Under the pieces are notes generated by a model. It searched no databases, was not told the origin of the DNA, and worked only from the letters and a program-made list of their open reading frames with translations. From assembly GCF_003362805.1 (NCBI RefSeq), contig NZ_QNQT01000002.1:186001-250000 (forward strand): a stretch of DNA of 64,000 nt, given 5' to 3'. This document shows positions 1 through 64,000 of the stretch, piece by piece. Position numbers and translations under genes: made by a program. Each line of letters opens with the position of its first letter. Within the stretch, counting starts at the first letter, position 1. Origin of the DNA: Neobacillus piezotolerans (lineage in GTDB: Bacteria; Bacillota; Bacilli; Bacillales; Cytobacillaceae).

Positions 1-617
1 CGCAGACGCTCGCCGGCGCGGTCCTGAACCTTGAAACCGCCGAACGGAAGTTTTTGAAGGCCCCCGAGGACTCGTTAAAATTAGTCCAGGAAAGCACCGA
101 CAAACTCCGGAAAAGCTTGCGGGAAGTCAGGGAGTCGATCTACGCGCTCCGCCCTTACCCGACTGAAAGGGTCGGCCTCATGACAGCCATCCAGTCAAGG
201 GTCCAGGCTATCAGGAAGGAACATCCCGTCGAGATTGACCTTGCAAAAAGAGGGACTGAATTCGAACTAAGCTCAATGACGGAGAAAGTCATATTTGATA
301 TTTTCCAGGAAAGCGTCCAAAATGCCTTAAAACACGCACAGGCCACAAAAATTGAAGTGATGCTTAGCTATCAGCGCGAGAATGTTTTTTTGAAGATAAA
401 AGACAACGGCATCGGATTTTCATTGTTCCAGGCCATGATCAAAGCGAGGAACGAACCCCACTTCGGCATTTTGCATATGAACGAGGCGGCGGAAAGAATC
501 CAGGCCTCCCTTCAGGTGGACAGCAAAGAAGGAGCCGGAACGGAAATCACGCTGACGGTGCCGCGGATGGGAATAGAAGGGGGAGTAATGAATGATCAAG
601 CTTATGCTGGTCGATGA
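1..617 (+). CDS. Sensor histidine kinase, DegS/LiaS-like (5' truncated by window)
   Basis: The reading frame is open from base 3, so the gene begins upstream of the window. The visible part is the end of a HisKA_3 dimerisation helix (motif [12 protein letters not shown]) followed by an HATPase_c domain with an N box ([11 protein letters not shown]), a G1 box (DNGIGF), a G2-like segment ([13 protein letters not shown]) and a G3 box ([11 protein letters not shown]). The phospho-acceptor histidine should lie just before the first visible residues, QTLAGAV. This architecture is that of cytoplasmic or membrane kinases paired with NarL-type regulators. The gene overlaps the next one by 26 bp, so the two are almost certainly co-transcribed. 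The input signal cannot be inferred because the sensor domain is missing. Confidence 0.9.
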
Positions 618-1239
618 CCATGCGGTGTTGCGCGACGGCCTGAAGAATATCCTTGACCTTGAGCCCGACATCAAAGTAGTTGGAGAGGCCGTTTCGGGGC
701 TCGATGCACTGGCCAAAGTGCCGGAAATAATGCCGGATGTTATTTTAATGGATATAAATATTCCTGATAAAAATGGGATTGAAGTTACCGGATTGATTAA
801 GAAAGATTATCCTTCAATCAAGATCCTGATTCTGACGATGTTTGACCACGACGAGTATTTTATGTCGGCAATCCGTGAAGGGGCAGATGGGTATCTGCTG
901 AAGGATGCGCCTTCCCAGCATGTCGTTGAAGCCATCCGGTCCGTAGCCCGCGGGCAATCTGTTATCGCGCCGTCGATGACGAAAAAGTTCCTTAGCTTTA
1001 ATCAGCAGCCTCCGGAACAGCCGAAGGAAAAGAAAGACGAGATGCTGACGGAGCGCGAAAAGGAAGTTCTTCTCTGCCTTGTCCAGGGGATGAATAACAA
1101 GGAGATTGCTCAAGCACTGTTCATTAGCGACAAAACAGTCAAGATCCATGTATCGAAAATTTTTAAAAAGCTGGATGTGAAAAGCCGTTCGCAGGTGGTC
1201 ATCTACGCGGTCCAAAACCAGCTCATACCACTGCCTTGA
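592..1239 (+). CDS. NarL/FixJ-family response regulator
   Basis: This 215-residue regulator has a receiver domain at residues 1-120, with acidic pocket D8/D9, phospho-acceptor D54 (LMDINIP), T82 and K104. A LuxR/GerE helix-turn-helix lies at about 150-210 ([20 protein letters not shown]). It overlaps the kinase gene and is its presumed partner. A strong hairpin follows, so the pair ends a transcription unit. The two subtilisin genes just downstream share an upstream motif, so they are candidate targets; that is inference. It resembles DegU and LiaR in length and layout, but no specific orthologue can be fixed from sequence alone. Confidence 0.93.
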
Positions 1240-1245
1240 ACCGAT

Positions 1246-1280
1246 AGCCGGGCTTCGTAATGAAGCGCCGGCTTCTTCTT
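1246..1280 (+). terminator. Terminator after the two-component pair
   Basis: A long GC-rich stem (AGCCGG-GCTTC paired with GAAGC-G-CCGGCT, one bulged base) with loop GTAAT is followed by TTCTTCTTT. It begins 7 bp after the stop codon of the response regulator. Confidence 0.75.
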
Positions 1281-1294
1281 TGGAAAATTGGTCT

Positions 1295-1388
1295 GGTACT
1301 ACTTTTGGCTTATAAAAAATTAGTACCTTTGCGTCCGCCAAATACAGCCTGTGGAGAATAGGACCACAACTTAAACAATGTAATAATA
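1295..1388 (+). promoter_or_regulatory. Upstream region of subtilisin 1: shared motif and candidate -10
   Basis: The motif TAGTACCTTT (1321-1330) lies 95 bp before the start codon. An inverted partner GGTACTA at 1295-1301 forms a GGTACTA-N19-TAGTACC palindrome. About 51 bp downstream of the motif is a -10-like TAATAAT (1381-1387) with no recognisable -35. The same motif and -10-like element recur at matching distances before the second subtilisin (4176-4242), which suggests a common activator site. Confidence 0.45.
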
Positions 1389-1425
1389 GAATTAAGTTGG
1401 AATATTCAAAATAGGAGGGTGTGTA

Positions 1426-3909
1426 ATGAAAAAAGCGTCTTTGTTCCTGTCCATTTTTATGATACTAGGACTGTTTTTAAATTCAATCCATTTCGGAGGT
1501 TCTGAAAAAGTAAGCGCGGCCGGCACGGCTGTCATCGAGCCGGGCTTGCTGAAAAAGCTGGCATCCTCGACAGAGCCGCAGCAAGTCATTGTAACATTCA
1601 AGGAGGGAGCCGGCGGGCAGAATGGAATCCTGTCCCTTTTAAATGGCCTCGGGCTGTCAAAGGGAGTCGTCCTTAACTCGCTGCCAATTGCGGGGGTCCT
1701 TGCTACAAAGGATCAGGTTGAAAAACTGGGCCAGAATGAAAATGTGCTCTCTATTTATCCAAATAAGAAGCTTAAATATGAGAACAAAGAAGCGACCGAA
1801 CTTACTGGAGTCGACCGCCTGAGGAGCGAGGCGGCTTTTACAAAAGCGAATGGCGGCCTTCCTGTCAACGGGAACGGAATCGGCGTTGTCATCAATGACA
1901 GCGGCGTGGACGGCACGCACAAGGACATCGAGTTCGGCGGCCATCTTGTCCAAAACGTCCTAGGGGCAACGAACCTTAACGCCCTTAGCGAATTGCTTCC
2001 GGTTTCCTGGATTGAAAATGTGCCGAACACGGACACGAGTTCCGGACACGGCACGCATGTTGCCGGGATTGTTGGCGGCAATGGAGCAATGTCAAAAGGT
2101 GAGTATGAAGGGGTAGCGCCAGGCGCGAAGCTGATCGGCTATGGTTCCGGAGCGGCGGTTGCCATGCTTGATACGCTCGGAGGATTCGATTACGCACTAA
2201 CGCATCAGGCTGAATACAATATTCGCGTCATCACCAATTCATGGGGAGATACAGGGGATTCCGGAACGGACTTTGACCCGTTCGACCCAATCAACGTTGC
2301 GACAAAGGCGCTTTATGACCGCGGGATTGTTACTGTATTCTCGGCCGGGAACTCGGGGCCAGGGGATTCGACTATCTCTGGAAACTATAAAAAAGCGCCA
2401 TGGGTCATCACGGTTGCGGCAGGTACGAAGCAAGGCCAGCTTGCTGAATTCTCCTCCCGAGGCGTGAAGGGGAAAGGCGGTACGGTCGCCGTGGGGTCTG
2501 AAACGTGGACGTGGGAAGACCGTCCAACCGTTACTTCACCGGGGCAAACAATCATCTCGACACGGGTCCTTGCGCCAGTGGCCGCGCTTGGCGCTACGGA
2601 TGATGTAAACCTGATTCCACCAGCCTATTTGCCATACTATACAACAATGAGCGGGACCTCGATGGCCGCGCCGCATGTCGCGGGAATCGTCGCTTTGATC
2701 CTCGATGCAAACCCTGCGCTCTCGCCGCTTGAAGTAAAGAGAATCATTGAGCAAACGGCGACGAACATGCCTGGCTATGAATCATGGGAAGTTGGCTCAG
2801 GCTATGTCAATGCCTATGCGGCTGTGGACGCCGCGCTTAACCAGCGGGTATATGGCTCAATCCTGAATGTGAACAATAATTTCAATTCCAATGCGCAAAT
2901 GAGCGCTTCTTCGCAAAATGTAACCATTGATTACAGCCCGCTGAACCTGAAAAACGAAGCATCGTTTACCGTATCCCAGGGACAGACAGAACTAGTCGCC
3001 CGCCTGAATGCATATGGCTTGCTCGGGCAGACTGGGAATACAATCAACCTCGTCCTCACCGCACCGGATGGAACGAGGCATACATCGGGAATCTATCTGC
3101 TGTTCCCTCTTTATGTTGACCGCACGGTACAGGTAGTCAACCCACAGCCGGGCACCTGGAAGGTAAGTGTGGAAGGGCTCGAAGGTTCACTTGCCCTTCC
3201 GGAAACATTGAATGTTGAACTAGTTACAAAAACAGCCGGGAGCTATAGCGGATTGGATGACATCGGCGGCCACCCTGCGGAGTCGGCAATCAAACTGGCT
3301 GTGAGCAAACGGCTCGTTGACGGAAAAAGCACGAAAAAATTCGAGCCGGATGCCGCGCTGAAGCGTTCCGAGCTTGCGAAATATCTTGTGATGGGTGCTG
3401 GGGTAAGGCAGTTCCTTCCGCTGACAGGCACTCCTAGTGTGTCCGATGTTAAAGCGATGGACCTTCCGTACGTTGAAGCGGTACTCGCCAAAGGCGCCGC
3501 GCTTAAAGACGGAAACCAAAACAACGGCGGCGTCATGCTGGCTGCTGGCTCAGGGAAATTCTCGCCGGATGAAAAAGTAAACCGCGCGCAGCTTGCCTAC
3601 TCTCTTGTCCAGGCGCTCGGTCTCGAGGAGCAGGCAAATGAGATGAAAGGGCAGGGGCTTACCGTTCAGTACAATGGAACGAGGGTGGCAATCCAGGATG
3701 CGGCGAACGTTCCCGCCGAACTTCGCGGCCACGTCCAGCTCGCCCTTGACCTGAATATCCTGAATGCGTACTTCTCGGTCGTCCAGGGCCCATTTGACTT
3801 AAAGCCTACAATTACAGCGAAATTTGATCCAGGAAAAACAGTAACGCGCGCCGACTACGCGGTAGCCATCACCCGCTACTTCGCAAGCTACCATCCGGCC
3901 GCGCTATAA
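1426..3909 (+). CDS. Secreted S8 subtilisin-like serine protease with SLH C-terminus (copy 1)
   Basis: This 827-residue exported protease has a signal peptide at 1-32. An I9-type propeptide spans about 50-120, and the S8 catalytic domain about 145-475. The triad is D158 (NDSGVDGTH), H208 (SGHGTHVAG) and S412 (GTSMAAPHVAG), with oxyanion N309 (SAGNSGPG). After a beta-rich segment, the last 220 residues look like S-layer homology modules (LDDIGGHPAESAIKLAV, FDPGKTVTRADYAVA). The enzyme is therefore probably tethered to secondary cell-wall polymer rather than freely released. The start is supported by AGGAGGGTG 5-13 bp upstream. A close paralogue follows directly, implying tandem duplication. 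Confidence 0.93.
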   Translation: MKKASLFLSIFMILGLFLNSIHFGGSEKVSAAGTAVIEPGLLKKLASSTEPQQVIVTFKEGAGGQNGILSLLNGLGLSKGVVLNSLPIAGVLATKDQVEKLGQNENVLSIYPNKKLKYENKEATELTGVDRLRSEAAFTKANGGLPVNGNGIGVVINDSGVDGTHKDIEFGGHLVQNVLGATNLNALSELLPVSWIENVPNTDTSSGHGTHVAGIVGGNGAMSKGEYEGVAPGAKLIGYGSGAAVAMLDTLGGFDYALTHQAEYNIRVITNSWGDTGDSGTDFDPFDPINVATKALYDRGIVTVFSAGNSGPGDSTISGNYKKAPWVITVAAGTKQGQLAEFSSRGVKGKGGTVAVGSETWTWEDRPTVTSPGQTIISTRVLAPVAALGATDDVNLIPPAYLPYYTTMSGTSMAAPHVAGIVALILDANPALSPLEVKRIIEQTATNMPGYESWEVGSGYVNAYAAVDAALNQRVYGSILNVNNNFNSNAQMSASSQNVTIDYSPLNLKNEASFTVSQGQTELVARLNAYGLLGQTGNTINLVLTAPDGTRHTSGIYLLFPLYVDRTVQVVNPQPGTWKVSVEGLEGSLALPETLNVELVTKTAGSYSGLDDIGGHPAESAIKLAVSKRLVDGKSTKKFEPDAALKRSELAKYLVMGAGVRQFLPLTGTPSVSDVKAMDLPYVEAVLAKGAALKDGNQNNGGVMLAAGSGKFSPDEKVNRAQLAYSLVQALGLEEQANEMKGQGLTVQYNGTRVAIQDAANVPAELRGHVQLALDLNILNAYFSVVQGPFDLKPTITAKFDPGKTVTRADYAVAITRYFASYHPAAL

Positions 3910-3916
3910 TCTAAAC

Positions 3917-3948
3917 AGCCTCCGCTCCTTGTTGGGCGGAGGCTTTTA
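3917..3948 (+). terminator. Terminator of subtilisin 1
   Basis: The hairpin GCCTCCGC / GCGGAGGC has a loop of about 10 nt and is followed by TTTT. It starts eight bases after the stop codon. Confidence 0.8.
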
Positions 3949-4175
3949 CATGTTATAGGAACGGGCAGGGTTTTTATTGGCAATGAAGTGTTTCAAGACC
4001 ATTTGGATAACTTTTAAGGTTGAAACGATCCCTATGGCTCTCTCAATACCATCTGGGGGAGCCTTTTCCATGAAATAATCTTAATCACCTCTTCCGGTCA
4101 CCCCCGCCTCTACCACAGTCTACTCCCCCGGCATATACCTTACTCCTTTTCTATAACTTTCGTACGATTGAAAAA

Positions 4176-4242
4176 TAGTACCTTTACCAGGCGCAATTAC
4201 TCCATTTGCTGAATAGTTAGAAAGCTTTGATTTTACGATAAT
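4176..4242 (+). promoter_or_regulatory. Upstream region of subtilisin 2: shared motif and candidate -10
   Basis: TAGTACCTTT at 4176-4185 is identical to the motif upstream of copy 1. It is preceded by an A-run in both cases and lies 98 bp before the ATG (95 bp in copy 1). A -10-like GATAAT (4237-4242) follows 51 bp later, again matching copy 1. The -35 region is poor, as expected for an activator-dependent promoter. The GGTACTA inverted partner seen upstream of copy 1 is absent here. Confidence 0.45.
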
Positions 4243-4283
4243 GATAGTAGCAAGAGAATTAACCATTGGAAGGGGATTGCAAA

Positions 4284-6737
4284 ATGAAAAAGTGGTTTTC
4301 GGGTCTTGTTAGCCTGCTGATGTTGCTTTCATTGCTGGCGCCAGGCATGGCCAATCCAAAAGCGGCGGGGCTTACGGCGGCAATCGATGGCAATTTGGCC
4401 AAAGCGATGGAAAAGGCAACGGGCAGCCTGCAGGTAATTGTTACATTCGACGGGGAAGGGGCGCCTTCCGACTCACAGCTTAACGTCTTAAAACAGCTCG
4501 GTATAACGACTGGCGTGACAATGAAGTCACTGCCGATCGCCGGGATTATCGCCACAAAGGATCAAATCAATCAGCTAGCGGCAAAAGAAGGAGTAAGGTC
4601 GCTATACTTGAACCATAAGCTCACCTACTCAAATTACGATGCGACTGCGTTGACCGGCGTTGATAAAGCGCGCACGGATGCAGCGATGCAAAAGGCGAAT
4701 GGAGGTCTGCCTGTGACCGGCAATGGAGTCGGGGTTGTCGTGAATGACAGTGGGGTTGACGGCACGCACCGCGACCATGAATTCGGCAAAAACCTCGTCC
4801 AGAACGTCCTTGGCAGCATCAACCTTGCAGCCCTGGAACCAGGATTACTTCCGGTTACGTATCTTGAAAACGTCCCGAATACTGACTCAAACTCTGGGCA
4901 TGGGACCCATGTTGCCGGTACGGTTGGCGGAACGGGAGCAAGCTCAAGCGGAAAATATGAAGGGGTGGCACCAGGTGCAAATCTAATCGGCTACGGTTCG
5001 GGAGCGGCATTATTCGTCCTGGATGGCCTTGGCGGTTTTGACTACGCAATCACGAATCAAACTAGATACAATATCCGTGTTATTACAAACTCCTGGGGAT
5101 CTTCAGGCGACTTCGATCCAAATGACCCAATCAATATCGCAAGCAAGGCCGCGCATGACCGCGGAATCACTGTTCTTTTTGCAGCGGGAAATGAAGGGCC
5201 TGGGGAAAATACACACAATCCTTACGCAAAAGCTCCTTGGGTTATCTCCGTAGCTGCCGGTGAAAAAGATGGTTCATTGGCTGACTTCTCTTCCAGAGGT
5301 ACAAAAGGGGTTGGCGGAACGTTTGAAATGGACGGGGAAACCTATACTTGGGCAGACAGGCCAACACTGACAGCGCCAGGAGTGGATATCATCTCGACCC
5401 GGGTTATCGCTCCAGTTTCCTCACTTGGGGCTGATGCTGACGCGACCACAATCGAGCCTGCCTATCTTCCATTCTATACAACGATGAGCGGAACCTCGAT
5501 GGCGACTCCGCATGTCGCCGGGATTGTAGCGCTTCTACTAGAAGCGAAACCATCATTGTCGCCGGATGAGATTAAAAAAGTCCTTCAGGATACGGCGACA
5601 AATATGCCGGGCTATGAAACGTGGGAAGTAGGTTCAGGCTATGTCAACGCCTACGCGGCCCTTGAAGCGGTGATGTTCGGAAAGCAATATGGAAAGACCG
5701 TCAATGAATACCAGAAGTTCAATGCGAATGTACAGGCGGAAACTGAGCGGGTACCGTTTGAGGTAGACTATAACCCGTTGCTGACAAGCCAGTACTCGTT
5801 TACAGTGCCGGAGGGAATTTCCCAGCTTACAGCACGGATTGATGCATACGGCCTTTTGGGCCAGACCGGAAATCCAGTCAACCTGGTGCTGACTTCGCCG
5901 GACGGAACGGAGTACAGCTCCGGAGTCAATCTGCTATTCGCCCTTTATCCGGACAGGACGGTTTCCGTAACATCGCCAAAGGCAGGGCAGTGGAAAGCAG
6001 AAGTACGCGGCCTGCGCGGTAATGAATTAAATCCGATTGGAACGGCGCTTCCGGAAACAATCTCGGGAACCCTCGCTTTCACGAAAGTAAGCGGTTTTAC
6101 TGGACTCAACGACATTAATGGCCATGCGGCGGCTTCGGCAATCCAAATGGCTGTCAATGAAAGGCTGATGGATGGCTATTCGGACGGTACATTCAAACCT
6201 GACCAATATTTGCTGAGAAAAGAATTGGCACGTTATCTGGTTGCCGGTGCAGGCATTCGTCAAAGCCTATCCGGTTCAGCAAAGGATTCGGCTGCGGAGG
6301 AACTCCCATACGCACTTGCAGTACTGGCGAAAGGTGCCGCAATCAAGGATGGGAAAATTACGCAAAAAGGCGTCATGCGCCTCGATTCTGCTGGGAACTT
6401 CAATCCCAATGGCACCTTCACCAAGGCTGAACTCGCCTACACGCTAGTCCAGGCGCTCGGGCTCCAGCAAATGGCGCTTGACCATAGCGGCGATGTTACG
6501 GTCCTTTACAATAGCGACCGAATCAAGCTTAAAGATAATTCATCAATTCCGGCTGAACTAAAGGGATATGTTCAGGTTGCGCTTGATTTGAATATCCTCA
6601 ACGCGGCATTCAGCGTAAAACAGGGGCCTTATGACTTGTTACCGACAGTCGAAGCGGTTTTTGAACCAGGCAAAAAAGTAACCCGCGCCGACTACGCAGT
6701 AGCATCGTCCCGCTGGTTCCAGGCATGGTTCCAGTAA
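4284..6737 (+). CDS. Secreted S8 subtilisin-like serine protease with SLH C-terminus (copy 2)
   Basis: This 817-residue paralogue of the preceding protease has the same layout: signal peptide (about 1-29), I9-like propeptide, S8 domain and SLH-type C-terminus. Catalytic residues are D155 (NDSGVDGTH), H206 (SGHGTHVAG) and S405 (GTSMATPHVAG). The SLH motif is better preserved than in copy 1 (LNDINGHAAASAIQMAV, LMDGYSDGTFKPDQ). I chose ATG 4284, which has GGAAGGGG eight bases upstream, over an in-frame TTG at 4266 that overlaps that site. The propeptide and linker regions have diverged more than the catalytic core, so the duplication is not recent. Confidence 0.93.
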   Translation: MKKWFSGLVSLLMLLSLLAPGMANPKAAGLTAAIDGNLAKAMEKATGSLQVIVTFDGEGAPSDSQLNVLKQLGITTGVTMKSLPIAGIIATKDQINQLAAKEGVRSLYLNHKLTYSNYDATALTGVDKARTDAAMQKANGGLPVTGNGVGVVVNDSGVDGTHRDHEFGKNLVQNVLGSINLAALEPGLLPVTYLENVPNTDSNSGHGTHVAGTVGGTGASSSGKYEGVAPGANLIGYGSGAALFVLDGLGGFDYAITNQTRYNIRVITNSWGSSGDFDPNDPINIASKAAHDRGITVLFAAGNEGPGENTHNPYAKAPWVISVAAGEKDGSLADFSSRGTKGVGGTFEMDGETYTWADRPTLTAPGVDIISTRVIAPVSSLGADADATTIEPAYLPFYTTMSGTSMATPHVAGIVALLLEAKPSLSPDEIKKVLQDTATNMPGYETWEVGSGYVNAYAALEAVMFGKQYGKTVNEYQKFNANVQAETERVPFEVDYNPLLTSQYSFTVPEGISQLTARIDAYGLLGQTGNPVNLVLTSPDGTEYSSGVNLLFALYPDRTVSVTSPKAGQWKAEVRGLRGNELNPIGTALPETISGTLAFTKVSGFTGLNDINGHAAASAIQMAVNERLMDGYSDGTFKPDQYLLRKELARYLVAGAGIRQSLSGSAKDSAAEELPYALAVLAKGAAIKDGKITQKGVMRLDSAGNFNPNGTFTKAELAYTLVQALGLQQMALDHSGDVTVLYNSDRIKLKDNSSIPAELKGYVQVALDLNILNAAFSVKQGPYDLLPTVEAVFEPGKKVTRADYAVASSRWFQAWFQ

Positions 6738-6760
6738 ACATGAAAAACAAATAACCAAAA

Positions 6761-6787
6761 GAGAGGAGCATCCCGCTCCTCTCTTTG
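6761..6787 (+). terminator. Terminator of subtilisin 2
   Basis: Perfect 9-bp stem GAGAGGAGC / GCTCCTCTC, preceded by AAAA and followed by TTT. Confidence 0.8.
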
Positions 6788-6932
6788 CCGTTTGCACTGA
6801 AGCAGGTGGCGGTTGCACATTATCGACAAAGCAAATGAGCAGATATCTCTTTGGAAAAACAGGTAAAAAGGCGGATTTTCTCTCCCCGTCCATAGGAGTA
6901 TACTGATTTCCATTATGTAAAAAGGGGCGGAA

Positions 6933-7388
6933 ATGTTGATAGAAATATATACAAAGATACTTACCCCGCTTCTCCTCCAGTCCGGGAGCAAGGCAGCTAT
7001 CAAGCTGGAAAATCACCATCCGGAGTCCAGGCTTGCAGGAGGAAAATACTCCTTATCCACTCATACAATCACCCTATATATAGAAGAAATCAAGGAGCAG
7101 TGCCTCCAGCTGTTCGGTTCACTTGTTAACCTGGATCTTTATATCGCTGTTATATTCGCCCATGAACTCGGGCATGCAGAAGATAAGGCTCTAGCTATAT
7201 TGGCGGAACGGCTTGAATATGCCACAACCGAAATTGAGCGGGCGAAGCTGTCATTTTTAATCGAAAAAAGGGCATGGAAGTACGCTGAAAAGCTGCTCCA
7301 GGGAACAGATCGGAACTTTACGAAAAAAATAATCTTCCAGTCGCTTCGCTATTATTACGAACAAATCGAGCTGCAGCAGGGTGCTTGA
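6933..7388 (+). CDS. Small HELGH-motif putative zinc metallopeptidase-like protein
   Basis: This 151-residue soluble protein has a clear HExxH zinc motif (AVIFAHELGHAEDKAL, about residues 70-85). A downstream helix with EKRAWKYAEKLL could supply the third metal ligand, as in ImmA/IrrE-like gluzincins. There is no signal peptide, so it is probably cytoplasmic. The RBS AAAGGGGCGG precedes ATG 6933. There is no DNA-binding partner, as would be expected for ImmA next to ImmR, and no prophage context. Its substrate is unknown and I do not recognise an orthologue. Proximity to two secreted proteases may be coincidental. Confidence 0.7.
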   Translation: MLIEIYTKILTPLLLQSGSKAAIKLENHHPESRLAGGKYSLSTHTITLYIEEIKEQCLQLFGSLVNLDLYIAVIFAHELGHAEDKALAILAERLEYATTEIERAKLSFLIEKRAWKYAEKLLQGTDRNFTKKIIFQSLRYYYEQIELQQGA

Positions 7389-7451
7389 ATTTTCCAGGCA
7401 AAAGGCATAGGCTATTCCTATCTGGCTGTAAGATAGAAAGGACGGATAGGC

Positions 7452-7934
7452 ATGGCTGTTTCAAAAACAAATGCAATGCGGCTGCTCGATTCGAAAAAAG
7501 CCGAGTACGCCATGTTGTCTTATGAAGTAAGCGATGGCAAGGTGGACGGAGTTTCCGTTGCGGAGAAGATTGGCAAGCCGAAGGAAATGGTCTTTAAAAC
7601 GCTTGTCACCCAGGGAGCATCAAAGAATATTTATGTTTTCGTCATTCCAGTAGAGGCCGAACTTGACTTAAAAAAAGCAGCAAAAGCCGCCGGCGAAAAG
7701 AAGGTCGAAATGATACCTGTAAAGGATATTCAAAAATTTACCGGGTACATACGCGGCGGCTGTTCGCCGATCGGGATGAAAAAGCTATACAGGACGTTCA
7801 TTGACAGCAGCGCGGAACTGCTTGAGCGTATAGTTGTCAGCGGGGGGAAGATCGGGGTTCAAATTGAACTCTCGCCACAAACTTTAAAAGAGAGTATAGA
7901 TGCCGAGATAGCTGACCTATCTGGGCAGGGGTAA
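7452..7934 (+). CDS. ybaK: Cys-tRNA(Pro)/Cys-tRNA deacylase, YbaK/EbsC family
   Basis: This 160-residue trans-editing enzyme hydrolyses mischarged Cys-tRNA(Pro) produced by prolyl-tRNA synthetase. Family hallmarks are the KTLV segment around residue 50 with the catalytic lysine, and the GYIRGGCSPIGMKK motif near residues 97-110. Its length matches the family. A ribosome site (GAAAGGACGG) precedes ATG 7452. The gene stands alone and ends in its own terminator. It acts in the cytoplasm on free aminoacyl-tRNA. Confidence 0.92.
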   Translation: MAVSKTNAMRLLDSKKAEYAMLSYEVSDGKVDGVSVAEKIGKPKEMVFKTLVTQGASKNIYVFVIPVEAELDLKKAAKAAGEKKVEMIPVKDIQKFTGYIRGGCSPIGMKKLYRTFIDSSAELLERIVVSGGKIGVQIELSPQTLKESIDAEIADLSGQG

Positions 7935-8300
7935 AAAGGCGCATGACAAAATGCGTCTTTTTTCTATGGAAAAGCTCTTTTTTTATTTCTTGGATTCATG
8001 AAAAAATCGATAGTTGTTATTTGTTCACAATTTGGCAAATATTTTCTGAGTCCATTTTTTCTTCTTCGACAATTTCCATTTAATTTCCTCACATTCTACC
8101 TATATCCGCCCCGAGAATTGGCTAACGATTTGTGTTTAATTTAGGTGGTTTGACGATTTATAATCTAGCTATCTGTTGGAAAAGCCATGGAAATCATTCG
8201 AAGGGAAGCGATGAAGGACCGCCTTTATGTGGACACTTGGGTGATCTGGAGCTAGTAGTGTAACCGGCCCTCTAAAAAATTTATTTTTTGGGGGAAAAAC
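7935..8300. other. AT-rich intergenic region before the Ig-repeat gene
   Basis: It contains the ybaK terminator and then AT-rich sequence. TTGACG and TATAATC are present near 8150-8165 but are only three bases apart, so they do not form a normal promoter. Just before the next gene is an A/T-rich inverted repeat (AAAAAATTTATTTTTT) running into GGGGG, the ribosome site. No ORF with a ribosome site was found. Confidence 0.5.
7938..7963 (+). terminator. Terminator of ybaK
   Basis: Hairpin GGCGCAT / ATGCGTC with one G-U pair, followed by TTTTTT. Confidence 0.75.
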
Positions 8301-11300
8301 ATGAAGAAGAAAAGCATCGCGAAAAAATGGGGTTCAACACTTTTGGTAACGACGTTAATCTTGAATGCAAGCCCAATGGCGCTTGCAGCTCCCGCCGCAC
8401 AGCCAAATGAAAAAACCGTCACAACCGGCAGGACCGAAATGAATAAAATGACAGGGAAAATCAATCTGAATCCAATTCCTGCCCGGGTCGACAATGCAAA
8501 CACTGTCCTGTTGAGTGGGACAGTCGTAATTGATGGGCCAAAGTTAGAGCTTAAAGTAAATGATCAAATTGTAAGTCCTAAACTTACAAAAATGAGTGAC
8601 ACTGTCTGGGCATTTGAATATGTCCATCCGCTCGATGAGAAAAATTTAAAAAACAAAAATGATGAACAAATTACCATTGATGCTTACACCGTTTACCAAA
8701 ATGGCAAGACAGCGGGACAGGTGCATACGAGTGCACCGTCAGTTTTTACAACGGTAGACCTTACTCCGCCGGATATTAATTTTAATGACTATACAAAAGA
8801 CTGGACAAATCAAAGTATTACGGTGTTTGCCACTATGAATGAAAAAGGCACGTTGAATGCCAATAGCCATACCTTTGATGAAAATGGCAGTTTCACCTTC
8901 GTCGCCACTGATTTGGCGGGGAACGTTACGGAGAAAACAATAACAATTGATAATATTGATAAGGTAGCCCCAAAAGCGGAGGTTCAATATTCAACGAAAT
9001 CACCGATCAATACGGAGGTGGTTGCCACTATTAAAGCAAATGAATCTGTAACGTATACGAACATTGACCAACTCCCTGAATATGTAGCCTTTACTGAGGA
9101 AGCATCGACTCTTACTTTCTCTGAAAATGCCAGTTTTGAATTAAAATTTATTGATAGAGCTGGAAACCCGGGTTCGGTGAACGTTTCGGTAAACAATATT
9201 GATAAGAAAGCTCCAGTAGGATCCATTACTCTTACCACCAGTGAATGGACAAACCAAGATGTAACAGCGACGGTGGCTGTCACTAAGCCAGTTACATTTA
9301 CTAACCTTAATGAATTGCCTGAAACAGTTGCTTTTAAGACAGTAGACGAGTTGACCTACACACTTACTTTTACTGAAAACGAGAACATAAATCTTAAGTT
9401 TAAGGATGCAGCAGGAAATACCGCCGAAGTAAATGTTAATATCTCAAATATTGACAAAGTGGCTCCAACCGCCGAAGTAAGCTATTCAACTGAAAAGCTT
9501 ACAAACCAGGATGTTGTCGTGACAATTGAGCCAAGTGAGGATGTAACAATCCTGAATAACGAAGGTTCATTAAGCAAAACATTCACAGAAAATGGCGAGT
9601 TTGTATTTCATTTTGTCGATATGGCAGGGAACAGGGGATCAGCTAAAGTTTCTGTAAAGAACATTGACAAAATTGCTCCAAAAATCACAATCAGTGAATA
9701 TGCGACCGATTGGACGAACCAGGATGTCACTGTAACTGCTAGCATGGATGAAGATGGAACGCTAAATGCGGTAAGTTATACTTTCACTGAAAATGGCAGC
9801 TTTGAGTTTGTCGCGACAGACCTTGCCGGGAATGTTACAAGGTACACTGTCCAAATCAACAACATTGATAAGGTGGCTCCAGAAATCACGGTAAAACCGT
9901 ACAATACAGACTGGACAAACCAGGATATTACGGTCGAGGTTTTAATGGATGAAGAAGGTACCCTAAACAAACAGAGCCATACGTTCGCCGAAAATGGCAG
10001 CTTCACTTTCATTGCTACCGACCGGGCAGGAAATATTACCGAGAAAACAGTAACCATTTCAAACATCGATAAAATTGCTCCTGAAATCACTGTTGAGGAT
10101 TATGTTACTAGTCCGACAAACAAGGACATCACTGTAAAAGTTAGCATGAATGAGCCTGGTACATTAAACCAGGAAAGCTATACATTTGAAGAAAATGGCG
10201 AGTTCGAGTTCATTGCGACCGACCGTGCCGGAAATGAAACGAAGAAGAAAATTGTCATAACCAACATTGACAAGGTTGCGCCAAGTATCACTGTATTTAC
10301 CTATAACACATCACCAACCAATCAGGATGTTGTCGTGACAGCTGAAACAAACGAAGGTACATTGAATGCAACTAGCCATACCTTCACGGAAAATGGATCT
10401 TTTGATTTTATTGCAACCGACGATGCCGGCAATGAGACGGTAGAAACCATTACAATTACAAATATCGATAAAGTTCCTCCTATCATTACAGTAAATCCTT
10501 ATAACGGAGAACCGACAAATCAGGATGTCATCGTTACGGTTGAAACCAACGAAGGGACACTGAACGCTTCATCCCACATTTTCACGGTAAATGGTAAATT
10601 TGAATTTGTTGCTTCTGACGAAGCCGGGAACGTAACAAAAGTAACAGTTTCGATTAATAATATTGATAAAACACCGCCAACTGTAAGTGATGTCATTAAT
10701 GGATTTGCTTACAATATTGATGTAAAACCAACCTTCGATGAAGGAACAGCGACCCTGAATGGTAAACCATACCATTTGGGCACAGCGGTATCAGCTGAAG
10801 GAAGCTATATCTTGATCGTAACTGATTCGGTGGGAAATGCCACAACTGTGACATTCACAATCGATAAAACCGCACCAGTCGTGAGCGGAGTGTTGAATAA
10901 TCAATATACCAAAGAAGATGTTATACCGACATTTAACGAAGGTACTGCTACTTTGAATGGCAAAACATTTGTATCTGGAACCCCTGTATCCAGCGAAGGA
11001 GTTTACACTCTAGTCGTGAGGGATGCGGCAGGAAATGAAACTAAAGTATCTTTTACAATCGATAAGACAGCTCCGAGCTTAACAGGTGTAAGTGCGGCAA
11101 ATGACAACAATGGAAAAAACGCAAAAACAACGGTTTCTGGTTCTGCCGAGCCGGAAGCGACTATAAATGTATATGTAGGTAAAGATTTAGTAGGTAGTGG
11201 AACCGTAGCTTCAAATGGCAGGTTTAGTTTTGAACTAACTAAATCCCAAGGGAGAGACACTGAATTAATCGTTCGGGCATTTGATAGAGCAAACAATTCA

Positions 11301-11327
11301 ACAGAAGTAAAAGTAAAAGTTAAGTAA
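8301..11327 (+). CDS. Large secreted protein of about 11 tandem Ig-like repeats
   Basis: This 1008-residue protein has a signal peptide ending near residue 30 (MALAAPAA). A non-repeated N-terminal domain extends to about 150, followed by about eleven Ig-like units of 60-80 residues. Each unit ends in a linker such as NIDKVAPEITV or NIDKIAPKITI, with internal motifs like TENGSFEFVATDLAGNVT. The last unit (about 925-1008) resembles a bacterial Ig domain of another type (GSAEPEATINVYV). No LPXTG, SLH or transmembrane anchor is visible, so it is either released or held by non-covalent binding. A role in adhesion or matrix is plausible but unproven. The gene is more A/T-rich than its neighbours, hinting at separate ancestry. 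Confidence 0.85.
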   Translation: MKKKSIAKKWGSTLLVTTLILNASPMALAAPAAQPNEKTVTTGRTEMNKMTGKINLNPIPARVDNANTVLLSGTVVIDGPKLELKVNDQIVSPKLTKMSDTVWAFEYVHPLDEKNLKNKNDEQITIDAYTVYQNGKTAGQVHTSAPSVFTTVDLTPPDINFNDYTKDWTNQSITVFATMNEKGTLNANSHTFDENGSFTFVATDLAGNVTEKTITIDNIDKVAPKAEVQYSTKSPINTEVVATIKANESVTYTNIDQLPEYVAFTEEASTLTFSENASFELKFIDRAGNPGSVNVSVNNIDKKAPVGSITLTTSEWTNQDVTATVAVTKPVTFTNLNELPETVAFKTVDELTYTLTFTENENINLKFKDAAGNTAEVNVNISNIDKVAPTAEVSYSTEKLTNQDVVVTIEPSEDVTILNNEGSLSKTFTENGEFVFHFVDMAGNRGSAKVSVKNIDKIAPKITISEYATDWTNQDVTVTASMDEDGTLNAVSYTFTENGSFEFVATDLAGNVTRYTVQINNIDKVAPEITVKPYNTDWTNQDITVEVLMDEEGTLNKQSHTFAENGSFTFIATDRAGNITEKTVTISNIDKIAPEITVEDYVTSPTNKDITVKVSMNEPGTLNQESYTFEENGEFEFIATDRAGNETKKKIVITNIDKVAPSITVFTYNTSPTNQDVVVTAETNEGTLNATSHTFTENGSFDFIATDDAGNETVETITITNIDKVPPIITVNPYNGEPTNQDVIVTVETNEGTLNASSHIFTVNGKFEFVASDEAGNVTKVTVSINNIDKTPPTVSDVINGFAYNIDVKPTFDEGTATLNGKPYHLGTAVSAEGSYILIVTDSVGNATTVTFTIDKTAPVVSGVLNNQYTKEDVIPTFNEGTATLNGKTFVSGTPVSSEGVYTLVVRDAAGNETKVSFTIDKTAPSLTGVSAANDNNGKNAKTTVSGSAEPEATINVYVGKDLVGSGTVASNGRFSFELTKSQGRDTELIVRAFDRANNSTEVKVKVK

Positions 11328-11342
11328 AAAATTTATATCCCA

Positions 11343-11388
11343 AAAACCCTGTCCAAACCCATTACGGGTTCTGGCCAGGGTTTTCTTT
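11343..11388 (+). terminator. Terminator of the Ig-repeat gene
   Basis: Nested stems AAAACCCTG / CAGGGTTTT and AACCC / GGGTT are followed by TTCTTTTT. The downstream arm overlaps the last codons of the convergent HD-domain gene. Confidence 0.75.
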
Positions 11389-11898
11389 TTCCAAAAAGGC
11401 ATCAATCATCTCGTCAAGGCGGATGATGCTCTTCAGCGCGCGGTCGTATTCAATTGTTCGGTAGTGGTGCATGCCGCCTTCTTCCTCATCCTTTTCGTCA
11501 GCCCATTTAACAATTTGCTGAAGGGGTGTCCGGACGATGTCGTTGGTGGGGAGGAAGGAATCGGTATGGAACAGGATGGCGAGCGCGATAGTTTTTGCTT
11601 TGACCGGATTCTCGCCGAGCCTGATCAGCAGCTTATGGGCGCGCTCTGCCCCTTTGATTGCATGGATATCATTTTTCCGGTACAGCTCGTAATCCCATTT
11701 TCCGTTCCTGTACCACGTATAGTGGCCCATATCATGTAAAAACCCCGCCTTTGCGGCGATATCGACATCCTGGCCCTGATCCCGCGCAAGATTGAACGCG
11801 TGGTAGGAAACGGCGATGGCATGTGCCATGCCCGAGCGGTTCAGGAATTTTTGGGCAATCCGGTGTTTGAAAATGTTCTCAAGTGTTACATCCCTCAT
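11362..11898 (-). CDS. HD-domain protein (putative phosphohydrolase)
   Basis: This 178-residue cytoplasmic protein has an HD domain. Metal-binding positions are an early histidine in GMAHAIAVSYH, the HD pair in FLHDMGHYTWY (about residues 54-64), and later histidine/aspartate residues (ILFHTDSF). This fits the broad class of nucleotide or phosphoester hydrolases. The substrate is not evident. Start ATG 11898 has a GGAGGT site seven bases upstream. It is transcribed convergently to the Ig-repeat gene and shows no operon partner. Confidence 0.8.
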   Translation of the reverse strand: MRDVTLENIFKHRIAQKFLNRSGMAHAIAVSYHAFNLARDQGQDVDIAAKAGFLHDMGHYTWYRNGKWDYELYRKNDIHAIKGAERAHKLLIRLGENPVKAKTIALAILFHTDSFLPTNDIVRTPLQQIVKWADEKDEEEGGMHHYRTIEYDRALKSIIRLDEMIDAFLEKENPGQNP

Positions 11899-11948
11899 AG
11901 TCCACCTCCGCTTTTAGCAATATTATCATTTTTTCCCCATATATGAAG

Positions 11949-11976
11949 AAAAAGACTCCCAGATCGGAGTCTTTTT
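11949..11976. terminator. Isolated terminator-like hairpin
   Basis: An 11-bp stem AAAAAGACTCC / GGAGTCTTTTT lies upstream of the HD gene and could act on either strand. No gene adjoins it on the right, where a degenerate intergenic repeat begins. Confidence 0.55.
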
Positions 11977-12014
11977 CCTAGAAAGATAAGATAGCATCCT
12001 TTCCCTTTAAGAAT

Positions 12015-12120
12015 TGTCCGGCTTCAGCGCCTAGCCCCTAAGCCGGTTCCCTCCGGAGGGCAGGCCAATCATGCGGGCCCATCTTAAGCTTATAGGGGCT
12101 AACAAGGCGCTTCTGCTTTT
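12015..12120. repeat. Dispersed intergenic repeat, variant copy
   Basis: The termini match the repeat seen at 28716 and 58231: one end reads TGTCCGGCTTCAGCGCCTAG and the other, on the complementary strand, AAAAGCAGAAGCGCC. The interior differs and contains the CCCTCCGGAGGG palindrome. It lies in a 433 bp gene-free stretch (11899-12331) whose remaining part, 12121-12310, has no supported feature. Confidence 0.55.
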
Positions 12121-12331
12121 CTTGCCATCTATATCAACCGCCTTTTTGGGCGGAGGAGTAACTTGCTTCTTTACTCCTACTATTCCCGCGAAGAAAAGGT
12201 TTAAACACGCCGCGAAATTTGTTGGAACATGGGCCAAGCCCATTTTTTGCACTGGGCATTCACCTAATGGTGGGCGCTGCATATGATAGTGGTTGAAACA
12301 GTCCATATGTCTGAAAAAGGGGTGTGTTCAT

Positions 12332-13432
12332 GTGGCGGGCAAGATCAGGAACTACTATGCCGGGGGCAATACCGCAAGGGGGTTTTACAGTTTATACGAC
12401 TCGAATCTGCAGGGGCTTGACTGGCTTTTCATCCTGAAGGGAGGGCCCGGGACCGGCAAATCATCTTTGATGAAAACCATTGGCAGGGAATGGCATGAAC
12501 GGGGCTATGACATAGAATACCTGCATTGTTCCTCGGACAATAAATCAATTGACGGGGTCATGATCCCCGCCTTAAAAACTGGGATAGTCGACGGGACCCA
12601 CCCTCACGTCATTGAACCGTCCGCGCCAGGGGCAATTGAGGAATACGTCAATCTCGGCGAGGCTTGGGATTCCACGGCGCTCCACAAGGAAAAGGAAACG
12701 ATTATCAAGCTGAACAAACACATATCCGAAGCTTTCAGGCAGGCGTATGACACATTTAAGGAAGCGCTGGCCGTCCATGATGAATGGGAATTGATTTATA
12801 TCCAAAGCATGGATTTTGAAAAAGCAAATGAACTGACAGGAAAGCTGATTGAGCAGTTTTTTGGAAAAATGAAACTCAACAAAACGGGCGAGGTCCGCCA
12901 TCGTTTCCTTGGGGCTGCCACGCCAAAAGGAGCAGTCGACTTTGTCCCCAACCTGACAGAGGATGTCCAGAAGCGTTATTTCATTAAAGGCAGGCCTGGA
13001 AGCGGCAAATCGACAATGCTAAAAAAACTCGCGAAAAGCGGCGAGGAGCGAGGGCTTGATGTCGAGATTTATCATTGTGGTTTTGATCCGCACAGCCTAG
13101 ACATGGTCATTTTTCGGGAATTGGGAATTGCCATTTTCGACAGTACCGCGCCGCACGAATATTTTCCGAACCGGGGCGGCGATGAAATCATCGATATGTA
13201 CGAATTGCTTTTTCCGAAGGGAACGGACGAAATCTTTGAAGACCGGCTCTCAGAGATAGCTGGAAGATACAAAGCAAAGATGAGGGAGGCAACCGCTCAT
13301 CTTGCAAGAGCAAAAGAACTGCATGATGACTTGGAGAAAATTTATATAGCCGCGATGGATTTTAAAAAGGTGGAAGCCATCCGCGAAAGGCTTGCCAGCC
13401 AAATAAGGGAATTGGCCAGGTCGAAAGTTTAA
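12332..13432 (+). CDS. Duplicated P-loop NTPase of the PRK06851 type
   Basis: This 366-residue cytoplasmic protein has two tandem P-loop domains. The first Walker A is at about 35-45 (GGPGTGKSSLMK), the second at about 220-232 (KGRPGSGKSTMLKK). The two halves look like an internal duplication (YLHCSSDNKSIDGV resembles IYHCGFDPHSLDMV). The opening GKIRNYYAGGNTARGF is characteristic of a conserved but uncharacterised Firmicute ATPase family. I chose GTG 12332, with AAAGGGGTG upstream, over TTG 12293, which has no ribosome site. It precedes a spore-type repeat protein by 17 bp, so the two may be co-expressed. No function is established to my knowledge. Confidence 0.8.
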   Translation: MAGKIRNYYAGGNTARGFYSLYDSNLQGLDWLFILKGGPGTGKSSLMKTIGREWHERGYDIEYLHCSSDNKSIDGVMIPALKTGIVDGTHPHVIEPSAPGAIEEYVNLGEAWDSTALHKEKETIIKLNKHISEAFRQAYDTFKEALAVHDEWELIYIQSMDFEKANELTGKLIEQFFGKMKLNKTGEVRHRFLGAATPKGAVDFVPNLTEDVQKRYFIKGRPGSGKSTMLKKLAKSGEERGLDVEIYHCGFDPHSLDMVIFRELGIAIFDSTAPHEYFPNRGGDEIIDMYELLFPKGTDEIFEDRLSEIAGRYKAKMREATAHLARAKELHDDLEKIYIAAMDFKKVEAIRERLASQIRELARSKV

Positions 13433-13449
13433 TTGGAGGAGGAATACGA

Positions 13450-13938
13450 ATGGAAGACAACAAGAATGAGTATTTTTATGGGCAAGTACCCTATCAGGAA
13501 GTAGAGGATAACAGGCAATTTCCGGGAGGAGGCCAAACCGGCGGCCAGTTTCCGGGAGGCGGGCAGATGGGAGGCCAATTCCCAGGCGGGGGGCCAGGCG
13601 GCCAGTTCCCGGGAGGCGGGCAAACGGGAGGACAATTTCCTGGGGGTGGCCCAGGGGGAGGGTTTCCAGGGGGAGAACACGACGGGCCGCCGTCCGGGCC
13701 GCCGCCGTTTGCAACCCCTCTTGAAGCGCAAGGGGCGACTTCTTTAGCCATCGATCCGGGTGCAATTCGTTTCTGCCGGAACCGCTTCACTTATATATGG
13801 ATGAACAGCGGACGAAGTTTTTGGTTCTACCCGGTCTTTATCGGACGGACGTCGATTGCGGGCTGGCGCTATAGGAGAAATGGGTGGACGTTTTACGGAA
13901 CCGATTTGCGGAGAATAAGGTCATTTAGGTGTTTTTAA
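13450..13938 (+). CDS. QFPGGG-repeat protein with conserved aromatic C-terminal domain
   Basis: This 162-residue protein has a short acidic N-terminus and then about seven imperfect repeats of QFPGGGQTGG type (residues 23-75). A Pro-rich linker follows, then a conserved C-terminal module of about 60 residues rich in Phe, Tyr, Trp and Arg (RNRFTYIWMNSGRSFWFYPV). That module is familiar from short Bacillus proteins, often spore-associated, with low-complexity N-termini. There is no signal peptide. The ribosome site GGAGGAGG precedes ATG 13450. A structural spore or surface role is inference. Confidence 0.75.
   Translation: MEDNKNEYFYGQVPYQEVEDNRQFPGGGQTGGQFPGGGQMGGQFPGGGPGGQFPGGGQTGGQFPGGGPGGGFPGGEHDGPPSGPPPFATPLEAQGATSLAIDPGAIRFCRNRFTYIWMNSGRSFWFYPVFIGRTSIAGWRYRRNGWTFYGTDLRRIRSFRCF
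13518..13680 (+). repeat. In-gene tandem repeats encoding QFPGGG units
   Basis: GC-rich imperfect repeats of 24-33 bp around TTTCCGGGAGGCGGGCA give the QFPGGG protein repeats. They are prone to length change by slippage or recombination. Confidence 0.75.
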
Positions 13939-13952
13939 CCAGGCAATGAACA

Positions 13953-13982
13953 GGCGCCCGGGGCATCCAGGCGTCTTTTTTT
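13953..13982 (+). terminator. Terminator of the QFPGGG-repeat gene
   Basis: Stem GGCGCC / GGCGTC (one G-U pair) followed by seven T residues. Confidence 0.65.
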
Positions 13983-14100
13983 CGCTTACTTTGAACTTTC
14001 GGAAAAGATATGAGAAAATTAGGTAAATAAGTGAATCCGTTTCCAATCTGTACCGTATTAATAAGTATAGGAAATACTTGATAGCGAAGGGGCGGGAGCA

Positions 14101-14307
14101 ATGAAGAATTTAATGGTATTCAAGCAATGGCTCTTCTTGTTCGGAATTGGTCTGCTACTTGGTTCCCTGGCGATACTGGTGGATGTCGTGTGGGTAAAAA
14201 AATTGCTGTGGATAACGTTGGCGGTCCTCGGTGCGATTTCTATGGGAAAATTCTATCAGATGTATGAGTATGGATTCGATACAATAGAGAAAAGGAAAAA
14301 GAAATAA
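14101..14307 (+). CDS. Small two-helix membrane protein
   Basis: This 68-residue protein has two predicted membrane helices (about 9-27 and 35-52) separated by VVWVKKL, and a charged C-terminus ending RKKK. The site GGGGCGGGAG precedes ATG 14101. A paralogue of similar size and pattern lies 131 bp downstream (start 14439). The function is unknown. Confidence 0.65.
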   Translation: MKNLMVFKQWLFLFGIGLLLGSLAILVDVVWVKKLLWITLAVLGAISMGKFYQMYEYGFDTIEKRKKK

Positions 14308-14312
14308 CTGCT

Positions 14313-14346
14313 TAGGGCCTGCATCTTGTGAATGCGGCCCTAATTT
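14313..14346 (+). terminator. Terminator between the small membrane genes
   Basis: Stem TAGGGCC-GCAT / ATGC-GGCCCTA followed by ATTTATTT. Confidence 0.6.
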
Positions 14347-14438
14347 ATTTGAAGGTTTGAATGTTTCTTCACAACTTTTGGTGCGAGGAGGGGTGCGATG
14401 CGGATAGATAGAGAGCTATTGAAAGTGTGGAGGAGGTG

Positions 14439-14633
14439 ATGAAGGTGTTATTACGGCGCTGGCGATTCCGTATTGTCTTCTTGCTTTCCTTGGTGATGGG
14501 GCTAATCTCTGCAGGCTTGGAAGTCATTTGGGTGAAAAAACTGATACTGATTTTCCTTGTACTGCTCGTATTCGCCTTTTCGGATACAGCCCGGCAAATT
14601 TATGAACAAGTGAAGGAGGAGCTCCAAAGATGA
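14439..14633 (+). CDS. Small two-helix membrane protein, paralogue of the 14101 gene
   Basis: This 64-residue protein has two hydrophobic segments around the shared EVIWVKKL motif and an amphipathic charged tail (YEQVKEELQR). ATG 14439 is preceded by GGAGGAGGTG; the alternative GTG 14427 would sit inside that site. The similarity to the preceding gene (WVKKL, equal helix spacing, equal length) indicates local duplication. The function is unknown. Confidence 0.6.
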   Translation: MKVLLRRWRFRIVFLLSLVMGLISAGLEVIWVKKLILIFLVLLVFAFSDTARQIYEQVKEELQR

Positions 14634-14645
14634 CTATAAACTAGA

Positions 14646-14683
14646 TGCCCGGCTACGGCCACTTGGCAGCCGGGCACTTTTTT
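14646..14683 (+). terminator. Terminator after the small membrane genes
   Basis: Perfect 9-bp stem TGCCCGGCT / AGCCGGGCA followed by six T residues. Confidence 0.8.
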
Positions 14684-14699
14684 GCTTACGAAAACAATA

Positions 14700-14843
14700 T
14701 TATTTCGTTTTTGTCTTTTGATTTTTGTTCCGCTTGTTTCCTTTGCTGTTATCCCCGCTGTTTTCCTCGGCGATTTCCATTTGGTAGTGTCCGGACTCGG
14801 GAGAATTTTGGTTTTGGCTGCCCCGGTTGAATTTTTTCGTCAA
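14700..14843 (-). CDS. Putative 47-residue hydrophilic SASP-like protein
   Basis: This minus-strand ORF is too short for routine gene calling. It reads TTG-initiated MTKKFNRGSQNQNSPESGHY and continues rich in Asn, Lys, Gln and Ser to a Lys/Thr tail. An AAAGGGGGG ribosome site lies seven bases before the TTG. Further upstream TGTATG-N17-CAAACTA resembles a sigma-G promoter. Composition and size recall minor small acid-soluble spore proteins, but I cannot match a named family. The plus-strand frame here has no ribosome site. Confidence 0.45.
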   Translation of the reverse strand: MTKKFNRGSQNQNSPESGHYQMEIAEENSGDNSKGNKRNKNQKTKTK

Positions 14844-14869
14844 TGCTTAACCCCCCTTTCCTTTTCCTT

Positions 14870-14903
14870 TGTAGTTTGTCTGGAGAGAATCGTTTCATAC
14901 AAA
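14870..14903 (-). promoter_or_regulatory. Candidate sigma-G-type promoter for the small ORF
   Basis: Read on the minus strand, TGTATG (-35), a 17-bp spacer and CAAACTA (-10) resemble the forespore sigma-G consensus (TGAATA, CATNNTA). They lie about 30 bp before the ORF start. Confidence 0.3.
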
Positions 14904-14962
14904 GGATATCGCCAGCTTGAAAGAGAATAGTTTAAAGAGATAATTTGGATGGAGCTGACAGC

Positions 14963-15475
14963 ATGGATGTATTTTTACAAAAAACAGGCCCGCAAGACGC
15001 CGAAATCCTTGCCAATATGTACTCCCTCTACCTACATGACCTCACCGCCTATTCGGATTCATTGAAGGAAAATGAGGCTGGGATGTATGAATTCGATGCG
15101 TTCCCCCTCTTTTGGGAAAAGGGTGGGGTCAATCCTTATTTTATTATGGCGGATGGGGAGCGGGCTGGATTCGTCCTCCTTTTGGAGCCGCCTTTTACAA
15201 AAAAAGTGGATTATGTGATTAACGATTTCTTTGTCTACAACCGGTTCCGTGGGAAAGGAATCGCGAGCCGGGCGGCCGATGCCATTTTTAGCGGAAGGGA
15301 AGGAAGCTATTTTGTCGCGCAGCTTGCACGGAATGAAAGGGCGATTGCGTTTTGGCGGAAGGTGTATAACAGGTGTGCGATTGATTATGATGAATATGGG
15401 GACGAGGAAGATGGCGAGCCGATTGTCTGCCAGGAGTTCACATTAACCAACAAAACTTGGGACCTGGACAAATAA
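14963..15475 (+). CDS. GNAT-family N-acetyltransferase
   Basis: This 170-residue protein has a GNAT fold. Acetyl-CoA-binding motif A is seen as VYNRFRGKGIASRAADAIF (R-G-K-G-I-A, about residues 90-108), and ARNERAIAFWRKVY is typical of motif B. The start was moved to ATG 14963, with GGATGGAG nearby, instead of TTG 14945. The acceptor substrate is unknown. It is followed 26 bp later by the AlkD-like gene, so the two may be co-transcribed. Confidence 0.8.
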   Translation: MDVFLQKTGPQDAEILANMYSLYLHDLTAYSDSLKENEAGMYEFDAFPLFWEKGGVNPYFIMADGERAGFVLLLEPPFTKKVDYVINDFFVYNRFRGKGIASRAADAIFSGREGSYFVAQLARNERAIAFWRKVYNRCAIDYDEYGDEEDGEPIVCQEFTLTNKTWDLDK

Positions 15476-15501
15476 CAAGTTTTTGAAAAAGGAAGACTGC
15501 C

Positions 15502-16170
15502 ATGGATAAGTATATTTCAAAATTAAAGGATCTTTTTGAAGAACACCGCAGCCCTGAAAATGCAGTTGGGATGGAAAAATACATGAAGAACCACTTCCCG
15601 TTCCTGGGAATTAAAAAACCGCTGCGGGCGGAGCTGGAAAAAGCATTCTACGTGGAGACCGGGCTCGACAAGGAGCCGTTTGACGAAAGGTTTGTGCGGA
15701 TGCTCTGGGAGCTGCCGGAGCGGGAATACCAGTATACGGCTCTCGGCTACCTGGCGAAATTCAACAGGAAATTGGGACCGGAAACCCTGTGGCTGGCGAA
15801 GGATTTGATTACAGGGAAATCATGGTGGGACACTGTCGATGCCCTTGCGTCAAACCCTGTCGGTGTTCTCGCGGCGAGGTCCCCGGAGGAAATCCCGTTT
15901 GTAATTGACAAATGGGCGGTTTCCGATCATATGTGGCTAAGGAGGACTGCAATCCTCCACCAGCTGAAATATAAAAACGAAACGGATGAACAGCGATTAT
16001 ATACATACATTAGGCAAAATGCCGATAGCAAGGAATTCTTTATCCAGAAAGCGATTGGCTGGGCGCTTCGGGAGTATTCAAAAACGAATCCGGACTCAGT
16101 GAGGGAATTCATCCAAAACTCAAAACTTGCTGCGCTTAGCCGGCGGGAGGGTTCGAAGTATCTCGGCTGA
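15502..16170 (+). CDS. DNA alkylation repair protein, AlkD-like HEAT-repeat family
   Basis: This 222-residue all-helical protein matches the AlkD family of DNA glycosylases that excise bulky or cationic alkylated bases. The conserved segment SWWDTVDALASN (about 111-122) supplies the Trp/Asp pair near the lesion, and KAIGWALREYSK (about 180-191) the later Trp. Whether the catalytic Asp is the one used by AlkD proper or by the AlkD2 subgroup cannot be settled by eye. Length is typical. The RBS AAAGGAAG precedes ATG 15502. Confidence 0.85.
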   Translation: MDKYISKLKDLFEEHRSPENAVGMEKYMKNHFPFLGIKKPLRAELEKAFYVETGLDKEPFDERFVRMLWELPEREYQYTALGYLAKFNRKLGPETLWLAKDLITGKSWWDTVDALASNPVGVLAARSPEEIPFVIDKWAVSDHMWLRRTAILHQLKYKNETDEQRLYTYIRQNADSKEFFIQKAIGWALREYSKTNPDSVREFIQNSKLAALSRREGSKYLG

Positions 16171-16267
16171 AATGATGTGGGGACCGGTTATTTTTAAAAA
16201 ACGGGAAGAGACCAACAAGAAATAAGGAAACTGGCTGCTTAACATGTACGTGAAGGAGTTGAAGCGA

Positions 16268-17341
16268 ATGAAGAAATCGATTCCGCTGCTTGTTGTTCTG
16301 GCCACTTTCATATTAGGTGGATGTTTTCCAGAGAGGAAGGCCGAGCCGGGAAAGAAAGCGCCTGAAGACACGCCGGCTGTTTTGCAGGGGAAGGCTGAAA
16401 TAATTGATGAAAATCTCCAAATCCCTTGGTCTATAGAGAAATCGGGGGAAACTTTCTACATTTCCGAACGGCTCGGTTCCATTGTGAAAATTGAAAACGG
16501 GAAATCAGAGCGGCAAAGGGTCATGCTGAAGGAAAAGCTTTCCGACGCATCCGAAGCGGGGCTGCTTGGTTTTGTCCTTCCGCCTGATTTCCTCTCGAGC
16601 CAAACGGCTTATGCCTACTATACGTATAATGATTCATCAGGCCAGAAAAATCGTGTGGTTGCCCTTTCACATCGAAACGGGGCCTGGTCGGAAGAGAGGA
16701 CGCTGATTGACAACCTGCCAAGCGGGGCGGTCCACCATGGGGGAAGGCTGGAGATTGGCCCGGACGGAAAGCTGTATACTACCGCGGGGGATGCAGCAAA
16801 TCCCGATCTTGCCCAAAGCCTAGAAACTCTCGGGGGAAAAATCCTCCGGATGAACCTTGATGGAAGCGTACCGTCTGATAATCCAATTCCCGGTTCGTAT
16901 ATCTATAGCTACGGGCACCGTAATCCGCAGGGGATTGCCTGGACGGCTGACGGGACGATGTACGCAAGCGAGCATGGGCAGTCCGCCCATGATGAAATAA
17001 ACGAAATTAAGCCCGGCAAAAACTATGGCTGGCCAGCCATTATGGGGACTGAGAAAAAGCAGGGAATGGAAACACCCCTCTTCCAGTCGGGTGAGGAAAC
17101 ATGGGCCCCTTCCGGCATGGCGGCGCGCGGCGATAAACTGTATGTCGCAACATTAAGGGGAAATGCGGTCAGGGAAATCGACCTTGCAGGGAAAAAAACG
17201 CGTGAATTCGTTAATGGACTTGGCCGCATTCGCGATGTGCTCATTGACGGGGACTATCTGTATTTCGTCAGCAACAATACAGATGGACGGGGAACACCGG
17301 ATGATACGGATGATAAACTGTACCGGGTTCGCATGAGGTAA
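16268..17341 (+). CDS. PQQ-type sugar dehydrogenase-like (GSDH family) lipoprotein
   Basis: This 357-residue protein has a lipobox (ILGGC, C19), so it is anchored to the outer face of the membrane. It then forms a six-bladed beta-propeller of the glucose/sorbosone dehydrogenase family. Hallmarks are HHGGRLEIGPDGKLY, GKILRMNLDGSVP, YGHRNPQGIAW and HGQSAHDEINEIKPGKNYGW. Family members oxidise sugars with PQQ, but many Firmicute members have unknown cofactor and substrate. ATG 16268 is preferred over the upstream ORF start because AAGGAG lies nine bases before it. Confidence 0.83.
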   Translation: MKKSIPLLVVLATFILGGCFPERKAEPGKKAPEDTPAVLQGKAEIIDENLQIPWSIEKSGETFYISERLGSIVKIENGKSERQRVMLKEKLSDASEAGLLGFVLPPDFLSSQTAYAYYTYNDSSGQKNRVVALSHRNGAWSEERTLIDNLPSGAVHHGGRLEIGPDGKLYTTAGDAANPDLAQSLETLGGKILRMNLDGSVPSDNPIPGSYIYSYGHRNPQGIAWTADGTMYASEHGQSAHDEINEIKPGKNYGWPAIMGTEKKQGMETPLFQSGEETWAPSGMAARGDKLYVATLRGNAVREIDLAGKKTREFVNGLGRIRDVLIDGDYLYFVSNNTDGRGTPDDTDDKLYRVRMR

Positions 17342-17397
17342 GCGGATGTTTTTGGAAAGAGTGGAGGGTCCCTTTTAACGGAAAAATGATTAAAACC

Positions 17398-17431
17398 AAA
17401 AGAGGCTGCCTTTTAACCGGCAGCCTCTTTT
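17398..17431. terminator. Bidirectional terminator
   Basis: A 13-bp stem AAAAGAGGCTGCC / GGCAGCCTCTTTT between convergent genes serves both the GSDH gene and the TetR-ABC operon. Confidence 0.85.
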
Positions 17432-17432
17432 G

Positions 17433-18083
17433 TCATTTCGTTCCCTTGCCAAGCCCGTTCAGGATGAATTGGATTGTGCGTTCCGTTTCAGCCTCGTCAT
17501 CCCATTCCGATTCCGGGATGATCAGGTATTTGGCGATAAAATAGCCAATGATGGAGGAGGCCGTCAACCGGAGCGCGCTCAGAGGAGGAATGTCAATGAT
17601 CTCCCCCTTCTCCTGATAGTAGACGGCAACTTTCGTAAACCGCTCAAACAGCCTTGTTGCGACATGCTCCTTGAATTGTTCGCGGAGCTCGGGCTGGAAC
17701 GGAATTTCCTGAAGAAGGATGCGGATAATCTGCCCGTTTTTTTCAATGAATTCCCGCCTGTTTTCAATCATCGCCCGAAGGAAATCCTCAAATGTATCGA
17801 AGCGTTTGTTCAGCACCTTATCGAGGTCCCGGATGACGAACGGAGCGACTAACTTCGCCATGACCGGAGCTACGATATTCAACAGCAGATCCTTCTTTGT
17901 TTTGTAATGGCGGAAAATCGTCCCTTCGGCAACGCCCGCCTTTTTGGCAATTTCATTTGTCGAGGTTGCCGCATAACCTTTTTCGGAAAACGACTCAATC
18001 GCGGCAACCAGGATTTTCTTTTGCTTATCGGTTAATTCGTCCTCTTCTAAAAGGAACTCTATAGAAATTTCCTCGCCTGTCAT
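17433..18083 (-). CDS. TetR-family transcriptional regulator
   Basis: This 216-residue regulator has an N-terminal TetR helix-turn-helix (residues 18-64: ILVAAIESFSEKGYAATSTN, then AEGTIFRHYKTK) and a ligand-binding C-terminal domain. ATG 18083 has AAAGGAG seven bases upstream; the TTG two codons earlier is too close to it. It is the last gene of a three-gene operon behind an ABC-2 exporter, 22 bp after the permease. It probably represses its own operon through the palindromes at 19884-19899 and 19937-19958. The ligand is unknown. Confidence 0.9.
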   Translation of the reverse strand: MTGEEISIEFLLEEDELTDKQKKILVAAIESFSEKGYAATSTNEIAKKAGVAEGTIFRHYKTKKDLLLNIVAPVMAKLVAPFVIRDLDKVLNKRFDTFEDFLRAMIENRREFIEKNGQIIRILLQEIPFQPELREQFKEHVATRLFERFTKVAVYYQEKGEIIDIPPLSALRLTASSIIGYFIAKYLIIPESEWDDEAETERTIQFILNGLGKGTK

Positions 18084-18105
18084 GGGCAATCTCCTTTCAG
18101 CATTG

Positions 18106-19134
18106 CTACATCTTTCGGTGTTTTTTTAACGCAGCAACATTCAATATCATAAATAGGATGGATAAACCGAACAAAAGGAATAGGTCCGGATATATTTCCT
18201 TTAATCCATAGCCTCTCACCATCAGGTCGCGCATCGCGTCGGCTGCGTAGTAAAGAGGTGTGAGCGGGCCAATCCAGCTGAGCCACTCGGACATCGTTTC
18301 AAGGTTGAACAAGCCCGAGAAGAAAACCTGCGGCACGATAACGAGCGGAATGAACTGGATGATCTGCATTTCATTATTCGCGAAAGCGGACAGCAGGATC
18401 CCGAGCGTCAGTGCTGTAAAGGAAAGGAGCAGGATCGTCAATAGGACGAGCAGGAACGACCCTTCCATAAGCATATCAAGAATATAGATTCCATACCAGG
18501 TGATGATTGATGCCTGAATGGTTGTGAAAATCCCGAAACCGAGAACATACCCCGCAACAATTTCCCAGCGCCTTAGCGGGCTTGCCAGCAGCCTTTCAAG
18601 CGTTCCGCTCGTCCGTTCCCGCAGGAAGGATACACCCGCGATTAAAAAGACAAAGAAGAATGCGAAATAGGCGAGAAGGACGGGGCCGAAGAAATCAAAT
18701 TGGCTCATTGTCGCCGAGCCGTGCAAATAGTCGACATCTAGTTGTTGTATATTCGAGTTGGGGAGAACGGGCTTAAATGCCTTTTGGGCCCAAAGCATGA
18801 ATGCGCGGTTCGCGGTTGGATCGCTGCCTTCAAGCTTAATTTCAGGCTTCTGCCCTTTAAGGGACAGGTATCCATCCAGCTTGCCGTCTTTCAATGCTTT
18901 TCCCGCGGCTTCGGTGGAGGAGTAGTCCTTTATTTTGGCATCATCAAGATCCATTTGTTCCATTAGCTGCTCCGGAAAACCAACGAGCCCAACCTTCGGG
19001 ATATAATCCCTGCCGTTAAAGACGAGATTCAGCATTGTCAGGATCAGGATCGGGGCAAGGATCATGAGCGCCATCGTCCGCTTGTCGCGCAAAAACTGCC
19101 TTAATATCCTGATTACGAGTGCCTTGATTCGCAT
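18106..19134 (-). CDS. ABC-2 type transporter permease
   Basis: This 342-residue integral membrane subunit has an N-terminal helix (about 20-40), a soluble extracytoplasmic region to about 170, and five further helices. ERTSGTLERLLASPLRRWEI is the usual coupling motif of the ABC2_membrane_3 group. Such permeases export drugs, antibiotics or lipids. The start codon overlaps the stop of the ATPase gene by one base, so the two are translationally coupled. Substrate cannot be read from sequence; TetR control fits an inducible exporter. Confidence 0.9.
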   Translation of the reverse strand: MRIKALVIRILRQFLRDKRTMALMILAPILILTMLNLVFNGRDYIPKVGLVGFPEQLMEQMDLDDAKIKDYSSTEAAGKALKDGKLDGYLSLKGQKPEIKLEGSDPTANRAFMLWAQKAFKPVLPNSNIQQLDVDYLHGSATMSQFDFFGPVLLAYFAFFFVFLIAGVSFLRERTSGTLERLLASPLRRWEIVAGYVLGFGIFTTIQASIITWYGIYILDMLMEGSFLLVLLTILLLSFTALTLGILLSAFANNEMQIIQFIPLVIVPQVFFSGLFNLETMSEWLSWIGPLTPLYYAADAMRDLMVRGYGLKEIYPDLFLLFGLSILFMILNVAALKKHRKM

Positions 19135-19859
19135 TATAACGCACCTCCATAAACGAGGAATGCCTGCTCGATTGTATCGGAACCAGTGTTATTTTTTAAC
19201 TCTTTTGGCGTTCCAACGGCTATCAGTTTCCCGTCGCGAATCATGCCGAGTCTGTCGCACTTCTCCGCCTCGTCCATTACATGTGTTGTCACGATGATAG
19301 CTGTGCCCTTTTCCTTCAGGTGGTAAAACCGCTCCCAAATGGATTTCCGTAATACAGGGTCGATCCCTACTGTCGGCTCGTCCAGGATCAGCAGTTCCGG
19401 TTCATGGAGTAAAGCTGCCGCGAGAGAAAGACGCCGTTTCATGCCTCCGGAATAGTTGGACACAAGCTTGTTCAAGTCACCGCTCAATTGCACAATTTCC
19501 ATTACTTCGGTTATTCGCTGCTTCAGCCTTTTCCCTTTCAATCCATAGAGCGCGCCAAAAAACTCAAGATTGTCTTTTGCCGATAACTCCAGGTAGAGGG
19601 CGTCGGCCTGGGACATGTACCCGGCTTTTTCAACTAGCTTAAGTGAGGGCATTTTTTCATTGAACAGCCAGTTCTCCCCTTCTGTCGGGATTTCAAGGCC
19701 GACCAGCTGCCGGACAATGGTTGTCTTCCCCGCGCCGGAGGGACCGAGCAGGCCGAAAATTTCACCTCGATAAATATCCAGATTAATAGAGTCCAGAACC
19801 TTCTGTTTACCAAAAGACTTTGAAATGTTTTTAATTGAAACGATGGAGCTGTTTCCCAT
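19134..19859 (-). CDS. ABC transporter ATP-binding protein
   Basis: This 241-residue ATPase has Walker A GPSGAGKTT, signature YSGGMKRRLSLA, Walker B LLILDEPTVGID and H-loop VTTHVMDEAEKC. It powers the adjoining ABC-2 permease at the inner face of the membrane. I moved the start to ATG 19859, which has an AAAGGTGG site. The longer reading would place the proximal operator palindrome inside the coding sequence. It is the first gene of the ATPase-permease-TetR operon. Confidence 0.92.
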   Translation of the reverse strand: MGNSSIVSIKNISKSFGKQKVLDSINLDIYRGEIFGLLGPSGAGKTTIVRQLVGLEIPTEGENWLFNEKMPSLKLVEKAGYMSQADALYLELSAKDNLEFFGALYGLKGKRLKQRITEVMEIVQLSGDLNKLVSNYSGGMKRRLSLAAALLHEPELLILDEPTVGIDPVLRKSIWERFYHLKEKGTAIIVTTHVMDEAEKCDRLGMIRDGKLIAVGTPKELKNNTGSDTIEQAFLVYGGAL

Positions 19860-19883
19860 AACAATCCACCTTTCTTTATTGGA

Positions 19884-19899
19884 GTGAGTAATCACTCAT
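19884..19899 (-). promoter_or_regulatory. Operator palindrome O1 of the ABC-TetR operon
   Basis: GTGAGTAATCACTCAT has inverted arms TGAGT/ACTCA around AATC and lies just downstream of the predicted transcription start. It matches the core of O2, 56 bp away centre to centre. Confidence 0.65.
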
Positions 19900-19910
19900 T
19901 TTCTGATTTT

Positions 19911-19939
19911 ATTTTATGCTAACAGGCTGGAAAAGTAAA
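19911..19939 (-). promoter_or_regulatory. Promoter of the ABC-TetR operon
   Basis: On the minus strand TTTACT, a 17-bp spacer and TAAAAT form a sigma-A type promoter. O2 overlaps its -35 element and O1 lies after its start point. Confidence 0.55.
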
Positions 19940-19958
19940 GTGAGTAATCACTCACTTT
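19937..19958 (-). promoter_or_regulatory. Operator palindrome O2 of the ABC-TetR operon
   Basis: AAAGTGAGT-AATC-ACTCACTTT has perfect 9-bp arms and overlaps the -35 region. It is a probable binding site for the TetR regulator encoded last in the operon. Confidence 0.7.
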
Positions 19959-20070
19959 TTAAAAATAAATTTCGACAATAGGTTTGGGGACTTTTCCCCC
20001 GCGGTTAGTGAACTTTTAAGAAAACAATATATAATAGTAAAAAGAGAAGTATATAGTGAGGTGCAAAGAA

Positions 20071-20523
20071 GTGGCGGACTTTCAATCAAGTGTCATCATC
20101 CATAAACCGGTCAGCGAGGTTTTCAGGTTTGTCAGCAGTATGGACTACATGCCGGAAATCATGCCGAATATAGTCAAAATTGATAAGCCGGGCCCCGGCC
20201 CTTTGAAGCCGGGTGATAAAGTAGTCGAAACGCGCCTGATCAGGGGCCGTGAAACAAAAAATGAACTCGAAATCTTGGAATATGAAGAAAATAAATTGTT
20301 TTCGTACCGAAGCAATGTGAACGGGCTTGAATCGACCTACCAGTATAGCTTTGATGAAATAGAAGAAGGAACGAATGCCCATTTCAAAGCCGATATTAAA
20401 ACAAGCGGCATCGTCATGGCCCTGACAAAGCGGTTCATTGTCAACATGCTCAAGAGAGAAGACGGCAACCAGATGAAGTACTTGAAGGATGCACTGGAAG
20501 GAAATGAACCAGCTTCCAAATAA
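20071..20523 (+). CDS. SRPBCC (START-like) family protein
   Basis: This 150-residue protein has the SRPBCC ligand-binding fold: an opening strand FQSSVIIHKPVSEVFRFVS, a proline-rich turn, and a C-terminal helix (MALTKRFIVNMLKREDGNQM). Proteins of this class bind hydrophobic ligands or act as cyclases or dehydrases. No catalytic residue is diagnostic here. GTG 20071 is chosen because GTGAGGTG lies seven bases upstream; GTG 20056 is part of that site. A TATAAT at 20030-20035 may be its -10. It stands alone and divergently from the ABC operon. Confidence 0.78.
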   Translation: MADFQSSVIIHKPVSEVFRFVSSMDYMPEIMPNIVKIDKPGPGPLKPGDKVVETRLIRGRETKNELEILEYEENKLFSYRSNVNGLESTYQYSFDEIEEGTNAHFKADIKTSGIVMALTKRFIVNMLKREDGNQMKYLKDALEGNEPASK

Positions 20524-20596
20524 GGACAGATGTTCTGAAGACCGTTTCGGGAGGTTTTTGAAGCTGAAACGGTCCATACCATCCAAACGAGGGGTG

Positions 20597-20635
20597 AAAA
20601 ACACCCGGTGGCAACCGCCAGCCGGGTGTTTTTAT
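20597..20635. terminator. Bidirectional terminator
   Basis: AAAAACACCCGG / CCGGGTGTTTTT with an inner TGG/CCA pairing lies between the convergent SRPBCC and bshB2 genes. Confidence 0.85.
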
Positions 20636-20675
20636 CTAATCCGTTGGTGAACCCCAAAAATCCCGTTAAACCGGG

Positions 20676-21341
20676 TTAAAATTGATATGTCCAAAACCGT
20701 TCCACGTTGACCCAAACCATCGTTTGCGGGTCCTGTTTCTTCAATTTCTCTTCCATATCCTTCGCCATCAGCTGTGTCTGGGAACGGTGGGCTTTGATTG
20801 CCTGAAGCTTTATGTCTCCAACCGGAGTGATGTCATGGACAACGTCGGCTTCCCCGAGTTCCTCGACGCAGTTTTTCGCGAATGCGACACAGTGGAGCTT
20901 CGGCCTTTTTTCCGGAGCGATTCCACTGACTGCGCGCACCACTGCCCTTCCAGTCGCCTCATGGTCGGGATGGACAGAGTAGCCTGGGTAAAATGTAATA
21001 ATCAGCGAAGGGTCAACCTCTTCGATTATGGATGAAATCTCGGCGGCAAGCTTTCCTTCATCCTCGAATTCAACCGTTTTGTCCCTGTAGCCAAGCATGC
21101 GCAAATCCTTAATTCCAAGCACTTTGGCAGCTTCCTGAAGTTCTCCCCTGCGGATCAGCGGTAGTGATTCCCTTGTCGCAAAAGGAGGGTTCCCCATATT
21201 CCTTCCCATTTCCCCAAGAGTCAGGCATGCATAGGTAACGGGTGTCCCGTTCTTTGTGTGCGTGGCGATTGTCCCCGATACCCCAAATGCCTCATCATCC
21301 GGATGTGGAAAGACTACGAGCACATGGCGTTCCTTTTCCAT
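20676..21341 (-). CDS. bshB2: Bacillithiol biosynthesis deacetylase BshB2
   Basis: This 221-residue PIG-L/LmbE-fold zinc hydrolase has the metal motif HPDDE (VVFPHPDDEAFG, about residues 12-16) and HPDHEATGRAV near 127. It removes the acetyl group from GlcNAc-malate in bacillithiol synthesis. Start ATG 21341 has AAAGGAG upstream. The partner gene yojF lies 37 bp upstream in the same direction, the arrangement known from B. subtilis yojF-yojG, which supports BshB2 rather than another LmbE protein. Confidence 0.9.
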   Translation of the reverse strand: MEKERHVLVVFPHPDDEAFGVSGTIATHTKNGTPVTYACLTLGEMGRNMGNPPFATRESLPLIRRGELQEAAKVLGIKDLRMLGYRDKTVEFEDEGKLAAEISSIIEEVDPSLIITFYPGYSVHPDHEATGRAVVRAVSGIAPEKRPKLHCVAFAKNCVEELGEADVVHDITPVGDIKLQAIKAHRSQTQLMAKDMEEKLKKQDPQTMVWVNVERFWTYQF

Positions 21342-21378
21342 ATACAAATCTCCTTTAGGATTATTCTTCATGATGCCC

Positions 21379-21726
21379 TTATTCAAACGGCGTAGGGCTT
21401 AATTGGAGGGCAACCGCGAGTTTTCCGCTGTAATCGTGCCCCGCCATCAACAGGCGGCCTTTTTCATCTACCTCGTAATGGGTAATCCCTTCCGCGTATA
21501 CCCAGCCAAGGGGTATTTTCAGCCCTACACGGTACGGTCCGGTGCCTGTGATTTTGCCGAGTTCGTACGTGACCTTGGCGTTCCGGATATGGGCCCCCGA
21601 TGAAAAGAATGACTGGTCAAAATGGGAAGCATAGGCTCCATTTGTGGTTTCCAAATGGATGTAAACCTCTTGTCCGCAAAACTTGTCGATTGCGGATTGG
21701 ACCTCGGCCATGATGACTGGTTCCAT
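21379..21726 (-). CDS. yojF: YojF family protein (DUF1806)
   Basis: This 115-residue soluble protein of the DUF1806 family is conserved next to bshB2 in bacilli. Motifs visible include VYIHLETTNGAYASH and YRVGLKIPLGWVYAEGIT. There is no known catalytic activity; conservation of the pair suggests a link to bacillithiol metabolism. Start ATG 21726 follows GGGAAGGGG, so the nine upstream residues of the longer frame are unlikely. Confidence 0.85.
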   Translation of the reverse strand: MEPVIMAEVQSAIDKFCGQEVYIHLETTNGAYASHFDQSFFSSGAHIRNAKVTYELGKITGTGPYRVGLKIPLGWVYAEGITHYEVDEKGRLLMAGHDYSGKLAVALQLSPTPFE

Positions 21727-21847
21727 ATAAATTCCCCTTCCCTGCAGATTCAACTGCTACTTCTGTAAAGCCCTTTAATCCTTTTATCATACTAAAAACT
21801 GGATTGGAATGCGAAAGCAATGCACTTGGCTAATTGTCCCGTAAAAC

Positions 21848-21882
21848 AACAGCGGGCCGGAAGCAATCCCGGCCCGCTGTTT
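21848..21882 (-). terminator. Terminator of pdxK
   Basis: A 13-bp stem AACAGCGGGCCGG / CCGGCCCGCTGTT. On the minus strand it is followed by GTTTTAC. Confidence 0.75.
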
Positions 21883-21970
21883 AAAGCTTTGGAGCCAGAC
21901 TCATGGCCAGGCGCCGCAAGAATGGGACGCAATTTTCTAATCTTGTCCCGGATCTTTCAGATTTATTTCT

Positions 21971-22786
21971 TTATGCGTTTTTATGAAGGTTTCGGTAGGC
22001 ACCCTGCCAGGTCGGCCCTACATATTCGTTTAGCTTGAAGCCGTGTTTAATGGCTTCTGTAATGAAGGCCTTTGCTGTATCGATTGCCTGCTCCGCTTCC
22101 TGCCCTTTCGCAAGTCCAGCTGCAATCGCAGCGGAGTATGTGCAACCCGCCCCGTGGGTATAGGTTGTTTCAATTTTTTCAGTTTCATACAATTTGTAGT
22201 TTTTGCCGTCGAACAGCAAATCCACAGCTTTGCCTTCATGGTCAAACTTGCTGCCGCCCTTGATGATGACATATTTGGCGCCCTGTTCATGGATGATGGC
22301 TGCCGCCTGCTTCATTTGGTCCATGTTCCTGATTGGGCCTGTCTTGGCAAGCTGGCCCGCTTCGAAGAGATTCGGAGTGACCACAGTCGCCCGCGGAACA
22401 AGCAGTTCGCGCATTGCATCAGTTGTTTCAGGATTCAGAACCTCATCCTCGCCCTTGCAAACCATGACCGGGTCGATGACAACTTTACCGAGTTTATTCT
22501 CATCAATAACTTTAGCGGCGAGTTCGATGATTTCCACCGTTCCGAGCATTCCAGTCTTCATTGCATCAATCCCAACGGAAAGGATTGTTTCCAGTTGTGT
22601 CTTCAGCGTTTCGACAGGCAGCGGATGGACTTCATGGTGCCACCCCTCGGGTTTCATAGTGACAATCGTTGTCAACGCGGTCATCCCGTATACTCCAAGC
22701 TCCTGGAACGTTTTCAGGTCGGCCTGAATGCCAGCTCCGCCGCTTGTATCTGAACCTGCAATCGTCATAACTTTTTTAATCGACAT
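21971..22786 (-). CDS. pdxK: Pyridoxine kinase / HMP kinase of the ThiD family
   Basis: This 271-residue ribokinase-fold kinase opens TIAGSDTSGGAGIQADLKTF and has the substrate and anion-hole segment THGAGCTYSAAIAAGLAKG, where the GAGC Cys-type site is characteristic of PdxK-like ThiD proteins. It phosphorylates pyridoxine, pyridoxal or HMP with ATP. Length equals that of B. subtilis PdxK (YwdB) after moving the start to ATG 22786, which has AAGGAGG upstream. Annotation pipelines may name it ThiD. It marks the left border of the formate dehydrogenase island. Confidence 0.88.
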   Translation of the reverse strand: MSIKKVMTIAGSDTSGGAGIQADLKTFQELGVYGMTALTTIVTMKPEGWHHEVHPLPVETLKTQLETILSVGIDAMKTGMLGTVEIIELAAKVIDENKLGKVVIDPVMVCKGEDEVLNPETTDAMRELLVPRATVVTPNLFEAGQLAKTGPIRNMDQMKQAAAIIHEQGAKYVIIKGGSKFDHEGKAVDLLFDGKNYKLYETEKIETTYTHGAGCTYSAAIAAGLAKGQEAEQAIDTAKAFITEAIKHGFKLNEYVGPTWQGAYRNLHKNA

Positions 22787-23349
22787 GCTGTTGCCTCCTT
22801 CTGCTTGGATGAAAAATGGGTTGTCCACTCTCATCCCAATCCAATATCATCTGATTTAATATAATTCATTCCTAATTTTACTCATGAAGATGCACGTTTG
22901 TAAAGGAAACGGAACCCTTCTTTTCGGGAGGCGAAATTTGTTACGGTTTTATGACTTTGGGAGCTGCCGTGATAATTATTACTGCAAAAGCCCTCCTGCG
23001 GCATTAATCTAATAGAAAGAAGAAGGTTTACAGAGTAGCAATAGTTGAAACCGCTCTCATGAAAAGTAGTGTTTTATACATTAACACGATGTATAACTAT
23101 GCGATTCACAAATTCTACAAATAAAAGACACAAATATGCAAACGAACTGTCAAATCTTAGCCACCATATTTCATGATTTTCCTATAAATTTTATTAGGTA
23201 ACGTGTAAATTTCCTTTACTATCAGGGGATTGCAGCACAAAGGCATCCGGAAACGGGTTAGTGATGTTCATCACTGCTTGAACAGATTTCCATTTTTACA
23301 ATTAAAATAGCGAGTTATTCTTGCCAGAACATGTGAGGGAGGAAAGGCA
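22787..23349. other. Intergenic region at the left edge of the formate dehydrogenase island
   Basis: This 563 bp region lies between divergent pdxK and fdhD. The right end carries the FNR-like palindrome and promoter described separately. The middle has several short GC-rich complementary segments near 22920-23010 (TGCCG / CGGCA), but I could not fit them to a molybdenum cofactor riboswitch. No ORF with a ribosome site is visible. Confidence 0.5.
23260..23302 (+). promoter_or_regulatory. FNR-like operator and candidate promoter of the fdh operon
   Basis: AGTGATGTTCATCACT (23260-23275) is a GTGA-N6-TCAC palindrome matching the CRP/FNR core TGTGA-N6-TCACA except at the outermost bases. TACAAT at 23297-23302 would place its centre at -41.5, the class II activator position. 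This predicts anaerobic induction of fdhD and the genes downstream. Confidence 0.55.
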
Positions 23350-24156
23350 ATGAACAGGAAAAGCTGTCCCGATGAGTACCCTATTAATCTTTCGGTCAAC
23401 GGCTATGAAATTGCCGTTTTCCAGCTGACGAAATCCGATTTGGAGGACTGGGCATACGGTTATCTTTTTTCCGAAGGGATGATCGAGTCTGCCGATGACA
23501 TAGAGGAAGTTGCTTTCCATGAAGGGACTGCGACCCTCCAGGTAACGCTTGCCAATCCGTTTGACGGGGAGAAATTGTTCTCCAAGAAAAAGCATTATAC
23601 CGCCGGTTGCGGGCGGGGGGTAACGTTTTTTTCGATGACGGATGTAAAACAGTTTGAAAAGATCCGTTCGAACCAGAGGTATCCATTAAGCTATTTGCTT
23701 AAAAAACGGGCGGAATTCGCCCAATGCTCGACGCTTTATTTGGAAACGGGAGGCATGCATGGCGCCTGCATCATTGATGCGGAAGGCCTCATGACTGTCC
23801 GTGAAGATATCGGCCGCCATAACGCGGTCGACAAGATTATAGGTTTTTGCGTCAGGAACCGCCTCAATCCAGAGAAGCTTATTCTTCTGACAACAGGAAG
23901 GGTTTCCTATGAAATGCTCTCAAAGGCAGCAAAATTTGGCTTTGCCGTCATAGGTTCAAGGACTGCCGCAACGAAGCAGGCTGTCCAGTTAGCCAAATAT
24001 TTAAATATAGAGGTTGTTGGCTATTTAAGGGGGAAAATGGCCGTCATTTATACCTCGGCAGGAAGGGTCCATAGCGACCTAAGGGAGACTGCGGCTGCAG
24101 AAGTTTATGGGGAGGAGGGAATTGGAGGGGCTGTTCACCAGCTTGCTCTGGATTAA
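23350..24156 (+). CDS. fdhD: Formate dehydrogenase accessory sulfurtransferase FdhD
   Basis: FdhD transfers sulfur from a cysteine desulfurase to the bis-MGD molybdenum cofactor before its insertion into formate dehydrogenase. This 268-residue protein shows the cysteine-containing loop (HYTAGCGRGVTFF, about residues 88-100) and the conserved REDIGRHNAVDKIIG (about 152-166). The tail LTTGRVSYEMLSKAAKFG is also typical. The RBS GGGAGGAAAGG precedes ATG 23350. It is the first gene of the island, 47 bp before the catalytic subunit. Confidence 0.93.
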   Translation: MNRKSCPDEYPINLSVNGYEIAVFQLTKSDLEDWAYGYLFSEGMIESADDIEEVAFHEGTATLQVTLANPFDGEKLFSKKKHYTAGCGRGVTFFSMTDVKQFEKIRSNQRYPLSYLLKKRAEFAQCSTLYLETGGMHGACIIDAEGLMTVREDIGRHNAVDKIIGFCVRNRLNPEKLILLTTGRVSYEMLSKAAKFGFAVIGSRTAATKQAVQLAKYLNIEVVGYLRGKMAVIYTSAGRVHSDLRETAAAEVYGEEGIGGAVHQLALD

Positions 24157-24203
24157 GGGAGAAAAGGGATGCTCTAGGTTAATTAAGGGAAGGAGACACA
24201 GAA

Positions 24204-27185
24204 ATGGTTGAAATCAACCTGAACCGCCGGCAATTTTTAAAACTGTCAGGCGCCACCGCGGCCACATTGGCCATCGTCGAGCTGGGATTTGATGAAAAAT
24301 CAGCTTATGCGAAATCGAAAGAACTTAAAATTGCCCAAGCAAAAGTAACGCCAACCATTTGCTGCTATTGCGGCGTAGGGTGCGGAATCCTTGTCCACAC
24401 AAAAGACAACACAGTTGTGTACACAGAAGGGGATCCCGACAACCCAATCAACGAAGGAAAGCTTTGCTCAAAAGGAACCACTTTAAGGCAGCTTTACACA
24501 TCCGAAAAGCGATTGACAAAACCGTTGTACCGCGCTCCGGGCAGCAGTACATGGGAGGAAAAAGACTGGGAATGGATGTATGACGCCATCACCAAGCGAC
24601 TCAAGGAAACGCGTGATGCTTCTTTTGTGGAAAAAGAAAATGGAATGATTGTCAATAAAACCGAGCGGATCGCCAGCATGGGCGGAGCCGCGCTTGATAA
24701 TGAAGAATGCTATTTGCTCGCTAAACTGATGAGAGGGCTTGGCGTCGTTTATCTCGAACACCAGGCACGAATATGACATAGTTCTACGGTTGCCGGTCTG
24801 GCACCTACATTTGGTCGTGGAGCAATGACTAACCATTGGAATGATCTGCAATATACCGATTGTGCCCTGATTATGGGTGCTAACCCTGCTGAAAACCATC
24901 CGATTTCATTCAGGTGGCTGACAAAGGCGAGGGAAAAAGGAGCGAAAATTGTTTCGGTTGACCCGCGCTACACAAGGTCTTCCGCTATGTCAGATGTTTA
25001 CGCACCGCTTCGTTCCGGTACAGACATCGCTTTTCTTGCAGGAATGATCAATTATGCAATCGATAACAATTTGATCCACAAGGAGTATGTTGCTAAATAT
25101 ACAAATGCTTCATTCATCCTTAAGGATAGCTATGAATTCAATGATGGCCTATTCTCTGGGTATGATGAAGCAAAGCGCATCTATGACAAAACAAAATGGG
25201 CATTCGAGACAGATGAAGAAGGGAAGCCGGTCAAAGACCTGACCCTTGAACATCCACGTTCTGTTTTCCAAATGATGAGAAAGCATTATTCCCGTTACAC
25301 AATTGATAAAATCGTTGAAACAACTGGGACTCCTAAGGAGGATTTCCTGAAGGTTTGTGAAGCATTCTGTTCTACCGGAAAAGTAGGCAAATCAGGCGTC
25401 ATCATGTATGCAATGGGCATTACCCAGCATACAGTCGGTTCCCAAAACGTCCGTGCGATGGCGATGCTGCAGCTCTTGCTCGGCAATGTCGGCGTTCCTG
25501 GAGGCGGCCTTGCAGCCATGCGGGGTGAATCAAACGTACAGGGTTCGACAGACTTCGCCCTTCTTTACGGAGACCTGCCTGGTTACGTGGGAGTGCCAAA
25601 AGCGACTGTCCCTGAACATGCGACTCTCGCTGGCTACAATGAAAAAGAAACACCTAAAACAGGCTACTGGAGCAACAAGCCTAAATTCATGGTCAGCATG
25701 CTGAAAGCCTGGTACGGCCCAAATGCGACCAAGGAAAATGAATTCTGCTATCAGTATCTGCCAAAAGGAAATAAAAACTATTCCCATATCAACCTATTCA
25801 ATGCCATGTATAACAAGGGAATCGATGGATTGTTCCTATTCGGGACCAACCCTGTTGTAGGGGGCCCTAATGCGGGCAAGGAGAAAGAATCGCTTGCCAA
25901 CCTGAAATGGCTTGTAGCAGTTGATTTGTGGGAAACAGAATCGTCTGCATTCTGGAAAAAGGAAGCTGGCGCCGATCCGAATAAAATTGCAACAGAAGTA
26001 TTCCTGCTCCCAGCATCGGCATCATTTGAAAAAGAAGGATCTGTATCGAACAGCTCCCGCTGGATGCAGTATCGCTGGAAAGCGATTGATTCAAGGGGAG
26101 AAGCAAAAGCGGACCTGGAAATCATCCATGAGTTTGCAACAAGAATCAAGGCGCTTTACAAAAATGAAAACTCACCGATTGCCCGTCCAATCAATGCTCT
26201 TTATTGGAACTTCGGCGAAGGAAGCCATCCGGATATAGACCTTGTCTGTAAGGAAATCAACGGTTATGATCTTACGACCGGCAAGCTTCTTCCTGGATTT
26301 GGCAAGTTGATGGACGATGGAACAACATCAAGCGGAAACTGGATTTATTCCGGCTTCTATCCTGAAGAAGGAAAGAACCGTGCGAAAAACCGTGATGCGA
26401 AAACAGGCGGCCCTAACTTCCTGAACTGGTCCTATGCGTGGCCGATGAATCGCCGTATCATTTATAACCGTGCTTCGGCCGATCCGCAAGGCGCTCCTTG
26501 GAGCAAAGATAAGGAAGTCATCCATTGGGATGCTCTCCAAAGCAAATGGGTCGGAAACGATGTACCTGACTTTGTAGTCGACAAGGCGCCATCTGACCCG
26601 GGCGGACAAAATCCGTACATCATGCTGAAGGATGGTGTGGCAGGAATTTTTGCCGGCCTGAATGAAGGTCCGTTCCCTGAACACTACGAGCCGTTTGAGA
26701 GCCCTATTTCCAATGTGTTCTCAAAGCAGAATTTAAACCCAGCTGTCCAAATCTTTGAAGGTGATTTCAACCTTAAGGGTGATAACAAGGATTTCCCAAT
26801 TGTTGCAACAACCTATCGGGTAAGCGAACATTGGCAGTCTGGATCCATGACAAGAAACCAGGAATGGCTGTCTGAGCTTGTAGGCCATATGTTTGTAGAA
26901 ATCAGTGAAGAACTGGCAAAAGAAAAGGGCATCAAGAATAAGGACAAAGTAATCGTTACCTCAGCCCGTGGAGAGGTTGAAGCCTACGCCATGGTGACGA
27001 AGCGTTTCAAGCCATATAAAATAAAAGGCAAAAAGGTCCATCAAATTGGCATGCCTTGGCATTTTGGTTACAAAGGGTACGCAACAGGGGATTCGGCAAA
27101 CCATTTGACACCGCACATCGGCGATGCGAATACAACCATCCCTGAGTACAAAGCATTCCTTTGCGACGTAAGGAGGAAGGGCTAA
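24204..27185 (+). CDS. fdnG: Formate dehydrogenase catalytic subunit, selenocysteine-containing (FdnG-type)
   Basis: This is a 993-residue molybdopterin oxidoreductase read through an in-frame TGA at 24774-24776 as Sec191. The segment before the TGA (LEHQARI) and the segment after (HSSTVAGLAPTFGRGAMTNH) align with the RVU-HGPTVA active site of E. coli FdnG. No other frame disruption is seen. The N-terminus has a twin-arginine signal (NRRQFLK), so the enzyme faces outside. C53, C56, C60 and C88 bind a [4Fe-4S] cluster. C-terminal molydopterin-binding sequence runs to GDANTTIPEY near the end. The enzyme oxidises formate to CO2 and passes electrons to the Fe-S and cytochrome b subunits downstream. 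Conventional gene calling splits it in two at 24776. Confidence 0.93.
24788..24805 (+). promoter_or_regulatory. Bacterial SECIS element of fdnG
   Basis: GGTTGCCGGTCTGGCACC folds as GG-(bulged U)-UGCC, loop GGUCU, GGCA-CC. It begins 11 nt after the TGA. E. coli fdhF has the same spacing, bulged U and GGUCU loop, the features recognised by SelB. It recodes UGA as selenocysteine. Confidence 0.88.
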
Positions 27186-28012
27186 TGCCGGAATACGTAA
27201 AATATGTTGATGTCACTAAATGTGATGGGTGCCGTGCCTGTATGGTGGCGTGCAAGAACTGGAATGACCTTCCCGCCGAGGAAACAAACTTCCTTGGAAG
27301 CGTTCAATCGCATCCAAAGGTAACAGCTGATACATGGAATGTCTTGCAATACATTGAGCATGAAAACTCGAAAGGCGATTTGGATTATCTTTTCCGCCAT
27401 TCCTCCTGTTTCCACTGCAAAGATGCGGCTTGTGAAAAAGTTTGCCCTGAGAATGCCATTTCCTACACCGAATTTGGGACAGTTGTCATTGACCAGGAGA
27501 AGTGTGTAGGCTGCGGATATTGTGTCCAGAACTGCCCGTTCGATGTTATTTCGTTAAAAACGTATATTGACAAAAACGGCAAGGAATATAAGAAATCTCA
27601 TAAATGCACAATGTGCACAGACAGGATTGAAGAAGGCCTCCAGCCAGCTTGTGTAACAACCTGCCACACAGGCGCAATGGAATTCGGCAACAAAGACGAA
27701 ATGATTAAAAAAGCGGAAAAGCGCGTGACTGAGATCAAGGAACGCTATCCAAACGCGATGGTCTATAACCCTCAAGGGGTTGGCGGAACACATACCGTTT
27801 ATGTGCTGGCAGAAAAGCCATCCGTTTACGGTCTGCCTGAAAACCCTAAAGTTCCGACTTCCGCTGTATTGTGGAAGGATTATGCGCAGCCAATTGGCAA
27901 AATGATGATTGGCGCGACAACGATGGCTGTCGTTGGCGCCTTTGTTACCAACAAGCTGTTCAACAAGGAAGGCAAAGAGCATGACGAAGATGGAGGTGGA
28001 GGCAATGAGTAA
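27185..28012 (+). CDS. Formate dehydrogenase iron-sulfur (beta) subunit
   Basis: This 275-residue electron-transfer subunit has four [4Fe-4S] motifs: CDGCRACMVAC, CFHCKDAACEKVCP, CVGCGYCVQNCP, and CTMCTDRIEEGLQPACVTTC. A C-terminal membrane helix at about 238-258 (MMIGATTMAVVGAFVTNKLF) holds it to the membrane, as in FdnH. It carries electrons from the selenoprotein to the cytochrome b subunit. Its ATG overlaps the fdnG stop by one base, and GGAGGAAGG is the ribosome site. Confidence 0.93.
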   Translation: MPEYVKYVDVTKCDGCRACMVACKNWNDLPAEETNFLGSVQSHPKVTADTWNVLQYIEHENSKGDLDYLFRHSSCFHCKDAACEKVCPENAISYTEFGTVVIDQEKCVGCGYCVQNCPFDVISLKTYIDKNGKEYKKSHKCTMCTDRIEEGLQPACVTTCHTGAMEFGNKDEMIKKAEKRVTEIKERYPNAMVYNPQGVGGTHTVYVLAEKPSVYGLPENPKVPTSAVLWKDYAQPIGKMMIGATTMAVVGAFVTNKLFNKEGKEHDEDGGGGNE

Positions 28013-28715
28013 GCCAATCAGGCCGGACATTAAAGTAAGGCGTTTTTCAAAAGCATTCGTTTGGGCTCATGCTGTAAATGCCATTTCCTTCTTCGCCCTG
28101 TACATTACAGCCCTTCCGATGTATACAGAGTTTTTCGACTGGCTTTATCCGGTTTTAGGCGGACCCGCCAACGCTCGCCTGCTTCACAGGATATTTGCGG
28201 TAACATTTGTTATGCCGACGTTCATCTGGCTCATCTTCGACCCTAAAGGCTTTATGGTATGGATGAAGGAGCTCGTCACCTGGAAAAAGAGGGACCTTCA
28301 ATTCTTCACGGAATTTGTAAAAGAACTATTCGGTTTCAAATTCAAGCATGTGAAGCAAACATTCTTTAACGCAGGTGAAAAAATCAACTCGATTATCCAG
28401 ATTGTAACGGCCATTCTGATTATCGGTTCTGGTTTCCCGATGTGGTTCCCGCACCTGTTTCCGAAGGCTGTCGTCCAATGGGGTTATTTTTTCCACAATG
28501 TGGGCTTTGGCCTTGCGATCGCGGTAGTTGTCGGCCACGTCTATCTGAGCGTGGTGCACAAGAATTCCCGCCCTGGCTATTCAGGCGTCGTGACCGGGAA
28601 GGTTCCTGCCTGGTGGGCAAAGGAGCACTACACCGAGTGGTATGAAGAAGAGGTTGAAAAAGGCAATTTCCCTGATCTTGATAAACTCAATAAAAAGAAA
28701 CACAAAGGCGCATAG
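28005..28715 (+). CDS. Formate dehydrogenase cytochrome b (gamma) subunit
   Basis: This 236-residue membrane protein has about four helices and histidines placed for two b haems: WAHAVNAISF, RLLHRIFAVT, YFFHNVGFGL and VVGHVYLSVVH. It passes electrons from the Fe-S subunit to menaquinone. ATG 28005 follows GGAGGTGGAGG and overlaps the beta subunit by eight bases, which argues against the longer frame beginning at 27909. An intergenic repeat directly abuts its 3' end. Confidence 0.92.
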   Translation: MSKPIRPDIKVRRFSKAFVWAHAVNAISFFALYITALPMYTEFFDWLYPVLGGPANARLLHRIFAVTFVMPTFIWLIFDPKGFMVWMKELVTWKKRDLQFFTEFVKELFGFKFKHVKQTFFNAGEKINSIIQIVTAILIIGSGFPMWFPHLFPKAVVQWGYFFHNVGFGLAIAVVVGHVYLSVVHKNSRPGYSGVVTGKVPAWWAKEHYTEWYEEEVEKGNFPDLDKLNKKKHKGA

Positions 28716-28881
28716 AAAAGCAGAAGCGCCCGTTTAGCGCCGTATGGACTGGAGGGCCCCGATGGAGATAAAGGAAACACGATAAGCGTGAGCGAATCGA
28801 TGTTGACTTATCGCAGCGAGGGGACTGAAGTACACTAGGCGCTGGGCGCTAGAGCTAGACAATAGAAAAGCGGAAGCGCCC
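28716..28881. repeat. Dispersed intergenic repeat, copy A, with partial second unit
   Basis: One full unit (28716-28861) starts AAAAGCAGAAGCGCCCGTTT and ends GGCGCTAGAGCTAGACA. A truncated second start, AAAAGCGGAAGCGCCC, follows at 28866-28881. The reverse complement of 58231-58378 is nearly identical over the full unit. It lies inside the fdh operon between the gamma subunit and fdhE. The remaining bases to 29046 hold no gene. Confidence 0.8.
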
Positions 28882-29046
28882 TTGGAAATCAGCTTGAAAA
28901 AAGACTAAAAGGGGAATGGCTGTCTATATGGACAGCCATTCCTGCTAAATGGAACCCTCACCGGAAAACGGGAATTATAATTCCGGTAATTACAAAAAGA
29001 AATAGTGCTGCTTTGCAGTATACTTTATGAAAAGAGGTGCAATGGG

Positions 29047-29856
29047 TTGAAAACATCCGTCGTCTCAAAAGATTATCAGAACTTGCAGAAGGAAATCATT
29101 GGGTTGCAAGAGAAATGGAAAGAAGGCCTTGGCAGCGAGGCGGTCACAATCAAAACGGATAAGACGGCAATGAGCGCCGGGGTGCCAGTGGCGGCACTTT
29201 CAATTTTTGATTTTGATATTCCACTATTTTTACAGTGGATAGAGGAAATTAAAGGGTTGTTGGTGAAGAATAATGATAAGATGGAAGAGAAGCTCGTTTT
29301 TTTAAACAACATAATGGACGAAAATACGGCGCAGCGCTGGATTGATGAAGCGCTTGCGTTTAACCATATTTATTTTCACAGATTCGCCGAGGAGCATGGT
29401 GTGGAAGAATGGATTCCTTACTTCCTTGCGGAAACAGCGCTCCGCCCATATTTGCGGCTGGCAGCAGAAAAAGCCCAGCCAGAAATCGTTTCTGGAAATC
29501 ATGGGGCCGGCTGCCCGGTTTGCGGTGAACCAGCCAGGCTGGCGCAGCTTGAAGGGGAAGGAAAGAAGGAATTGTGTTGCCCGCGTTGCCTTGCCCACTG
29601 GAATGATAAACGGGTTAGCTGCTCCCATTGCGGGAACGAGGATCATGAAACCATGAAGTATCTAACCGTGGAAGGTGATGCCGCTTCCCAAATCCAGGTT
29701 TGCGAAAAGTGCCGCGGCTATATAAAAATTGTCGATACAAGGCAGTTTATCAATAAGCCATCCGCGGCCATGCTTGATTTGACTACACTTCATCTTGATT
29801 TCGTCGCCCAGGAAAACGGCTACCTTCCAGGCGGGAGCGGGGAAACGGAAAACTAA
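29047..29856 (+). CDS. fdhE: Formate dehydrogenase accessory protein FdhE
   Basis: This 269-residue cytoplasmic maturation factor for exported formate dehydrogenase has a helical N-terminal half and a C-terminal rubredoxin-like metal domain. That domain contains CPVCGEPARL, CCPRCLAHW, CSHCGNEDHETMKYL and CEKCRGYIKIVD. Four CxxC pairs are the family signature. The likely start is TTG 29047, seven bases after GAGGTG; an ATG just before it is out of frame. Its presence fits an enzyme secreted by the Tat system. Confidence 0.92.
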   Translation: MKTSVVSKDYQNLQKEIIGLQEKWKEGLGSEAVTIKTDKTAMSAGVPVAALSIFDFDIPLFLQWIEEIKGLLVKNNDKMEEKLVFLNNIMDENTAQRWIDEALAFNHIYFHRFAEEHGVEEWIPYFLAETALRPYLRLAAEKAQPEIVSGNHGAGCPVCGEPARLAQLEGEGKKELCCPRCLAHWNDKRVSCSHCGNEDHETMKYLTVEGDAASQIQVCEKCRGYIKIVDTRQFINKPSAAMLDLTTLHLDFVAQENGYLPGGSGETEN

Positions 29857-29895
29857 GGGGCCCGGGAAATACCGGTCCGGGAAGAAGGGGTTTCA

Positions 29896-30501
29896 ATGAA
29901 AGCGGCGGCAATTCTACTATCCGGCGGAAAATCAAGCAGGATGGGAACAAATAAGGCCCTTTTGAAAATTAACGAGAAAACGAATATTGAGAGAATACGA
30001 GATGAACTCCTCAAACTATTTGATGAAGTAATCCTTGTGACAAATGAACCAGAGGAGTACGATTTCCTTAATTTGAAAACAGTGGCGGATGAATATCCGG
30101 GGAAAGGGCCTTTGGCTGGCATCCATGCCGGCTTGAAGGCCTCCAGCTTTGACGCCAATCTCGTAGTCGCGTGCGACATGCCGTTTGTTTCCGCGGAACT
30201 CGCCGAGAATATGGTAAAGAATCTTGGCCATCATGATGCTGTCGTTCCTGTTATTGGGGGGAGGCAGCATCCGCTTTTTGCCGTTTATCAAAAAAGCATC
30301 ACGGAAGCGGTCGAGGCCTGCATACAAAAGGACAGCCTCCGCCTGAAACATTTGTTTGAAACTCTTGATGTCCTCTTTTTAACGGAGCAAGATTTGGAAA
30401 CCTATTCACATGGCTCGCTTGAACGGATATTTTTTAATATGAATAAGCCGGAGGAATACGAACTGGCCGTCCTGCAGGCGAATGAAGAAGCATCGAGATA
30501 A
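29896..30501 (+). CDS. mobA: Molybdenum cofactor guanylyltransferase MobA
   Basis: MobA adds GMP to molybdopterin to make MGD, the form used by formate dehydrogenase. This 201-residue nucleotidyltransferase shows the LSGGKSSRMGTNKALL motif at residues 8-23, then DEYPGKGPLAGIHAGL and VVACDMPFVS. It has an RBS (GAAGAAGGGG) and follows fdhE by 39 bp, so it belongs to the same operon. Confidence 0.93.
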   Translation: MKAAAILLSGGKSSRMGTNKALLKINEKTNIERIRDELLKLFDEVILVTNEPEEYDFLNLKTVADEYPGKGPLAGIHAGLKASSFDANLVVACDMPFVSAELAENMVKNLGHHDAVVPVIGGRQHPLFAVYQKSITEAVEACIQKDSLRLKHLFETLDVLFLTEQDLETYSHGSLERIFFNMNKPEEYELAVLQANEEASR

Positions 30502-30531
30502 GAGTTTCGATTGAAAGAGAGGGTTAGGGAC

Positions 30532-31764
30532 ATGCAATTTTTCAAAGTCAAAACAGTTGAGGAAACTTTCACGCTGATCGATAAACATGTAAAGAAAATC
30601 GGCGTAACCGAAAAAAGGCCGCTGGAATCCGCGCTTGGCTGTATCATTGCCGAGGATATAACCGCACGGGAAGATGTTCCAGGGTTTGACCGGTCAACAG
30701 TTGACGGTTATGCCGTGAGGGCCGAGGATACATTTGGTTCATCGGAATCGATGCCAGGTTTTCTGACTGTTGCCGGAGAGGTAAGGATGGGTGAGGCAGC
30801 CAGCTTCCCGGTCGGCTTTGGAGAAGCGGTCTACGTCCCTACGGGGGGAATGCTTCCCCCCGGCGCCAATAGCGTTATCATGATCGAGCATTGCGAAGAG
30901 ATCGCGGGACTTCTCAATACATACAAGCAGGTGGCTCCCGGGGAGAACGTCATCCGGGCGGGAGAAGATATCCGGGAAGGAGAACTCCTTCTAAGTGAAG
31001 GGACCAGGCTTAGGCCGCAGGAGATTGGGGCCCTTGCCTCCCTTGGGATAACACATGTGAGAGTATACCGAAGTCTGAAGGCGGGATATTTATCCTCGGG
31101 GGATGAAATTGTCCCCTTCGATACGCCTGAATTAAAAATAGGGCAAATCCGTGATATAAATTATTTAACAATCGCGGGCCTTGCAAAGGATTGGGGAATT
31201 GACGTCATCTATGGAGGAATCGTGCCGGATGATTATGAGGAGTTCAGGTTAAAGGCGTTTGAACTATACAATCAGGTAGACTGCCTAATCCTTTCAGGCG
31301 GAAGTTCTGTTGGCGCAAAGGACTATACAACCGAAGTCATCCAGTCGCTTGGCGATCCGGGGGTATATGTTCACGGGATATCCGTAAAACCGGGCAAGCC
31401 GACGATCCTTGCGATGGCGGGGGAAAAACCCGTGATTGGGCTTCCGGGGCATCCGGCGTCCGCCATGATTATATTCCGCCTTTTCGGCGAACGGATACTA
31501 AAGAACCTGCAAGGGGAAAATCCCGAGCACCGGCCAGACCGGATTTTCGCCAGGATTACCAAAAATATTCCCTCCGCGCCAGGCCGGTCCGATTATATCA
31601 GGGTCAGGCTATATGAAAAAGATGGCGAATGGTGGGCAGATCCGATAATAGGAAAGTCGGGTTTGATTACGACACTTGTGAAAAGCGGCGGGATTGTAGA
31701 GATAATATCTGAAAAAGAAGGCATCGCCCAGGGCGAGTACGTCCCGGTCATCGCAACAAGGTAG
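30532..31764 (+). CDS. moeA: Molybdopterin molybdenumtransferase MoeA (first copy)
   Basis: This 410-residue protein inserts molybdate (or tungstate) into adenylylated molybdopterin. MoeA domains are in order, with PGFDRSTVDGYAVRA near 50, the PTGGMLPPGAN loop near 102-112, LILSGGSSVGAKDYT near 257, and GLPGHPASAMI near 304. ATG 30532 is preferred, with AGAGAGGG upstream; the ORF opened earlier with a weak TTG. A second moeA-type gene follows directly. Confidence 0.92.
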   Translation: MQFFKVKTVEETFTLIDKHVKKIGVTEKRPLESALGCIIAEDITAREDVPGFDRSTVDGYAVRAEDTFGSSESMPGFLTVAGEVRMGEAASFPVGFGEAVYVPTGGMLPPGANSVIMIEHCEEIAGLLNTYKQVAPGENVIRAGEDIREGELLLSEGTRLRPQEIGALASLGITHVRVYRSLKAGYLSSGDEIVPFDTPELKIGQIRDINYLTIAGLAKDWGIDVIYGGIVPDDYEEFRLKAFELYNQVDCLILSGGSSVGAKDYTTEVIQSLGDPGVYVHGISVKPGKPTILAMAGEKPVIGLPGHPASAMIIFRLFGERILKNLQGENPEHRPDRIFARITKNIPSAPGRSDYIRVRLYEKDGEWWADPIIGKSGLITTLVKSGGIVEIISEKEGIAQGEYVPVIATR

Positions 31765-31776
31765 GGGGAACGGCAT

Positions 31777-33696
31777 ATGGACCAGAAACGGTATAAACGA
31801 AAAATATATCTCGAGGATAAGCCAAGGCCGAAAGCGCGGGAAGAATTGCTTGCCGCGTTTGGACTGCCGCCGCGGAAGGAATGGGTCAAAGTGGAGGATG
31901 CCCTCGGCAGGATAACAGCCGAGCCGGTATTCGCGTCGACGTCCATGCCCCATTACCATGCTTCCGCGATGGATGGGATCGCTGTAAACGCGGCGGATAC
32001 GTATAGCGCGCATGAGCAGAATCCGCTAAGGCTCGCATATGGCGAACAATTTGTTTATGTCGATACTGGCAATGCGATTCCGGCCCAGTATAACGCAGTC
32101 ATTATGATTGAAAATGTCAATGTGATCGACGACCAGACAATTGAAATCATTGAACCTGCGACACCGTGGCAGCATATCCGCCCGATTGGCGAGGACATCG
32201 TCCAGGAAGAAATGATTTTTCCCCAGGGACACAAGCTGCGCCCGGCCGATTTGGGTTCCCTGCTCGCCGCCAGAATTACTAACCTTGAAGTCGTAAATAA
32301 ACCCGTCGTTTCCATCATCCCGACAGGCAATGAGCTGATCGAGGTAACGGATGAGCCTGTGCCAGGAAAAATCATTGAGTTCAACGGTACGGTATTCGCC
32401 AATTTTGTCAAAGAGTGGGGCGGAAATCCCCGTTTGTCGGGTATTGTAAAAGATGAGCCTGAAAAGATAAAGGAAGCGCTTCTTCTCGCTGCCGAAACAT
32501 CGGATATTATTGTCATCAATGCCGGCTCTTCAGCCGGGTCAAAGGATTTTACCGTCCACATTATTGGGGAAATCGGTACAGTCTTCACCCATGGTGTCGC
32601 GGCGAGGCCAGGCAAGCCCGTCATCCTAGGCAAGATAAACGAAAAACCCGTAGTCGGTGTTCCGGGATATCCGGTTTCCGCCTATTTGGCGCTTGAATGG
32701 TTTGTGAGGCCATTGATTTGCAAATATCTGCAAATCCCCGAGCCGAAGCGGCAGACAATCCAGGTCAAGCTTGGAAGGAGAATTGTCTCCACGATGGGGC
32801 AGGAAGACTTCATCAGGATCAACATCGGTTATGTGAACGGAGAATATGTAGCCAATCCACTCACAAGGGCGGCGGGGGTGACGATGTCCTATGTCCGGGC
32901 AGACGGCCTCCTCATCGTTCCGGCGGATGTGCTGGGATACGAACAAGGGGAAACCGCTGAAGCCGAACTTCTGAAACCATTGGAAGAAGTAACAAACAGT
33001 ATCGTATTCAGCGGCAGCCATGATTTGACAATTGACCTTTTGTCTTCCCAAATAAAACAGAAGCGGTATGACATGAAAATCATCTCATCCCATGTCGGCA
33101 GCATGGCCGGGCTGATGGCCATCCGAAAAGGAGAGGCCCATGTCGCGGGAATCCATTTGCTCGATCCGGAGACAGGGGAATATAATCTTACGTATGTGAA
33201 AAAACTGCTTGATGACATGGACATTGTCCTTTTCCCATTCCTAAAAAGAAAACAAGGCTGGTTCGTACCGGAAGGAAACCCGTTTGAGATCCAGTCGGTC
33301 GCTGATATAGCCGCAAAGAACGCCCATTTCGTAAACCGCCAAAGGGGAGCGGGAACACGGATCCTTTTTGACCTACTGCTAAAAGAAGCCGGCCTGGCAC
33401 CAGATTCCATCACGGGCTACAGCAGGGAAATGTTCTCGCATCTCAGCGTCGCCGCGGAAGTGAAAGAAAATGCTGGGGCGGTCGGTCTGGGTATTTTTCC
33501 GGCGGCAAGGGCGATGGGCCTTTCCTTTATACCAGTCGCGGATGAAGAATACGACTTGGTCATGACGAAGGAATTTTTCGAGAGTGAAAAAGGCCGGTTG
33601 CTCGTTTCCGTGATTCAATCGGAAGAATTCAGGGAAAGCGTTGAGAAAATAGGGGGCTATAAAGTTGTCGCAGACGCGGCCCCGAAGATAGGGTAA
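31777..33696 (+). CDS. moeA: MoeA-type protein fused to a periplasmic-binding-protein-like domain
   Basis: This 639-residue fusion has a MoeA region at residues 1-410 (STSMPHYHASAMDGIAV, AGSSAGSKDFT, GVPGYPVSAYLALEW). It is followed by a PBP-like domain at 420-635 (VFSGSHDLTIDLLSSQIK, HVAGIHLLDPETGEYN, QRGAGTRILFDLLLKEAG) of the type seen in ModE-linked and tungstate/molybdate proteins. The fusion probably binds an oxyanion or helps choose between metals. No signal peptide is present, so the domain acts in the cytoplasm. The RBS TAGGGGGAACGG precedes ATG 31777, 12 bp after the first moeA. Confidence 0.9.
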   Translation: MDQKRYKRKIYLEDKPRPKAREELLAAFGLPPRKEWVKVEDALGRITAEPVFASTSMPHYHASAMDGIAVNAADTYSAHEQNPLRLAYGEQFVYVDTGNAIPAQYNAVIMIENVNVIDDQTIEIIEPATPWQHIRPIGEDIVQEEMIFPQGHKLRPADLGSLLAARITNLEVVNKPVVSIIPTGNELIEVTDEPVPGKIIEFNGTVFANFVKEWGGNPRLSGIVKDEPEKIKEALLLAAETSDIIVINAGSSAGSKDFTVHIIGEIGTVFTHGVAARPGKPVILGKINEKPVVGVPGYPVSAYLALEWFVRPLICKYLQIPEPKRQTIQVKLGRRIVSTMGQEDFIRINIGYVNGEYVANPLTRAAGVTMSYVRADGLLIVPADVLGYEQGETAEAELLKPLEEVTNSIVFSGSHDLTIDLLSSQIKQKRYDMKIISSHVGSMAGLMAIRKGEAHVAGIHLLDPETGEYNLTYVKKLLDDMDIVLFPFLKRKQGWFVPEGNPFEIQSVADIAAKNAHFVNRQRGAGTRILFDLLLKEAGLAPDSITGYSREMFSHLSVAAEVKENAGAVGLGIFPAARAMGLSFIPVADEEYDLVMTKEFFESEKGRLLVSVIQSEEFRESVEKIGGYKVVADAAPKIG

Positions 33697-33768
33697 GACA
33701 GAAGGGTTCATTTTAAAAACCATGGGAGGCGCTTTGGGCGCTTCCGCATTTCAATGGAGGCGGGATGC

Positions 33769-34230
33769 ATGTTTGAAATCTCTAAAGAACCGATTGAAAT
33801 CCAGGCTGTGATTGATAAGGTCGTCCAGCGGGAAGCCGGAGCAATCACTACATTCATTGGAACAGTCCGGGAGCTGACCCATGGCAAAAAAACGCTCTAC
33901 CTCATTTATGAAGCGTATGAAGCGATGGCCGTGAAAAAACTTGAGCAAATCGGCCAGGAAATCGAGGAACGCTGGCCGGGCGCCAAAGTGGCCATCAGCC
34001 ATCGGGTCGGCAGGCTGGACATTACCGATATCGCGGTGGTCATTGCTGTTTCGACCCCGCACCGCGCCGATGCTTATGAAGCAAACCGTTATGCAATTGA
34101 GCGGATCAAGGAAATCGTCCCTATCTGGAAAAAGGAGCATTGGGAGGACGGCGAAGAGTGGGTAGGCAACCAGCTGGAAACAGTAGCCTACCCGACAGGC
34201 AAGCCCGAGGAAGGTGATTTGAATGAATAA
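33769..34230 (+). CDS. moaE: Molybdopterin synthase large subunit MoaE
   Basis: MoaE converts precursor Z (cPMP) to molybdopterin with sulfur from MoaD. This 153-residue protein shows GAITTFIGTVRELTHGKK, SHRVGRLDITDIAVVIAVST, HRADAYEANRYAIERIKEI and PIWKKEHWEDGEEWVGN with the catalytic lysines. ATG 33769 lies eight bases after GGAGG; an upstream ATG at 33754 overlaps that site. It overlaps moaD by eight bases. Confidence 0.93.
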   Translation: MFEISKEPIEIQAVIDKVVQREAGAITTFIGTVRELTHGKKTLYLIYEAYEAMAVKKLEQIGQEIEERWPGAKVAISHRVGRLDITDIAVVIAVSTPHRADAYEANRYAIERIKEIVPIWKKEHWEDGEEWVGNQLETVAYPTGKPEEGDLNE

Positions 34231-34456
34231 AGTCATGTTTTTTGCCCATTTGCGCGATGCTGCCGGCATTGACTCCATCACGGTCGATGCCGCGGGCAAG
34301 ACGGTTGCGGAATTAAAGGCCGAACTCGCCCAAAAATACGATTTGCCAAAAATGGATACAGTAATGGCGGCAATCAACGAAGAGTTTTCATCGAATGAAG
34401 AAACGATCAATGAAGGTGACGTTATCGCCTTCATCCCTCCGGTAAGCGGGGGCTAA
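34223..34456 (+). CDS. moaD: Molybdopterin synthase small subunit MoaD
   Basis: This 77-residue ubiquitin-fold sulfur carrier ends in the required Gly-Gly (FIPPVSGG), whose C-terminus is adenylylated by MoeB and then thiocarboxylated. It pairs with MoaE. The ATG overlaps the end of moaE and follows GAGGAAGGTG. Confidence 0.92.
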   Translation: MNKVMFFAHLRDAAGIDSITVDAAGKTVAELKAELAQKYDLPKMDTVMAAINEEFSSNEETINEGDVIAFIPPVSGG

Positions 34457-34479
34457 AAACTCAGGTCAATAGATGAACG

Positions 34480-34508
34480 CAGGGCTTCCCGAAATAAAGG
34501 AAGCCCTG
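34480..34508 (+). other. Stem-loop between moaD and moeB
   Basis: A 10-bp inverted repeat CAGGGCTTCC / GGAAGCCCTG with a nine-base loop. It has no T-run, so it is more likely a processing or attenuation structure than a terminator. Confidence 0.5.
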
Positions 34509-34558
34509 TCCTATCTAGTGCGAAGTCCACTATCCATGGCAGGAAGGGGAAAATAAGA

Positions 34559-35578
34559 ATGGCAGAGAGATATTCAAGGCAGATCCTTTTTCCCGGGATT
34601 GGCAGGGAGGGGCAGGAGAAAATCCGCTCCAAACATGTATTGCTAGTGGGAGCCGGGGCGCTTGGTTCTGGTAACGGGGAAATACTGACGAGGGCTGGAA
34701 TTGGCAGACTGACGATCATAGACAGGGATTACGTAGAGGAGAGCAATCTTCAACGGCAGCAGCTGTATACCGAGGCTGATGTTGAACAAAAGCTTCCCAA
34801 GGCAGCGGCTGCTGAAAAAAGGCTCCGGGCCATTAACAGCGACGTTGAAATAGAAGCGATTATCGGCGACGCCACTCCTGAAGTATTGGAAGGGCTGGCA
34901 AACGGGATCGATTTGATCATTGATGCGACCGATAATTTCGAAACGAGGATGGCCATTAATGACGTGTCCCAAAAATACCGGATTCCGTGGATTTACGGCG
35001 CATGTGTCGGCAGCCATGGCATGAGCTTTACAATCCTTCCGGGAACGACTCCATGCCTGAATTGCCTTCTGAGGAGAATTCCGCTTCAGGGCCTTACCTG
35101 CGATACGGGAGGAATCATCGCGCCGGCTGTCCAGATGGCCATCTCCCATCAGTCGGCAGAGGCGCTGAAAATCCTTGTCGAGGATTGGGAAGCGATCCGG
35201 AGCACATTTGTCAGTTTTGATCTATGGCGGAATGAGTATACAGCCATGAAAATGTCGAAGGCAAAATTCCCGGGGTGCCTCTCATGCGGAGAACATCCAA
35301 CCTACCCGTATCTTGACAAGGAAAACATGACAAAAACGACCGTGCTGTGCGGACGGGATACAGTCCAAATACGGCCCTCCGCCAAAGGGGAGATTTCGCT
35401 TGAAAAGCTCGCATCCCAGCTTGGTTCCCTCGGTTATGAGGTAAAGGGCAATCCTTACCTTCTATCAGTTGAACTTGGCGGGGAAAGGATGGTCATTTTC
35501 AAGGATGGACGCGCCCTCATCCACGGAACAAAAGACCTGACACATGCAAAATCGGTATACCAAAGGATTATGGGGTAA
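34559..35578 (+). CDS. moeB: MoeB/ThiF-family adenylyltransferase
   Basis: This 339-residue E1-like enzyme adenylylates the C-terminus of MoaD. It has the nucleotide-binding GAGALGSGNGEILTRAGIG (about 31-49), DRDYVEESNLQRQ, the zinc CxxC pairs CLNCLLRR and CLSCG, and QRQQLYTEADV. The last 90 residues lack the rhodanese domain of some MoeBs and instead form a small ThiS/MoaD-like or unknown domain (TTVLCGRDTVQIRPS, LIHGTKDLTHAKSVYQRIMG). ThiF activity cannot be excluded, but the moaD context favours MoeB. Confidence 0.87.
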   Translation: MAERYSRQILFPGIGREGQEKIRSKHVLLVGAGALGSGNGEILTRAGIGRLTIIDRDYVEESNLQRQQLYTEADVEQKLPKAAAAEKRLRAINSDVEIEAIIGDATPEVLEGLANGIDLIIDATDNFETRMAINDVSQKYRIPWIYGACVGSHGMSFTILPGTTPCLNCLLRRIPLQGLTCDTGGIIAPAVQMAISHQSAEALKILVEDWEAIRSTFVSFDLWRNEYTAMKMSKAKFPGCLSCGEHPTYPYLDKENMTKTTVLCGRDTVQIRPSAKGEISLEKLASQLGSLGYEVKGNPYLLSVELGGERMVIFKDGRALIHGTKDLTHAKSVYQRIMG

Positions 35579-35680
35579 AAATTAGCTCCATGCCGAATCC
35601 GGGAACAGCATTAATGGCTGGACGTGGATCGTGCATGCCGCTTTTTCAAACCGCCGAACGTCATTTGGGTACTTCTCACT

Positions 35681-35710
35681 AAAGAATCCCCGGAAAGGTT
35701 CCGGGGATTT
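35681..35710 (-). terminator. Terminator of the yflT-type gene
   Basis: AATCCCCGG / CCGGGGATT hairpin. Read on the minus strand it is followed by TTCTTT. Confidence 0.65.
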
Positions 35711-35713
35711 CGC

Positions 35714-36037
35714 TCATTTTTTGGAGGCGACCAAGACAATCTTGCCTTCATCCAATACTTTTTCATAACGTTCAGCCTCATATGCGGTCAAGCCTAACGA
35801 CTCAAACTGTGAGCGCAATTCGTCGCCGCGCTTTTTGAAGACATTTGTGACCGAATCGATTAAACCTTGCTCCTTCAAGCCGACATCGCCGGCGCCAAGT
35901 GCATCCGCCAAATCATCTTCGCGCTCCTTGTCATGTGCAAAAAGATAAACCTCGTCCCTGGTATAACCTTCGGTAGCGAGCAAAGTTAGCTTATCCTTAG
36001 CTTGGACTCCGTTCTCGACAACTTCTACTTTATACAT
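35714..36037 (-). CDS. yflT: General stress protein of the YflT family
   Basis: This 107-residue protein of the heat-induced stress protein YflT family opens YKVEVVENGVQAKDKL and contains GYTRDEVYLFAHDKER. It is probably cytoplasmic; the biochemical role is unknown. The start ATG 36037 has AAAGGAGGAA upstream. The sigma-B-like promoter found upstream fits membership of the general stress regulon. It separates the formate dehydrogenase island from the conserved ung region. Confidence 0.85.
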   Translation of the reverse strand: MYKVEVVENGVQAKDKLTLLATEGYTRDEVYLFAHDKEREDDLADALGAGDVGLKEQGLIDSVTNVFKKRGDELRSQFESLGLTAYEAERYEKVLDEGKIVLVASKK

Positions 36038-36077
36038 AATGAAATTCCTCCTTTGCATTGGTTCACACAGTTTTTAT

Positions 36078-36102
36078 ATAACCTTTCCTGTAGTCGCTAA
36101 AC
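36078..36102 (-). promoter_or_regulatory. Candidate sigma-B promoter of the yflT-type gene
   Basis: On the minus strand GTTTAG, a 13-bp spacer and GGTTAT closely match the sigma-B consensus GTTTAA-N12-14-GGGTAT. It lies about 40 bp before the start codon. Confidence 0.6.
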
Positions 36103-36199
36103 ATGAATATTCTTGAAAAATCCGTCGATTGCCGTTTTTCGGTAAAAGGATGATAGAATCATAGGGAAAAGGGGAATAGTACGGAAAAGGAGGGTTATC

Positions 36200-36880
36200 A
36201 TGCTGGAAAATACATTGCCGCCTTGCTGGTCAAATCTGCTTGCCGAGGAATTTCAAAAAGATTACTTTCAAAAGCTGCGTGATTTTTTAATAGAAGAATA
36301 CCGTACCAAAACCGTCTATCCGGAATACAAGGATATTTTCAATGCGCTCATGCTGACAGAGTATGAGGACGTAAAAGCGGTGATTCTTGGACAGGATCCG
36401 TACCATGGGCCAGGGCAGGCGCACGGCCTGAGTTTTTCAGTCAAGCCGGGCATAAATCCGCCTCCGTCGCTTAAAAACATATTCAAGGAATTGTGTGATG
36501 ATCTTGGCATCGAATCGCCTGATCATGGGTATTTGCTTAAATGGGCCGAGCAGGGCGTGCTTCTTTTGAACACTGTGCTGACAGTCCGGAAAGGAGAGGC
36601 GAATTCCCATCGGGGCAAAGGCTGGGAACAATTTACTGATAGAGTGATAACCCTTTTGAACGAACGTGATAAACCAGTTGTTTTCATTCTTTGGGGTAAA
36701 CCGGCTCAAGTGAAGTTAAGCCTGATTGATGCATCAAAGCATCCAATCATCCTGTCTCCTCACCCCAGCCCTTTTTCAGCGAGGAAAGGGTTCTTTGGCA
36801 GCCGGCCTTTCTCGAAAACGAATGAATTGCTGCGCTCGATTGGCCGGGAAGAAGTAGATTGGCGGCTTCCTCCACTGTAA
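36200..36880 (+). CDS. ung: Uracil-DNA glycosylase
   Basis: This 226-residue family 1 UDG excises uracil from DNA in base excision repair. Catalytic motif A is [17 protein letters not shown] with D66 and H69. Motif B is [13 protein letters not shown] near residues 189-201. Length and motifs are typical. The RBS AAAAGGAGGG precedes ATG 36200. It corresponds to the ung (ywdG) position of B. subtilis, next to ywdI and ywdK. Confidence 0.95.
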
Positions 36881-36982
36881 GCAATCCTTTTTTTCTTCCA
36901 ATCTTTAAAATCGGGACAAGCGTTTATACAAGAAAGCTCCTCCCTTCATAGTCTGTAAGGAACTAGAAGGGAGGGACAAAAT

Positions 36983-37366
36983 ATGAATAGGAGAGTGACT
37001 TGCCAAGAGCTGGCGAATATTATTGGCGGGGCAGTTGTGACAACCCAGGGGGCGTGCGTGGTACAGCGCAATAGGAATATCAATGCCACAATCCTCGGCC
37101 GCCAAACAAGGTCCCCGCTCGCATTGCCGTTTGCGCTATCATTTGAAAGAAATGGCCTTAATCTGGGCGAAACAGTCATCCTGCAGAAGGAAATCAATCC
37201 AATGCTTACCGCATTGAGAAAACGGGGGCTGATTGTAACAGCTATGCACAATCACTGGCTGTTTGATGAGCCGAGAATAATGTATATGCACTGGGAATGG
37301 GTCGGAAATGCGGTTGATTTCGCCGAGTTAAGTTTTGAGGCGGCCCTTGAAGCGGGATTGTTTTAA
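36983..37366 (+). CDS. DUF1259 (LppY/LpqO-like) family protein
   Basis: This 127-residue protein has the motif INPMLTALRKRGLIVTAMHN followed by HWLFDEPRIMYMHWEWVG, which marks the DUF1259 family. That family includes mycobacterial lipoproteins LppY and LpqO, but here there is no signal peptide, so it is cytoplasmic. The function is unknown. The site GAAGGGAGGG precedes ATG 36983. It has its own terminator and lies between ung and ywdI. Confidence 0.78.
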   Translation: MNRRVTCQELANIIGGAVVTTQGACVVQRNRNINATILGRQTRSPLALPFALSFERNGLNLGETVILQKEINPMLTALRKRGLIVTAMHNHWLFDEPRIMYMHWEWVGNAVDFAELSFEAALEAGLF

Positions 37367-37388
37367 CTGAAGTGAACACAGGTGCGGG

Positions 37389-37432
37389 AAGGCCAGGTCC
37401 ATTTATGGCGCTTGGCCTTTTTTATTTTTTGG
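37389..37432 (+). terminator. Terminator of the DUF1259 gene
   Basis: Stem AAGGCCAG / CTTGGCCTT with one bulge, followed by a T-rich tract. Confidence 0.65.
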
Positions 37433-37527
37433 AGTCCGTCAGCCTCGAAGTGGGGTATGTGCGAATCGGTACGGAATCATGTAAAATGGAGGGGACGCGG
37501 TAAGCGCTGTTCGAAGGGGTGGATTTT

Positions 37528-37800
37528 TTGAACATACATATTAAAACGCTTTTGGCCAAAATGGAAGAAGAACTCGTCCGGGCAAAGGCCGCCGAGAAGG
37601 AAGATGAATTGCGCGAAAAGCTATATTCCATTAAAACCCTTTGCGAAGTCGTGCTGGCTGATAGTACGAAGCCTGTCCAAGTGGAAAGGCGGCCATTAAC
37701 GGAACGGCCTTTTCAGGCGGCCAGGTTCCAGGCACAGGACCAGGGAAAAAAACTGGTATTGGATGATGACGCAAACGGGGATTCAATTTTCGACTTTTAG
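37528..37800 (+). CDS. ywdI: YwdI family protein (DUF5327)
   Basis: This 90-residue charged helical protein opens NIHIKTLLAKMEEELVRAKA, continues EDELREKLYSIKTLCEVVL and ends in an acidic tail. It matches B. subtilis YwdI in size, pattern and neighbourhood. The start is TTG 37528 with GAAGGGG upstream; the GTG at 37519 lies within that site. It has a coiled-coil character with no known function. It precedes ywdK by 15 bp. Confidence 0.75.
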   Translation: MNIHIKTLLAKMEEELVRAKAAEKEDELREKLYSIKTLCEVVLADSTKPVQVERRPLTERPFQAARFQAQDQGKKLVLDDDANGDSIFDF

Positions 37801-37815
37801 AAGGATGGGAAGCCA

Positions 37816-38187
37816 ATGAAAACTTTTATTATTATTGGGGCAGTAAATGCATTCTTGGCAGTGGCGCTCGGAGCGTTTGGCGCCCATGGGCTGGAAGGGC
37901 GGCTCGCGCCAAAATACCTTGAGATTTGGAAAACCGGCGTCCATTACCAAATGTTCCATGCCGCCGGACTGCTCATAATCGGAATACTCGCTGGCAAGGT
38001 CCAGGCTGGATCGCTTTTTACAACAGCCGGCTGGCTCATGCTCGCGGGCATCGTCCTGTTCAGTGGGAGCCTTTATGTGCTCAGCCTTACGAAAATCAGT
38101 GTGCTTGGGGCGATTACGCCATTAGGCGGAGTTGCATTCCTTGCCGCTTGGGTACTGATTACGGTTGGTGCCGCAAAATATTTATAG
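37816..38187 (+). CDS. ywdK: YwdK family membrane protein (DUF423)
   Basis: This 123-residue protein has four hydrophobic helices. The DUF423 signature is VALGAFGAHGLEGRLAP with HYQMFHAAGLLIIG. It is an integral membrane protein of unknown function, conserved in many bacteria. The RBS is AAGGATGGGAAG. It is probably co-transcribed with ywdI and ends in a strong terminator. Confidence 0.9.
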   Translation: MKTFIIIGAVNAFLAVALGAFGAHGLEGRLAPKYLEIWKTGVHYQMFHAAGLLIIGILAGKVQAGSLFTTAGWLMLAGIVLFSGSLYVLSLTKISVLGAITPLGGVAFLAAWVLITVGAAKYL

Positions 38188-38201
38188 CATTTTGGAAAAA
38201 T

Positions 38202-38238
38202 AGGAGGACCGCGCTTCAACATGCGGTCCTCCTTTTAT
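38202..38238 (+). terminator. Terminator of ywdI-ywdK
   Basis: An 11-bp stem AGGAGGACCGC / GCGGTCCTCCT followed by TTTT. Confidence 0.85.
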
Positions 38239-38255
38239 GCGCATAAGAGATTTTC

Positions 38256-38759
38256 TTATCGGGGGGAGAAGGAGCTCAAGCCTGCCCCGCCGCCTGGGAA
38301 TGGATAGGTATATTCGATTTCCTCATCAAATGAGATGTAATCCAGGTAAACCATTAACAGCAAATAGCGGGTACCGGTCTGAGGGTCACTGAGAATGATA
38401 TGGTCCCGGCCGGCGGCTTCTATGATGCCCTTGAATACCTGCTGCCTTCTTTGTCCATCCCTTGTCCCTTCAAATGTCATGTATACCGTGGCCAGCTTTC
38501 CTTTGTTGAGCCGGAGGATATTCTCGATATATGACTGTTCAATTGGCAGCATTCCGGGCACCTGCGGCCCAGTGGTCGGAGCGCTGTGCGGAATGGGTAC
38601 GAAGCCGCCAGTCCCAGTGCCCATTGGATATCCTCCCATTTGGCCGCCCCCCATAGGCTGCTGCTGTTGCCTCTGATCAGGGCTGACAGGTACGCCCCCT
38701 GTTCCGGTATAAGGCTGGTAACCTTGCTGTCCGGTTCCATAATTACCATATGGATTCAT
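38256..38759 (-). CDS. gerQ: Spore coat protein GerQ
   Basis: This 167-residue spore inner-coat protein has a low-complexity Gln/Gly/Tyr/Pro N-terminus (residues 1-70). The conserved GerQ domain contains LPIEQSYIENILRLNKGKLA, GRDHIILSDPQTGTRYLLLM and YLDYISFDEEIEYTYPFPGG. GerQ locates the cortex-lytic enzyme CwlJ and is cross-linked by transglutaminase, for which the Gln-rich N-terminus is a substrate. The start was moved to ATG 38759, with GGAGGGAATG upstream. It sits beside ywdK as in B. subtilis. Confidence 0.93.
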   Translation of the reverse strand: MNPYGNYGTGQQGYQPYTGTGGVPVSPDQRQQQQPMGGGQMGGYPMGTGTGGFVPIPHSAPTTGPQVPGMLPIEQSYIENILRLNKGKLATVYMTFEGTRDGQRRQQVFKGIIEAAGRDHIILSDPQTGTRYLLLMVYLDYISFDEEIEYTYPFPGGGAGLSSFSPR

Positions 38760-38933
38760 TGCATTCCCTCCTCTAATAATAAGCATGGGGATTCCGCCTA
38801 ATAGAAATGGCTATCCCGCCGCGAATTGCCGATTATCCACCATCCAGGCAAGGGCTTGTAAAGGCTTGGAAGTGAAGACTCGCTAATTGAAACATATGAA
38901 GGCTGGAACCGGAATATGACTGTGGGAAAAGCT

Positions 38934-38968
38934 AAAAAACCCCGGCCGCAAGAACGGACGGGGCTTTG
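38934..38968 (-). terminator. Terminator of hemQ
   Basis: CCCCG / CGGGG core with flanking A-T pairs. On the minus strand it is followed by TTTTTT. Confidence 0.6.
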
Positions 38969-38982
38969 TAAATCAATTTATT

Positions 38983-39726
38983 TTATACGCGAAAAAATGA
39001 GCTTATGCCTTCCTCTGTTAGCAGGTTGCCGACAAAGAACGAACCAAACTCCCCATAACGGGCGCTAACTTCGTCAAATCGCATTTCATAAACGAGCTTT
39101 TTAAACTGAAGGACATCGTCCGCGAATAGGGTGACACCCCATTCGTAATCGTCAAAGCCCACAGATCCGGTAATGATTTGTTTTACCTTGCCAGCATACT
39201 GGCGGCCAATCATGCCGTGGCTGTACATAAGCTTCTTGCGATCTTCCATCGGAAGCATATACCAGTTGTCGTTGCCCTGGCGGCGCTTGTCCATTGGATA
39301 GAAGCACACATATTTCGCTTTTGGCAGCATCGGGTAAAGCCGGGCGCGAACATGCGGATTTTCATATGGATTTTCCCCATCATTCAGATAGTTGCTCAAT
39401 TCGACGACGGAAACATATGAATGAGCAGGCACTGTATACTCGGCCAGCTTCGATTTGTTGAATTCCGTTTCGATCTCGTTAAGTTCTTCCATCGTAGGGC
39501 GAAGGACCATCATCATGAAGTCCGCCTTTTGGCCAACGATGGTGTAGAGGGCATGGCTGCCTTCCTTCATTTCCATTGTCGCGTTCCACTTTTCGACCAG
39601 GCCAAGGAATTCATCTATAGCGGCCTGCCGCTCATCCGCAGGCGTCATTTTCCACGTTGTCCAATCCATACTCCTGAAATCATGCAAACAGTACCAGCCA
39701 TCCAGTGTCTGTGCTGCTTCACTCAT
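38983..39726 (-). CDS. hemQ: Coproheme decarboxylase HemQ
   Basis: HemQ converts coproheme III to protoheme with peroxide, the last step of the Firmicute haem pathway. This 247-residue chlorite-dismutase-fold protein has the proximal haem ligand H170 in [15 protein letters not shown] and the catalytic Tyr143 in [13 protein letters not shown] 39726 is preferred, eight bases after GGGGAG. Its neighbour pta is divergent, as in B. subtilis (ywfI-pta). Confidence 0.94.
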
Positions 39727-40108
39727 CAAAATCACTCCCCATTCATACTATCCATACACCAAACTACTATACCACAGTTTCACCCAATTTCCCCAAAACA
39801 AACCCACTGCCCAAAACCGTTTAAAAAACTCCCAAAGAGGATATTGTAACAAATGTGGCATTTTAGCCAGGTAAAGTCAATTTGCCAAAAATACGGCATT
39901 ATCCGTCCCCTTTGCTGGAAGACGCCGTGGACTTTTTCGGTAAAGAACAGGCAGGGCGACAGTTCTTATTTATTTCAATGAATTTTTTCGCTTTAAATGA
40001 GTAAAGGTTACTGAATAGAACAACTTTGTGACGGGCGGCCTGTTTCCCTTGAATTTTGCCTGCGGTAAAGTATCCTAAAGATGAGTGAATAGAAGGAGGA
40101 AGGCTATC
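39727..40108. other. Intergenic region between hemQ and pta
   Basis: It holds the divergent control regions. A candidate pta promoter is TTGAAT (40049-40054), a 16-bp spacer and TATCCT (40071-40076). No convincing cre site or structured RNA was found, and no ORF with a ribosome site. Confidence 0.45.
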
Positions 40109-41086
40109 GTGAGTGATTTATTTGAAGGTATTAAACAGAAAATCTCCGGCCATAATTTGCGGATTGTATTCCCTGAAGGGTTTGACGAAAGAATCCTGAA
40201 CGCGGCTGGACGCCTGGCTGCAGATGGAATCCTCACCCCTGTCCTGATCGGCAATATTGAAGAATTGCAAGCAAGGGCCAAAGAGCTTGATGTTTCCCTT
40301 GAAGCGGCAGAGATTTATGACCCCGCCAATTATTTAATGATGGACGAGCTGGTCGCCGCGTTTGTAGAGCGGAGGAAGGGGAAAGCGACAGAGGAGGATG
40401 CCCGTAAAATCCTTCTTGATGTGAATTACTTCGGAACGATGCTTGTCTATCTCAATAAAGCGGACGGCCTTGTAAGCGGGGCTGCCCATTCTACAGCGGA
40501 TACGGTCAGACCGGCGCTGCAAATCATCAAAACAAAGGAAGGCGTTAACAAAACATCCGGCGTTTTCCTTATGGTCCGCGGGGATGAGCAGTATGTCTTT
40601 GCTGATTGCGCGATCAATATCGCGCCGGACAGCCAGGACCTTGCCGAGATTGCAATCGAGAGCGCCAAAACGGCAAGGATGTTCGATATTGAACCTCGAG
40701 TAGCCATGCTGAGCTTCTCAACGAAAGGTTCGGCCAGGTCGCCGGAAACCGAGAAGGTAATGGCTGCGGTGGAAGAGGCTAAGCGACGTGAACCGCTTCT
40801 CATTATTGATGGGGAGTTCCAGTTTGACGCTGCATTCGTCCCGGAAGTGGCGATCGCGAAAGCCCCGGATTCCGTCCTGCAGGGAAATGCAAACGTTTTT
40901 GTATTCCCGGGACTTGAAGCTGGGAATATCGGTTATAAAATCGCCCAGCGGCTTGGCGGCTTCGAAGCAGTCGGGCCATTGCTGCAAGGGCTTAACCGCC
41001 CTGTAAACGACCTTTCCCGCGGCTGCAGCACGGACGATGTCTACAACCTCGCCCTATTAACCGCCGCACAGGCTCTCAGGCAATAG
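40109..41086 (+). CDS. pta: Phosphate acetyltransferase
   Basis: This 325-residue enzyme interconverts acetyl-CoA and acetyl phosphate in the Pta-AckA overflow pathway. PTA motifs include VFPEGFDERILNAAGRLA, DGLVSGAAHSTADTVRPALQ, FADCAINIAPDSQDLAEIA and LSFSTKGSARSPETEKV, with the conserved FPGLEAGNIGYKIAQRLGG near the end. Start GTG 40109 has AAGGAGGAAGG upstream, giving the family's usual length. It carries a downstream terminator. Confidence 0.95.
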   Translation: MSDLFEGIKQKISGHNLRIVFPEGFDERILNAAGRLAADGILTPVLIGNIEELQARAKELDVSLEAAEIYDPANYLMMDELVAAFVERRKGKATEEDARKILLDVNYFGTMLVYLNKADGLVSGAAHSTADTVRPALQIIKTKEGVNKTSGVFLMVRGDEQYVFADCAINIAPDSQDLAEIAIESAKTARMFDIEPRVAMLSFSTKGSARSPETEKVMAAVEEAKRREPLLIIDGEFQFDAAFVPEVAIAKAPDSVLQGNANVFVFPGLEAGNIGYKIAQRLGGFEAVGPLLQGLNRPVNDLSRGCSTDDVYNLALLTAAQALRQ

Positions 41087-41183
41087 CACCTCATCCGGTT
41101 AGCCGCCCATGGATCCCAATGCCTTTTTGGCGGACAACAGGCGCTTCTGTGCCCGGATGGAAAAAGAGTATGAAAACCGCAGC

Positions 41184-41217
41184 AAAAATCCCGGCTCCTC
41201 GATGGAAGCCGGGATTT
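41184..41217 (+). terminator. Terminator of pta
   Basis: AAATCCCGGCT / AGCCGGGATTT stem. It is preceded by a segment (41090-41160) faintly similar to the dispersed repeat. Confidence 0.7.
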
Positions 41218-41312
41218 AGTTTGTAAATTGGGGTAAAGTGGAGCGGAAGACGGATGCCACGGGACAGCAATAAGCAGTTTTCCGTATGGAGCGGAAATCA
41301 GCAGCAGATATA

Positions 41313-42119
41313 TTAAATAAACAGCAGCAAACTAACCGCCATGACCGCCATCCCAGCGACGAGCCCGTAGATAGGCAGGTGGGTTTCATCATACTTCTTC
41401 GCTGCGGGGAGCAGCTCATCAAGGGAAATAAACACCATGATGCCGGCAACTGCCGCGAAAATCACCCCGAACATAATATCATTCAGGAACGGCATAAGAA
41501 AAAGATAGGCCGCCAAAGCGCCGATTGGCTCCGACAATCCGGAAAGGAATGAAAGCTTGAACGCTTTCTTCTTATCGCCGGTCGCAAAATAAACCGGGAC
41601 GGAGACGGCGATTCCTTCGGGAATGTTGTGGATGGCGATGGCAATCGCAATCGCAACGCCGAGGGCCGGGTCCTGCAGCGCTGAGGTGAACGTGGCAATC
41701 CCTTCAGGAAAGTTGTGAATCCCGATTGCGAGAGCCGTGAACGTTCCCATTTTTAACAAGGCTGCGTCTTGGACTGTTTTTCCCGGCTGCATTTCTTCAA
41801 CCGTTTTTAGTTCGTGGGGGTTGCCCTGTTTCGGAATGAACCGGTCGATTAACGCAATCAGAAGAATTCCCCCGAAAAAGCCGCCGGCTGTGGCCCAGTT
41901 CCCAGCCTGCACCCCAATCGCGGAAACGAGGGAAGTTTTCGCTTTTACAAAAATCTCAATCATTGATACATAAATCATCACCCCGGCAGAGAAACCGAGA
42001 GTCACTGAAAGGAATTTGGTGTTTGTTGTCGATGTAAAGAAGGCCAGCAAACTGCCGATTCCGGTCGCAAGGCCAGCGAATAATGTCAATCCTAATGCAA
42101 ATAGTACTTCCTGAGACAT
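41313..42119 (-). CDS. ZIP-family metal transporter (ZupT-like)
   Basis: This 268-residue integral membrane protein has about eight helices and the two metal-site motifs of the ZIP family: [12 protein letters not shown] (helix 4) and [13 protein letters not shown] (helix 5). It probably imports Zn2+ or other divalent metals. The start was set at ATG 42119, 12 bases after GGGAGGG; the TTG at 42140 lies within that site. The gene is monocistronic between pta and lipL. Confidence 0.88.
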
Positions 42120-42332
42120 GCTAATAACATTCCCTCCCAATTATAGGTATATAATGATGCCCCGATTTGAAGGGCGTGCCTTGTAAAACCACTATATGCA
42201 CACAAATCAAAAAGTTTCCTATGGTGAAGATTCTATCTGATAGTTAACTTGAATTGCAACTGTTATTTATTCTTTGAAAGAAAATGCCGCTCCAAACCTT
42301 CCCTACATGGATATTTTTCAAAACAGGCGCTG

Positions 42333-42341
42333 TGATATAAT
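42333..42341 (+). promoter_or_regulatory. Extended -10 promoter of lipL
   Basis: TGATATAAT is an extended -10 element (TGN-TATAAT) about 35 bp before the lipL start. The -35 region is A/T-rich and weak. Confidence 0.5.
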
Positions 42342-42376
42342 AGTCAGCAGACTATTTGCAATGGAGGCATGTTTAG

Positions 42377-43210
42377 ATGGACGGCTCGTTGCTGCGCCAG
42401 GATCAATGGCGGCTGATTGACCAATCGACTTTAGGCATCCTGATGCCTGCCATACAATCTTTTGCCCTTGATGACACACTTTGCGCCTCTGTCGGAGCGC
42501 TTCTTGCGCCTGCTACCGCAAGGACATGGGTCCACCACGATACTGTGGTCCTTGGCATACAGGATACAAAGCTGCCTTACCTCGAGGACGGGCTTGAATT
42601 TTTACGCGGCAAGGGATATACACCCATTGTCCGAAATTCAGGAGGGCTTGCGGTCGTTCTCGATGAAGGAGTCCTTAACATTTCGCTTATTTTTCCGGAA
42701 AAGGAAAAAACCATAGATATCAATCGCGGATACGATGCGATGTGGACGCTGATCAGGCGGATGTTCGCCGACTTTGGCAAGGATATTGAAGCGAGGGAGA
42801 TTGTCGGCTCTTATTGCCCCGGAAGCTATGACCTGAGCATCGGCGGAAAGAAATTCGCGGGGATTTCGCAGCGCAGGCTAAAAAGGGGCGTTGCTGTACA
42901 AATCTATCTCAGTGTGGAAAACAGCGGCGGAAAGCGGGCGGAGCTTATCCGGGATTTTTATTCCCGAGCCTTAAAAGGTGAACGGACGAAGTTCATATAC
43001 CCGGAAATTCGGCCGGAAGTGATGGCAAGCCTGTCCGAACTGCTTGAATCCCCCCTGGAGGTAAAGGATGTGCTGTCCCGGCTGATGTTTGAGCTAAAAA
43101 AGAACAGCGGCCTAATCTATTCAGGGCAGCTGACCCCTTATGAACTTGAATTGCTGCCCGGCTACCTGTCAAGGATCGCCGAACGGAATCAGCCATTAAT
43201 AAAGCCGTAA
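42377..43210 (+). CDS. lipL: Octanoyl-[GcvH]:protein N-octanoyltransferase LipL
   Basis: LipL moves octanoyl groups from GcvH to E2 subunits in lipoate assembly. This 277-residue BPL/LplA-fold protein contains [20 protein letters not shown], and the catalytic Cys147 lies in [19 protein letters not shown] with the conserved lysine. Length and motif order fit B. subtilis LipL (YwfL). Start ATG 42377 follows ATGGAGG. Its stop codon lies inside the terminator stem. Confidence 0.93.
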
Positions 43211-43234
43211 ACCCGAACGGGTCTACGGCTTTAT
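43199..43234 (+). terminator. Terminator of lipL
   Basis: A 17-bp imperfect stem ATAAAGCCGTAAACCCG / CGGGTCTACGGCTTTAT. The lipL stop codon is in its left arm. Confidence 0.8.
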
Positions 43235-43306
43235 GAATGTAATGCCACATTCGTTCTCCGTTAACGCATCTTATTTTTCTATAAGAGCTCCGGGATCGTC
43301 AGGCAG

Positions 43307-44107
43307 TCATTCGGCAATTTTTTCAAGATTCCCATTCCGGTCCATTTTGAATTTTGTCGTGGGGCGATCTTCTTCTTCAAAAAGGACAAGATTGCGCGCC
43401 TTGTTCATGATTTTTAGAAGTGTTTCATAATCTTCCTGGATGACGCCGGTGTTTTGCTCAAGGTCACGGATTTTATTTTCCATTTCCTCGTTTTGCCTGC
43501 GAAGATTCGCAACTTCCCTCTTCAATCTTTCATTCTCGCTTTTTAATGCCTCGGCATGGACGCTTGAATTGTCATAGTTTTGCAAAAAAGCGATGACAGC
43601 TTGCATTGTCATGCCTTGCGGTGCAGGCTGCATGCCGAAACCTGAAGATAGGGATGAGGAAAATCTCGAAGACTGCGATTGTACAGCCGCCGGCTTGCCA
43701 TTCAATTCCTCAACCATCTTCTCTAGATCGAACGTTGTGGATTCCCCGTCAGCCGGTTGGCCCAACTCGTTGGAAATCTCCATCTCCATAACAGGGCTAT
43801 TATCGGCCAATTCAGGCTGTACTTCAATGGGAGGTGTATATAGAAGCTTTTTCTTTCCTCCCTGCTCTTTTCCAAGCATCCTCTGCCGCTGTTTTCGTTG
43901 TTTTTTGGCAAGCTGCAAAGCCTTTTCGTACGTATGGCGAACGACGGCGTTCCAGCGGAATCCGCAGGCCGCGGAAGTACGGTTCAGCTTGTCCCCGACT
44001 TCCTCGAAGGCGTTTAGCTGCGTGCTGCCCTCCCTTACGTGGCGGAGCACTGTTTCCGCCAACAGCAAGTCATCTTCGGCCGTCCAGGCATCCTGGCGAA
44101 CTTTCAT
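43307..44107 (-). CDS. rsfA: Prespore-specific regulator RsfA
   Basis: This 266-residue regulator modulates sigma-F dependent genes in the forespore. The N-terminal Myb/SANT-like domain ([20 protein letters not shown], then [20 protein letters not shown]) matches RsfA. A glutamine and serine rich middle follows, then a long C-terminal coiled coil ([20 protein letters not shown]). ATG 44107 with AAGGAGTG fits the family start. A second in-frame ATG at 44146 also has a good site (GGGAGGAAAG), so a longer form is possible. Confidence 0.9.
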
Positions 44108-44392
44108 GTCAAAACACTCCTTCTCATTATTTGTTTCTGGATTCATGTTCTTTCCTCCCTGTGCAAAGAAATAGTATGGCTGCTCGAATTTGAATGTTTA
44201 TATTCCTAGCAATATCATGGACACTTTTTTTAAGTTTTATACAGGAGGATAAAAGGATAGTAGAGTACGAAGGGAACAGGGAAGTTCCACGGGACTGTTG
44301 CATTGCAGGAAAAGAAGCTGTAAAATACGTTAGGACCTTATTGGCCTGTGGCTCATTAACATAGATCGATTACCGGAAAGGATTTGAACGGA

Positions 44393-44614
44393 ATGCCGAA
44401 TGAATTCCGCGTGTGCGACGATTGCCAGGCAGTCAATCTGAAAACACTTGTCCCGCGCCTGAAGCAGCTGGATCAAAACGCTAAGATAGAAGTCGGCTGC
44501 CAGTCCTATTGCGGACCAGGACGAAAAAAAACATTTGCCTTTGTGAACAACCGCCCGCTTGCCGCATTGAGCGAGGATGAACTAATTGAAAAGGTTACCA
44601 AAAAATTAAAATAA
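44393..44614 (+). CDS. DUF1450 (YuzB-like) small protein
   Basis: This 73-residue protein has four conserved cysteines (VCDDC near residue 7, and [17 protein letters not shown]). The DUF1450 pattern suggests a small metal- or thiol-related protein in the cytoplasm. The function is unknown. ATG 44393 follows GGAAAGGA; the TTG nine bases earlier is too close to it. A terminator follows. Confidence 0.82.
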
Positions 44615-44625
44615 TTGAAACGTAC

Positions 44626-44665
44626 TCATCTTTGCCTATTTTGTCGGGCAAGGGTGATTTTTTTT
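44626..44665 (+). terminator. Terminator of the DUF1450 gene
   Basis: TCATCTTTGCC / GGCAAGGGTGA stem with G-U pairs followed by eight T residues. Confidence 0.75.
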
Positions 44666-44856
44666 GCGAAATTCCCTATCCACCCATCCTGGAACGTGGG
44701 CTTGGATAAACACTGGATATGCCGACAGAGCAAATTTTTGTAAAAATTGCAAGATGATAGCGTCGAAAATTGCTGTAGGAATTTGCTGAAAGAGGGATGA
44801 TTCTCACCCGGAATGGGGATATAATAGAAACAAGTTTAGAGGGGCAGGGGTGCGAG

Positions 44857-46155
44857 ATGGACGTACTATCGGAAAAACTGAATGAAGAAAAAGTATTCAA
44901 AGATCCCGTCCACCGCTATATCCATGTCCGCGACAAAATTATCTGGGATTTAATCGGGACGAAGGAATTCCAGCGGCTCCGGCGCATTAAACAGCTTGGG
45001 ACGACTTTCCTGACATTTCACGGGGCTGAGCACAGCCGTTTCAACCATTCCCTTGGAGTGTATGAAATAGTTCGGCGGATTGTCGACGATGTGTTTGCGC
45101 GGAGGCCTGAATGGGATGAAAACGACAGGCTGCTGACGCTATGCGCCGCACTGCTCCACGACTTGGGGCATGGGCCGTTTTCGCATGCGTTTGAGAAAGT
45201 CTTCGATCTCGACCACGAAGAATTCACCCGCGCCATCATCCTCGGCAATACGGAGGTAAATGCCATCCTGTCAAGGGCGGGCGCCGATTTCCCGAAGCAC
45301 GTGGCGGAGGTCATCGCCAAAACCTCTGACAAGAAACAGGTCATCAGCCTTATATCCAGCCAGATTGACGCCGACCGGATGGATTATCTTCAGCGTGACG
45401 CCTATTTTACGGGGGTCAGCTACGGATTTTTCGACATGGAACGTATTCTCCGCGTCATGCGGCCCCGTGAGGACCAGGTCGTTTTCAAACATAGCGGCAT
45501 GCACGCAATTGAGGATTACATAATGAGCCGGTACCAGATGTACTGGCAGGTGTATTTCCACCCCGTATCACGGGGGGCGGAGGTTATTTTGACGAAAATA
45601 CTCCATCGCGCGAAGGACCTCCATGGCCAGGGCTATGAATTCAAGAATGAGCCGCTCCATTTTTATTCCATTTTCGAAGGAAGCGTGACACTTGAAGACT
45701 ATTTAAAGCTAGATGAATCGATCATCCTCTTTTATTTCCAAATGTGGCAGGAGGAAGGGGATTTCATCCTCAGCGACTTGTGCAGGCGGTTTGTGAACCG
45801 GAATTTGTTCAAATTTGCCGAGTTCGATCCGGCCAGGGAATATAAAAAACTCACCGAACTGACCGATTTGTTCCGTAAAGCGGGCATCGACCCGGATTAT
45901 TATCTCGTCCTTGATTCCTCCTCGGATTTGCCGTATGACTTTTACCGGCCGGGCGAGGAAGAAGAACGGCTGCCGATCAATCTTTTAATGAAAAACGGCG
46001 ACCTGAGGGAACTATCCCGGGAATCGGCAATCGTAGAGGCTATTTCCGGCAAGAGAAGGACCGACCACAAACTTTATTTTCCGGGAGATTTCCTGCTGGA
46101 CGAATCCACCAAGAAAAATATAAAAAAGCAGATTCGCAGCATTCTTGATTATTAA
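44857..46155 (+). CDS. ywfO: HD-domain phosphohydrolase YwfO (dGTPase-like)
   Basis: This 432-residue HD-superfamily dNTPase has VHRYIHVRDKIIWDLIGTKE and RIKQLGTTFLTFHGAEHSRF. The metal core is HSLGVYEIVRRI, LLHDLGHGPFSHAFE (HD pair) and QIDADRMDYLQRDAYFTG. Its relative YwfO has about 433 residues and hydrolyses nucleotide triphosphates. ATG 44857 with GAGGGGCAGGGG gives that length; a TATAAT at 44820 lies inside the longer frame. Confidence 0.92.
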   Translation: MDVLSEKLNEEKVFKDPVHRYIHVRDKIIWDLIGTKEFQRLRRIKQLGTTFLTFHGAEHSRFNHSLGVYEIVRRIVDDVFARRPEWDENDRLLTLCAALLHDLGHGPFSHAFEKVFDLDHEEFTRAIILGNTEVNAILSRAGADFPKHVAEVIAKTSDKKQVISLISSQIDADRMDYLQRDAYFTGVSYGFFDMERILRVMRPREDQVVFKHSGMHAIEDYIMSRYQMYWQVYFHPVSRGAEVILTKILHRAKDLHGQGYEFKNEPLHFYSIFEGSVTLEDYLKLDESIILFYFQMWQEEGDFILSDLCRRFVNRNLFKFAEFDPAREYKKLTELTDLFRKAGIDPDYYLVLDSSSDLPYDFYRPGEEEERLPINLLMKNGDLRELSRESAIVEAISGKRRTDHKLYFPGDFLLDESTKKNIKKQIRSILDY

Positions 46156-46310
46156 AAAAAGTCCATTCATGGCGCGAGGAAATTTTAAAAAGATGCCATC
46201 TTTTGGACGATATTAAAAGACAGAGTTTATTTTTAATTGTGTTGATTGGAGCGGAAGTCAATAGCTGGATTTTATACAGTCCTTTAAAAGGGAGCAGGAG
46301 ATGAAGAGGT

Positions 46311-46820
46311 TTGTTAAACGATCATGCAAGGCTGATGCATGCAGTCATGGTTTCTGGTGAGATTGTCGGGAGAAAAAAGCTGCAGAAAATGATTTTTATA
46401 GCCAAAAAATTGGCCTTCCCATTCCAGGAGCGGTTCCAATTCCATTTTTACGGCCCGTATTCGGAAGAATTGACACTCCGCGTGGAAGAGCTCTGCAACA
46501 TGGGCTTTCTTGAAGAGTGCAAGGAAAACAAGGGCGCCTACAGCCAGTACCGCTACTGCCTGACCGAGGCGGGCAAGGAGTTCCTCGGCATGAGCCAAAT
46601 TGAAATGCCGAATCTGTCCGATTGCCTGTCCGATATGAACGGCCAAAATGCAAGATTCCTTGAGCTTGTCTCAACTATCCTTTATTTTGATACCCTGGAG
46701 CGCCCCGAGGTTGCCGAAAAAGTATTTACCTTGAAAAGCAGCCAGCGCTACACGGAGGAAGAAATTGATGGCGCGTACGAATACATCCGCCTTTTAAAAG
46801 AAAAAGCTAAGCTCCAGTAA
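46311..46820 (+). CDS. ywgA: YwgA family protein
   Basis: This 169-residue protein opens MLNDHARLMHAVMVSGEIVG and contains RKKLQKMIFIAKKLAFPFQE, matching YwgA of B. subtilis in sequence pattern and position after ywfO. It is cytoplasmic and shows a winged-helix-like middle (FYGPYSEELTLRVEEL). Start is TTG 46311, ten bases after AGGAG. The function is unknown. Confidence 0.85.
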   Translation: MLNDHARLMHAVMVSGEIVGRKKLQKMIFIAKKLAFPFQERFQFHFYGPYSEELTLRVEELCNMGFLEECKENKGAYSQYRYCLTEAGKEFLGMSQIEMPNLSDCLSDMNGQNARFLELVSTILYFDTLERPEVAEKVFTLKSSQRYTEEEIDGAYEYIRLLKEKAKLQ

Positions 46821-46836
46821 ATGGGCTTAGCTTTTT
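46801..46836 (+). terminator. Terminator of ywgA
   Basis: AAAAAGCTAAGC / GCTTAGCTTTTT, a 12-bp stem that includes the last codons and stop of ywgA. Confidence 0.8.
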
Positions 46837-46907
46837 GGTTTAATACATATGATGGGCTATAGCGTTCCAGTCCGCAGCTTAGCGGAGAAAACGGGCATTT
46901 CCGGAAT

Positions 46908-47093
46908 TTATTGGTCGCTTGCCCTGACGCCCGCTTTGGCATAATGGTTTTTCGCCATTTCTTCAATGATGACCGTGACATTTTCCTTCGGCGCCCCGGC
47001 AGCTTCTACGACAGCTTCGGTTACTTTTTCAACAAGTGCCTTTTTCTGTTCATCGGTGCGGCCTTCAAGCATTTTGACTGTTACGATTGGCAT
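46908..47093 (-). CDS. ywhB: 4-oxalocrotonate tautomerase family enzyme YwhB
   Basis: This 61-residue tautomerase begins with the catalytic Pro1 after Met removal (MPIVTVKMLEGRTDEQKKAL) and contains the conserved EEMAKNHYAKAG. It forms hexamers and tautomerises 2-hydroxymuconate-like compounds; the natural substrate is unclear. ATG 47093 follows GGAGGAATCAC. It is transcribed opposite to ywhC and corresponds to the ywhB position of B. subtilis. Confidence 0.93.
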   Translation of the reverse strand: MPIVTVKMLEGRTDEQKKALVEKVTEAVVEAAGAPKENVTVIIEEMAKNHYAKAGVRASDQ

Positions 47094-47142
47094 TTGTGAT
47101 TCCTCCTCCCAAGTACGTAATTCCAGTTTTCCATAAACAGAA

Positions 47143-47172
47143 AAAAACCGCAAGAGGGGGCCGGCGGTTTTT
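47143..47172. terminator. Terminator-like hairpin upstream of ywhB and ywhC
   Basis: AAAAACCGC / GCGGTTTTT lies about 50 bp before the ywhB start and 107 bp before ywhC, with no gene ending there. It may be an attenuator or end of an unannotated RNA. Confidence 0.5.
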
Positions 47173-47278
47173 AATTTCAGGCTTTCATCGTGTATACTTG
47201 AGGAAAGCAGCGAGGAATGAACTTATATATCCGTAGGTTCGAATATAGATAGAACAATACAGTACAGGGGGAAAAACT

Positions 47279-47935
47279 TTGAGCCTTTTTCCATATAATA
47301 CTCTTGAAAAATTTGTTTTCGCGGCATTGACCCTTGTGATCGCGTTTTCGGTGCATGAATTCGCCCATGCTTTCACAGCCTGGAAATTCGGTGACAACAC
47401 CGCGAAGAACCAGGGAAGGCTGACGCTCAACCCGATTAAACATATCGATCCGATTGGCGCCATCATGATTTTTGTCGTAGGATTCGGGTGGGCCCGCCCC
47501 GTTCCGGTCAATCGCTTCTTTTTTAAAAAACCCCGCCTGGCGGGAATCCTTGTTTCGTTCGCGGGGCCGCTCAGCAATTTCATCCTTGCTTCAATCGGCT
47601 TCATTGTTTTTTTCAGCATTGGGCGCTTTGGGGCGGATGGTGCTTACGCTGAAACGATGATCCAGTTTTTGAACACATTTATTTGGCTGAATCTAGTTCT
47701 ATGTGTTTTTAACCTGATGCCGCTGCCGCCTCTTGACGGATACCGAATTATCGAAGATTTGGCTCCAGGCGGCCTTCGGGCGAAAATGACCCAGTATGAG
47801 CAGTACGGTACGTTCATTTTCTTGATTCTTGTTATCACGCCGCTTGGTGACTACACCATCTGGCCTGTGTTCCAGGTGATCCTTCCCGCCCTTGCGGATG
47901 GGATGTACCAATTTTTCTTATCGTTCTTTGTGTAA
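47279..47935 (+). CDS. ywhC: Site-2 protease-type M50 metalloprotease YwhC
   Basis: This 218-residue intramembrane zinc protease family member has HEFAHAFTAWKFGD near residues 26-39 (HExxH) and FNLMPLPPLDGYRI (NPxDG-like) near 142. About six hydrophobic segments are present. The substrate is unknown. The start is TTG 47279 following CAGGGGGG. ywhD follows after 36 bp, as in B. subtilis. Confidence 0.9.
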   Translation: MSLFPYNTLEKFVFAALTLVIAFSVHEFAHAFTAWKFGDNTAKNQGRLTLNPIKHIDPIGAIMIFVVGFGWARPVPVNRFFFKKPRLAGILVSFAGPLSNFILASIGFIVFFSIGRFGADGAYAETMIQFLNTFIWLNLVLCVFNLMPLPPLDGYRIIEDLAPGGLRAKMTQYEQYGTFIFLILVITPLGDYTIWPVFQVILPALADGMYQFFLSFFV

Positions 47936-47971
47936 TCAATATTTTATGTGGTCGCAGGAGGTAGTTCTAGA

Positions 47972-48481
47972 ATGGAAGAAAAAAAGAAAAAGGTCGCCTT
48001 TAACATTATTAAAACCGATCCACTCGATAAACATAAAGGCTTTGGGAAAGGCGCTCTATCCCTTGATAATGTCTCACCGGTCATCATCGATGTTGAAGAA
48101 GGGGAGGCGGCCATCGATGTCGGGGCGATGCATGCGCGCAGCATCGTTGAAAAAGGTATTAAGTTCCTGCCGAATAAGGATGAGGTTCCGGATGCGAAGC
48201 CGTACTGGCTTATCTGGGTGACAATCGACCGGAATGAGGAAGGTCCATATTACGCTGGTGTAACCGCCTGTGAAATGACCATTAACCGCGAAATCCGCAG
48301 GGGGTACAAATCCCTGCCAGAGCATGTGAACAGAATGGATAAATCGCTGAAACGCCAAATTATCGTCAGCCACATGGACGATAAGTCAAAAAAAATTCTG
48401 GCGGATTTCCTTAAGGCCCACAACGAAGTCCTTTGGGAAAATTCGCCGGAAGAACTGAAAAACGGACTTGCTGTTAAGTAA
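47972..48481 (+). CDS. ywhD: YwhD family protein
   Basis: This 169-residue soluble protein opens KKVAFNIIKTDPLDKHKGFG and contains DVGAMHARSIVEKGIKFLPN, PYWLIWVTIDRNEEGPYYAG and KRQIIVSHMDDKSKKILADF. These match YwhD, a Bacillus family with no known function. ATG 47972 follows CAGGAGGT; the earlier in-frame codons have no ribosome site. It shares an operon with ywhC. Confidence 0.88.
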   Translation: MEEKKKKVAFNIIKTDPLDKHKGFGKGALSLDNVSPVIIDVEEGEAAIDVGAMHARSIVEKGIKFLPNKDEVPDAKPYWLIWVTIDRNEEGPYYAGVTACEMTINREIRRGYKSLPEHVNRMDKSLKRQIIVSHMDDKSKKILADFLKAHNEVLWENSPEELKNGLAVK

Positions 48482-48548
48482 AAAGAACCCAGGTCAGTCG
48501 GATGAAAATTGCCGTCTGAAGGGTGGCGGGGTTCGTTGGACAGACATG

Positions 48549-48583
48549 AAAAAGCCGAACAGCTTAGCTGTTCGGCTTTTTTT
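48549..48583. terminator. Bidirectional terminator of ywhD and pbpG
   Basis: A 15-bp stem AAAAAGCCGAACAGC / GCTGTTCGGCTTTTT between convergent genes, with T-runs on both strands. Confidence 0.85.
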
Positions 48584-48630
48584 CGGTAAAGGTTATGCAA
48601 CTTTCATCTATACAGTAGGTATGGCCCGTG

Positions 48631-50706
48631 CTAGTCTCCCCAGTCCCAAAGCTGCTTGTACCATGACTTTCCGCCTTTTTGCCTTTGCGCATCTTTTCCA
48701 TCCTGTGAATGGGTATGTTCGAGATGGTCGGTGCAGTATTCCACCGGCTCTGTTCCTGAAACGAAATAGGTGAACCGGCGGACCGGGCATTCCTTAACCG
48801 CGAGTTTTCCGTTTGCCGGGTCCACGTAGACGCCGGTCACGCCGTCGCGCGGCGGTTTGAACGCCTTGACCGGCTTTCCATCCAGCGCATCCTCCATGAA
48901 CCGAACCCAAATTTGTTTCGCATATGATTTTTCCGGTACTCCATCAATTTCCCGGGCATCGTCGTACCCGGTCCAAACGGCGGAAACAAGCTGCGGGGTA
49001 AAGCCAATCATCCAACTGTCGGTCGGTGTCGACCCGGATTTCCCGGCATATGGCCTGGTCATTCCTTTTGCGATCGTCCCGCCAGTAACTGCCGTATAGC
49101 CGTTCAGCGTAGTGTCGAACACCCCTGTCATCATCTGGGTCATTACATAGGCCCTGGCTGGGTCGAGAACCAGTTCATCTATTTCTTCATTTTCATAAAT
49201 GACTTTCCCGTTCGCTGTTTCAACCCGGGTAATCAGCGTAGGCTCGACCTTTTTGCCTCCATTGGCGAAGAGGCTGTAGGCGTTGGCCATTTCGGTTACC
49301 CTTACGCCCGATGTTCCAAGCGCGAGCGAAGGTACTTTCGCCATCCTGGTAGAAATTCCGAATTCCTTCGCGGTTTCAACAAGTGTATCCTCGCCAAGGA
49401 AGAGATGTGTTTTGACCGCATAGACATTGTCGGAGACCGCGAGTGCCTGGGCAAGCGTAATTTCTCCGTCCGCATACTTGTTATTGTAGTTGTGCGGCGT
49501 ATAATCAGGTCTGCCGTTCTCAAACCGAAATGTCGTCTGCTCGCTCCGGATCAGCGTTGAAGGGGTGTATCCTTGCCCTAGCGCCGCATAATAAAGAAGC
49601 GGTTTGATTGTCGAACCGGGCGCCCGTATCGCCTGGACCGCCCGGTTAAACGGGCTTTTTCCATAATCGCGCCCCCCGACCATTGCCTTCACATGTCCAT
49701 TCCTCGGATCGATTGATACAAGTGCAGCCTGAATTTCGGAGTCAGGCGAGATTACGGCCTGCACCTGCTTTTCAGCGGCTTCCTGCTGTATCGGATCGAT
49801 TGTTGTGTAAACCTTCAGTCCGCCAAGCGCAATTGCCCGTTCATTCAGGCCGAGTTGGTTCCGTAATGCATTCGCAACCGCGTCCTGAAAATACGGAGCT
49901 GCCTTCAAATCCCGATGAGGGTCCCTTCCGGTCAGCGCAAGTTCGGCCGCATACGCTTTTTCTGCTTCCGTGCCTTTGATATAACCGTTTCTTGCCATCG
50001 CTTTTAAAATAACGCCCTGCCTCTGCTTCGCCCGTTCCATCGAGGCAAATGGTGAAAAGGAGCCGGGGCCTTTTGGGATGCCGGCAAGCATGGATGCTTC
50101 GGACAGGGATAATTCAGAAGCATTTTTGCCAAAATAATACTGGCTTGCCGCCTGTACGCCATAAGCGCGATTTCCATAGTAAATTGTATTTAAATAGCCC
50201 TCAAGGATTTGGTCCTTGGAGTAATTCATTTCAAGCCTGATTGCGTAAAGTGCTTCCCGGAGCTTTCTTGCCCATGTTTTATCGTGCTCAAGGAAAAGGT
50301 TCCTGGCATATTGCATTGTGACCGTGCTCGCACCCTGGACTTTGCCGAACGCCTTTATGTCGGCTAGTGCGGCACCAGCAATCCGTTTGAAATCAAAGCC
50401 GCTGTGCTCGTAAAATTTCCTGTCTTCAATGGAAATGGTCGCATCAACCAAATAGGGCGAAATATCTTTAAGCGGCACCCAATACCGCTTTTGCCCGTAG
50501 CTAGTTTCACCGATGATCGTTCCATCCTCCGCAAAATAGAGGGTTGACTGCGGTACAGCCAGCGGGGGAGCGCCAAGAACCTTGACGTACATGAGCAAAA
50601 GCAGGGCCGCGAGTACAAGCAGCGCTGAACCAAACAACCCCAAAAAGGCGGCCGCCCGCAAATATTTCACGACTCGTTTCAACCCATGTCCAGTAATGGT
50701 TTCCAT
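48631..50706 (-). CDS. pbpG: Bifunctional class A penicillin-binding protein (PbpG-like)
   Basis: This 691-residue peptidoglycan synthase has an N-terminal membrane anchor at about 20-45. The GT51 glycosyltransferase domain (SIEDRKFYEHSGFD, QGASTVTMQYARNLFLE) is followed by a transpeptidase with SxxK APGSTIKP (about 365), SDN (about 430) and KSGST (about 555). The tail is charged. The location next to ywhD and speE matches pbpG (ywhE), the forespore PBP2D of B. subtilis; assignment of PBP2D function rests on that synteny. The weak GGGGTG site precedes ATG 50706. Confidence 0.9.
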   Translation of the reverse strand: METITGHGLKRVVKYLRAAAFLGLFGSALLVLAALLLLMYVKVLGAPPLAVPQSTLYFAEDGTIIGETSYGQKRYWVPLKDISPYLVDATISIEDRKFYEHSGFDFKRIAGAALADIKAFGKVQGASTVTMQYARNLFLEHDKTWARKLREALYAIRLEMNYSKDQILEGYLNTIYYGNRAYGVQAASQYYFGKNASELSLSEASMLAGIPKGPGSFSPFASMERAKQRQGVILKAMARNGYIKGTEAEKAYAAELALTGRDPHRDLKAAPYFQDAVANALRNQLGLNERAIALGGLKVYTTIDPIQQEAAEKQVQAVISPDSEIQAALVSIDPRNGHVKAMVGGRDYGKSPFNRAVQAIRAPGSTIKPLLYYAALGQGYTPSTLIRSEQTTFRFENGRPDYTPHNYNNKYADGEITLAQALAVSDNVYAVKTHLFLGEDTLVETAKEFGISTRMAKVPSLALGTSGVRVTEMANAYSLFANGGKKVEPTLITRVETANGKVIYENEEIDELVLDPARAYVMTQMMTGVFDTTLNGYTAVTGGTIAKGMTRPYAGKSGSTPTDSWMIGFTPQLVSAVWTGYDDAREIDGVPEKSYAKQIWVRFMEDALDGKPVKAFKPPRDGVTGVYVDPANGKLAVKECPVRRFTYFVSGTEPVEYCTDHLEHTHSQDGKDAQRQKGGKSWYKQLWDWGD

Positions 50707-50879
50707 GCATTCACCCCATTGCTTCCTTTCGGAAAAAATTCGCCCATCCCGGGCCGTATCAACAGTATGAAAGGAATGGGAGAATTTTAAACATTACGGG
50801 CTGGAAAGCTTGAAAATATTTCTTGCATTTTTGCCGGATTCCTCTATACTTTTTCTCATGTTTGCAATTATCCCACACT

Positions 50880-51030
50880 TAACAGGCAGTAAGCCCCCCA
50901 ACCTGGGATTTAGGGATTAGCAGGAATAGGGTGGGGGCCCAACTGCCCGTAAAGGTCCGATTGGTTCAACTAACCATCAGTGGGAGAGGAAAAACCCCAC
51001 TGATGGAGTTTCACTTTAATCAGTTGGGGA
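50880..51030 (+). other. Structured leader upstream of speE
   Basis: In the 409 bp between divergent pbpG and speE is a perfect 11-bp hairpin CCATCAGTGGG / CCCACTGATGG (50974-50984 with 50996-51006). Before it is a smaller GGTT/AACC hairpin. It lacks a U-run. It could be a leader structure or remnant of a mobile element; neither is proven. Confidence 0.4.
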
Positions 51031-51115
51031 AGTATAGCAGTAGAAACGGCGGCTTCTTTTTGATGGCCGATTGCTGCTTCCCTGTGGAAATTTTATTTTT
51101 GAAAGGAAGATGGAA

Positions 51116-51946
51116 ATGGGTGGACTTTGGTTTACTGAAAAACAAACCGAAAACTTCGGAATTACGATGAAGGTAAAGCGCACATTACATACAGAACAGA
51201 CAGATTTTCAAATGCTTGAAATGGTTGAAACGGAAGAATGGGGCAATATGCTTCTTCTTGATGGAATGGTTATGACCTCCATTAGGGATGAGTTCGTCTA
51301 CCATGAAATGGTTGCGCACGTTCCATTGTTCACGCATCCAAATCCGGAAAACGTCCTCGTTGTCGGCGGCGGCGACGGTGGCGTTATCCGTGAGGTGCTT
51401 AAACATCCACAAGTGAAAAAAGCGACGCTTGTTGACATTGACGGCAAGGTTATTGAGTATTCGAAGAAATTTTTGCCGGAAATCGCCGGCAAGCTTGATG
51501 ACCCGCGCGTTGATGTAAAGGTTGGCGACGGCTTCATGCATATCGCCGAAAGCGAAAATGCCTATGATGTCATCATGGTTGACTCAACCGAACCGGTAGG
51601 CCCGGCGGTTAACCTGTTTACAAAAGGCTTTTACGCGGGCATTTCAAAGGCATTGAAGGAAGACGGCATTTTTGTCGCCCAGTCCGACAATCCTTGGTTC
51701 AAATCGGACCTGATCCGCGATGTTCAGCGTGACGTAAAGGAAATTTTCCCGATCACCCGCCTGTACATTGCCAACATCCCGACATATCCGAGCGGTATGT
51801 GGGCTTTCACAATCGGATCAAAGAAATACGATCCACTTGAGGTATCGGAAGACCGCTTCCATGACATCGAAACAAAGTACTATACAAAGGAACTGCATAA
51901 AGCAGCATTCGTCCTTCCGAAATTTGTTGGGGACTTGGTGAAGTAG
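51116..51946 (+). CDS. speE: Spermidine synthase
   Basis: SpeE makes spermidine from putrescine and decarboxylated SAM. This 276-residue protein has the aminopropyltransferase core [20 protein letters not shown], then [20 protein letters not shown] and [22 protein letters not shown] 51116, six bases after AAAGGAAG, gives the B. subtilis length of 276. It precedes the agmatinase gene, together forming the arginine-to-spermidine end of polyamine synthesis. Confidence 0.95.
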
Positions 51947-52048
51947 GAAATTTAGGGCCTTAATTTAGGCGGCCCTTGGAAAATAAAAGAAAGCAGAGCG
52001 GAGGGAGGCGTCGTCTCCCTCTCGTTGTGCCGGAAAGGATAGTGTGCA

Positions 52049-52921
52049 ATGAGATTTGATGAAGCTTATTCAGGTAACGTATTTATTAAAAGCCATCCAA
52101 ATTTTGAAGAAAGCAAAGCAGTCCTGTATGGAATGCCGATGGACTGGACAGTCAGCTATCGCCCGGGTTCCCGCTTCGGCCCCGCAAGGATTCGCGAGGT
52201 ATCAATCGGCCTCGAAGAATACAGCGCGTATCTTGACCGCGAACTTGATGATGTCAAATACTTTGACGCCGGGGACATTCCGCTTCCCTTCGGAAACCCT
52301 CAGCGAAGCCTAGACATCATTGAAGACTTTGTCGACAAGGTTCTTGCCGAGGACAAGTTCCCGCTTGGCATGGGCGGTGAGCACCTTGTATCATGGCCGG
52401 TCATGAAGGCAGTCTACAAGAAGTATCCGGACCTTGCCATCATCCATATGGATGCGCACACCGACCTTCGTGAAGAGTATGAAGGCGAGCCGCTGTCCCA
52501 TTCAACGCCAATCCGCAAGATTGCCGATCTGATTGGACCCTCGAACGTGTATTCCTTTGGCATCCGCTCCGGGATGAAAGAAGAATTCGATTGGGCGAAA
52601 CGCGTTGGCATGCATATTTCCAAATTCGACGTCCACCAGCCGTTGAAGGAAATTTTGCCGAAGCTTGCCGGCCGCCCGGTTTATGTGACAATCGACATTG
52701 ACGTCCTTGACCCGGCCCATGCTCCAGGCACCGGTACGGTAGATGCTGGCGGCATTACTTCCCGTGAACTGCTTGCTTCCATCCATGAAATCGCCCGTTC
52801 CGATGTGAAGGTTGTTGGTGCTGATCTCGTTGAAGTGGCCCCGGTTTACGACAACTCCGAACAAACCGCCAACACCGCAAGCAAGCTTATCCGTGAAATG
52901 CTGCTCGGCTGGGTAAAATAA
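52049..52921 (+). CDS. speB: Agmatinase
   Basis: SpeB hydrolyses agmatine to putrescine and urea, feeding SpeE. This 290-residue ureohydrolase has the binuclear Mn2+ motifs GMGGEHLVSW, DAHTDLREEYEG and DIDVLDPAHAPGTGTVDAGG. It lies 102 bp after speE in the same direction, as in B. subtilis, and ends in a terminator. Confidence 0.95.
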   Translation: MRFDEAYSGNVFIKSHPNFEESKAVLYGMPMDWTVSYRPGSRFGPARIREVSIGLEEYSAYLDRELDDVKYFDAGDIPLPFGNPQRSLDIIEDFVDKVLAEDKFPLGMGGEHLVSWPVMKAVYKKYPDLAIIHMDAHTDLREEYEGEPLSHSTPIRKIADLIGPSNVYSFGIRSGMKEEFDWAKRVGMHISKFDVHQPLKEILPKLAGRPVYVTIDIDVLDPAHAPGTGTVDAGGITSRELLASIHEIARSDVKVVGADLVEVAPVYDNSEQTANTASKLIREMLLGWVK

Positions 52922-52974
52922 GCAAGGCAAAGAGAGGATTGTATCGTGGCTCCTGTTCGCTAGATCGGATTGAT

Positions 52975-53005
52975 GTCACTCATGTGGAATTGAGTGACTT
53001 TCTTT
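52975..53005 (+). terminator. Terminator of speB
   Basis: GTCACTCA / TGAGTGAC stem followed by TTTCTTTC. Confidence 0.7.
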
Positions 53006-53077
53006 CGTGATTTTTGCCATTTGTACTCACCAAACGAGCCTGTTTTTGACTTTCACAGCCACACCTTTGAACACCTA

Positions 53078-53110
53078 GTGCCTGTTTCTTCCATGAAGCA
53101 GGCGCTTTTT
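53078..53110 (+). terminator. Second terminator-like hairpin before ywiB
   Basis: GTGCCTG / CAGGCGC stem (one G-U pair) followed by five T residues. Confidence 0.55.
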
Positions 53111-53283
53111 GAATTGTCGGCGGCTGAAAGCTATAATAAAGTGAAACTGCTTTAGGTAGGGTGGAGCAACGAAGGCTTTCGTGCTATAATTTTTAATTTA
53201 TAGGGCAAAAGATACGGAGACGCCCGCTTGGCGCGAAAACAAGATACAAAATAGGTATTTTTTAAAAAAGGGAGTGGACCCGG

Positions 53284-53712
53284 ATGGACCCGAAACCTGT
53301 TACTGTAACCATCAGCACCTCGATTGTCCAATCCGGGGTAAAAGATGAATACACGACCGGCGCGAACGGCTTTTTTTACAAAAAGGGAAGCGGCGTTTAT
53401 CTTCAATACGAGGAAATGTCGGAAGAGGGCAGCATCCGTACTATTTTAAAAATGGACAGCGGTGAAGCTTTGCTCCTAAGAAGCGGCGGTGTGAAAATGA
53501 GGATGCCATTCAAGCTTGGAGAAGAAACACGGGGCAGTTACCATACCCAATTTGGAACGCTTCCTGTCGCGGCTGTCACGGACAGGCTTGCCCAGGCAAT
53601 CAGGGAAAATGGGCGTGGAGGCATGTTCATGCTGAAATATGATTTGCAGGTCGCGGGCGCGCCCGCGGGTACATATAGCTTGGCGATAACGTTTGAGGAG
53701 GAAATGGAATGA
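53284..53712 (+). CDS. ywiB: YwiB family protein (DUF1934)
   Basis: This 142-residue lipocalin-like beta-barrel of the DUF1934 family contains [40 protein letters not shown] and [10 protein letters not shown]. There is no signal peptide. The ligand is unknown. The ATG follows AAGGGAGTGG. Its end overlaps argS by four bases, as in other bacilli, so the two are co-expressed. Confidence 0.9.
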
Positions 53713-55379
53713 ATCTAGTTGAACAGGTCCAGCAAAATCTGAAACAGGAAATTAAATCGGCCGTCCTAAAAGCCGGCCTTGCTACGGAAGACCAGCTTCC
53801 AGAGGTGATTTTGGAAGTCCCGAAGGAAAAAGCGCACGGCGACTATTCGACGAACATGGCGATGCAGCTGGCGCGCGTGGCGAAAAAAGCGCCTCGGGCC
53901 ATTGCGGAAGCGATTGTCGAACATTTCGACCGCTCTAAGGCGTCAATTGTAAAAATAGAGCTCGCGGGTCCGGGGTTCATCAACTTTTACATGGATAACA
54001 GCTATTTGACAGGGCTGATCCCGGCCGTTTTGGACGCGGGCGGCAAGTACGGAGAAACGGATACCGGTAAAGGGCAGAGAATTCAGGTTGAATTCGTATC
54101 CGCCAACCCGACGGGAGACCTCCACCTTGGCCATGCCAGGGGCGCGGCTGTCGGCGATTCGCTCTCCAACATCCTTGCCAAAGCGGGCTATGATGTTTCG
54201 CGCGAATACTATATCAATGATGCCGGAAACCAGATCAACAATTTGGCCCTCTCCGTTGAAGCGCGGTATTTCCAGGCGCTCGGCCTTGAGAAGGAAATGC
54301 CGGAGGACGGCTACCACGGCGAGGACATCAAGGGGATTGGAAAGAAGCTTGCTGAAGAGTTTGGCGAGAGGTTTGTCCATGAGCCGGAAGAGGATCGGTT
54401 CAACTTTTTCCGCGAATATGGACTGAAGTATGAGATGGCCAAACTCAAGAAGGACCTTCAGGATTTCCGTGTTGAATTCGACGTTTGGTATTCCGAGACT
54501 TCGCTGTATCATAATGGGAAAATTGATGCCGCGCTCAAAACGCTCCGCGGCAACGGCCATATTTTTGAGGAGGAGGGAGCGACCTGGCTTCGCTCGACCC
54601 CGTTCGGCGACGATAAGGACCGCGTTTTGATCAAGCAGGATGGGTCGTACACATACCTGACTCCGGATATCGCCTATCATAAGGATAAGCTCGACCGCGG
54701 CTTCGAAAAACTGATCAATGTGTGGGGAGCGGACCACCACGGGTATATCCCGCGGATGAAGGCTGCAATCCAGGCGCTTGGATACGACAAGGACGTTCTT
54801 GAAGTGGAAATCATCCAGCTCGTTCATTTGTATAAAGATGGCGAGAAAATGAAAATGAGCAAGCGTACCGGCAAGGCGGTCACCATGCGCGATCTTGTCG
54901 AAGAAGTTGGCCTGGATGCGACGCGCTACTTCTTCGCGATGCGCAGCGCCGATACACATATGGACTTCGATCTTGATCTGGCTGTTTCCCAGTCAAACGA
55001 CAACCCGGTTTATTACGCCCAATACGCGCATGCCCGAATTTCGAGCATCCTGCTCCAGGCGGCTGAACAGGGTTTTGAAGTTGACAAGAATGTCGATTTG
55101 GGTCTTGTCGGATCGGAAAAAGAAATCGACCTGCTCAAAAAGCTCGGCGAATTCCCTCAGGCAGTCGGCGAAGCGGCCCTGAAGCGGACGCCGCACCGTA
55201 TCGCAAACTATATCTTTGATCTTGCTTCCACCTTCCATAGCTTTTACAATGCCGACAAGGTGGTCGACAAAGAGCATGCGGAACGTACAAAGGCGCGTCT
55301 TGCACTCGTTAAGGCTGTGCAGATTACCATGAAAAACGCCTTGTCGCTAATTGGCGTTTCGGCTCCTGAAAAAATGTAG
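53709..55379 (+). CDS. argS: Arginyl-tRNA synthetase
   Basis: This 556-residue class I aaRS has the HIGH-type signature [19 protein letters not shown] (about 127-145) and the KMSKS-type loop [13 protein letters not shown] (about 378-390). The N-terminal Add-1 domain and C-terminal DALR anticodon domain complete the expected length. It charges tRNA-Arg. The ATG overlaps the stop of ywiB. Confidence 0.96.
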
Positions 55380-55391
55380 GTTCTATCCTTG

Positions 55392-55419
55392 GCCCTCCGG
55401 CTCACTCGGGGGGCTTTTT
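55392..55419 (+). terminator. Terminator of ywiB-argS
   Basis: GCCCTCC / GGGGGGC stem (with a U-G pair) followed by five T residues. Confidence 0.75.
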
Positions 55420-55541
55420 GCATGCCTTTCAGGAATGATGTTCCCCGCCAATTTAAATAGGTCCGCGGGGAAACAGTGGCATAAAAAATTCCTGGTCGGC
55501 AAATAGTAAATAGGAGAATCTGTGAGAGGAGTGGGGGCAGC

Positions 55542-55727
55542 ATGAACGTAGGCCGCGCAAAGGAAATCATGGAATCGGCGGATAATATAAAAGTGACGTA
55601 CGAAGGAAGCGGGGTCATCATCCAAAACGTTGACGAAAAACAAAGAACGGCCCGGATTTATTGGAGGGAAAGCCCCGAACAGGAACGCACCGTCCCTGTC
55701 TTGAATTTAATTGAAGAAGTGGACTAA
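55542..55727 (+). CDS. sspH: H-type small acid-soluble spore protein
   Basis: This 61-residue protein opens MNVGRAKEIMESADNIKVTY and continues GVIIQNVDEKQRTARIYW, the pattern of SspH-type SASPs. These are made in the forespore and are part of the spore core. The ATG follows GAGAGGAGTGGGGG. It stands alone with its own terminator. Confidence 0.9.
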   Translation: MNVGRAKEIMESADNIKVTYEGSGVIIQNVDEKQRTARIYWRESPEQERTVPVLNLIEEVD

Positions 55728-55756
55728 GCCGATTATTCAAGTACACAGGTATATCA

Positions 55757-55790
55757 AAAAAGAAGCTATCCAAATTGGAGGCTTCTTTTT
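55757..55790 (+). terminator. Terminator of sspH
   Basis: GAAGC / GCTTC stem flanked by A and T tracts (AAAAAAGAAGC / GCTTCTTTTT). Confidence 0.7.
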
Positions 55791-55827
55791 AAATGGCCAA
55801 AATTCAGCTTGACTGATTTAGAAAACC

Positions 55828-56784
55828 TTATTTCCACTCAATTGCGGCACCGCCTGTCCGTTTCACCCCGCGAATGGCGGCTATTTCCGGCACAAGCTTC
55901 AGGAGCGCCTGATCCTTTGTTTTAGCTTCAATCATAAAATCAACATCCTGGCCAAATTCCCGGAGCAGCTTCAATAATGGCATGATGAATTCAAGGTCGA
56001 CATGGTCGGCATGCGAGCGGAAGGCGTTCTCGGATTTTGGCGAAGAAACATGGATTTTCGGAACGTGCTCCATATGGGCCCATGTCGAAAAAACCTCCGG
56101 CAAAAGTCTATCAAGGGGCAGGTCGGACGGATTTGCCATATGGTGGTGGTAATCGAAGGCAAGCGGAATACGCTCTTTTTTGCACGCGGCCAATGTTTCT
56201 GCGGTTGTATACGTCTTGTCGTCATTTTCAAGCGTCATAGCCGCTTTGATTGGAGAAGGAAGCTTGCGCAAATTTTCATGAAAGCGGACGATTGCCGAAT
56301 CCTTGTCCCCGTAAGCCCCGCCAATATGGATGTTGAGCGTTCCCCAATCTTCAAGCCCCATGCATTCTAACATCCGGTAATGATACTCCATGTCCCGGAC
56401 GGCATTCTCCGTTACTTCTGCTCGCGGCGAAGTAAAAAGAGTATATTGGTTCGGATGGAAGCTGACCCTGATGTGGTACTTTTTAACAAGCTCGCCGATT
56501 TCAAGCCAATCCTTCCGAAAAGGAGCCGCATAGTCCCATTTGGCCTCTGGATGGGTCGCGAGGGGTACGATCGAACTGGAAAAGCGGTACACATCAATGC
56601 CATGGGAAATATTATAGTAAAGGATCCTGCGCGTATTCCATAGGTTTTCCGCAGTAATCGCGTGCAATTTTTGCCGCCGCTCATCTTTGCCAAGAACCTT
56701 GTAGCGGGCGAAGGTCATCGTCCGGGAAGGAGAAGCTTCCCAGAGTGAAAGAGCCGTCGATACATAGCCGAACCGTATTTTCAA
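55828..56784 (-). CDS. uvsE: UV DNA damage endonuclease UvsE
   Basis: UvsE (UVDE) incises 5' to cyclobutane dimers and 6-4 photoproducts and supports spore and cell UV resistance. This 318-residue TIM-barrel enzyme shows [82 protein letters not shown] and [20 protein letters not shown] with metal His/Glu residues. The start is TTG 56784, eight bases after AGGGGGA, matching the family start; the longer frame has no ribosome site. Confidence 0.93.
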
Positions 56785-56841
56785 AAAACCATCCCCCTGC
56801 ATTGTAGTGCTGCGCAATCTTTCAGCCGCATAGTATAACGT

Positions 56842-58038
56842 TTATAAGAAGAGTGAAAGCGCCCTGGCAATCAGCTCTTTAACAGACCGACGGAAATCTG
56901 GCTTTTCTAGAACCGAAAGCTTCAGCTCCCTTGAAGAATTGATATCATTTTTAAGTATGGAGGCGGCTTCGCTTATTTGCTGCTCCCCAAACATATAGCA
57001 ATTGATCTCGCTGTTTAGAAACAGGCTCCTTTTATCAAAATTGGCTGAGCCAATGTCACAGACTGCATCATCGATCAGCAGTGTCTTTGCGTGGTAAAAG
57101 CCGTTCATGTATTGGTATACTCGCGCGCCTTCCTTTATAAGGCGGCGAAGGTATCTGTAGGAGCCTTCCTGTACAAAAGGATGGTCCGCGATTGCCGGGA
57201 CGATGATTGTAAGCGAAACCCCGCGCCCAAGGCAGGCCAGAAGTTCAGCGAACAGTTTTTTGCTTGGGATGAAATAGGGGCTGCCGATAATGATTCGTTC
57301 ATTTGCTGTTTTAAAAAGCCCCAGGGACATCTCCTCAAGAAGAAAGCCCGAGGTCGGAACAATTTGATGCTCTGCCCCGCTGTCCCTTTTTTCACAAAAG
57401 TAAAGGGGGTGTTTTCTTAAATCCTCTCCGGCTGATTCCTTCCAATCAATAAGAAAAACTTCCTGAAGGTCCTGGACGGAACCGCCGGTAAGTTTCAGGT
57501 GGTAATCACGCCAGGGTGAAAGCTTCGGGTGGCCGCCGATATATTCATTTCCGACATTATACCCCCCAAGATAGCCGATTTTCCCATCAATAATCGTTAT
57601 TTTCCGGTGGTTCCTGGCCTGCAGCGTGTAGAAAAGGAAGGGAAGCTTTGGTTTGTGTGAAAAAGCGAAATGGATCCCATCTTTTTTAAGGGTGGACACT
57701 GTTTCTTTTTTTATGGCCATGCCGCCAATCCGATCAACGAGCAGCCGAACTTCAACGCCAGAGCGCGCCTTTTCCCGGAGTAAATCGAAAAATTCTTGGC
57801 TAAGTGCATCTTCTTTAACAATATAGAATAAAACATGAATATAGCGCTCCGCCTGTCTTAGCTCCTCAAAGTAATCCTTGAATAATTCGCCGCCGCTTGT
57901 AAAAATGCGGATCGTTCCCTCGCGCCTGGGCATGGGGGAAAAACCGTTTTCCATAATCCGCTTTCTCCTTCCAAGTTGGAGGTCGGCGTGGAGCCAGGCC
58001 AGGAACAGCGCCAAACATGCGATAAGGAAAAATACCAT
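56842..58038 (-). CDS. clsB: Cardiolipin synthase, phospholipase D family (ClsB/YwjE)
   Basis: This 398-residue membrane enzyme has one N-terminal helix (1-18) and two HKD motifs: HRKITIIDGKIGYLGGYN (about 142-159) and HAKTLLIDDAVCDIGSANFD (about 315-334). It is likely to join phosphatidylglycerol molecules to make cardiolipin, or to act as a related PLD enzyme. Position beside uvsE and fadF matches ywjE. ATG 58038 is used with AGGCAGAC upstream, a weak ribosome site. Confidence 0.88.
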   Translation of the reverse strand: MVFFLIACLALFLAWLHADLQLGRRKRIMENGFSPMPRREGTIRIFTSGGELFKDYFEELRQAERYIHVLFYIVKEDALSQEFFDLLREKARSGVEVRLLVDRIGGMAIKKETVSTLKKDGIHFAFSHKPKLPFLFYTLQARNHRKITIIDGKIGYLGGYNVGNEYIGGHPKLSPWRDYHLKLTGGSVQDLQEVFLIDWKESAGEDLRKHPLYFCEKRDSGAEHQIVPTSGFLLEEMSLGLFKTANERIIIGSPYFIPSKKLFAELLACLGRGVSLTIIVPAIADHPFVQEGSYRYLRRLIKEGARVYQYMNGFYHAKTLLIDDAVCDIGSANFDKRSLFLNSEINCYMFGEQQISEAASILKNDINSSRELKLSVLEKPDFRRSVKELIARALSLFL

Positions 58039-58230
58039 AAAGTCTGCCTCCGTTCCTGTTTTCGGATGGGGTAATGCAGGAAAAGCCCGTTTCCTTTATA
58101 GCGGGAGGGTGTTTCTGCGTCATAGTATATTCAGGGAAGCTGTCTTTAGCTCGTCACAAAACTGCAGGGGAGTAACTCAGGCAGCTGCTTCCCTCCAGTC
58201 CTGTCGAGCGCTAAACGCGTACGCTTTTCT

Positions 58231-58378
58231 TTGTCCAGCTACAGCGCCCAGCGCCTAGTGTACTTCGGTCCCCTCGCTACGATAAGTCAACATCGATTCG
58301 CTTTGGCTCATCGTGTTTCCTTTATCTCCATCGGGGCCCTCCAGTCCATACGGCGCAAAACGGGCGCTTGCGCTTTTC
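58231..58378. repeat. Dispersed intergenic repeat, copy B (inverted)
   Basis: Its reverse complement is nearly identical to copy A: AAAAGCGCAAGCGCCCGTTT, then a shared body (GTATGGACTGGAGGGCCCCG, GATAAAGGAAACACGAT, GAATCGATGTTGACTTATCG), ending GGCGCTGTAGCTGGACA. A partial unit AAAAGCGTACGCGTTTAGCG adjoins at 58202-58228, as in copy A. It lies between clsB and fadF. Confidence 0.8.
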
Positions 58379-58440
58379 TTATTCCCATAGCTTTTACCGA
58401 AAGCAGGGGTTGTATGAGTTGTAAGCGCATGACAAAATTG

Positions 58441-58468
58441 TTGACTGAATGCTCATTCATCTTATAAT
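58441..58468 (+). promoter_or_regulatory. fadF promoter with FadR-like operator
   Basis: TTGACT, a 16-bp spacer and TATAAT form a good sigma-A promoter. TGAATGCTCATTCA at 58446-58459, inside the spacer, is a palindrome matching the FadR (TetR-type) half-site TGAATGA...TCATTCA. Repression relieved by long-chain acyl-CoA would follow by analogy with B. subtilis. Confidence 0.7.
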
Positions 58469-58560
58469 GAAAGTATACATAGTTCAGAAAATTATTTAGG
58501 TTTGAAATTTTCTTCTAACGGGCTAAAGGGGTATAACATGAAAGGAAAGGGGAGTTTCAA

Positions 58561-60672
58561 GTGGATGGACTGTTGTGGATTAATTTTATCGCGTTCCTAA
58601 TTGTAACCGCTTACGCAGTAAGTTTGTTCGTCTATGTTGTCAAAACAAGGATTGCCTACATCAAGCTTGGCAAAAAGGCCGAATTTGATGAAGCCGCCAA
58701 GGAGCGCTGGCAGAAAATCTGGTCCAATGTGTTTGGGCAAAAGAAGCTGTTAAAAGACAAAAAAAGCGGAATCATCCATGTTATGTTTTTTTACGGGTTC
58801 ATTCTCGTCCAATTCGGGGCGATCGACTTCATTTTGAAGGGAATCAAGCCGGGCATGCATTTGCCGCTTGGCTCGCTGTACAGAGGGTTTACTTTCTTCC
58901 AGGAACTTGTGACGCTTATGATCCTTGTCGCGGTCGTCTGGGCATTTTACCGCCGCTATGTTGAAAAACTTGTCCGCCTTAAGCGGAATTTCAAAGCGGG
59001 CCTGGTCCTTATTTTTATCGGGGGGCTCATGCTTTCCGTCCTGTTCGGAAATGCAATGGGAATGATTTGGCATGGTGCGGATGGTTCATGGTCCGAACCG
59101 GTAGCCTCCGTAATCGCGGCGGGCTTTGGCTGGATGGGCAAAACGGCTGTCATTTCGGCCTTTTACATTGCCTGGTGGGTTCATTTGCTCCTGCTGCTTG
59201 CCTTCCTTGTGTATGTACCGCAGTCGAAGCACGCTCATTTGATCGCCGGCCCGGTCAATACGTATTTCAGCCGTACGGGACCTGTCGGAAAGCTGAAGAA
59301 AATTGATTTTGAAGATGAGTCGCAGGAAAGCTTCGGTGTTGGGAAAATCGAGGATTTCAATCAACTGCAGATGATCGATTTTTACGCATGCGTCGAATGC
59401 GGCCGCTGCACGAATATGTGCCCGGCAACAGGCACAGGGAAGATGCTTTCGCCGATGGATATCATCCTGAAGCTCCGCGACCACCTCACCAACTACGGCG
59501 CGGCGGTTACGCAAAAGCAGCCGTGGGTTCCCGCCTTTGCTTTCGCCAATACACAGGGCAACCAGCTGGCGCTTTCCGGAAAAGGTGCCGCCGCAGGAGA
59601 AGCGGCTGCCGCTTCCGCTTATAACCCAAGCCTTATTGGCGAAGTCATCACCGAGGAAGAGCTTTGGGCGTGCACGACATGCCGTAACTGCGAGGACCAG
59701 TGCCCAGTCATGAACGAGCATGTTGATAAAATCATCGATTTGCGCCGCTACCTCGTTTTGACGGAAGGGAAAATGAATCCGGATGCGCAGCGGGCAATGA
59801 CCAATATCGAACGCCAGGGGAACCCTTGGGGCCTGAACCGCAAAGAGCGGGAAGACTGGCGTGAAGCCCGCGAAGATGTCCATGTACCGACCGTAAAAGA
59901 AATGAAAAAATCAGATGAAGAATTCGAGTACCTTTTCTGGGTCGGCTCGATGGGTTCGTATGATAACCGGAGCCAGAAAATCGCCCTTTCCTTTGCGAGG
60001 CTCCTGAATGAAGCTGGCGTCAAATTCGCCATCCTTGGCAATAAAGAGAAGAACTCCGGGGACACGCCACGGCGCCTAGGAAACGAATTCCTGTTCCAGG
60101 AGCTTGCCGTGAAGAACATCGAGGAATTTGAGAAGAACGAAGTGAAAAAAATCGTCACAATCGACCCGCACGCCTACAATATTTTTAAAAACGAGTATCC
60201 TGATTTCGGGCTCGAGGCCGAAGTCTATCATCATACAGAGCTATTGTTCGACCTTGTCCGCGAGGGAAGGATCGTGCCAAGGTATAAAGTGAACGAAACA
60301 ATTACATTCCACGACTCCTGCTACCTGGGCCGCTACAACGAGGTTTACGACGCGCCGCGGGAAGTCCTGAAAGCGATACCCGGCGTCAAGCTTGTTGAAA
60401 TGGACCGCAGCCGTGAAAATGGGATGTGCTGCGGAGCAGGAGGCGGCCTGATGTGGATGGAAGAAGAAACGGGGCACAGGATTAACGTTGCCCGGACCGA
60501 GCAGGCGCTAGCCCTCAATCCTTCGGTCATATCCTCGGGCTGCCCGTATTGCCTGACCATGCTGTCCGACGGGACAAAAGCGAAAGAAGTGGAAGAAAGC
60601 GTCGGCACCTACGATGTCGCGGAATTGCTGGAACGTTCCGTCATCGGTCCAACGGCCACGCTTGTTTCGTAA
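58561..60672 (+). CDS. fadF: FadF: Fe-S and membrane electron-transfer protein of fatty acid oxidation
   Basis: This 703-residue protein combines a NarI-like membrane region (about residues 1-230, six helices), two 4Fe-4S motifs (CVECGRCTNMCPATGTGKML and CTTCRNCEDQCPVMNEHVD), and CCG-type heterodisulfide reductase modules (HDSCYLGRYNEVYDAPREVL, ENGMCCGAGGGLMWMEEET). It is thought to carry electrons from acyl-CoA dehydrogenase and ETF to the quinone pool. Start GTG 58561 follows AAAGGGGAG; ATG 58564 is an alternative. It precedes mmgABC-type genes. Confidence 0.9.
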   Translation: MDGLLWINFIAFLIVTAYAVSLFVYVVKTRIAYIKLGKKAEFDEAAKERWQKIWSNVFGQKKLLKDKKSGIIHVMFFYGFILVQFGAIDFILKGIKPGMHLPLGSLYRGFTFFQELVTLMILVAVVWAFYRRYVEKLVRLKRNFKAGLVLIFIGGLMLSVLFGNAMGMIWHGADGSWSEPVASVIAAGFGWMGKTAVISAFYIAWWVHLLLLLAFLVYVPQSKHAHLIAGPVNTYFSRTGPVGKLKKIDFEDESQESFGVGKIEDFNQLQMIDFYACVECGRCTNMCPATGTGKMLSPMDIILKLRDHLTNYGAAVTQKQPWVPAFAFANTQGNQLALSGKGAAAGEAAAASAYNPSLIGEVITEEELWACTTCRNCEDQCPVMNEHVDKIIDLRRYLVLTEGKMNPDAQRAMTNIERQGNPWGLNRKEREDWREAREDVHVPTVKEMKKSDEEFEYLFWVGSMGSYDNRSQKIALSFARLLNEAGVKFAILGNKEKNSGDTPRRLGNEFLFQELAVKNIEEFEKNEVKKIVTIDPHAYNIFKNEYPDFGLEAEVYHHTELLFDLVREGRIVPRYKVNETITFHDSCYLGRYNEVYDAPREVLKAIPGVKLVEMDRSRENGMCCGAGGGLMWMEEETGHRINVARTEQALALNPSVISSGCPYCLTMLSDGTKAKEVEESVGTYDVAELLERSVIGPTATLVS

Positions 60673-60783
60673 AATCTTTTTTTAAAAAAGCAGGACTGAT
60701 TGGCGCAAATCCCTTAAAAATTATGAGCTTTGTGTCTAAAATTTCAGTTCCTGCTTTTTTTGCTGTAAAATTATTGTTAAAGA

Positions 60784-60797
60784 GTAAAGCGCTTACA
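60784..60797 (+). promoter_or_regulatory. cre-like site before the thiolase gene
   Basis: GTAAAGCGCTTACA resembles the CcpA cre consensus in 12 of 14 positions. A TTGACA follows at 60803-60808 without a clear -10. Catabolite repression of beta-oxidation is the likely meaning. Confidence 0.5.
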
Positions 60798-60929
60798 AAT
60801 TTTTGACAACAGAATGAGCGAGCGTTCGGTCGCCGCGTTTCCACTTGGCAAAACGCGGGGAATATCTTATCGGACATCGGCAAGGGCTTATGGGATTGTT
60901 TGCTAAAAAACTGCAAAGGAGTAGATACA

Positions 60930-62117
60930 ATGGCCAGAACAGTTATTTTAAGCGGAGTACGGACGCCATTTGGAAAATTTGGAGGGGCGCTCAGCAGCCT
61001 TGCCGCATCGGAACTCGGCGGGATTGCGGTAAAGGAAGCCCTGGCGCGGGCAGGTGTCAATCCTGAAGATGTCGGCGAAGTTATCCTTGGTTCCGTCCTG
61101 CAGGGGGGGCAGGGACAGCTTCCATCAAGGCAGGCTGCCCGCCATGCCGGCATACCATGGGAAGTTCGGACGGAAACGATCAACAAGGTTTGCGCATCAG
61201 GGATGAGGAGCGTCACAATCGCCGACCAGATCATCCGCGCAGGTGACGAGGAAGTTATTGTCGCTGGCGGGATGGAGTCGATGAGCAACGCCCCATATAT
61301 TGTGCCAAAAGCACGCTGGGGTTTTCGGATGGGTGACGCTCCAATGCAGGATCTCCTGCTTGTGGATGGACTTAGCTGCGGGTTTACGGGAGTCCATATG
61401 GGAACATACGGGAATTCCACAGCATCCGAAATGGGCATTACCCGGGATGAGCAGGACCTTTGGGCAATGAGGAGCCATCATCTTGCCAATGAGGCGATTG
61501 AAAAAGGCATCCTTGCCGAGGAGATTGTGCCGGTATCGGTACCCCAGCGAAAAGGCGAACCCCTTTTGGTTGAGCACGATGAATCGCCAAGGAAAGACAC
61601 AACGATCGAAAAGCTAGGGTCGCTTAAACCCGCATTTGATAAGGACGGAACAATCACAGCCGGGAACGCGCCCGGCATTAACGATGGGGCCGCCGCGCTC
61701 GTGCTGATGAACGAAGAACGAGCGAACCGCGAAGGGCGGAGCATTGGCGCTGTCATCCTTGGTCACACATCGGTTGGCGTAGAAGCGAAGGACTTTCCGC
61801 AAACGCCCGGCCTCGTCATTAATGCCCTTTTGGAAAAAACAGGCCGCTCACTCGAGGAGATCGACTTGTTTGAAATCAACGAAGCTTTCTCGGCTGTCGC
61901 GCTCGCAAGCAATAAAATAGCAGGGCTTGACCCTGAAAAAGTCAATGTCAATGGGGGCGCTGTCGCTCTCGGGCATCCAATCGGGGCAAGCGGCGCCAGG
62001 ATCATCGTGACTCTGATGCACGAATTGAACCGCCGCGGCGGTGGAATCGGGATTGCGGCAATTTGCAGCGGAGGCGGACAGGGCGACGCCATCATGATCG
62101 AAGTACCGAAACAATAG
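60930..62117 (+). CDS. mmgA: Acetyl-CoA acetyltransferase (thiolase), MmgA-like
   Basis: This 395-residue thiolase cleaves 3-ketoacyl-CoA or condenses acetyl-CoA. Active-site C88 lies in INKVCASGMRS, His in LGHPIGASGAR, and the C-terminal Cys in AICSGGGQGDA. The length is typical. ATG 60930 follows AAAGGAG; the longer frame beginning at 60900 lacks a ribosome site. It is the first of the mmgABC-type cluster. Confidence 0.93.
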   Translation: MARTVILSGVRTPFGKFGGALSSLAASELGGIAVKEALARAGVNPEDVGEVILGSVLQGGQGQLPSRQAARHAGIPWEVRTETINKVCASGMRSVTIADQIIRAGDEEVIVAGGMESMSNAPYIVPKARWGFRMGDAPMQDLLLVDGLSCGFTGVHMGTYGNSTASEMGITRDEQDLWAMRSHHLANEAIEKGILAEEIVPVSVPQRKGEPLLVEHDESPRKDTTIEKLGSLKPAFDKDGTITAGNAPGINDGAAALVLMNEERANREGRSIGAVILGHTSVGVEAKDFPQTPGLVINALLEKTGRSLEEIDLFEINEAFSAVALASNKIAGLDPEKVNVNGGAVALGHPIGASGARIIVTLMHELNRRGGGIGIAAICSGGGQGDAIMIEVPKQ

Positions 62118-62173
62118 AATACGAGATTCAGAGGCGGGCGGCGCTGCTCCCCGCCTTATTTGGAGGGGAAAAT

Positions 62174-63025
62174 ATGGCGATTAAAAACGTTATGGTTATC
62201 GGCGCGGGGCAGATGGGCTCCGGCATTGCGCAGGTATGCGCCCAATCAGGCTATACGGTCTTTTTGAATGATTTAAGTGCCGATCAAATAGAACGAGGCT
62301 TGAAAGGCATAAAAAAGAATCTTGGCCGGGCCGTGGAAAAGGGAAAACTCGAGGCGGATGCAATGGAAGAAACCTTGTCCCGCATCTCGGCTTCGACATC
62401 GCTAGAGGATGCCGCTGAGGTAGACCTTGTCATCGAGGCAGCTGTTGAGAACATTGCCGTGAAGGCTGATATTTTCCGTAAGCTTGATAAAATCGCGCCT
62501 GCGCATGCAATTCTTGCGACAAATACCTCTTCACTTCCAATCACGGAAATCGCAGCGGAGACAGACAGGCCGGAAAAAGTGATCGGCATGCATTTTATGA
62601 ATCCGGTTCCGGTCATGAAGCTGGTCGAAATCATTCGCGGGCTAGCGACTGCGGACGAAGTTTACAAAGAAATCGAGGAAATGACAAGGGTGCTAAATAA
62701 AGTGCCGGTTGAAGTGAATGACTTCCCGGGCTTTGTCTCAAACCGGATTCTCATGCCTATGATCAATGAGGCCATTTATACGCTATATGAAGGCGTGGCG
62801 TCAAAGGAAGCGATCGATGATGTCATGAAGCTCGGGATGAACCATCCAATGGGTCCGTTGACACTCGCGGATTTTATTGGCCTGGATACTTGCCTGTATA
62901 TAATGGAAACGCTTTATGAGGGGTTTGGAGACAGTAAATATCGTCCATGCCCGCTATTGCGGAAATATGTGAAAGCCGGATGGCTTGGGAAAAAGTCCGG
63001 CCGCGGCTTCTATGAGTACCAGTAG
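62174..63025 (+). CDS. mmgB: 3-hydroxybutyryl-CoA dehydrogenase, MmgB-like
   Basis: This 283-residue NAD-dependent dehydrogenase oxidises 3-hydroxyacyl-CoA. The Rossmann motif is VIGAGQMGSGIAQVCAQSG. HFMNPVPVMKLVEII and the catalytic GFVSNRILMPMINEAIYTL are present. ATG 62174 follows TGGAGGGG; upstream residues of the longer frame are overlap with the previous gene. Confidence 0.94.
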   Translation: MAIKNVMVIGAGQMGSGIAQVCAQSGYTVFLNDLSADQIERGLKGIKKNLGRAVEKGKLEADAMEETLSRISASTSLEDAAEVDLVIEAAVENIAVKADIFRKLDKIAPAHAILATNTSSLPITEIAAETDRPEKVIGMHFMNPVPVMKLVEIIRGLATADEVYKEIEEMTRVLNKVPVEVNDFPGFVSNRILMPMINEAIYTLYEGVASKEAIDDVMKLGMNHPMGPLTLADFIGLDTCLYIMETLYEGFGDSKYRPCPLLRKYVKAGWLGKKSGRGFYEYQ

Positions 63026-63161
63026 TCGTTTAGGCTAACTTTCCAATATTATTTGCAAGCCGGGAGAACAGGGGAATTCAAGGATTGGAGAATTTGGCGC
63101 GGGATTTTACGGCAACGGAGGCGGCCTCCGCAGGAGAACCGGCTCGGGAGGGGGATGGACA

Positions 63162-64000
63162 GTGGATATCCGGTTTACAGATGAGCAGGAAATGATGAGG
63201 AAAATGGTCCGCGACTTTGCGGAAAAGGAAATCGCACCCTTTGTGGAAAAAATGGAGCAGGGGGAATTCCCGAGGGAAGTCTTGAAAAAAATGGGCGGGC
63301 TTGGACTAATGGGCATTCCAGTCCCTGAAGAATACGGCGGCGCGGAGATGGACTTTATGTCCTACATAATCGCCATCAATGAAATTTCAAGGGTCAGCGC
63401 GGCGGTTGGCGTCATTTTATCCGTTCATACTTCAGTAGGGACCAATCCGATCCTTTATTTCGGCAATGAGGAACAGAAGCAAAAATATGTTCCGAAAATG
63501 GCAGCTGGGGAATGGCTTGGCGCTTTCTGCCTCACTGAGCCGGGCGCCGGGTCGGATGCGGGGAACCTTAAGTCGAAAGCCGTCCTTGACGGTGATTCCT
63601 ATGTTCTTAATGGGGCGAAAGTGTTTATAACAAACGGCGGAGAAGCCGATGTCTATATTGTTTTCGCGAGAACCGCAGGCGATGCCATTTCCGCGTTCAT
63701 TGTTGAAAAAGGCACAAAAGGCCTGATAATCGGCAAGGATGAGAAAAAAATGGGCCTTCATGGCTCACGCACCGTCCAGCTAACATTCGAAGATATGAGG
63801 ATTCCGCGCGAAAACCTTCTAGGCATCGAAGGGGAAGGTTTCAAGATCGCCATGTCCAACCTTGACGCGGGCCGGATTGGCATCGGGGCGCAGGCGCTGG
63901 GAATTGCCGAAGCAGCTTTGAGCGCCGCAATCGATTATGCCAAGGAACGCCATCAGTTCGGCAAACCAATCGCGGCGCAGCAAGGTATTGCCTTCAAGCT
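63162..64000 (+). CDS. mmgC: Acyl-CoA dehydrogenase, MmgC-like (truncated by window)
   Basis: This frame, open to the end of the window, encodes the N-terminal 279 residues of an acyl-CoA dehydrogenase. Motifs include RKMVRDFAEKEIAPFVEKME, LMGIPVPEEYGGAEMDFMSY, ISRVSAAVGVILSVHTSVGT and NPILYFGNEEQKQKYVPKMA. The flavin-binding FCLTEPGAGSDAGN and FITNGGEADVYIVFA are present; the catalytic glutamate is beyond the window. The start is GTG 63162, seven bases after GGGAGGGGG. It is the third gene of the mmg-type cluster and passes electrons to ETF and FadF. Confidence 0.92.
   Translation, partial: MDIRFTDEQEMMRKMVRDFAEKEIAPFVEKMEQGEFPREVLKKMGGLGLMGIPVPEEYGGAEMDFMSYIIAINEISRVSAAVGVILSVHTSVGTNPILYFGNEEQKQKYVPKMAAGEWLGAFCLTEPGAGSDAGNLKSKAVLDGDSYVLNGAKVFITNGGEADVYIVFARTAGDAISAFIVEKGTKGLIIGKDEKKMGLHGSRTVQLTFEDMRIPRENLLGIEGEGFKIAMSNLDAGRIGIGAQALGIAEAALSAAIDYAKERHQFGKPIAAQQGIAFK

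Follow-up and report, generated by a model that had tools for sequence, protein, structure and literature searches.

The window analysed here, a stretch of 64,000 nucleotides from Neobacillus piezotolerans, carries an ordinary selenium-containing formate dehydrogenase gene, whose internal TGA is very probably read as selenocysteine (Sec). The gene, its UGA, a constrained hairpin, the four decoding genes and the neighbouring subunit and cofactor genes are all present, and we have little doubt that the locus is a functional formate dehydrogenase-N operon, encoding an exported enzyme that depends on molybdopterin and has a selenoprotein as its alpha subunit. Full-length translation, Sec chemistry, export and the electron path would follow by analogy with known members. 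In this model, SelD would make selenophosphate, SelA would convert Ser-tRNA-Sec into Sec-tRNA-Sec, and SelB with Sec-tRNA-Sec would be held by a SECIS hairpin beginning 11 bases behind the UGA; at this UGA, codon 191, Sec would be inserted instead of termination. The Sec residue would then bind the active-site metal, and the electrons of formate would reach the quinone pool by way of the beta subunit and the gamma subunit.

In frame +1 the alpha gene consists of 190 codons, the TGA, 802 codons and a final TAA (27183-27185), without a shift and with this single interruption. A mechanical gene call yields two open reading frames, 24204-24776 (190 aa) and 24825-27185 (786 aa), the very split that the original prediction had expected of standard gene calling. 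Read through, the protein scores 1275.6 bits against TIGR01553 (FdnG; cut-off 814.2) over residues 6-990 of 993. Its best solved match is chain 9qm0_A (1026 bits, query 6-991), which is named 'Formate dehydrogenase, alpha subunit, selenocysteine-containing', and such chains rank first among the solved matches; E. coli FdnG (1kqf) follows with 938 bits (query 5-990). These near end-to-end alignments bear out the claim that homology runs on both flanks of the TGA without frameshift, and the placing of the TGA at the Sec position of FdnG also stands, given that it aligns to the internal TGA of fdnG in E. coli K-12 (locus L125, base 2987; the gene start at 2402 makes it codon 196). The residue after Sec is His (TGA then CAT, 24774-24779). 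We take the N-terminal RRQFLKLSG to be of the Tat type and CCYCGVGCG to be a Cys-rich 4Fe-4S motif.

Features of the window, in positions counted from its first letter
Feature	Position	Strand	Remarks
fdhD, formate dehydrogenase accessory sulfurtransferase	23350..24156	+	TIGR00129 163.6 bits, cut-off 140.9; below the NF001943 cut-off
fdnG-type formate dehydrogenase alpha gene	24204..27185	+	993 residues, Sec at 191; TIGR01553 match
Rare codon pair CGA-ATA, codons 189-190	24768..24773	+	directly before the Sec TGA; codon counts
In-frame TGA, codon 191	24774..24776	+	inferred Sec codon
SECIS region	24777..24830	+	synonymous constraint, apical pairs, Cys-copy control
Apical hairpin GGU(U)GCC-GGUCU-GGCACC	24788-24805	+	within the SECIS region
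Formate dehydrogenase beta subunit, 4Fe-4S protein	27161..28012	+	TIGR01582 238.7 bits, below cut-off 334.7
Formate dehydrogenase gamma subunit, membrane cytochrome b type	27909..28715	+	TIGR01583 80.5 bits, below cut-off 115.85; mechanical ORF start
FdhE-like accessory protein	29005..29856	+	TIGR01562 54.9 bits, below cut-off 187.65
Molybdenum cofactor genes, whole block	29896..35578	+	profile matches
mobA-like	29896-30501	+	below curated cut-off
moeA-like	30511-31764	+	below curated cut-off
moeA with additional C-terminal domain (PRK14498 type)	31777-33696	+	over cut-off
moaE-like	33754-34230	+	below curated cut-off
moeB/thiF type	34559-35578	+	over cut-off

The genes around the alpha gene can be set beside known systems. 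The beta and gamma genes follow it in order, their best matches being formate dehydrogenase beta and gamma subunits, both below curated cut-offs; the mechanical beta frame opens at a TTG, and the ATG at 27185, which overlaps the alpha stop, is the likelier start. E. coli FdnGHI shares with the window the UGA at the same codon, the hairpin in the same place and the alpha-beta-gamma gene order. It differs in sequence, the two alpha proteins being 44% identical over the best tblastn segment, and in that the window cluster also holds fdhD, a gene like fdhE and genes for the molybdenum cofactor. The Sec FdhA chains 9qm0, 8cm4 and 6sdr we take to be Desulfovibrio vulgaris FdhAB, a soluble two-subunit enzyme; in the window, by contrast, a gene for a membrane gamma subunit follows. 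Two moeA-type genes adjoin at 30511-33696, the second with the extra C-terminal domain. Elsewhere in the window, a cyclic di-GMP-II riboswitch (8195-8278, 68.7 bits) ends 22 bases before an open reading frame of 1008 residues (8301-11327), which has many similar repeats and a signal-like N-terminus and which, labelled by eye, is likely a surface protein; a Gly-rich frame at 13450-13938 contains short tandem repeats, about 30 and 57 bases long (13516-13655).

Directly behind the UGA is a SECIS hairpin under selection. We aligned 101 loci, comprising 80 homologue-search records, 20 from genomes of the own family, and E. coli (93 distinct loci, E. coli included). Codon 191 is TGA in 99 of them, and TGT and TGC in the remaining two. 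With E. coli left out, all 90 distinct Sec genes keep the six apical pairs and use one synonymous codon each at codons 195-199. Mean normalised synonymous entropy at codons 195-200 is 0.022 versus 0.75 gene-wide (387 scored positions), the lowest value among the 382 runs of six scored positions, and in the wider set of 106 distinct Sec orthologues the single exception is a codon 196 that reads GTA instead of GTT. Both Cys copies (L098 and L106), each of which shares a genome or bin with a Sec copy (L111 and L105, respectively), have a decayed hairpin, its bases being lost partly at synonymous sites. The single-sequence fold is unexceptional (z -1.14, with 26 of 200 shuffles as stable; z -1.31, with 21 of 200), and the apical pairs are nearly invariant, a U-A pair becoming U-G in four of the 90 sequences; in the E. 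coli hairpin a C-G pair is replaced by A-U and another apical pair is a U-U mismatch. Because near-invariant pairs make covariation say little, the evidence for the hairpin is its frozen synonymous sites together with the Cys-copy control. An extended lower stem in the minimum-energy fold was rejected, as it is only partly conserved, with standard pairing at two of its positions in 50 and 52 of the 90 sequences.

The host almost certainly makes Sec. The original prediction had said as much and had named a lack of selB and selC as the observation that would speak against it; when the genome was checked (4.53 Mb, 36 contigs, 99.98% complete), both were present, along with selA and selD, all over curated cut-offs. 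They occupy three separate sites and form no single operon: selB (C1:895707-897566, 362.2 bits, cut-off 242.25), tRNA-Sec (selC; C1:772128-772220, 65.2 bits, cut-off 47), and the pair of selA (C35:200168-201550, 560.6 bits, cut-off 267.9) and selD (C35:198702-199628, 396.3 bits, cut-off 125). The selD gene has one in-frame TGA of its own, and the 48-base stretch starting there folds at -20.5 kcal/mol. ARAGORN also calls a tRNA-SeC with anticodon tca in this genome; the tRNA-Sec model marks several non-standard pairs in the tRNA, two of them at the inner end of the acceptor arm. Of the 14 genomes used as controls, E. coli and M. jannaschii alone exceed the selB cut-off, and B. subtilis does not. 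The tRNA-Sec model exceeds its cut-off in five controls, including Caulobacter, Thermus and Thermotoga, which have no selB over cut-off, and tRNA matches alone are therefore weak evidence.

Is such decoding exceptional in this group of bacteria? The original prediction had held Sec-containing proteins to be uncommon in Bacillales and the trait to be rare, a view that does not survive the counts. Within the own family of 193 genomes, selB is over cut-off in 170, tRNA-Sec in 172 and selD in 180, and the dehydrogenase is found at E 1e-100 or better in 121; the eight genomes of the own genus, this one included, have one dehydrogenase copy each with one TGA each. No match to the dehydrogenase at E 1e-100 occurs in 51 of the 170 selB genomes, and some of these may maintain the machinery solely for the Sec of SelD. 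Among the selD matches listed for the family, seven lack an inner stop, all from genomes without selB over cut-off, and the others have one TGA. An even draw from the order gives selB over cut-off in 179 of 397 genomes (67 of 136 genera), but the dehydrogenase at E 1e-180 in only 27, of which 26 also have selB, the exception being G389 (about 480 contigs). Thus the Sec trait is common in Bacillales, and more than formate dehydrogenase would appear to keep it there. A draw from the phylum has the dehydrogenase in 97 of 398 genomes. B. subtilis is described as lacking selB (in the part of PMC1780047 consulted), in agreement with our control, and the impression of rarity may stem from this species.

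Two further observations concern Sec genes in relatives. One of these relatives, genome G043, has a gene of the GrdB type that is interrupted by an in-frame TGA (L198, G043:C16:58000-72000; 669 bits against TIGR01918, cut-off 65.45), and about 4 kb behind it lie a second tRNA-Sec and a second selB. A Bacillus-type genome would here put Sec to another use, in a reductase for glycine or betaine. In some relatives two tRNA-Sec matches share a contig (for example G160:C12, G035:C129 and G043:C16, where they are about 16, 19 and 53 kb apart); mobile islands at selC may be the cause.

Bacilli are known to read through UGA at a low level, and a near-cognate tRNA could in principle decode this codon (as Trp or Cys, for instance) with no part played by the Sec machinery. 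We consider this very improbable, as selB tracks the gene in 119 of the 121 dehydrogenase genomes (tRNA-Sec in 120) and the hairpin, constrained in Sec genes, has decayed in each of the Cys copies. The two exceptions are drafts, G006, without selB, and G078, with neither selB nor tRNA-Sec, 88% and 66% complete. An alternative in which a former Cys or Sec gene is dead in this strain, its TGA being due to a nonsense mutation or to a sequencing error, would agree with the gene being split by a mechanical caller, yet we give this hardly any credence: the frame has no other break, the full decoding machinery is in the same genome, and the sites behind the TGA are under synonymous constraint. Since the TGA recurs at codon 191 in 99 of the 101 loci, a sequencing error there is very unlikely; a split gene, a pseudogene and a sequencing error were all rejected. 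Equally hard to credit are two proteins, a product of 190 residues ending at the TGA and a restart at the ATG of 24825, which does begin the 786-aa frame, as such products would lack the catalytic residue, the solved relatives of near full length each form one chain and the two Cys copies (G006:C159 and G184:C60) run on without a stop.

The codons directly before the Sec TGA are also constrained. Our codon set holds 106 distinct Sec orthologues, 62 to 94% identical, that is, 117 distinct genes less the two Cys copies and nine distant ones; 70 are homologue-search records, not necessarily all from the order, and 36 are from the own-family and order draws. Codon 190 is ATA in all 105 orthologues with Ile there, ATA making up 7.3% of the other Ile codons in the whole set; the 106th (L090, Ammoniphilus, Paenibacillaceae) has Leu CTC. 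Codon 189 is CGA in 83 of 106, compared with 5.7% of the other Arg codons. As a pair, CGA-ATA accounts for 83 of 105 Arg-Ile cases at this site versus none of the 216 Arg-Ile neighbours elsewhere in the 106 genes. The family and order draws alone give ATA at codon 190 in 51 of 51 distinct genes, with CGA preceding in 38. Genes without CGA at codon 189 are mostly the less similar orthologues, and part of the CGA signal may therefore be shared descent; ATA at codon 190 spans orthologues down to 63% identity (L123).

The Cys copies, only two in number, have AGA-ATT and CGA-ATC at codons 189-190, and E. coli fdnG has CGC-GTC where the window gene has CGA-ATA. Eight distant Sec paralogues show ATA (5), TTA (2) and GTT (1) at codon 190. 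The 28 best-scoring other-class homologues with loci, of 97 phylum genomes matched, show ATC 12, ATA 5, CTC 4, ATT 3, TTG 3 and GTC 1, with ATA at 16.0% of their other Ile codons and CGA at codon 189 in none. A general rule of an A before the Sec UGA was rejected: in Sec selD the preceding codon is GGT or GGC in 21 of 21 genes (own genome and 20 picked relatives), and the rare-codon feature is therefore not general to Sec genes. A structure pairing codons 189-190 with the hairpin was rejected likewise; the RNAalifold consensus of up to 79 distinct sequences contained nothing but the apical hairpin, so that fold does not explain the upstream constraint.

We tentatively raise the possibility that the formate dehydrogenase genes of this lineage carry a bipartite Sec signal, a SECIS joined by a rare codon pair kept by selection, which might slow the ribosome while the SECIS refolds and SelB loads, or lower termination through the P-site tRNA. 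Both a function of the pair and its slowness in bacilli are conjectural, and a nucleotide-level constraint of another kind may apply instead. Earlier studies of 5' context in E. coli fdhF may be relevant to the codons before a Sec UGA. A literature search for a 5' codon signal at Sec UGAs turned up nothing that we recognised in the portions of text it returned, including those of PMC4513850 and PMC8659212. In yeast, CGA-AUA belongs to the inhibitory codon pairs whose position is conserved (PMC6379720, in part). For E. coli, portions of PMC4513850 propose that the SelB complex is recruited to the SECIS ahead of the arriving ribosome, and that termination may follow if the SECIS, once the preceding ribosome has passed, has yet to refold. 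Slow codons immediately before the UGA would be in keeping with this model.

The window gene belongs to a kind already known. Sec formate dehydrogenases of Neobacillus, Mesobacillus, Cytobacillus, Robertmurraya and others have the same TGA codon and the same SECIS, and beside them it is ordinary. In the sections consulted, Zhang et al. 2006 (PMC1794560) list three selenoprotein families and three selenoproteins for Firmicutes/Bacillales and name FdhA and SelD as the most widespread selenoproteins, Peng et al. 2016 (PMC5029168) report that 21.5% of more than 5200 genomes have the Sec trait and that FdhA is a selenoprotein in 822 organisms, and UGA with SECIS is described in general terms (PMC9312934). 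Given that Bacillales selenoproteins and FdhA have been tabulated before, the gene is one more member; the rare codons before its UGA are unexpected and testable. The distribution reported here corrects the view of Sec as exotic in Bacillus-type bacteria, and the annotation of such dehydrogenase genes needs the UGA to be read through. If functional, the rare codons would offer a way of testing how insertion and termination at a Sec UGA are balanced by the codons upstream of it.
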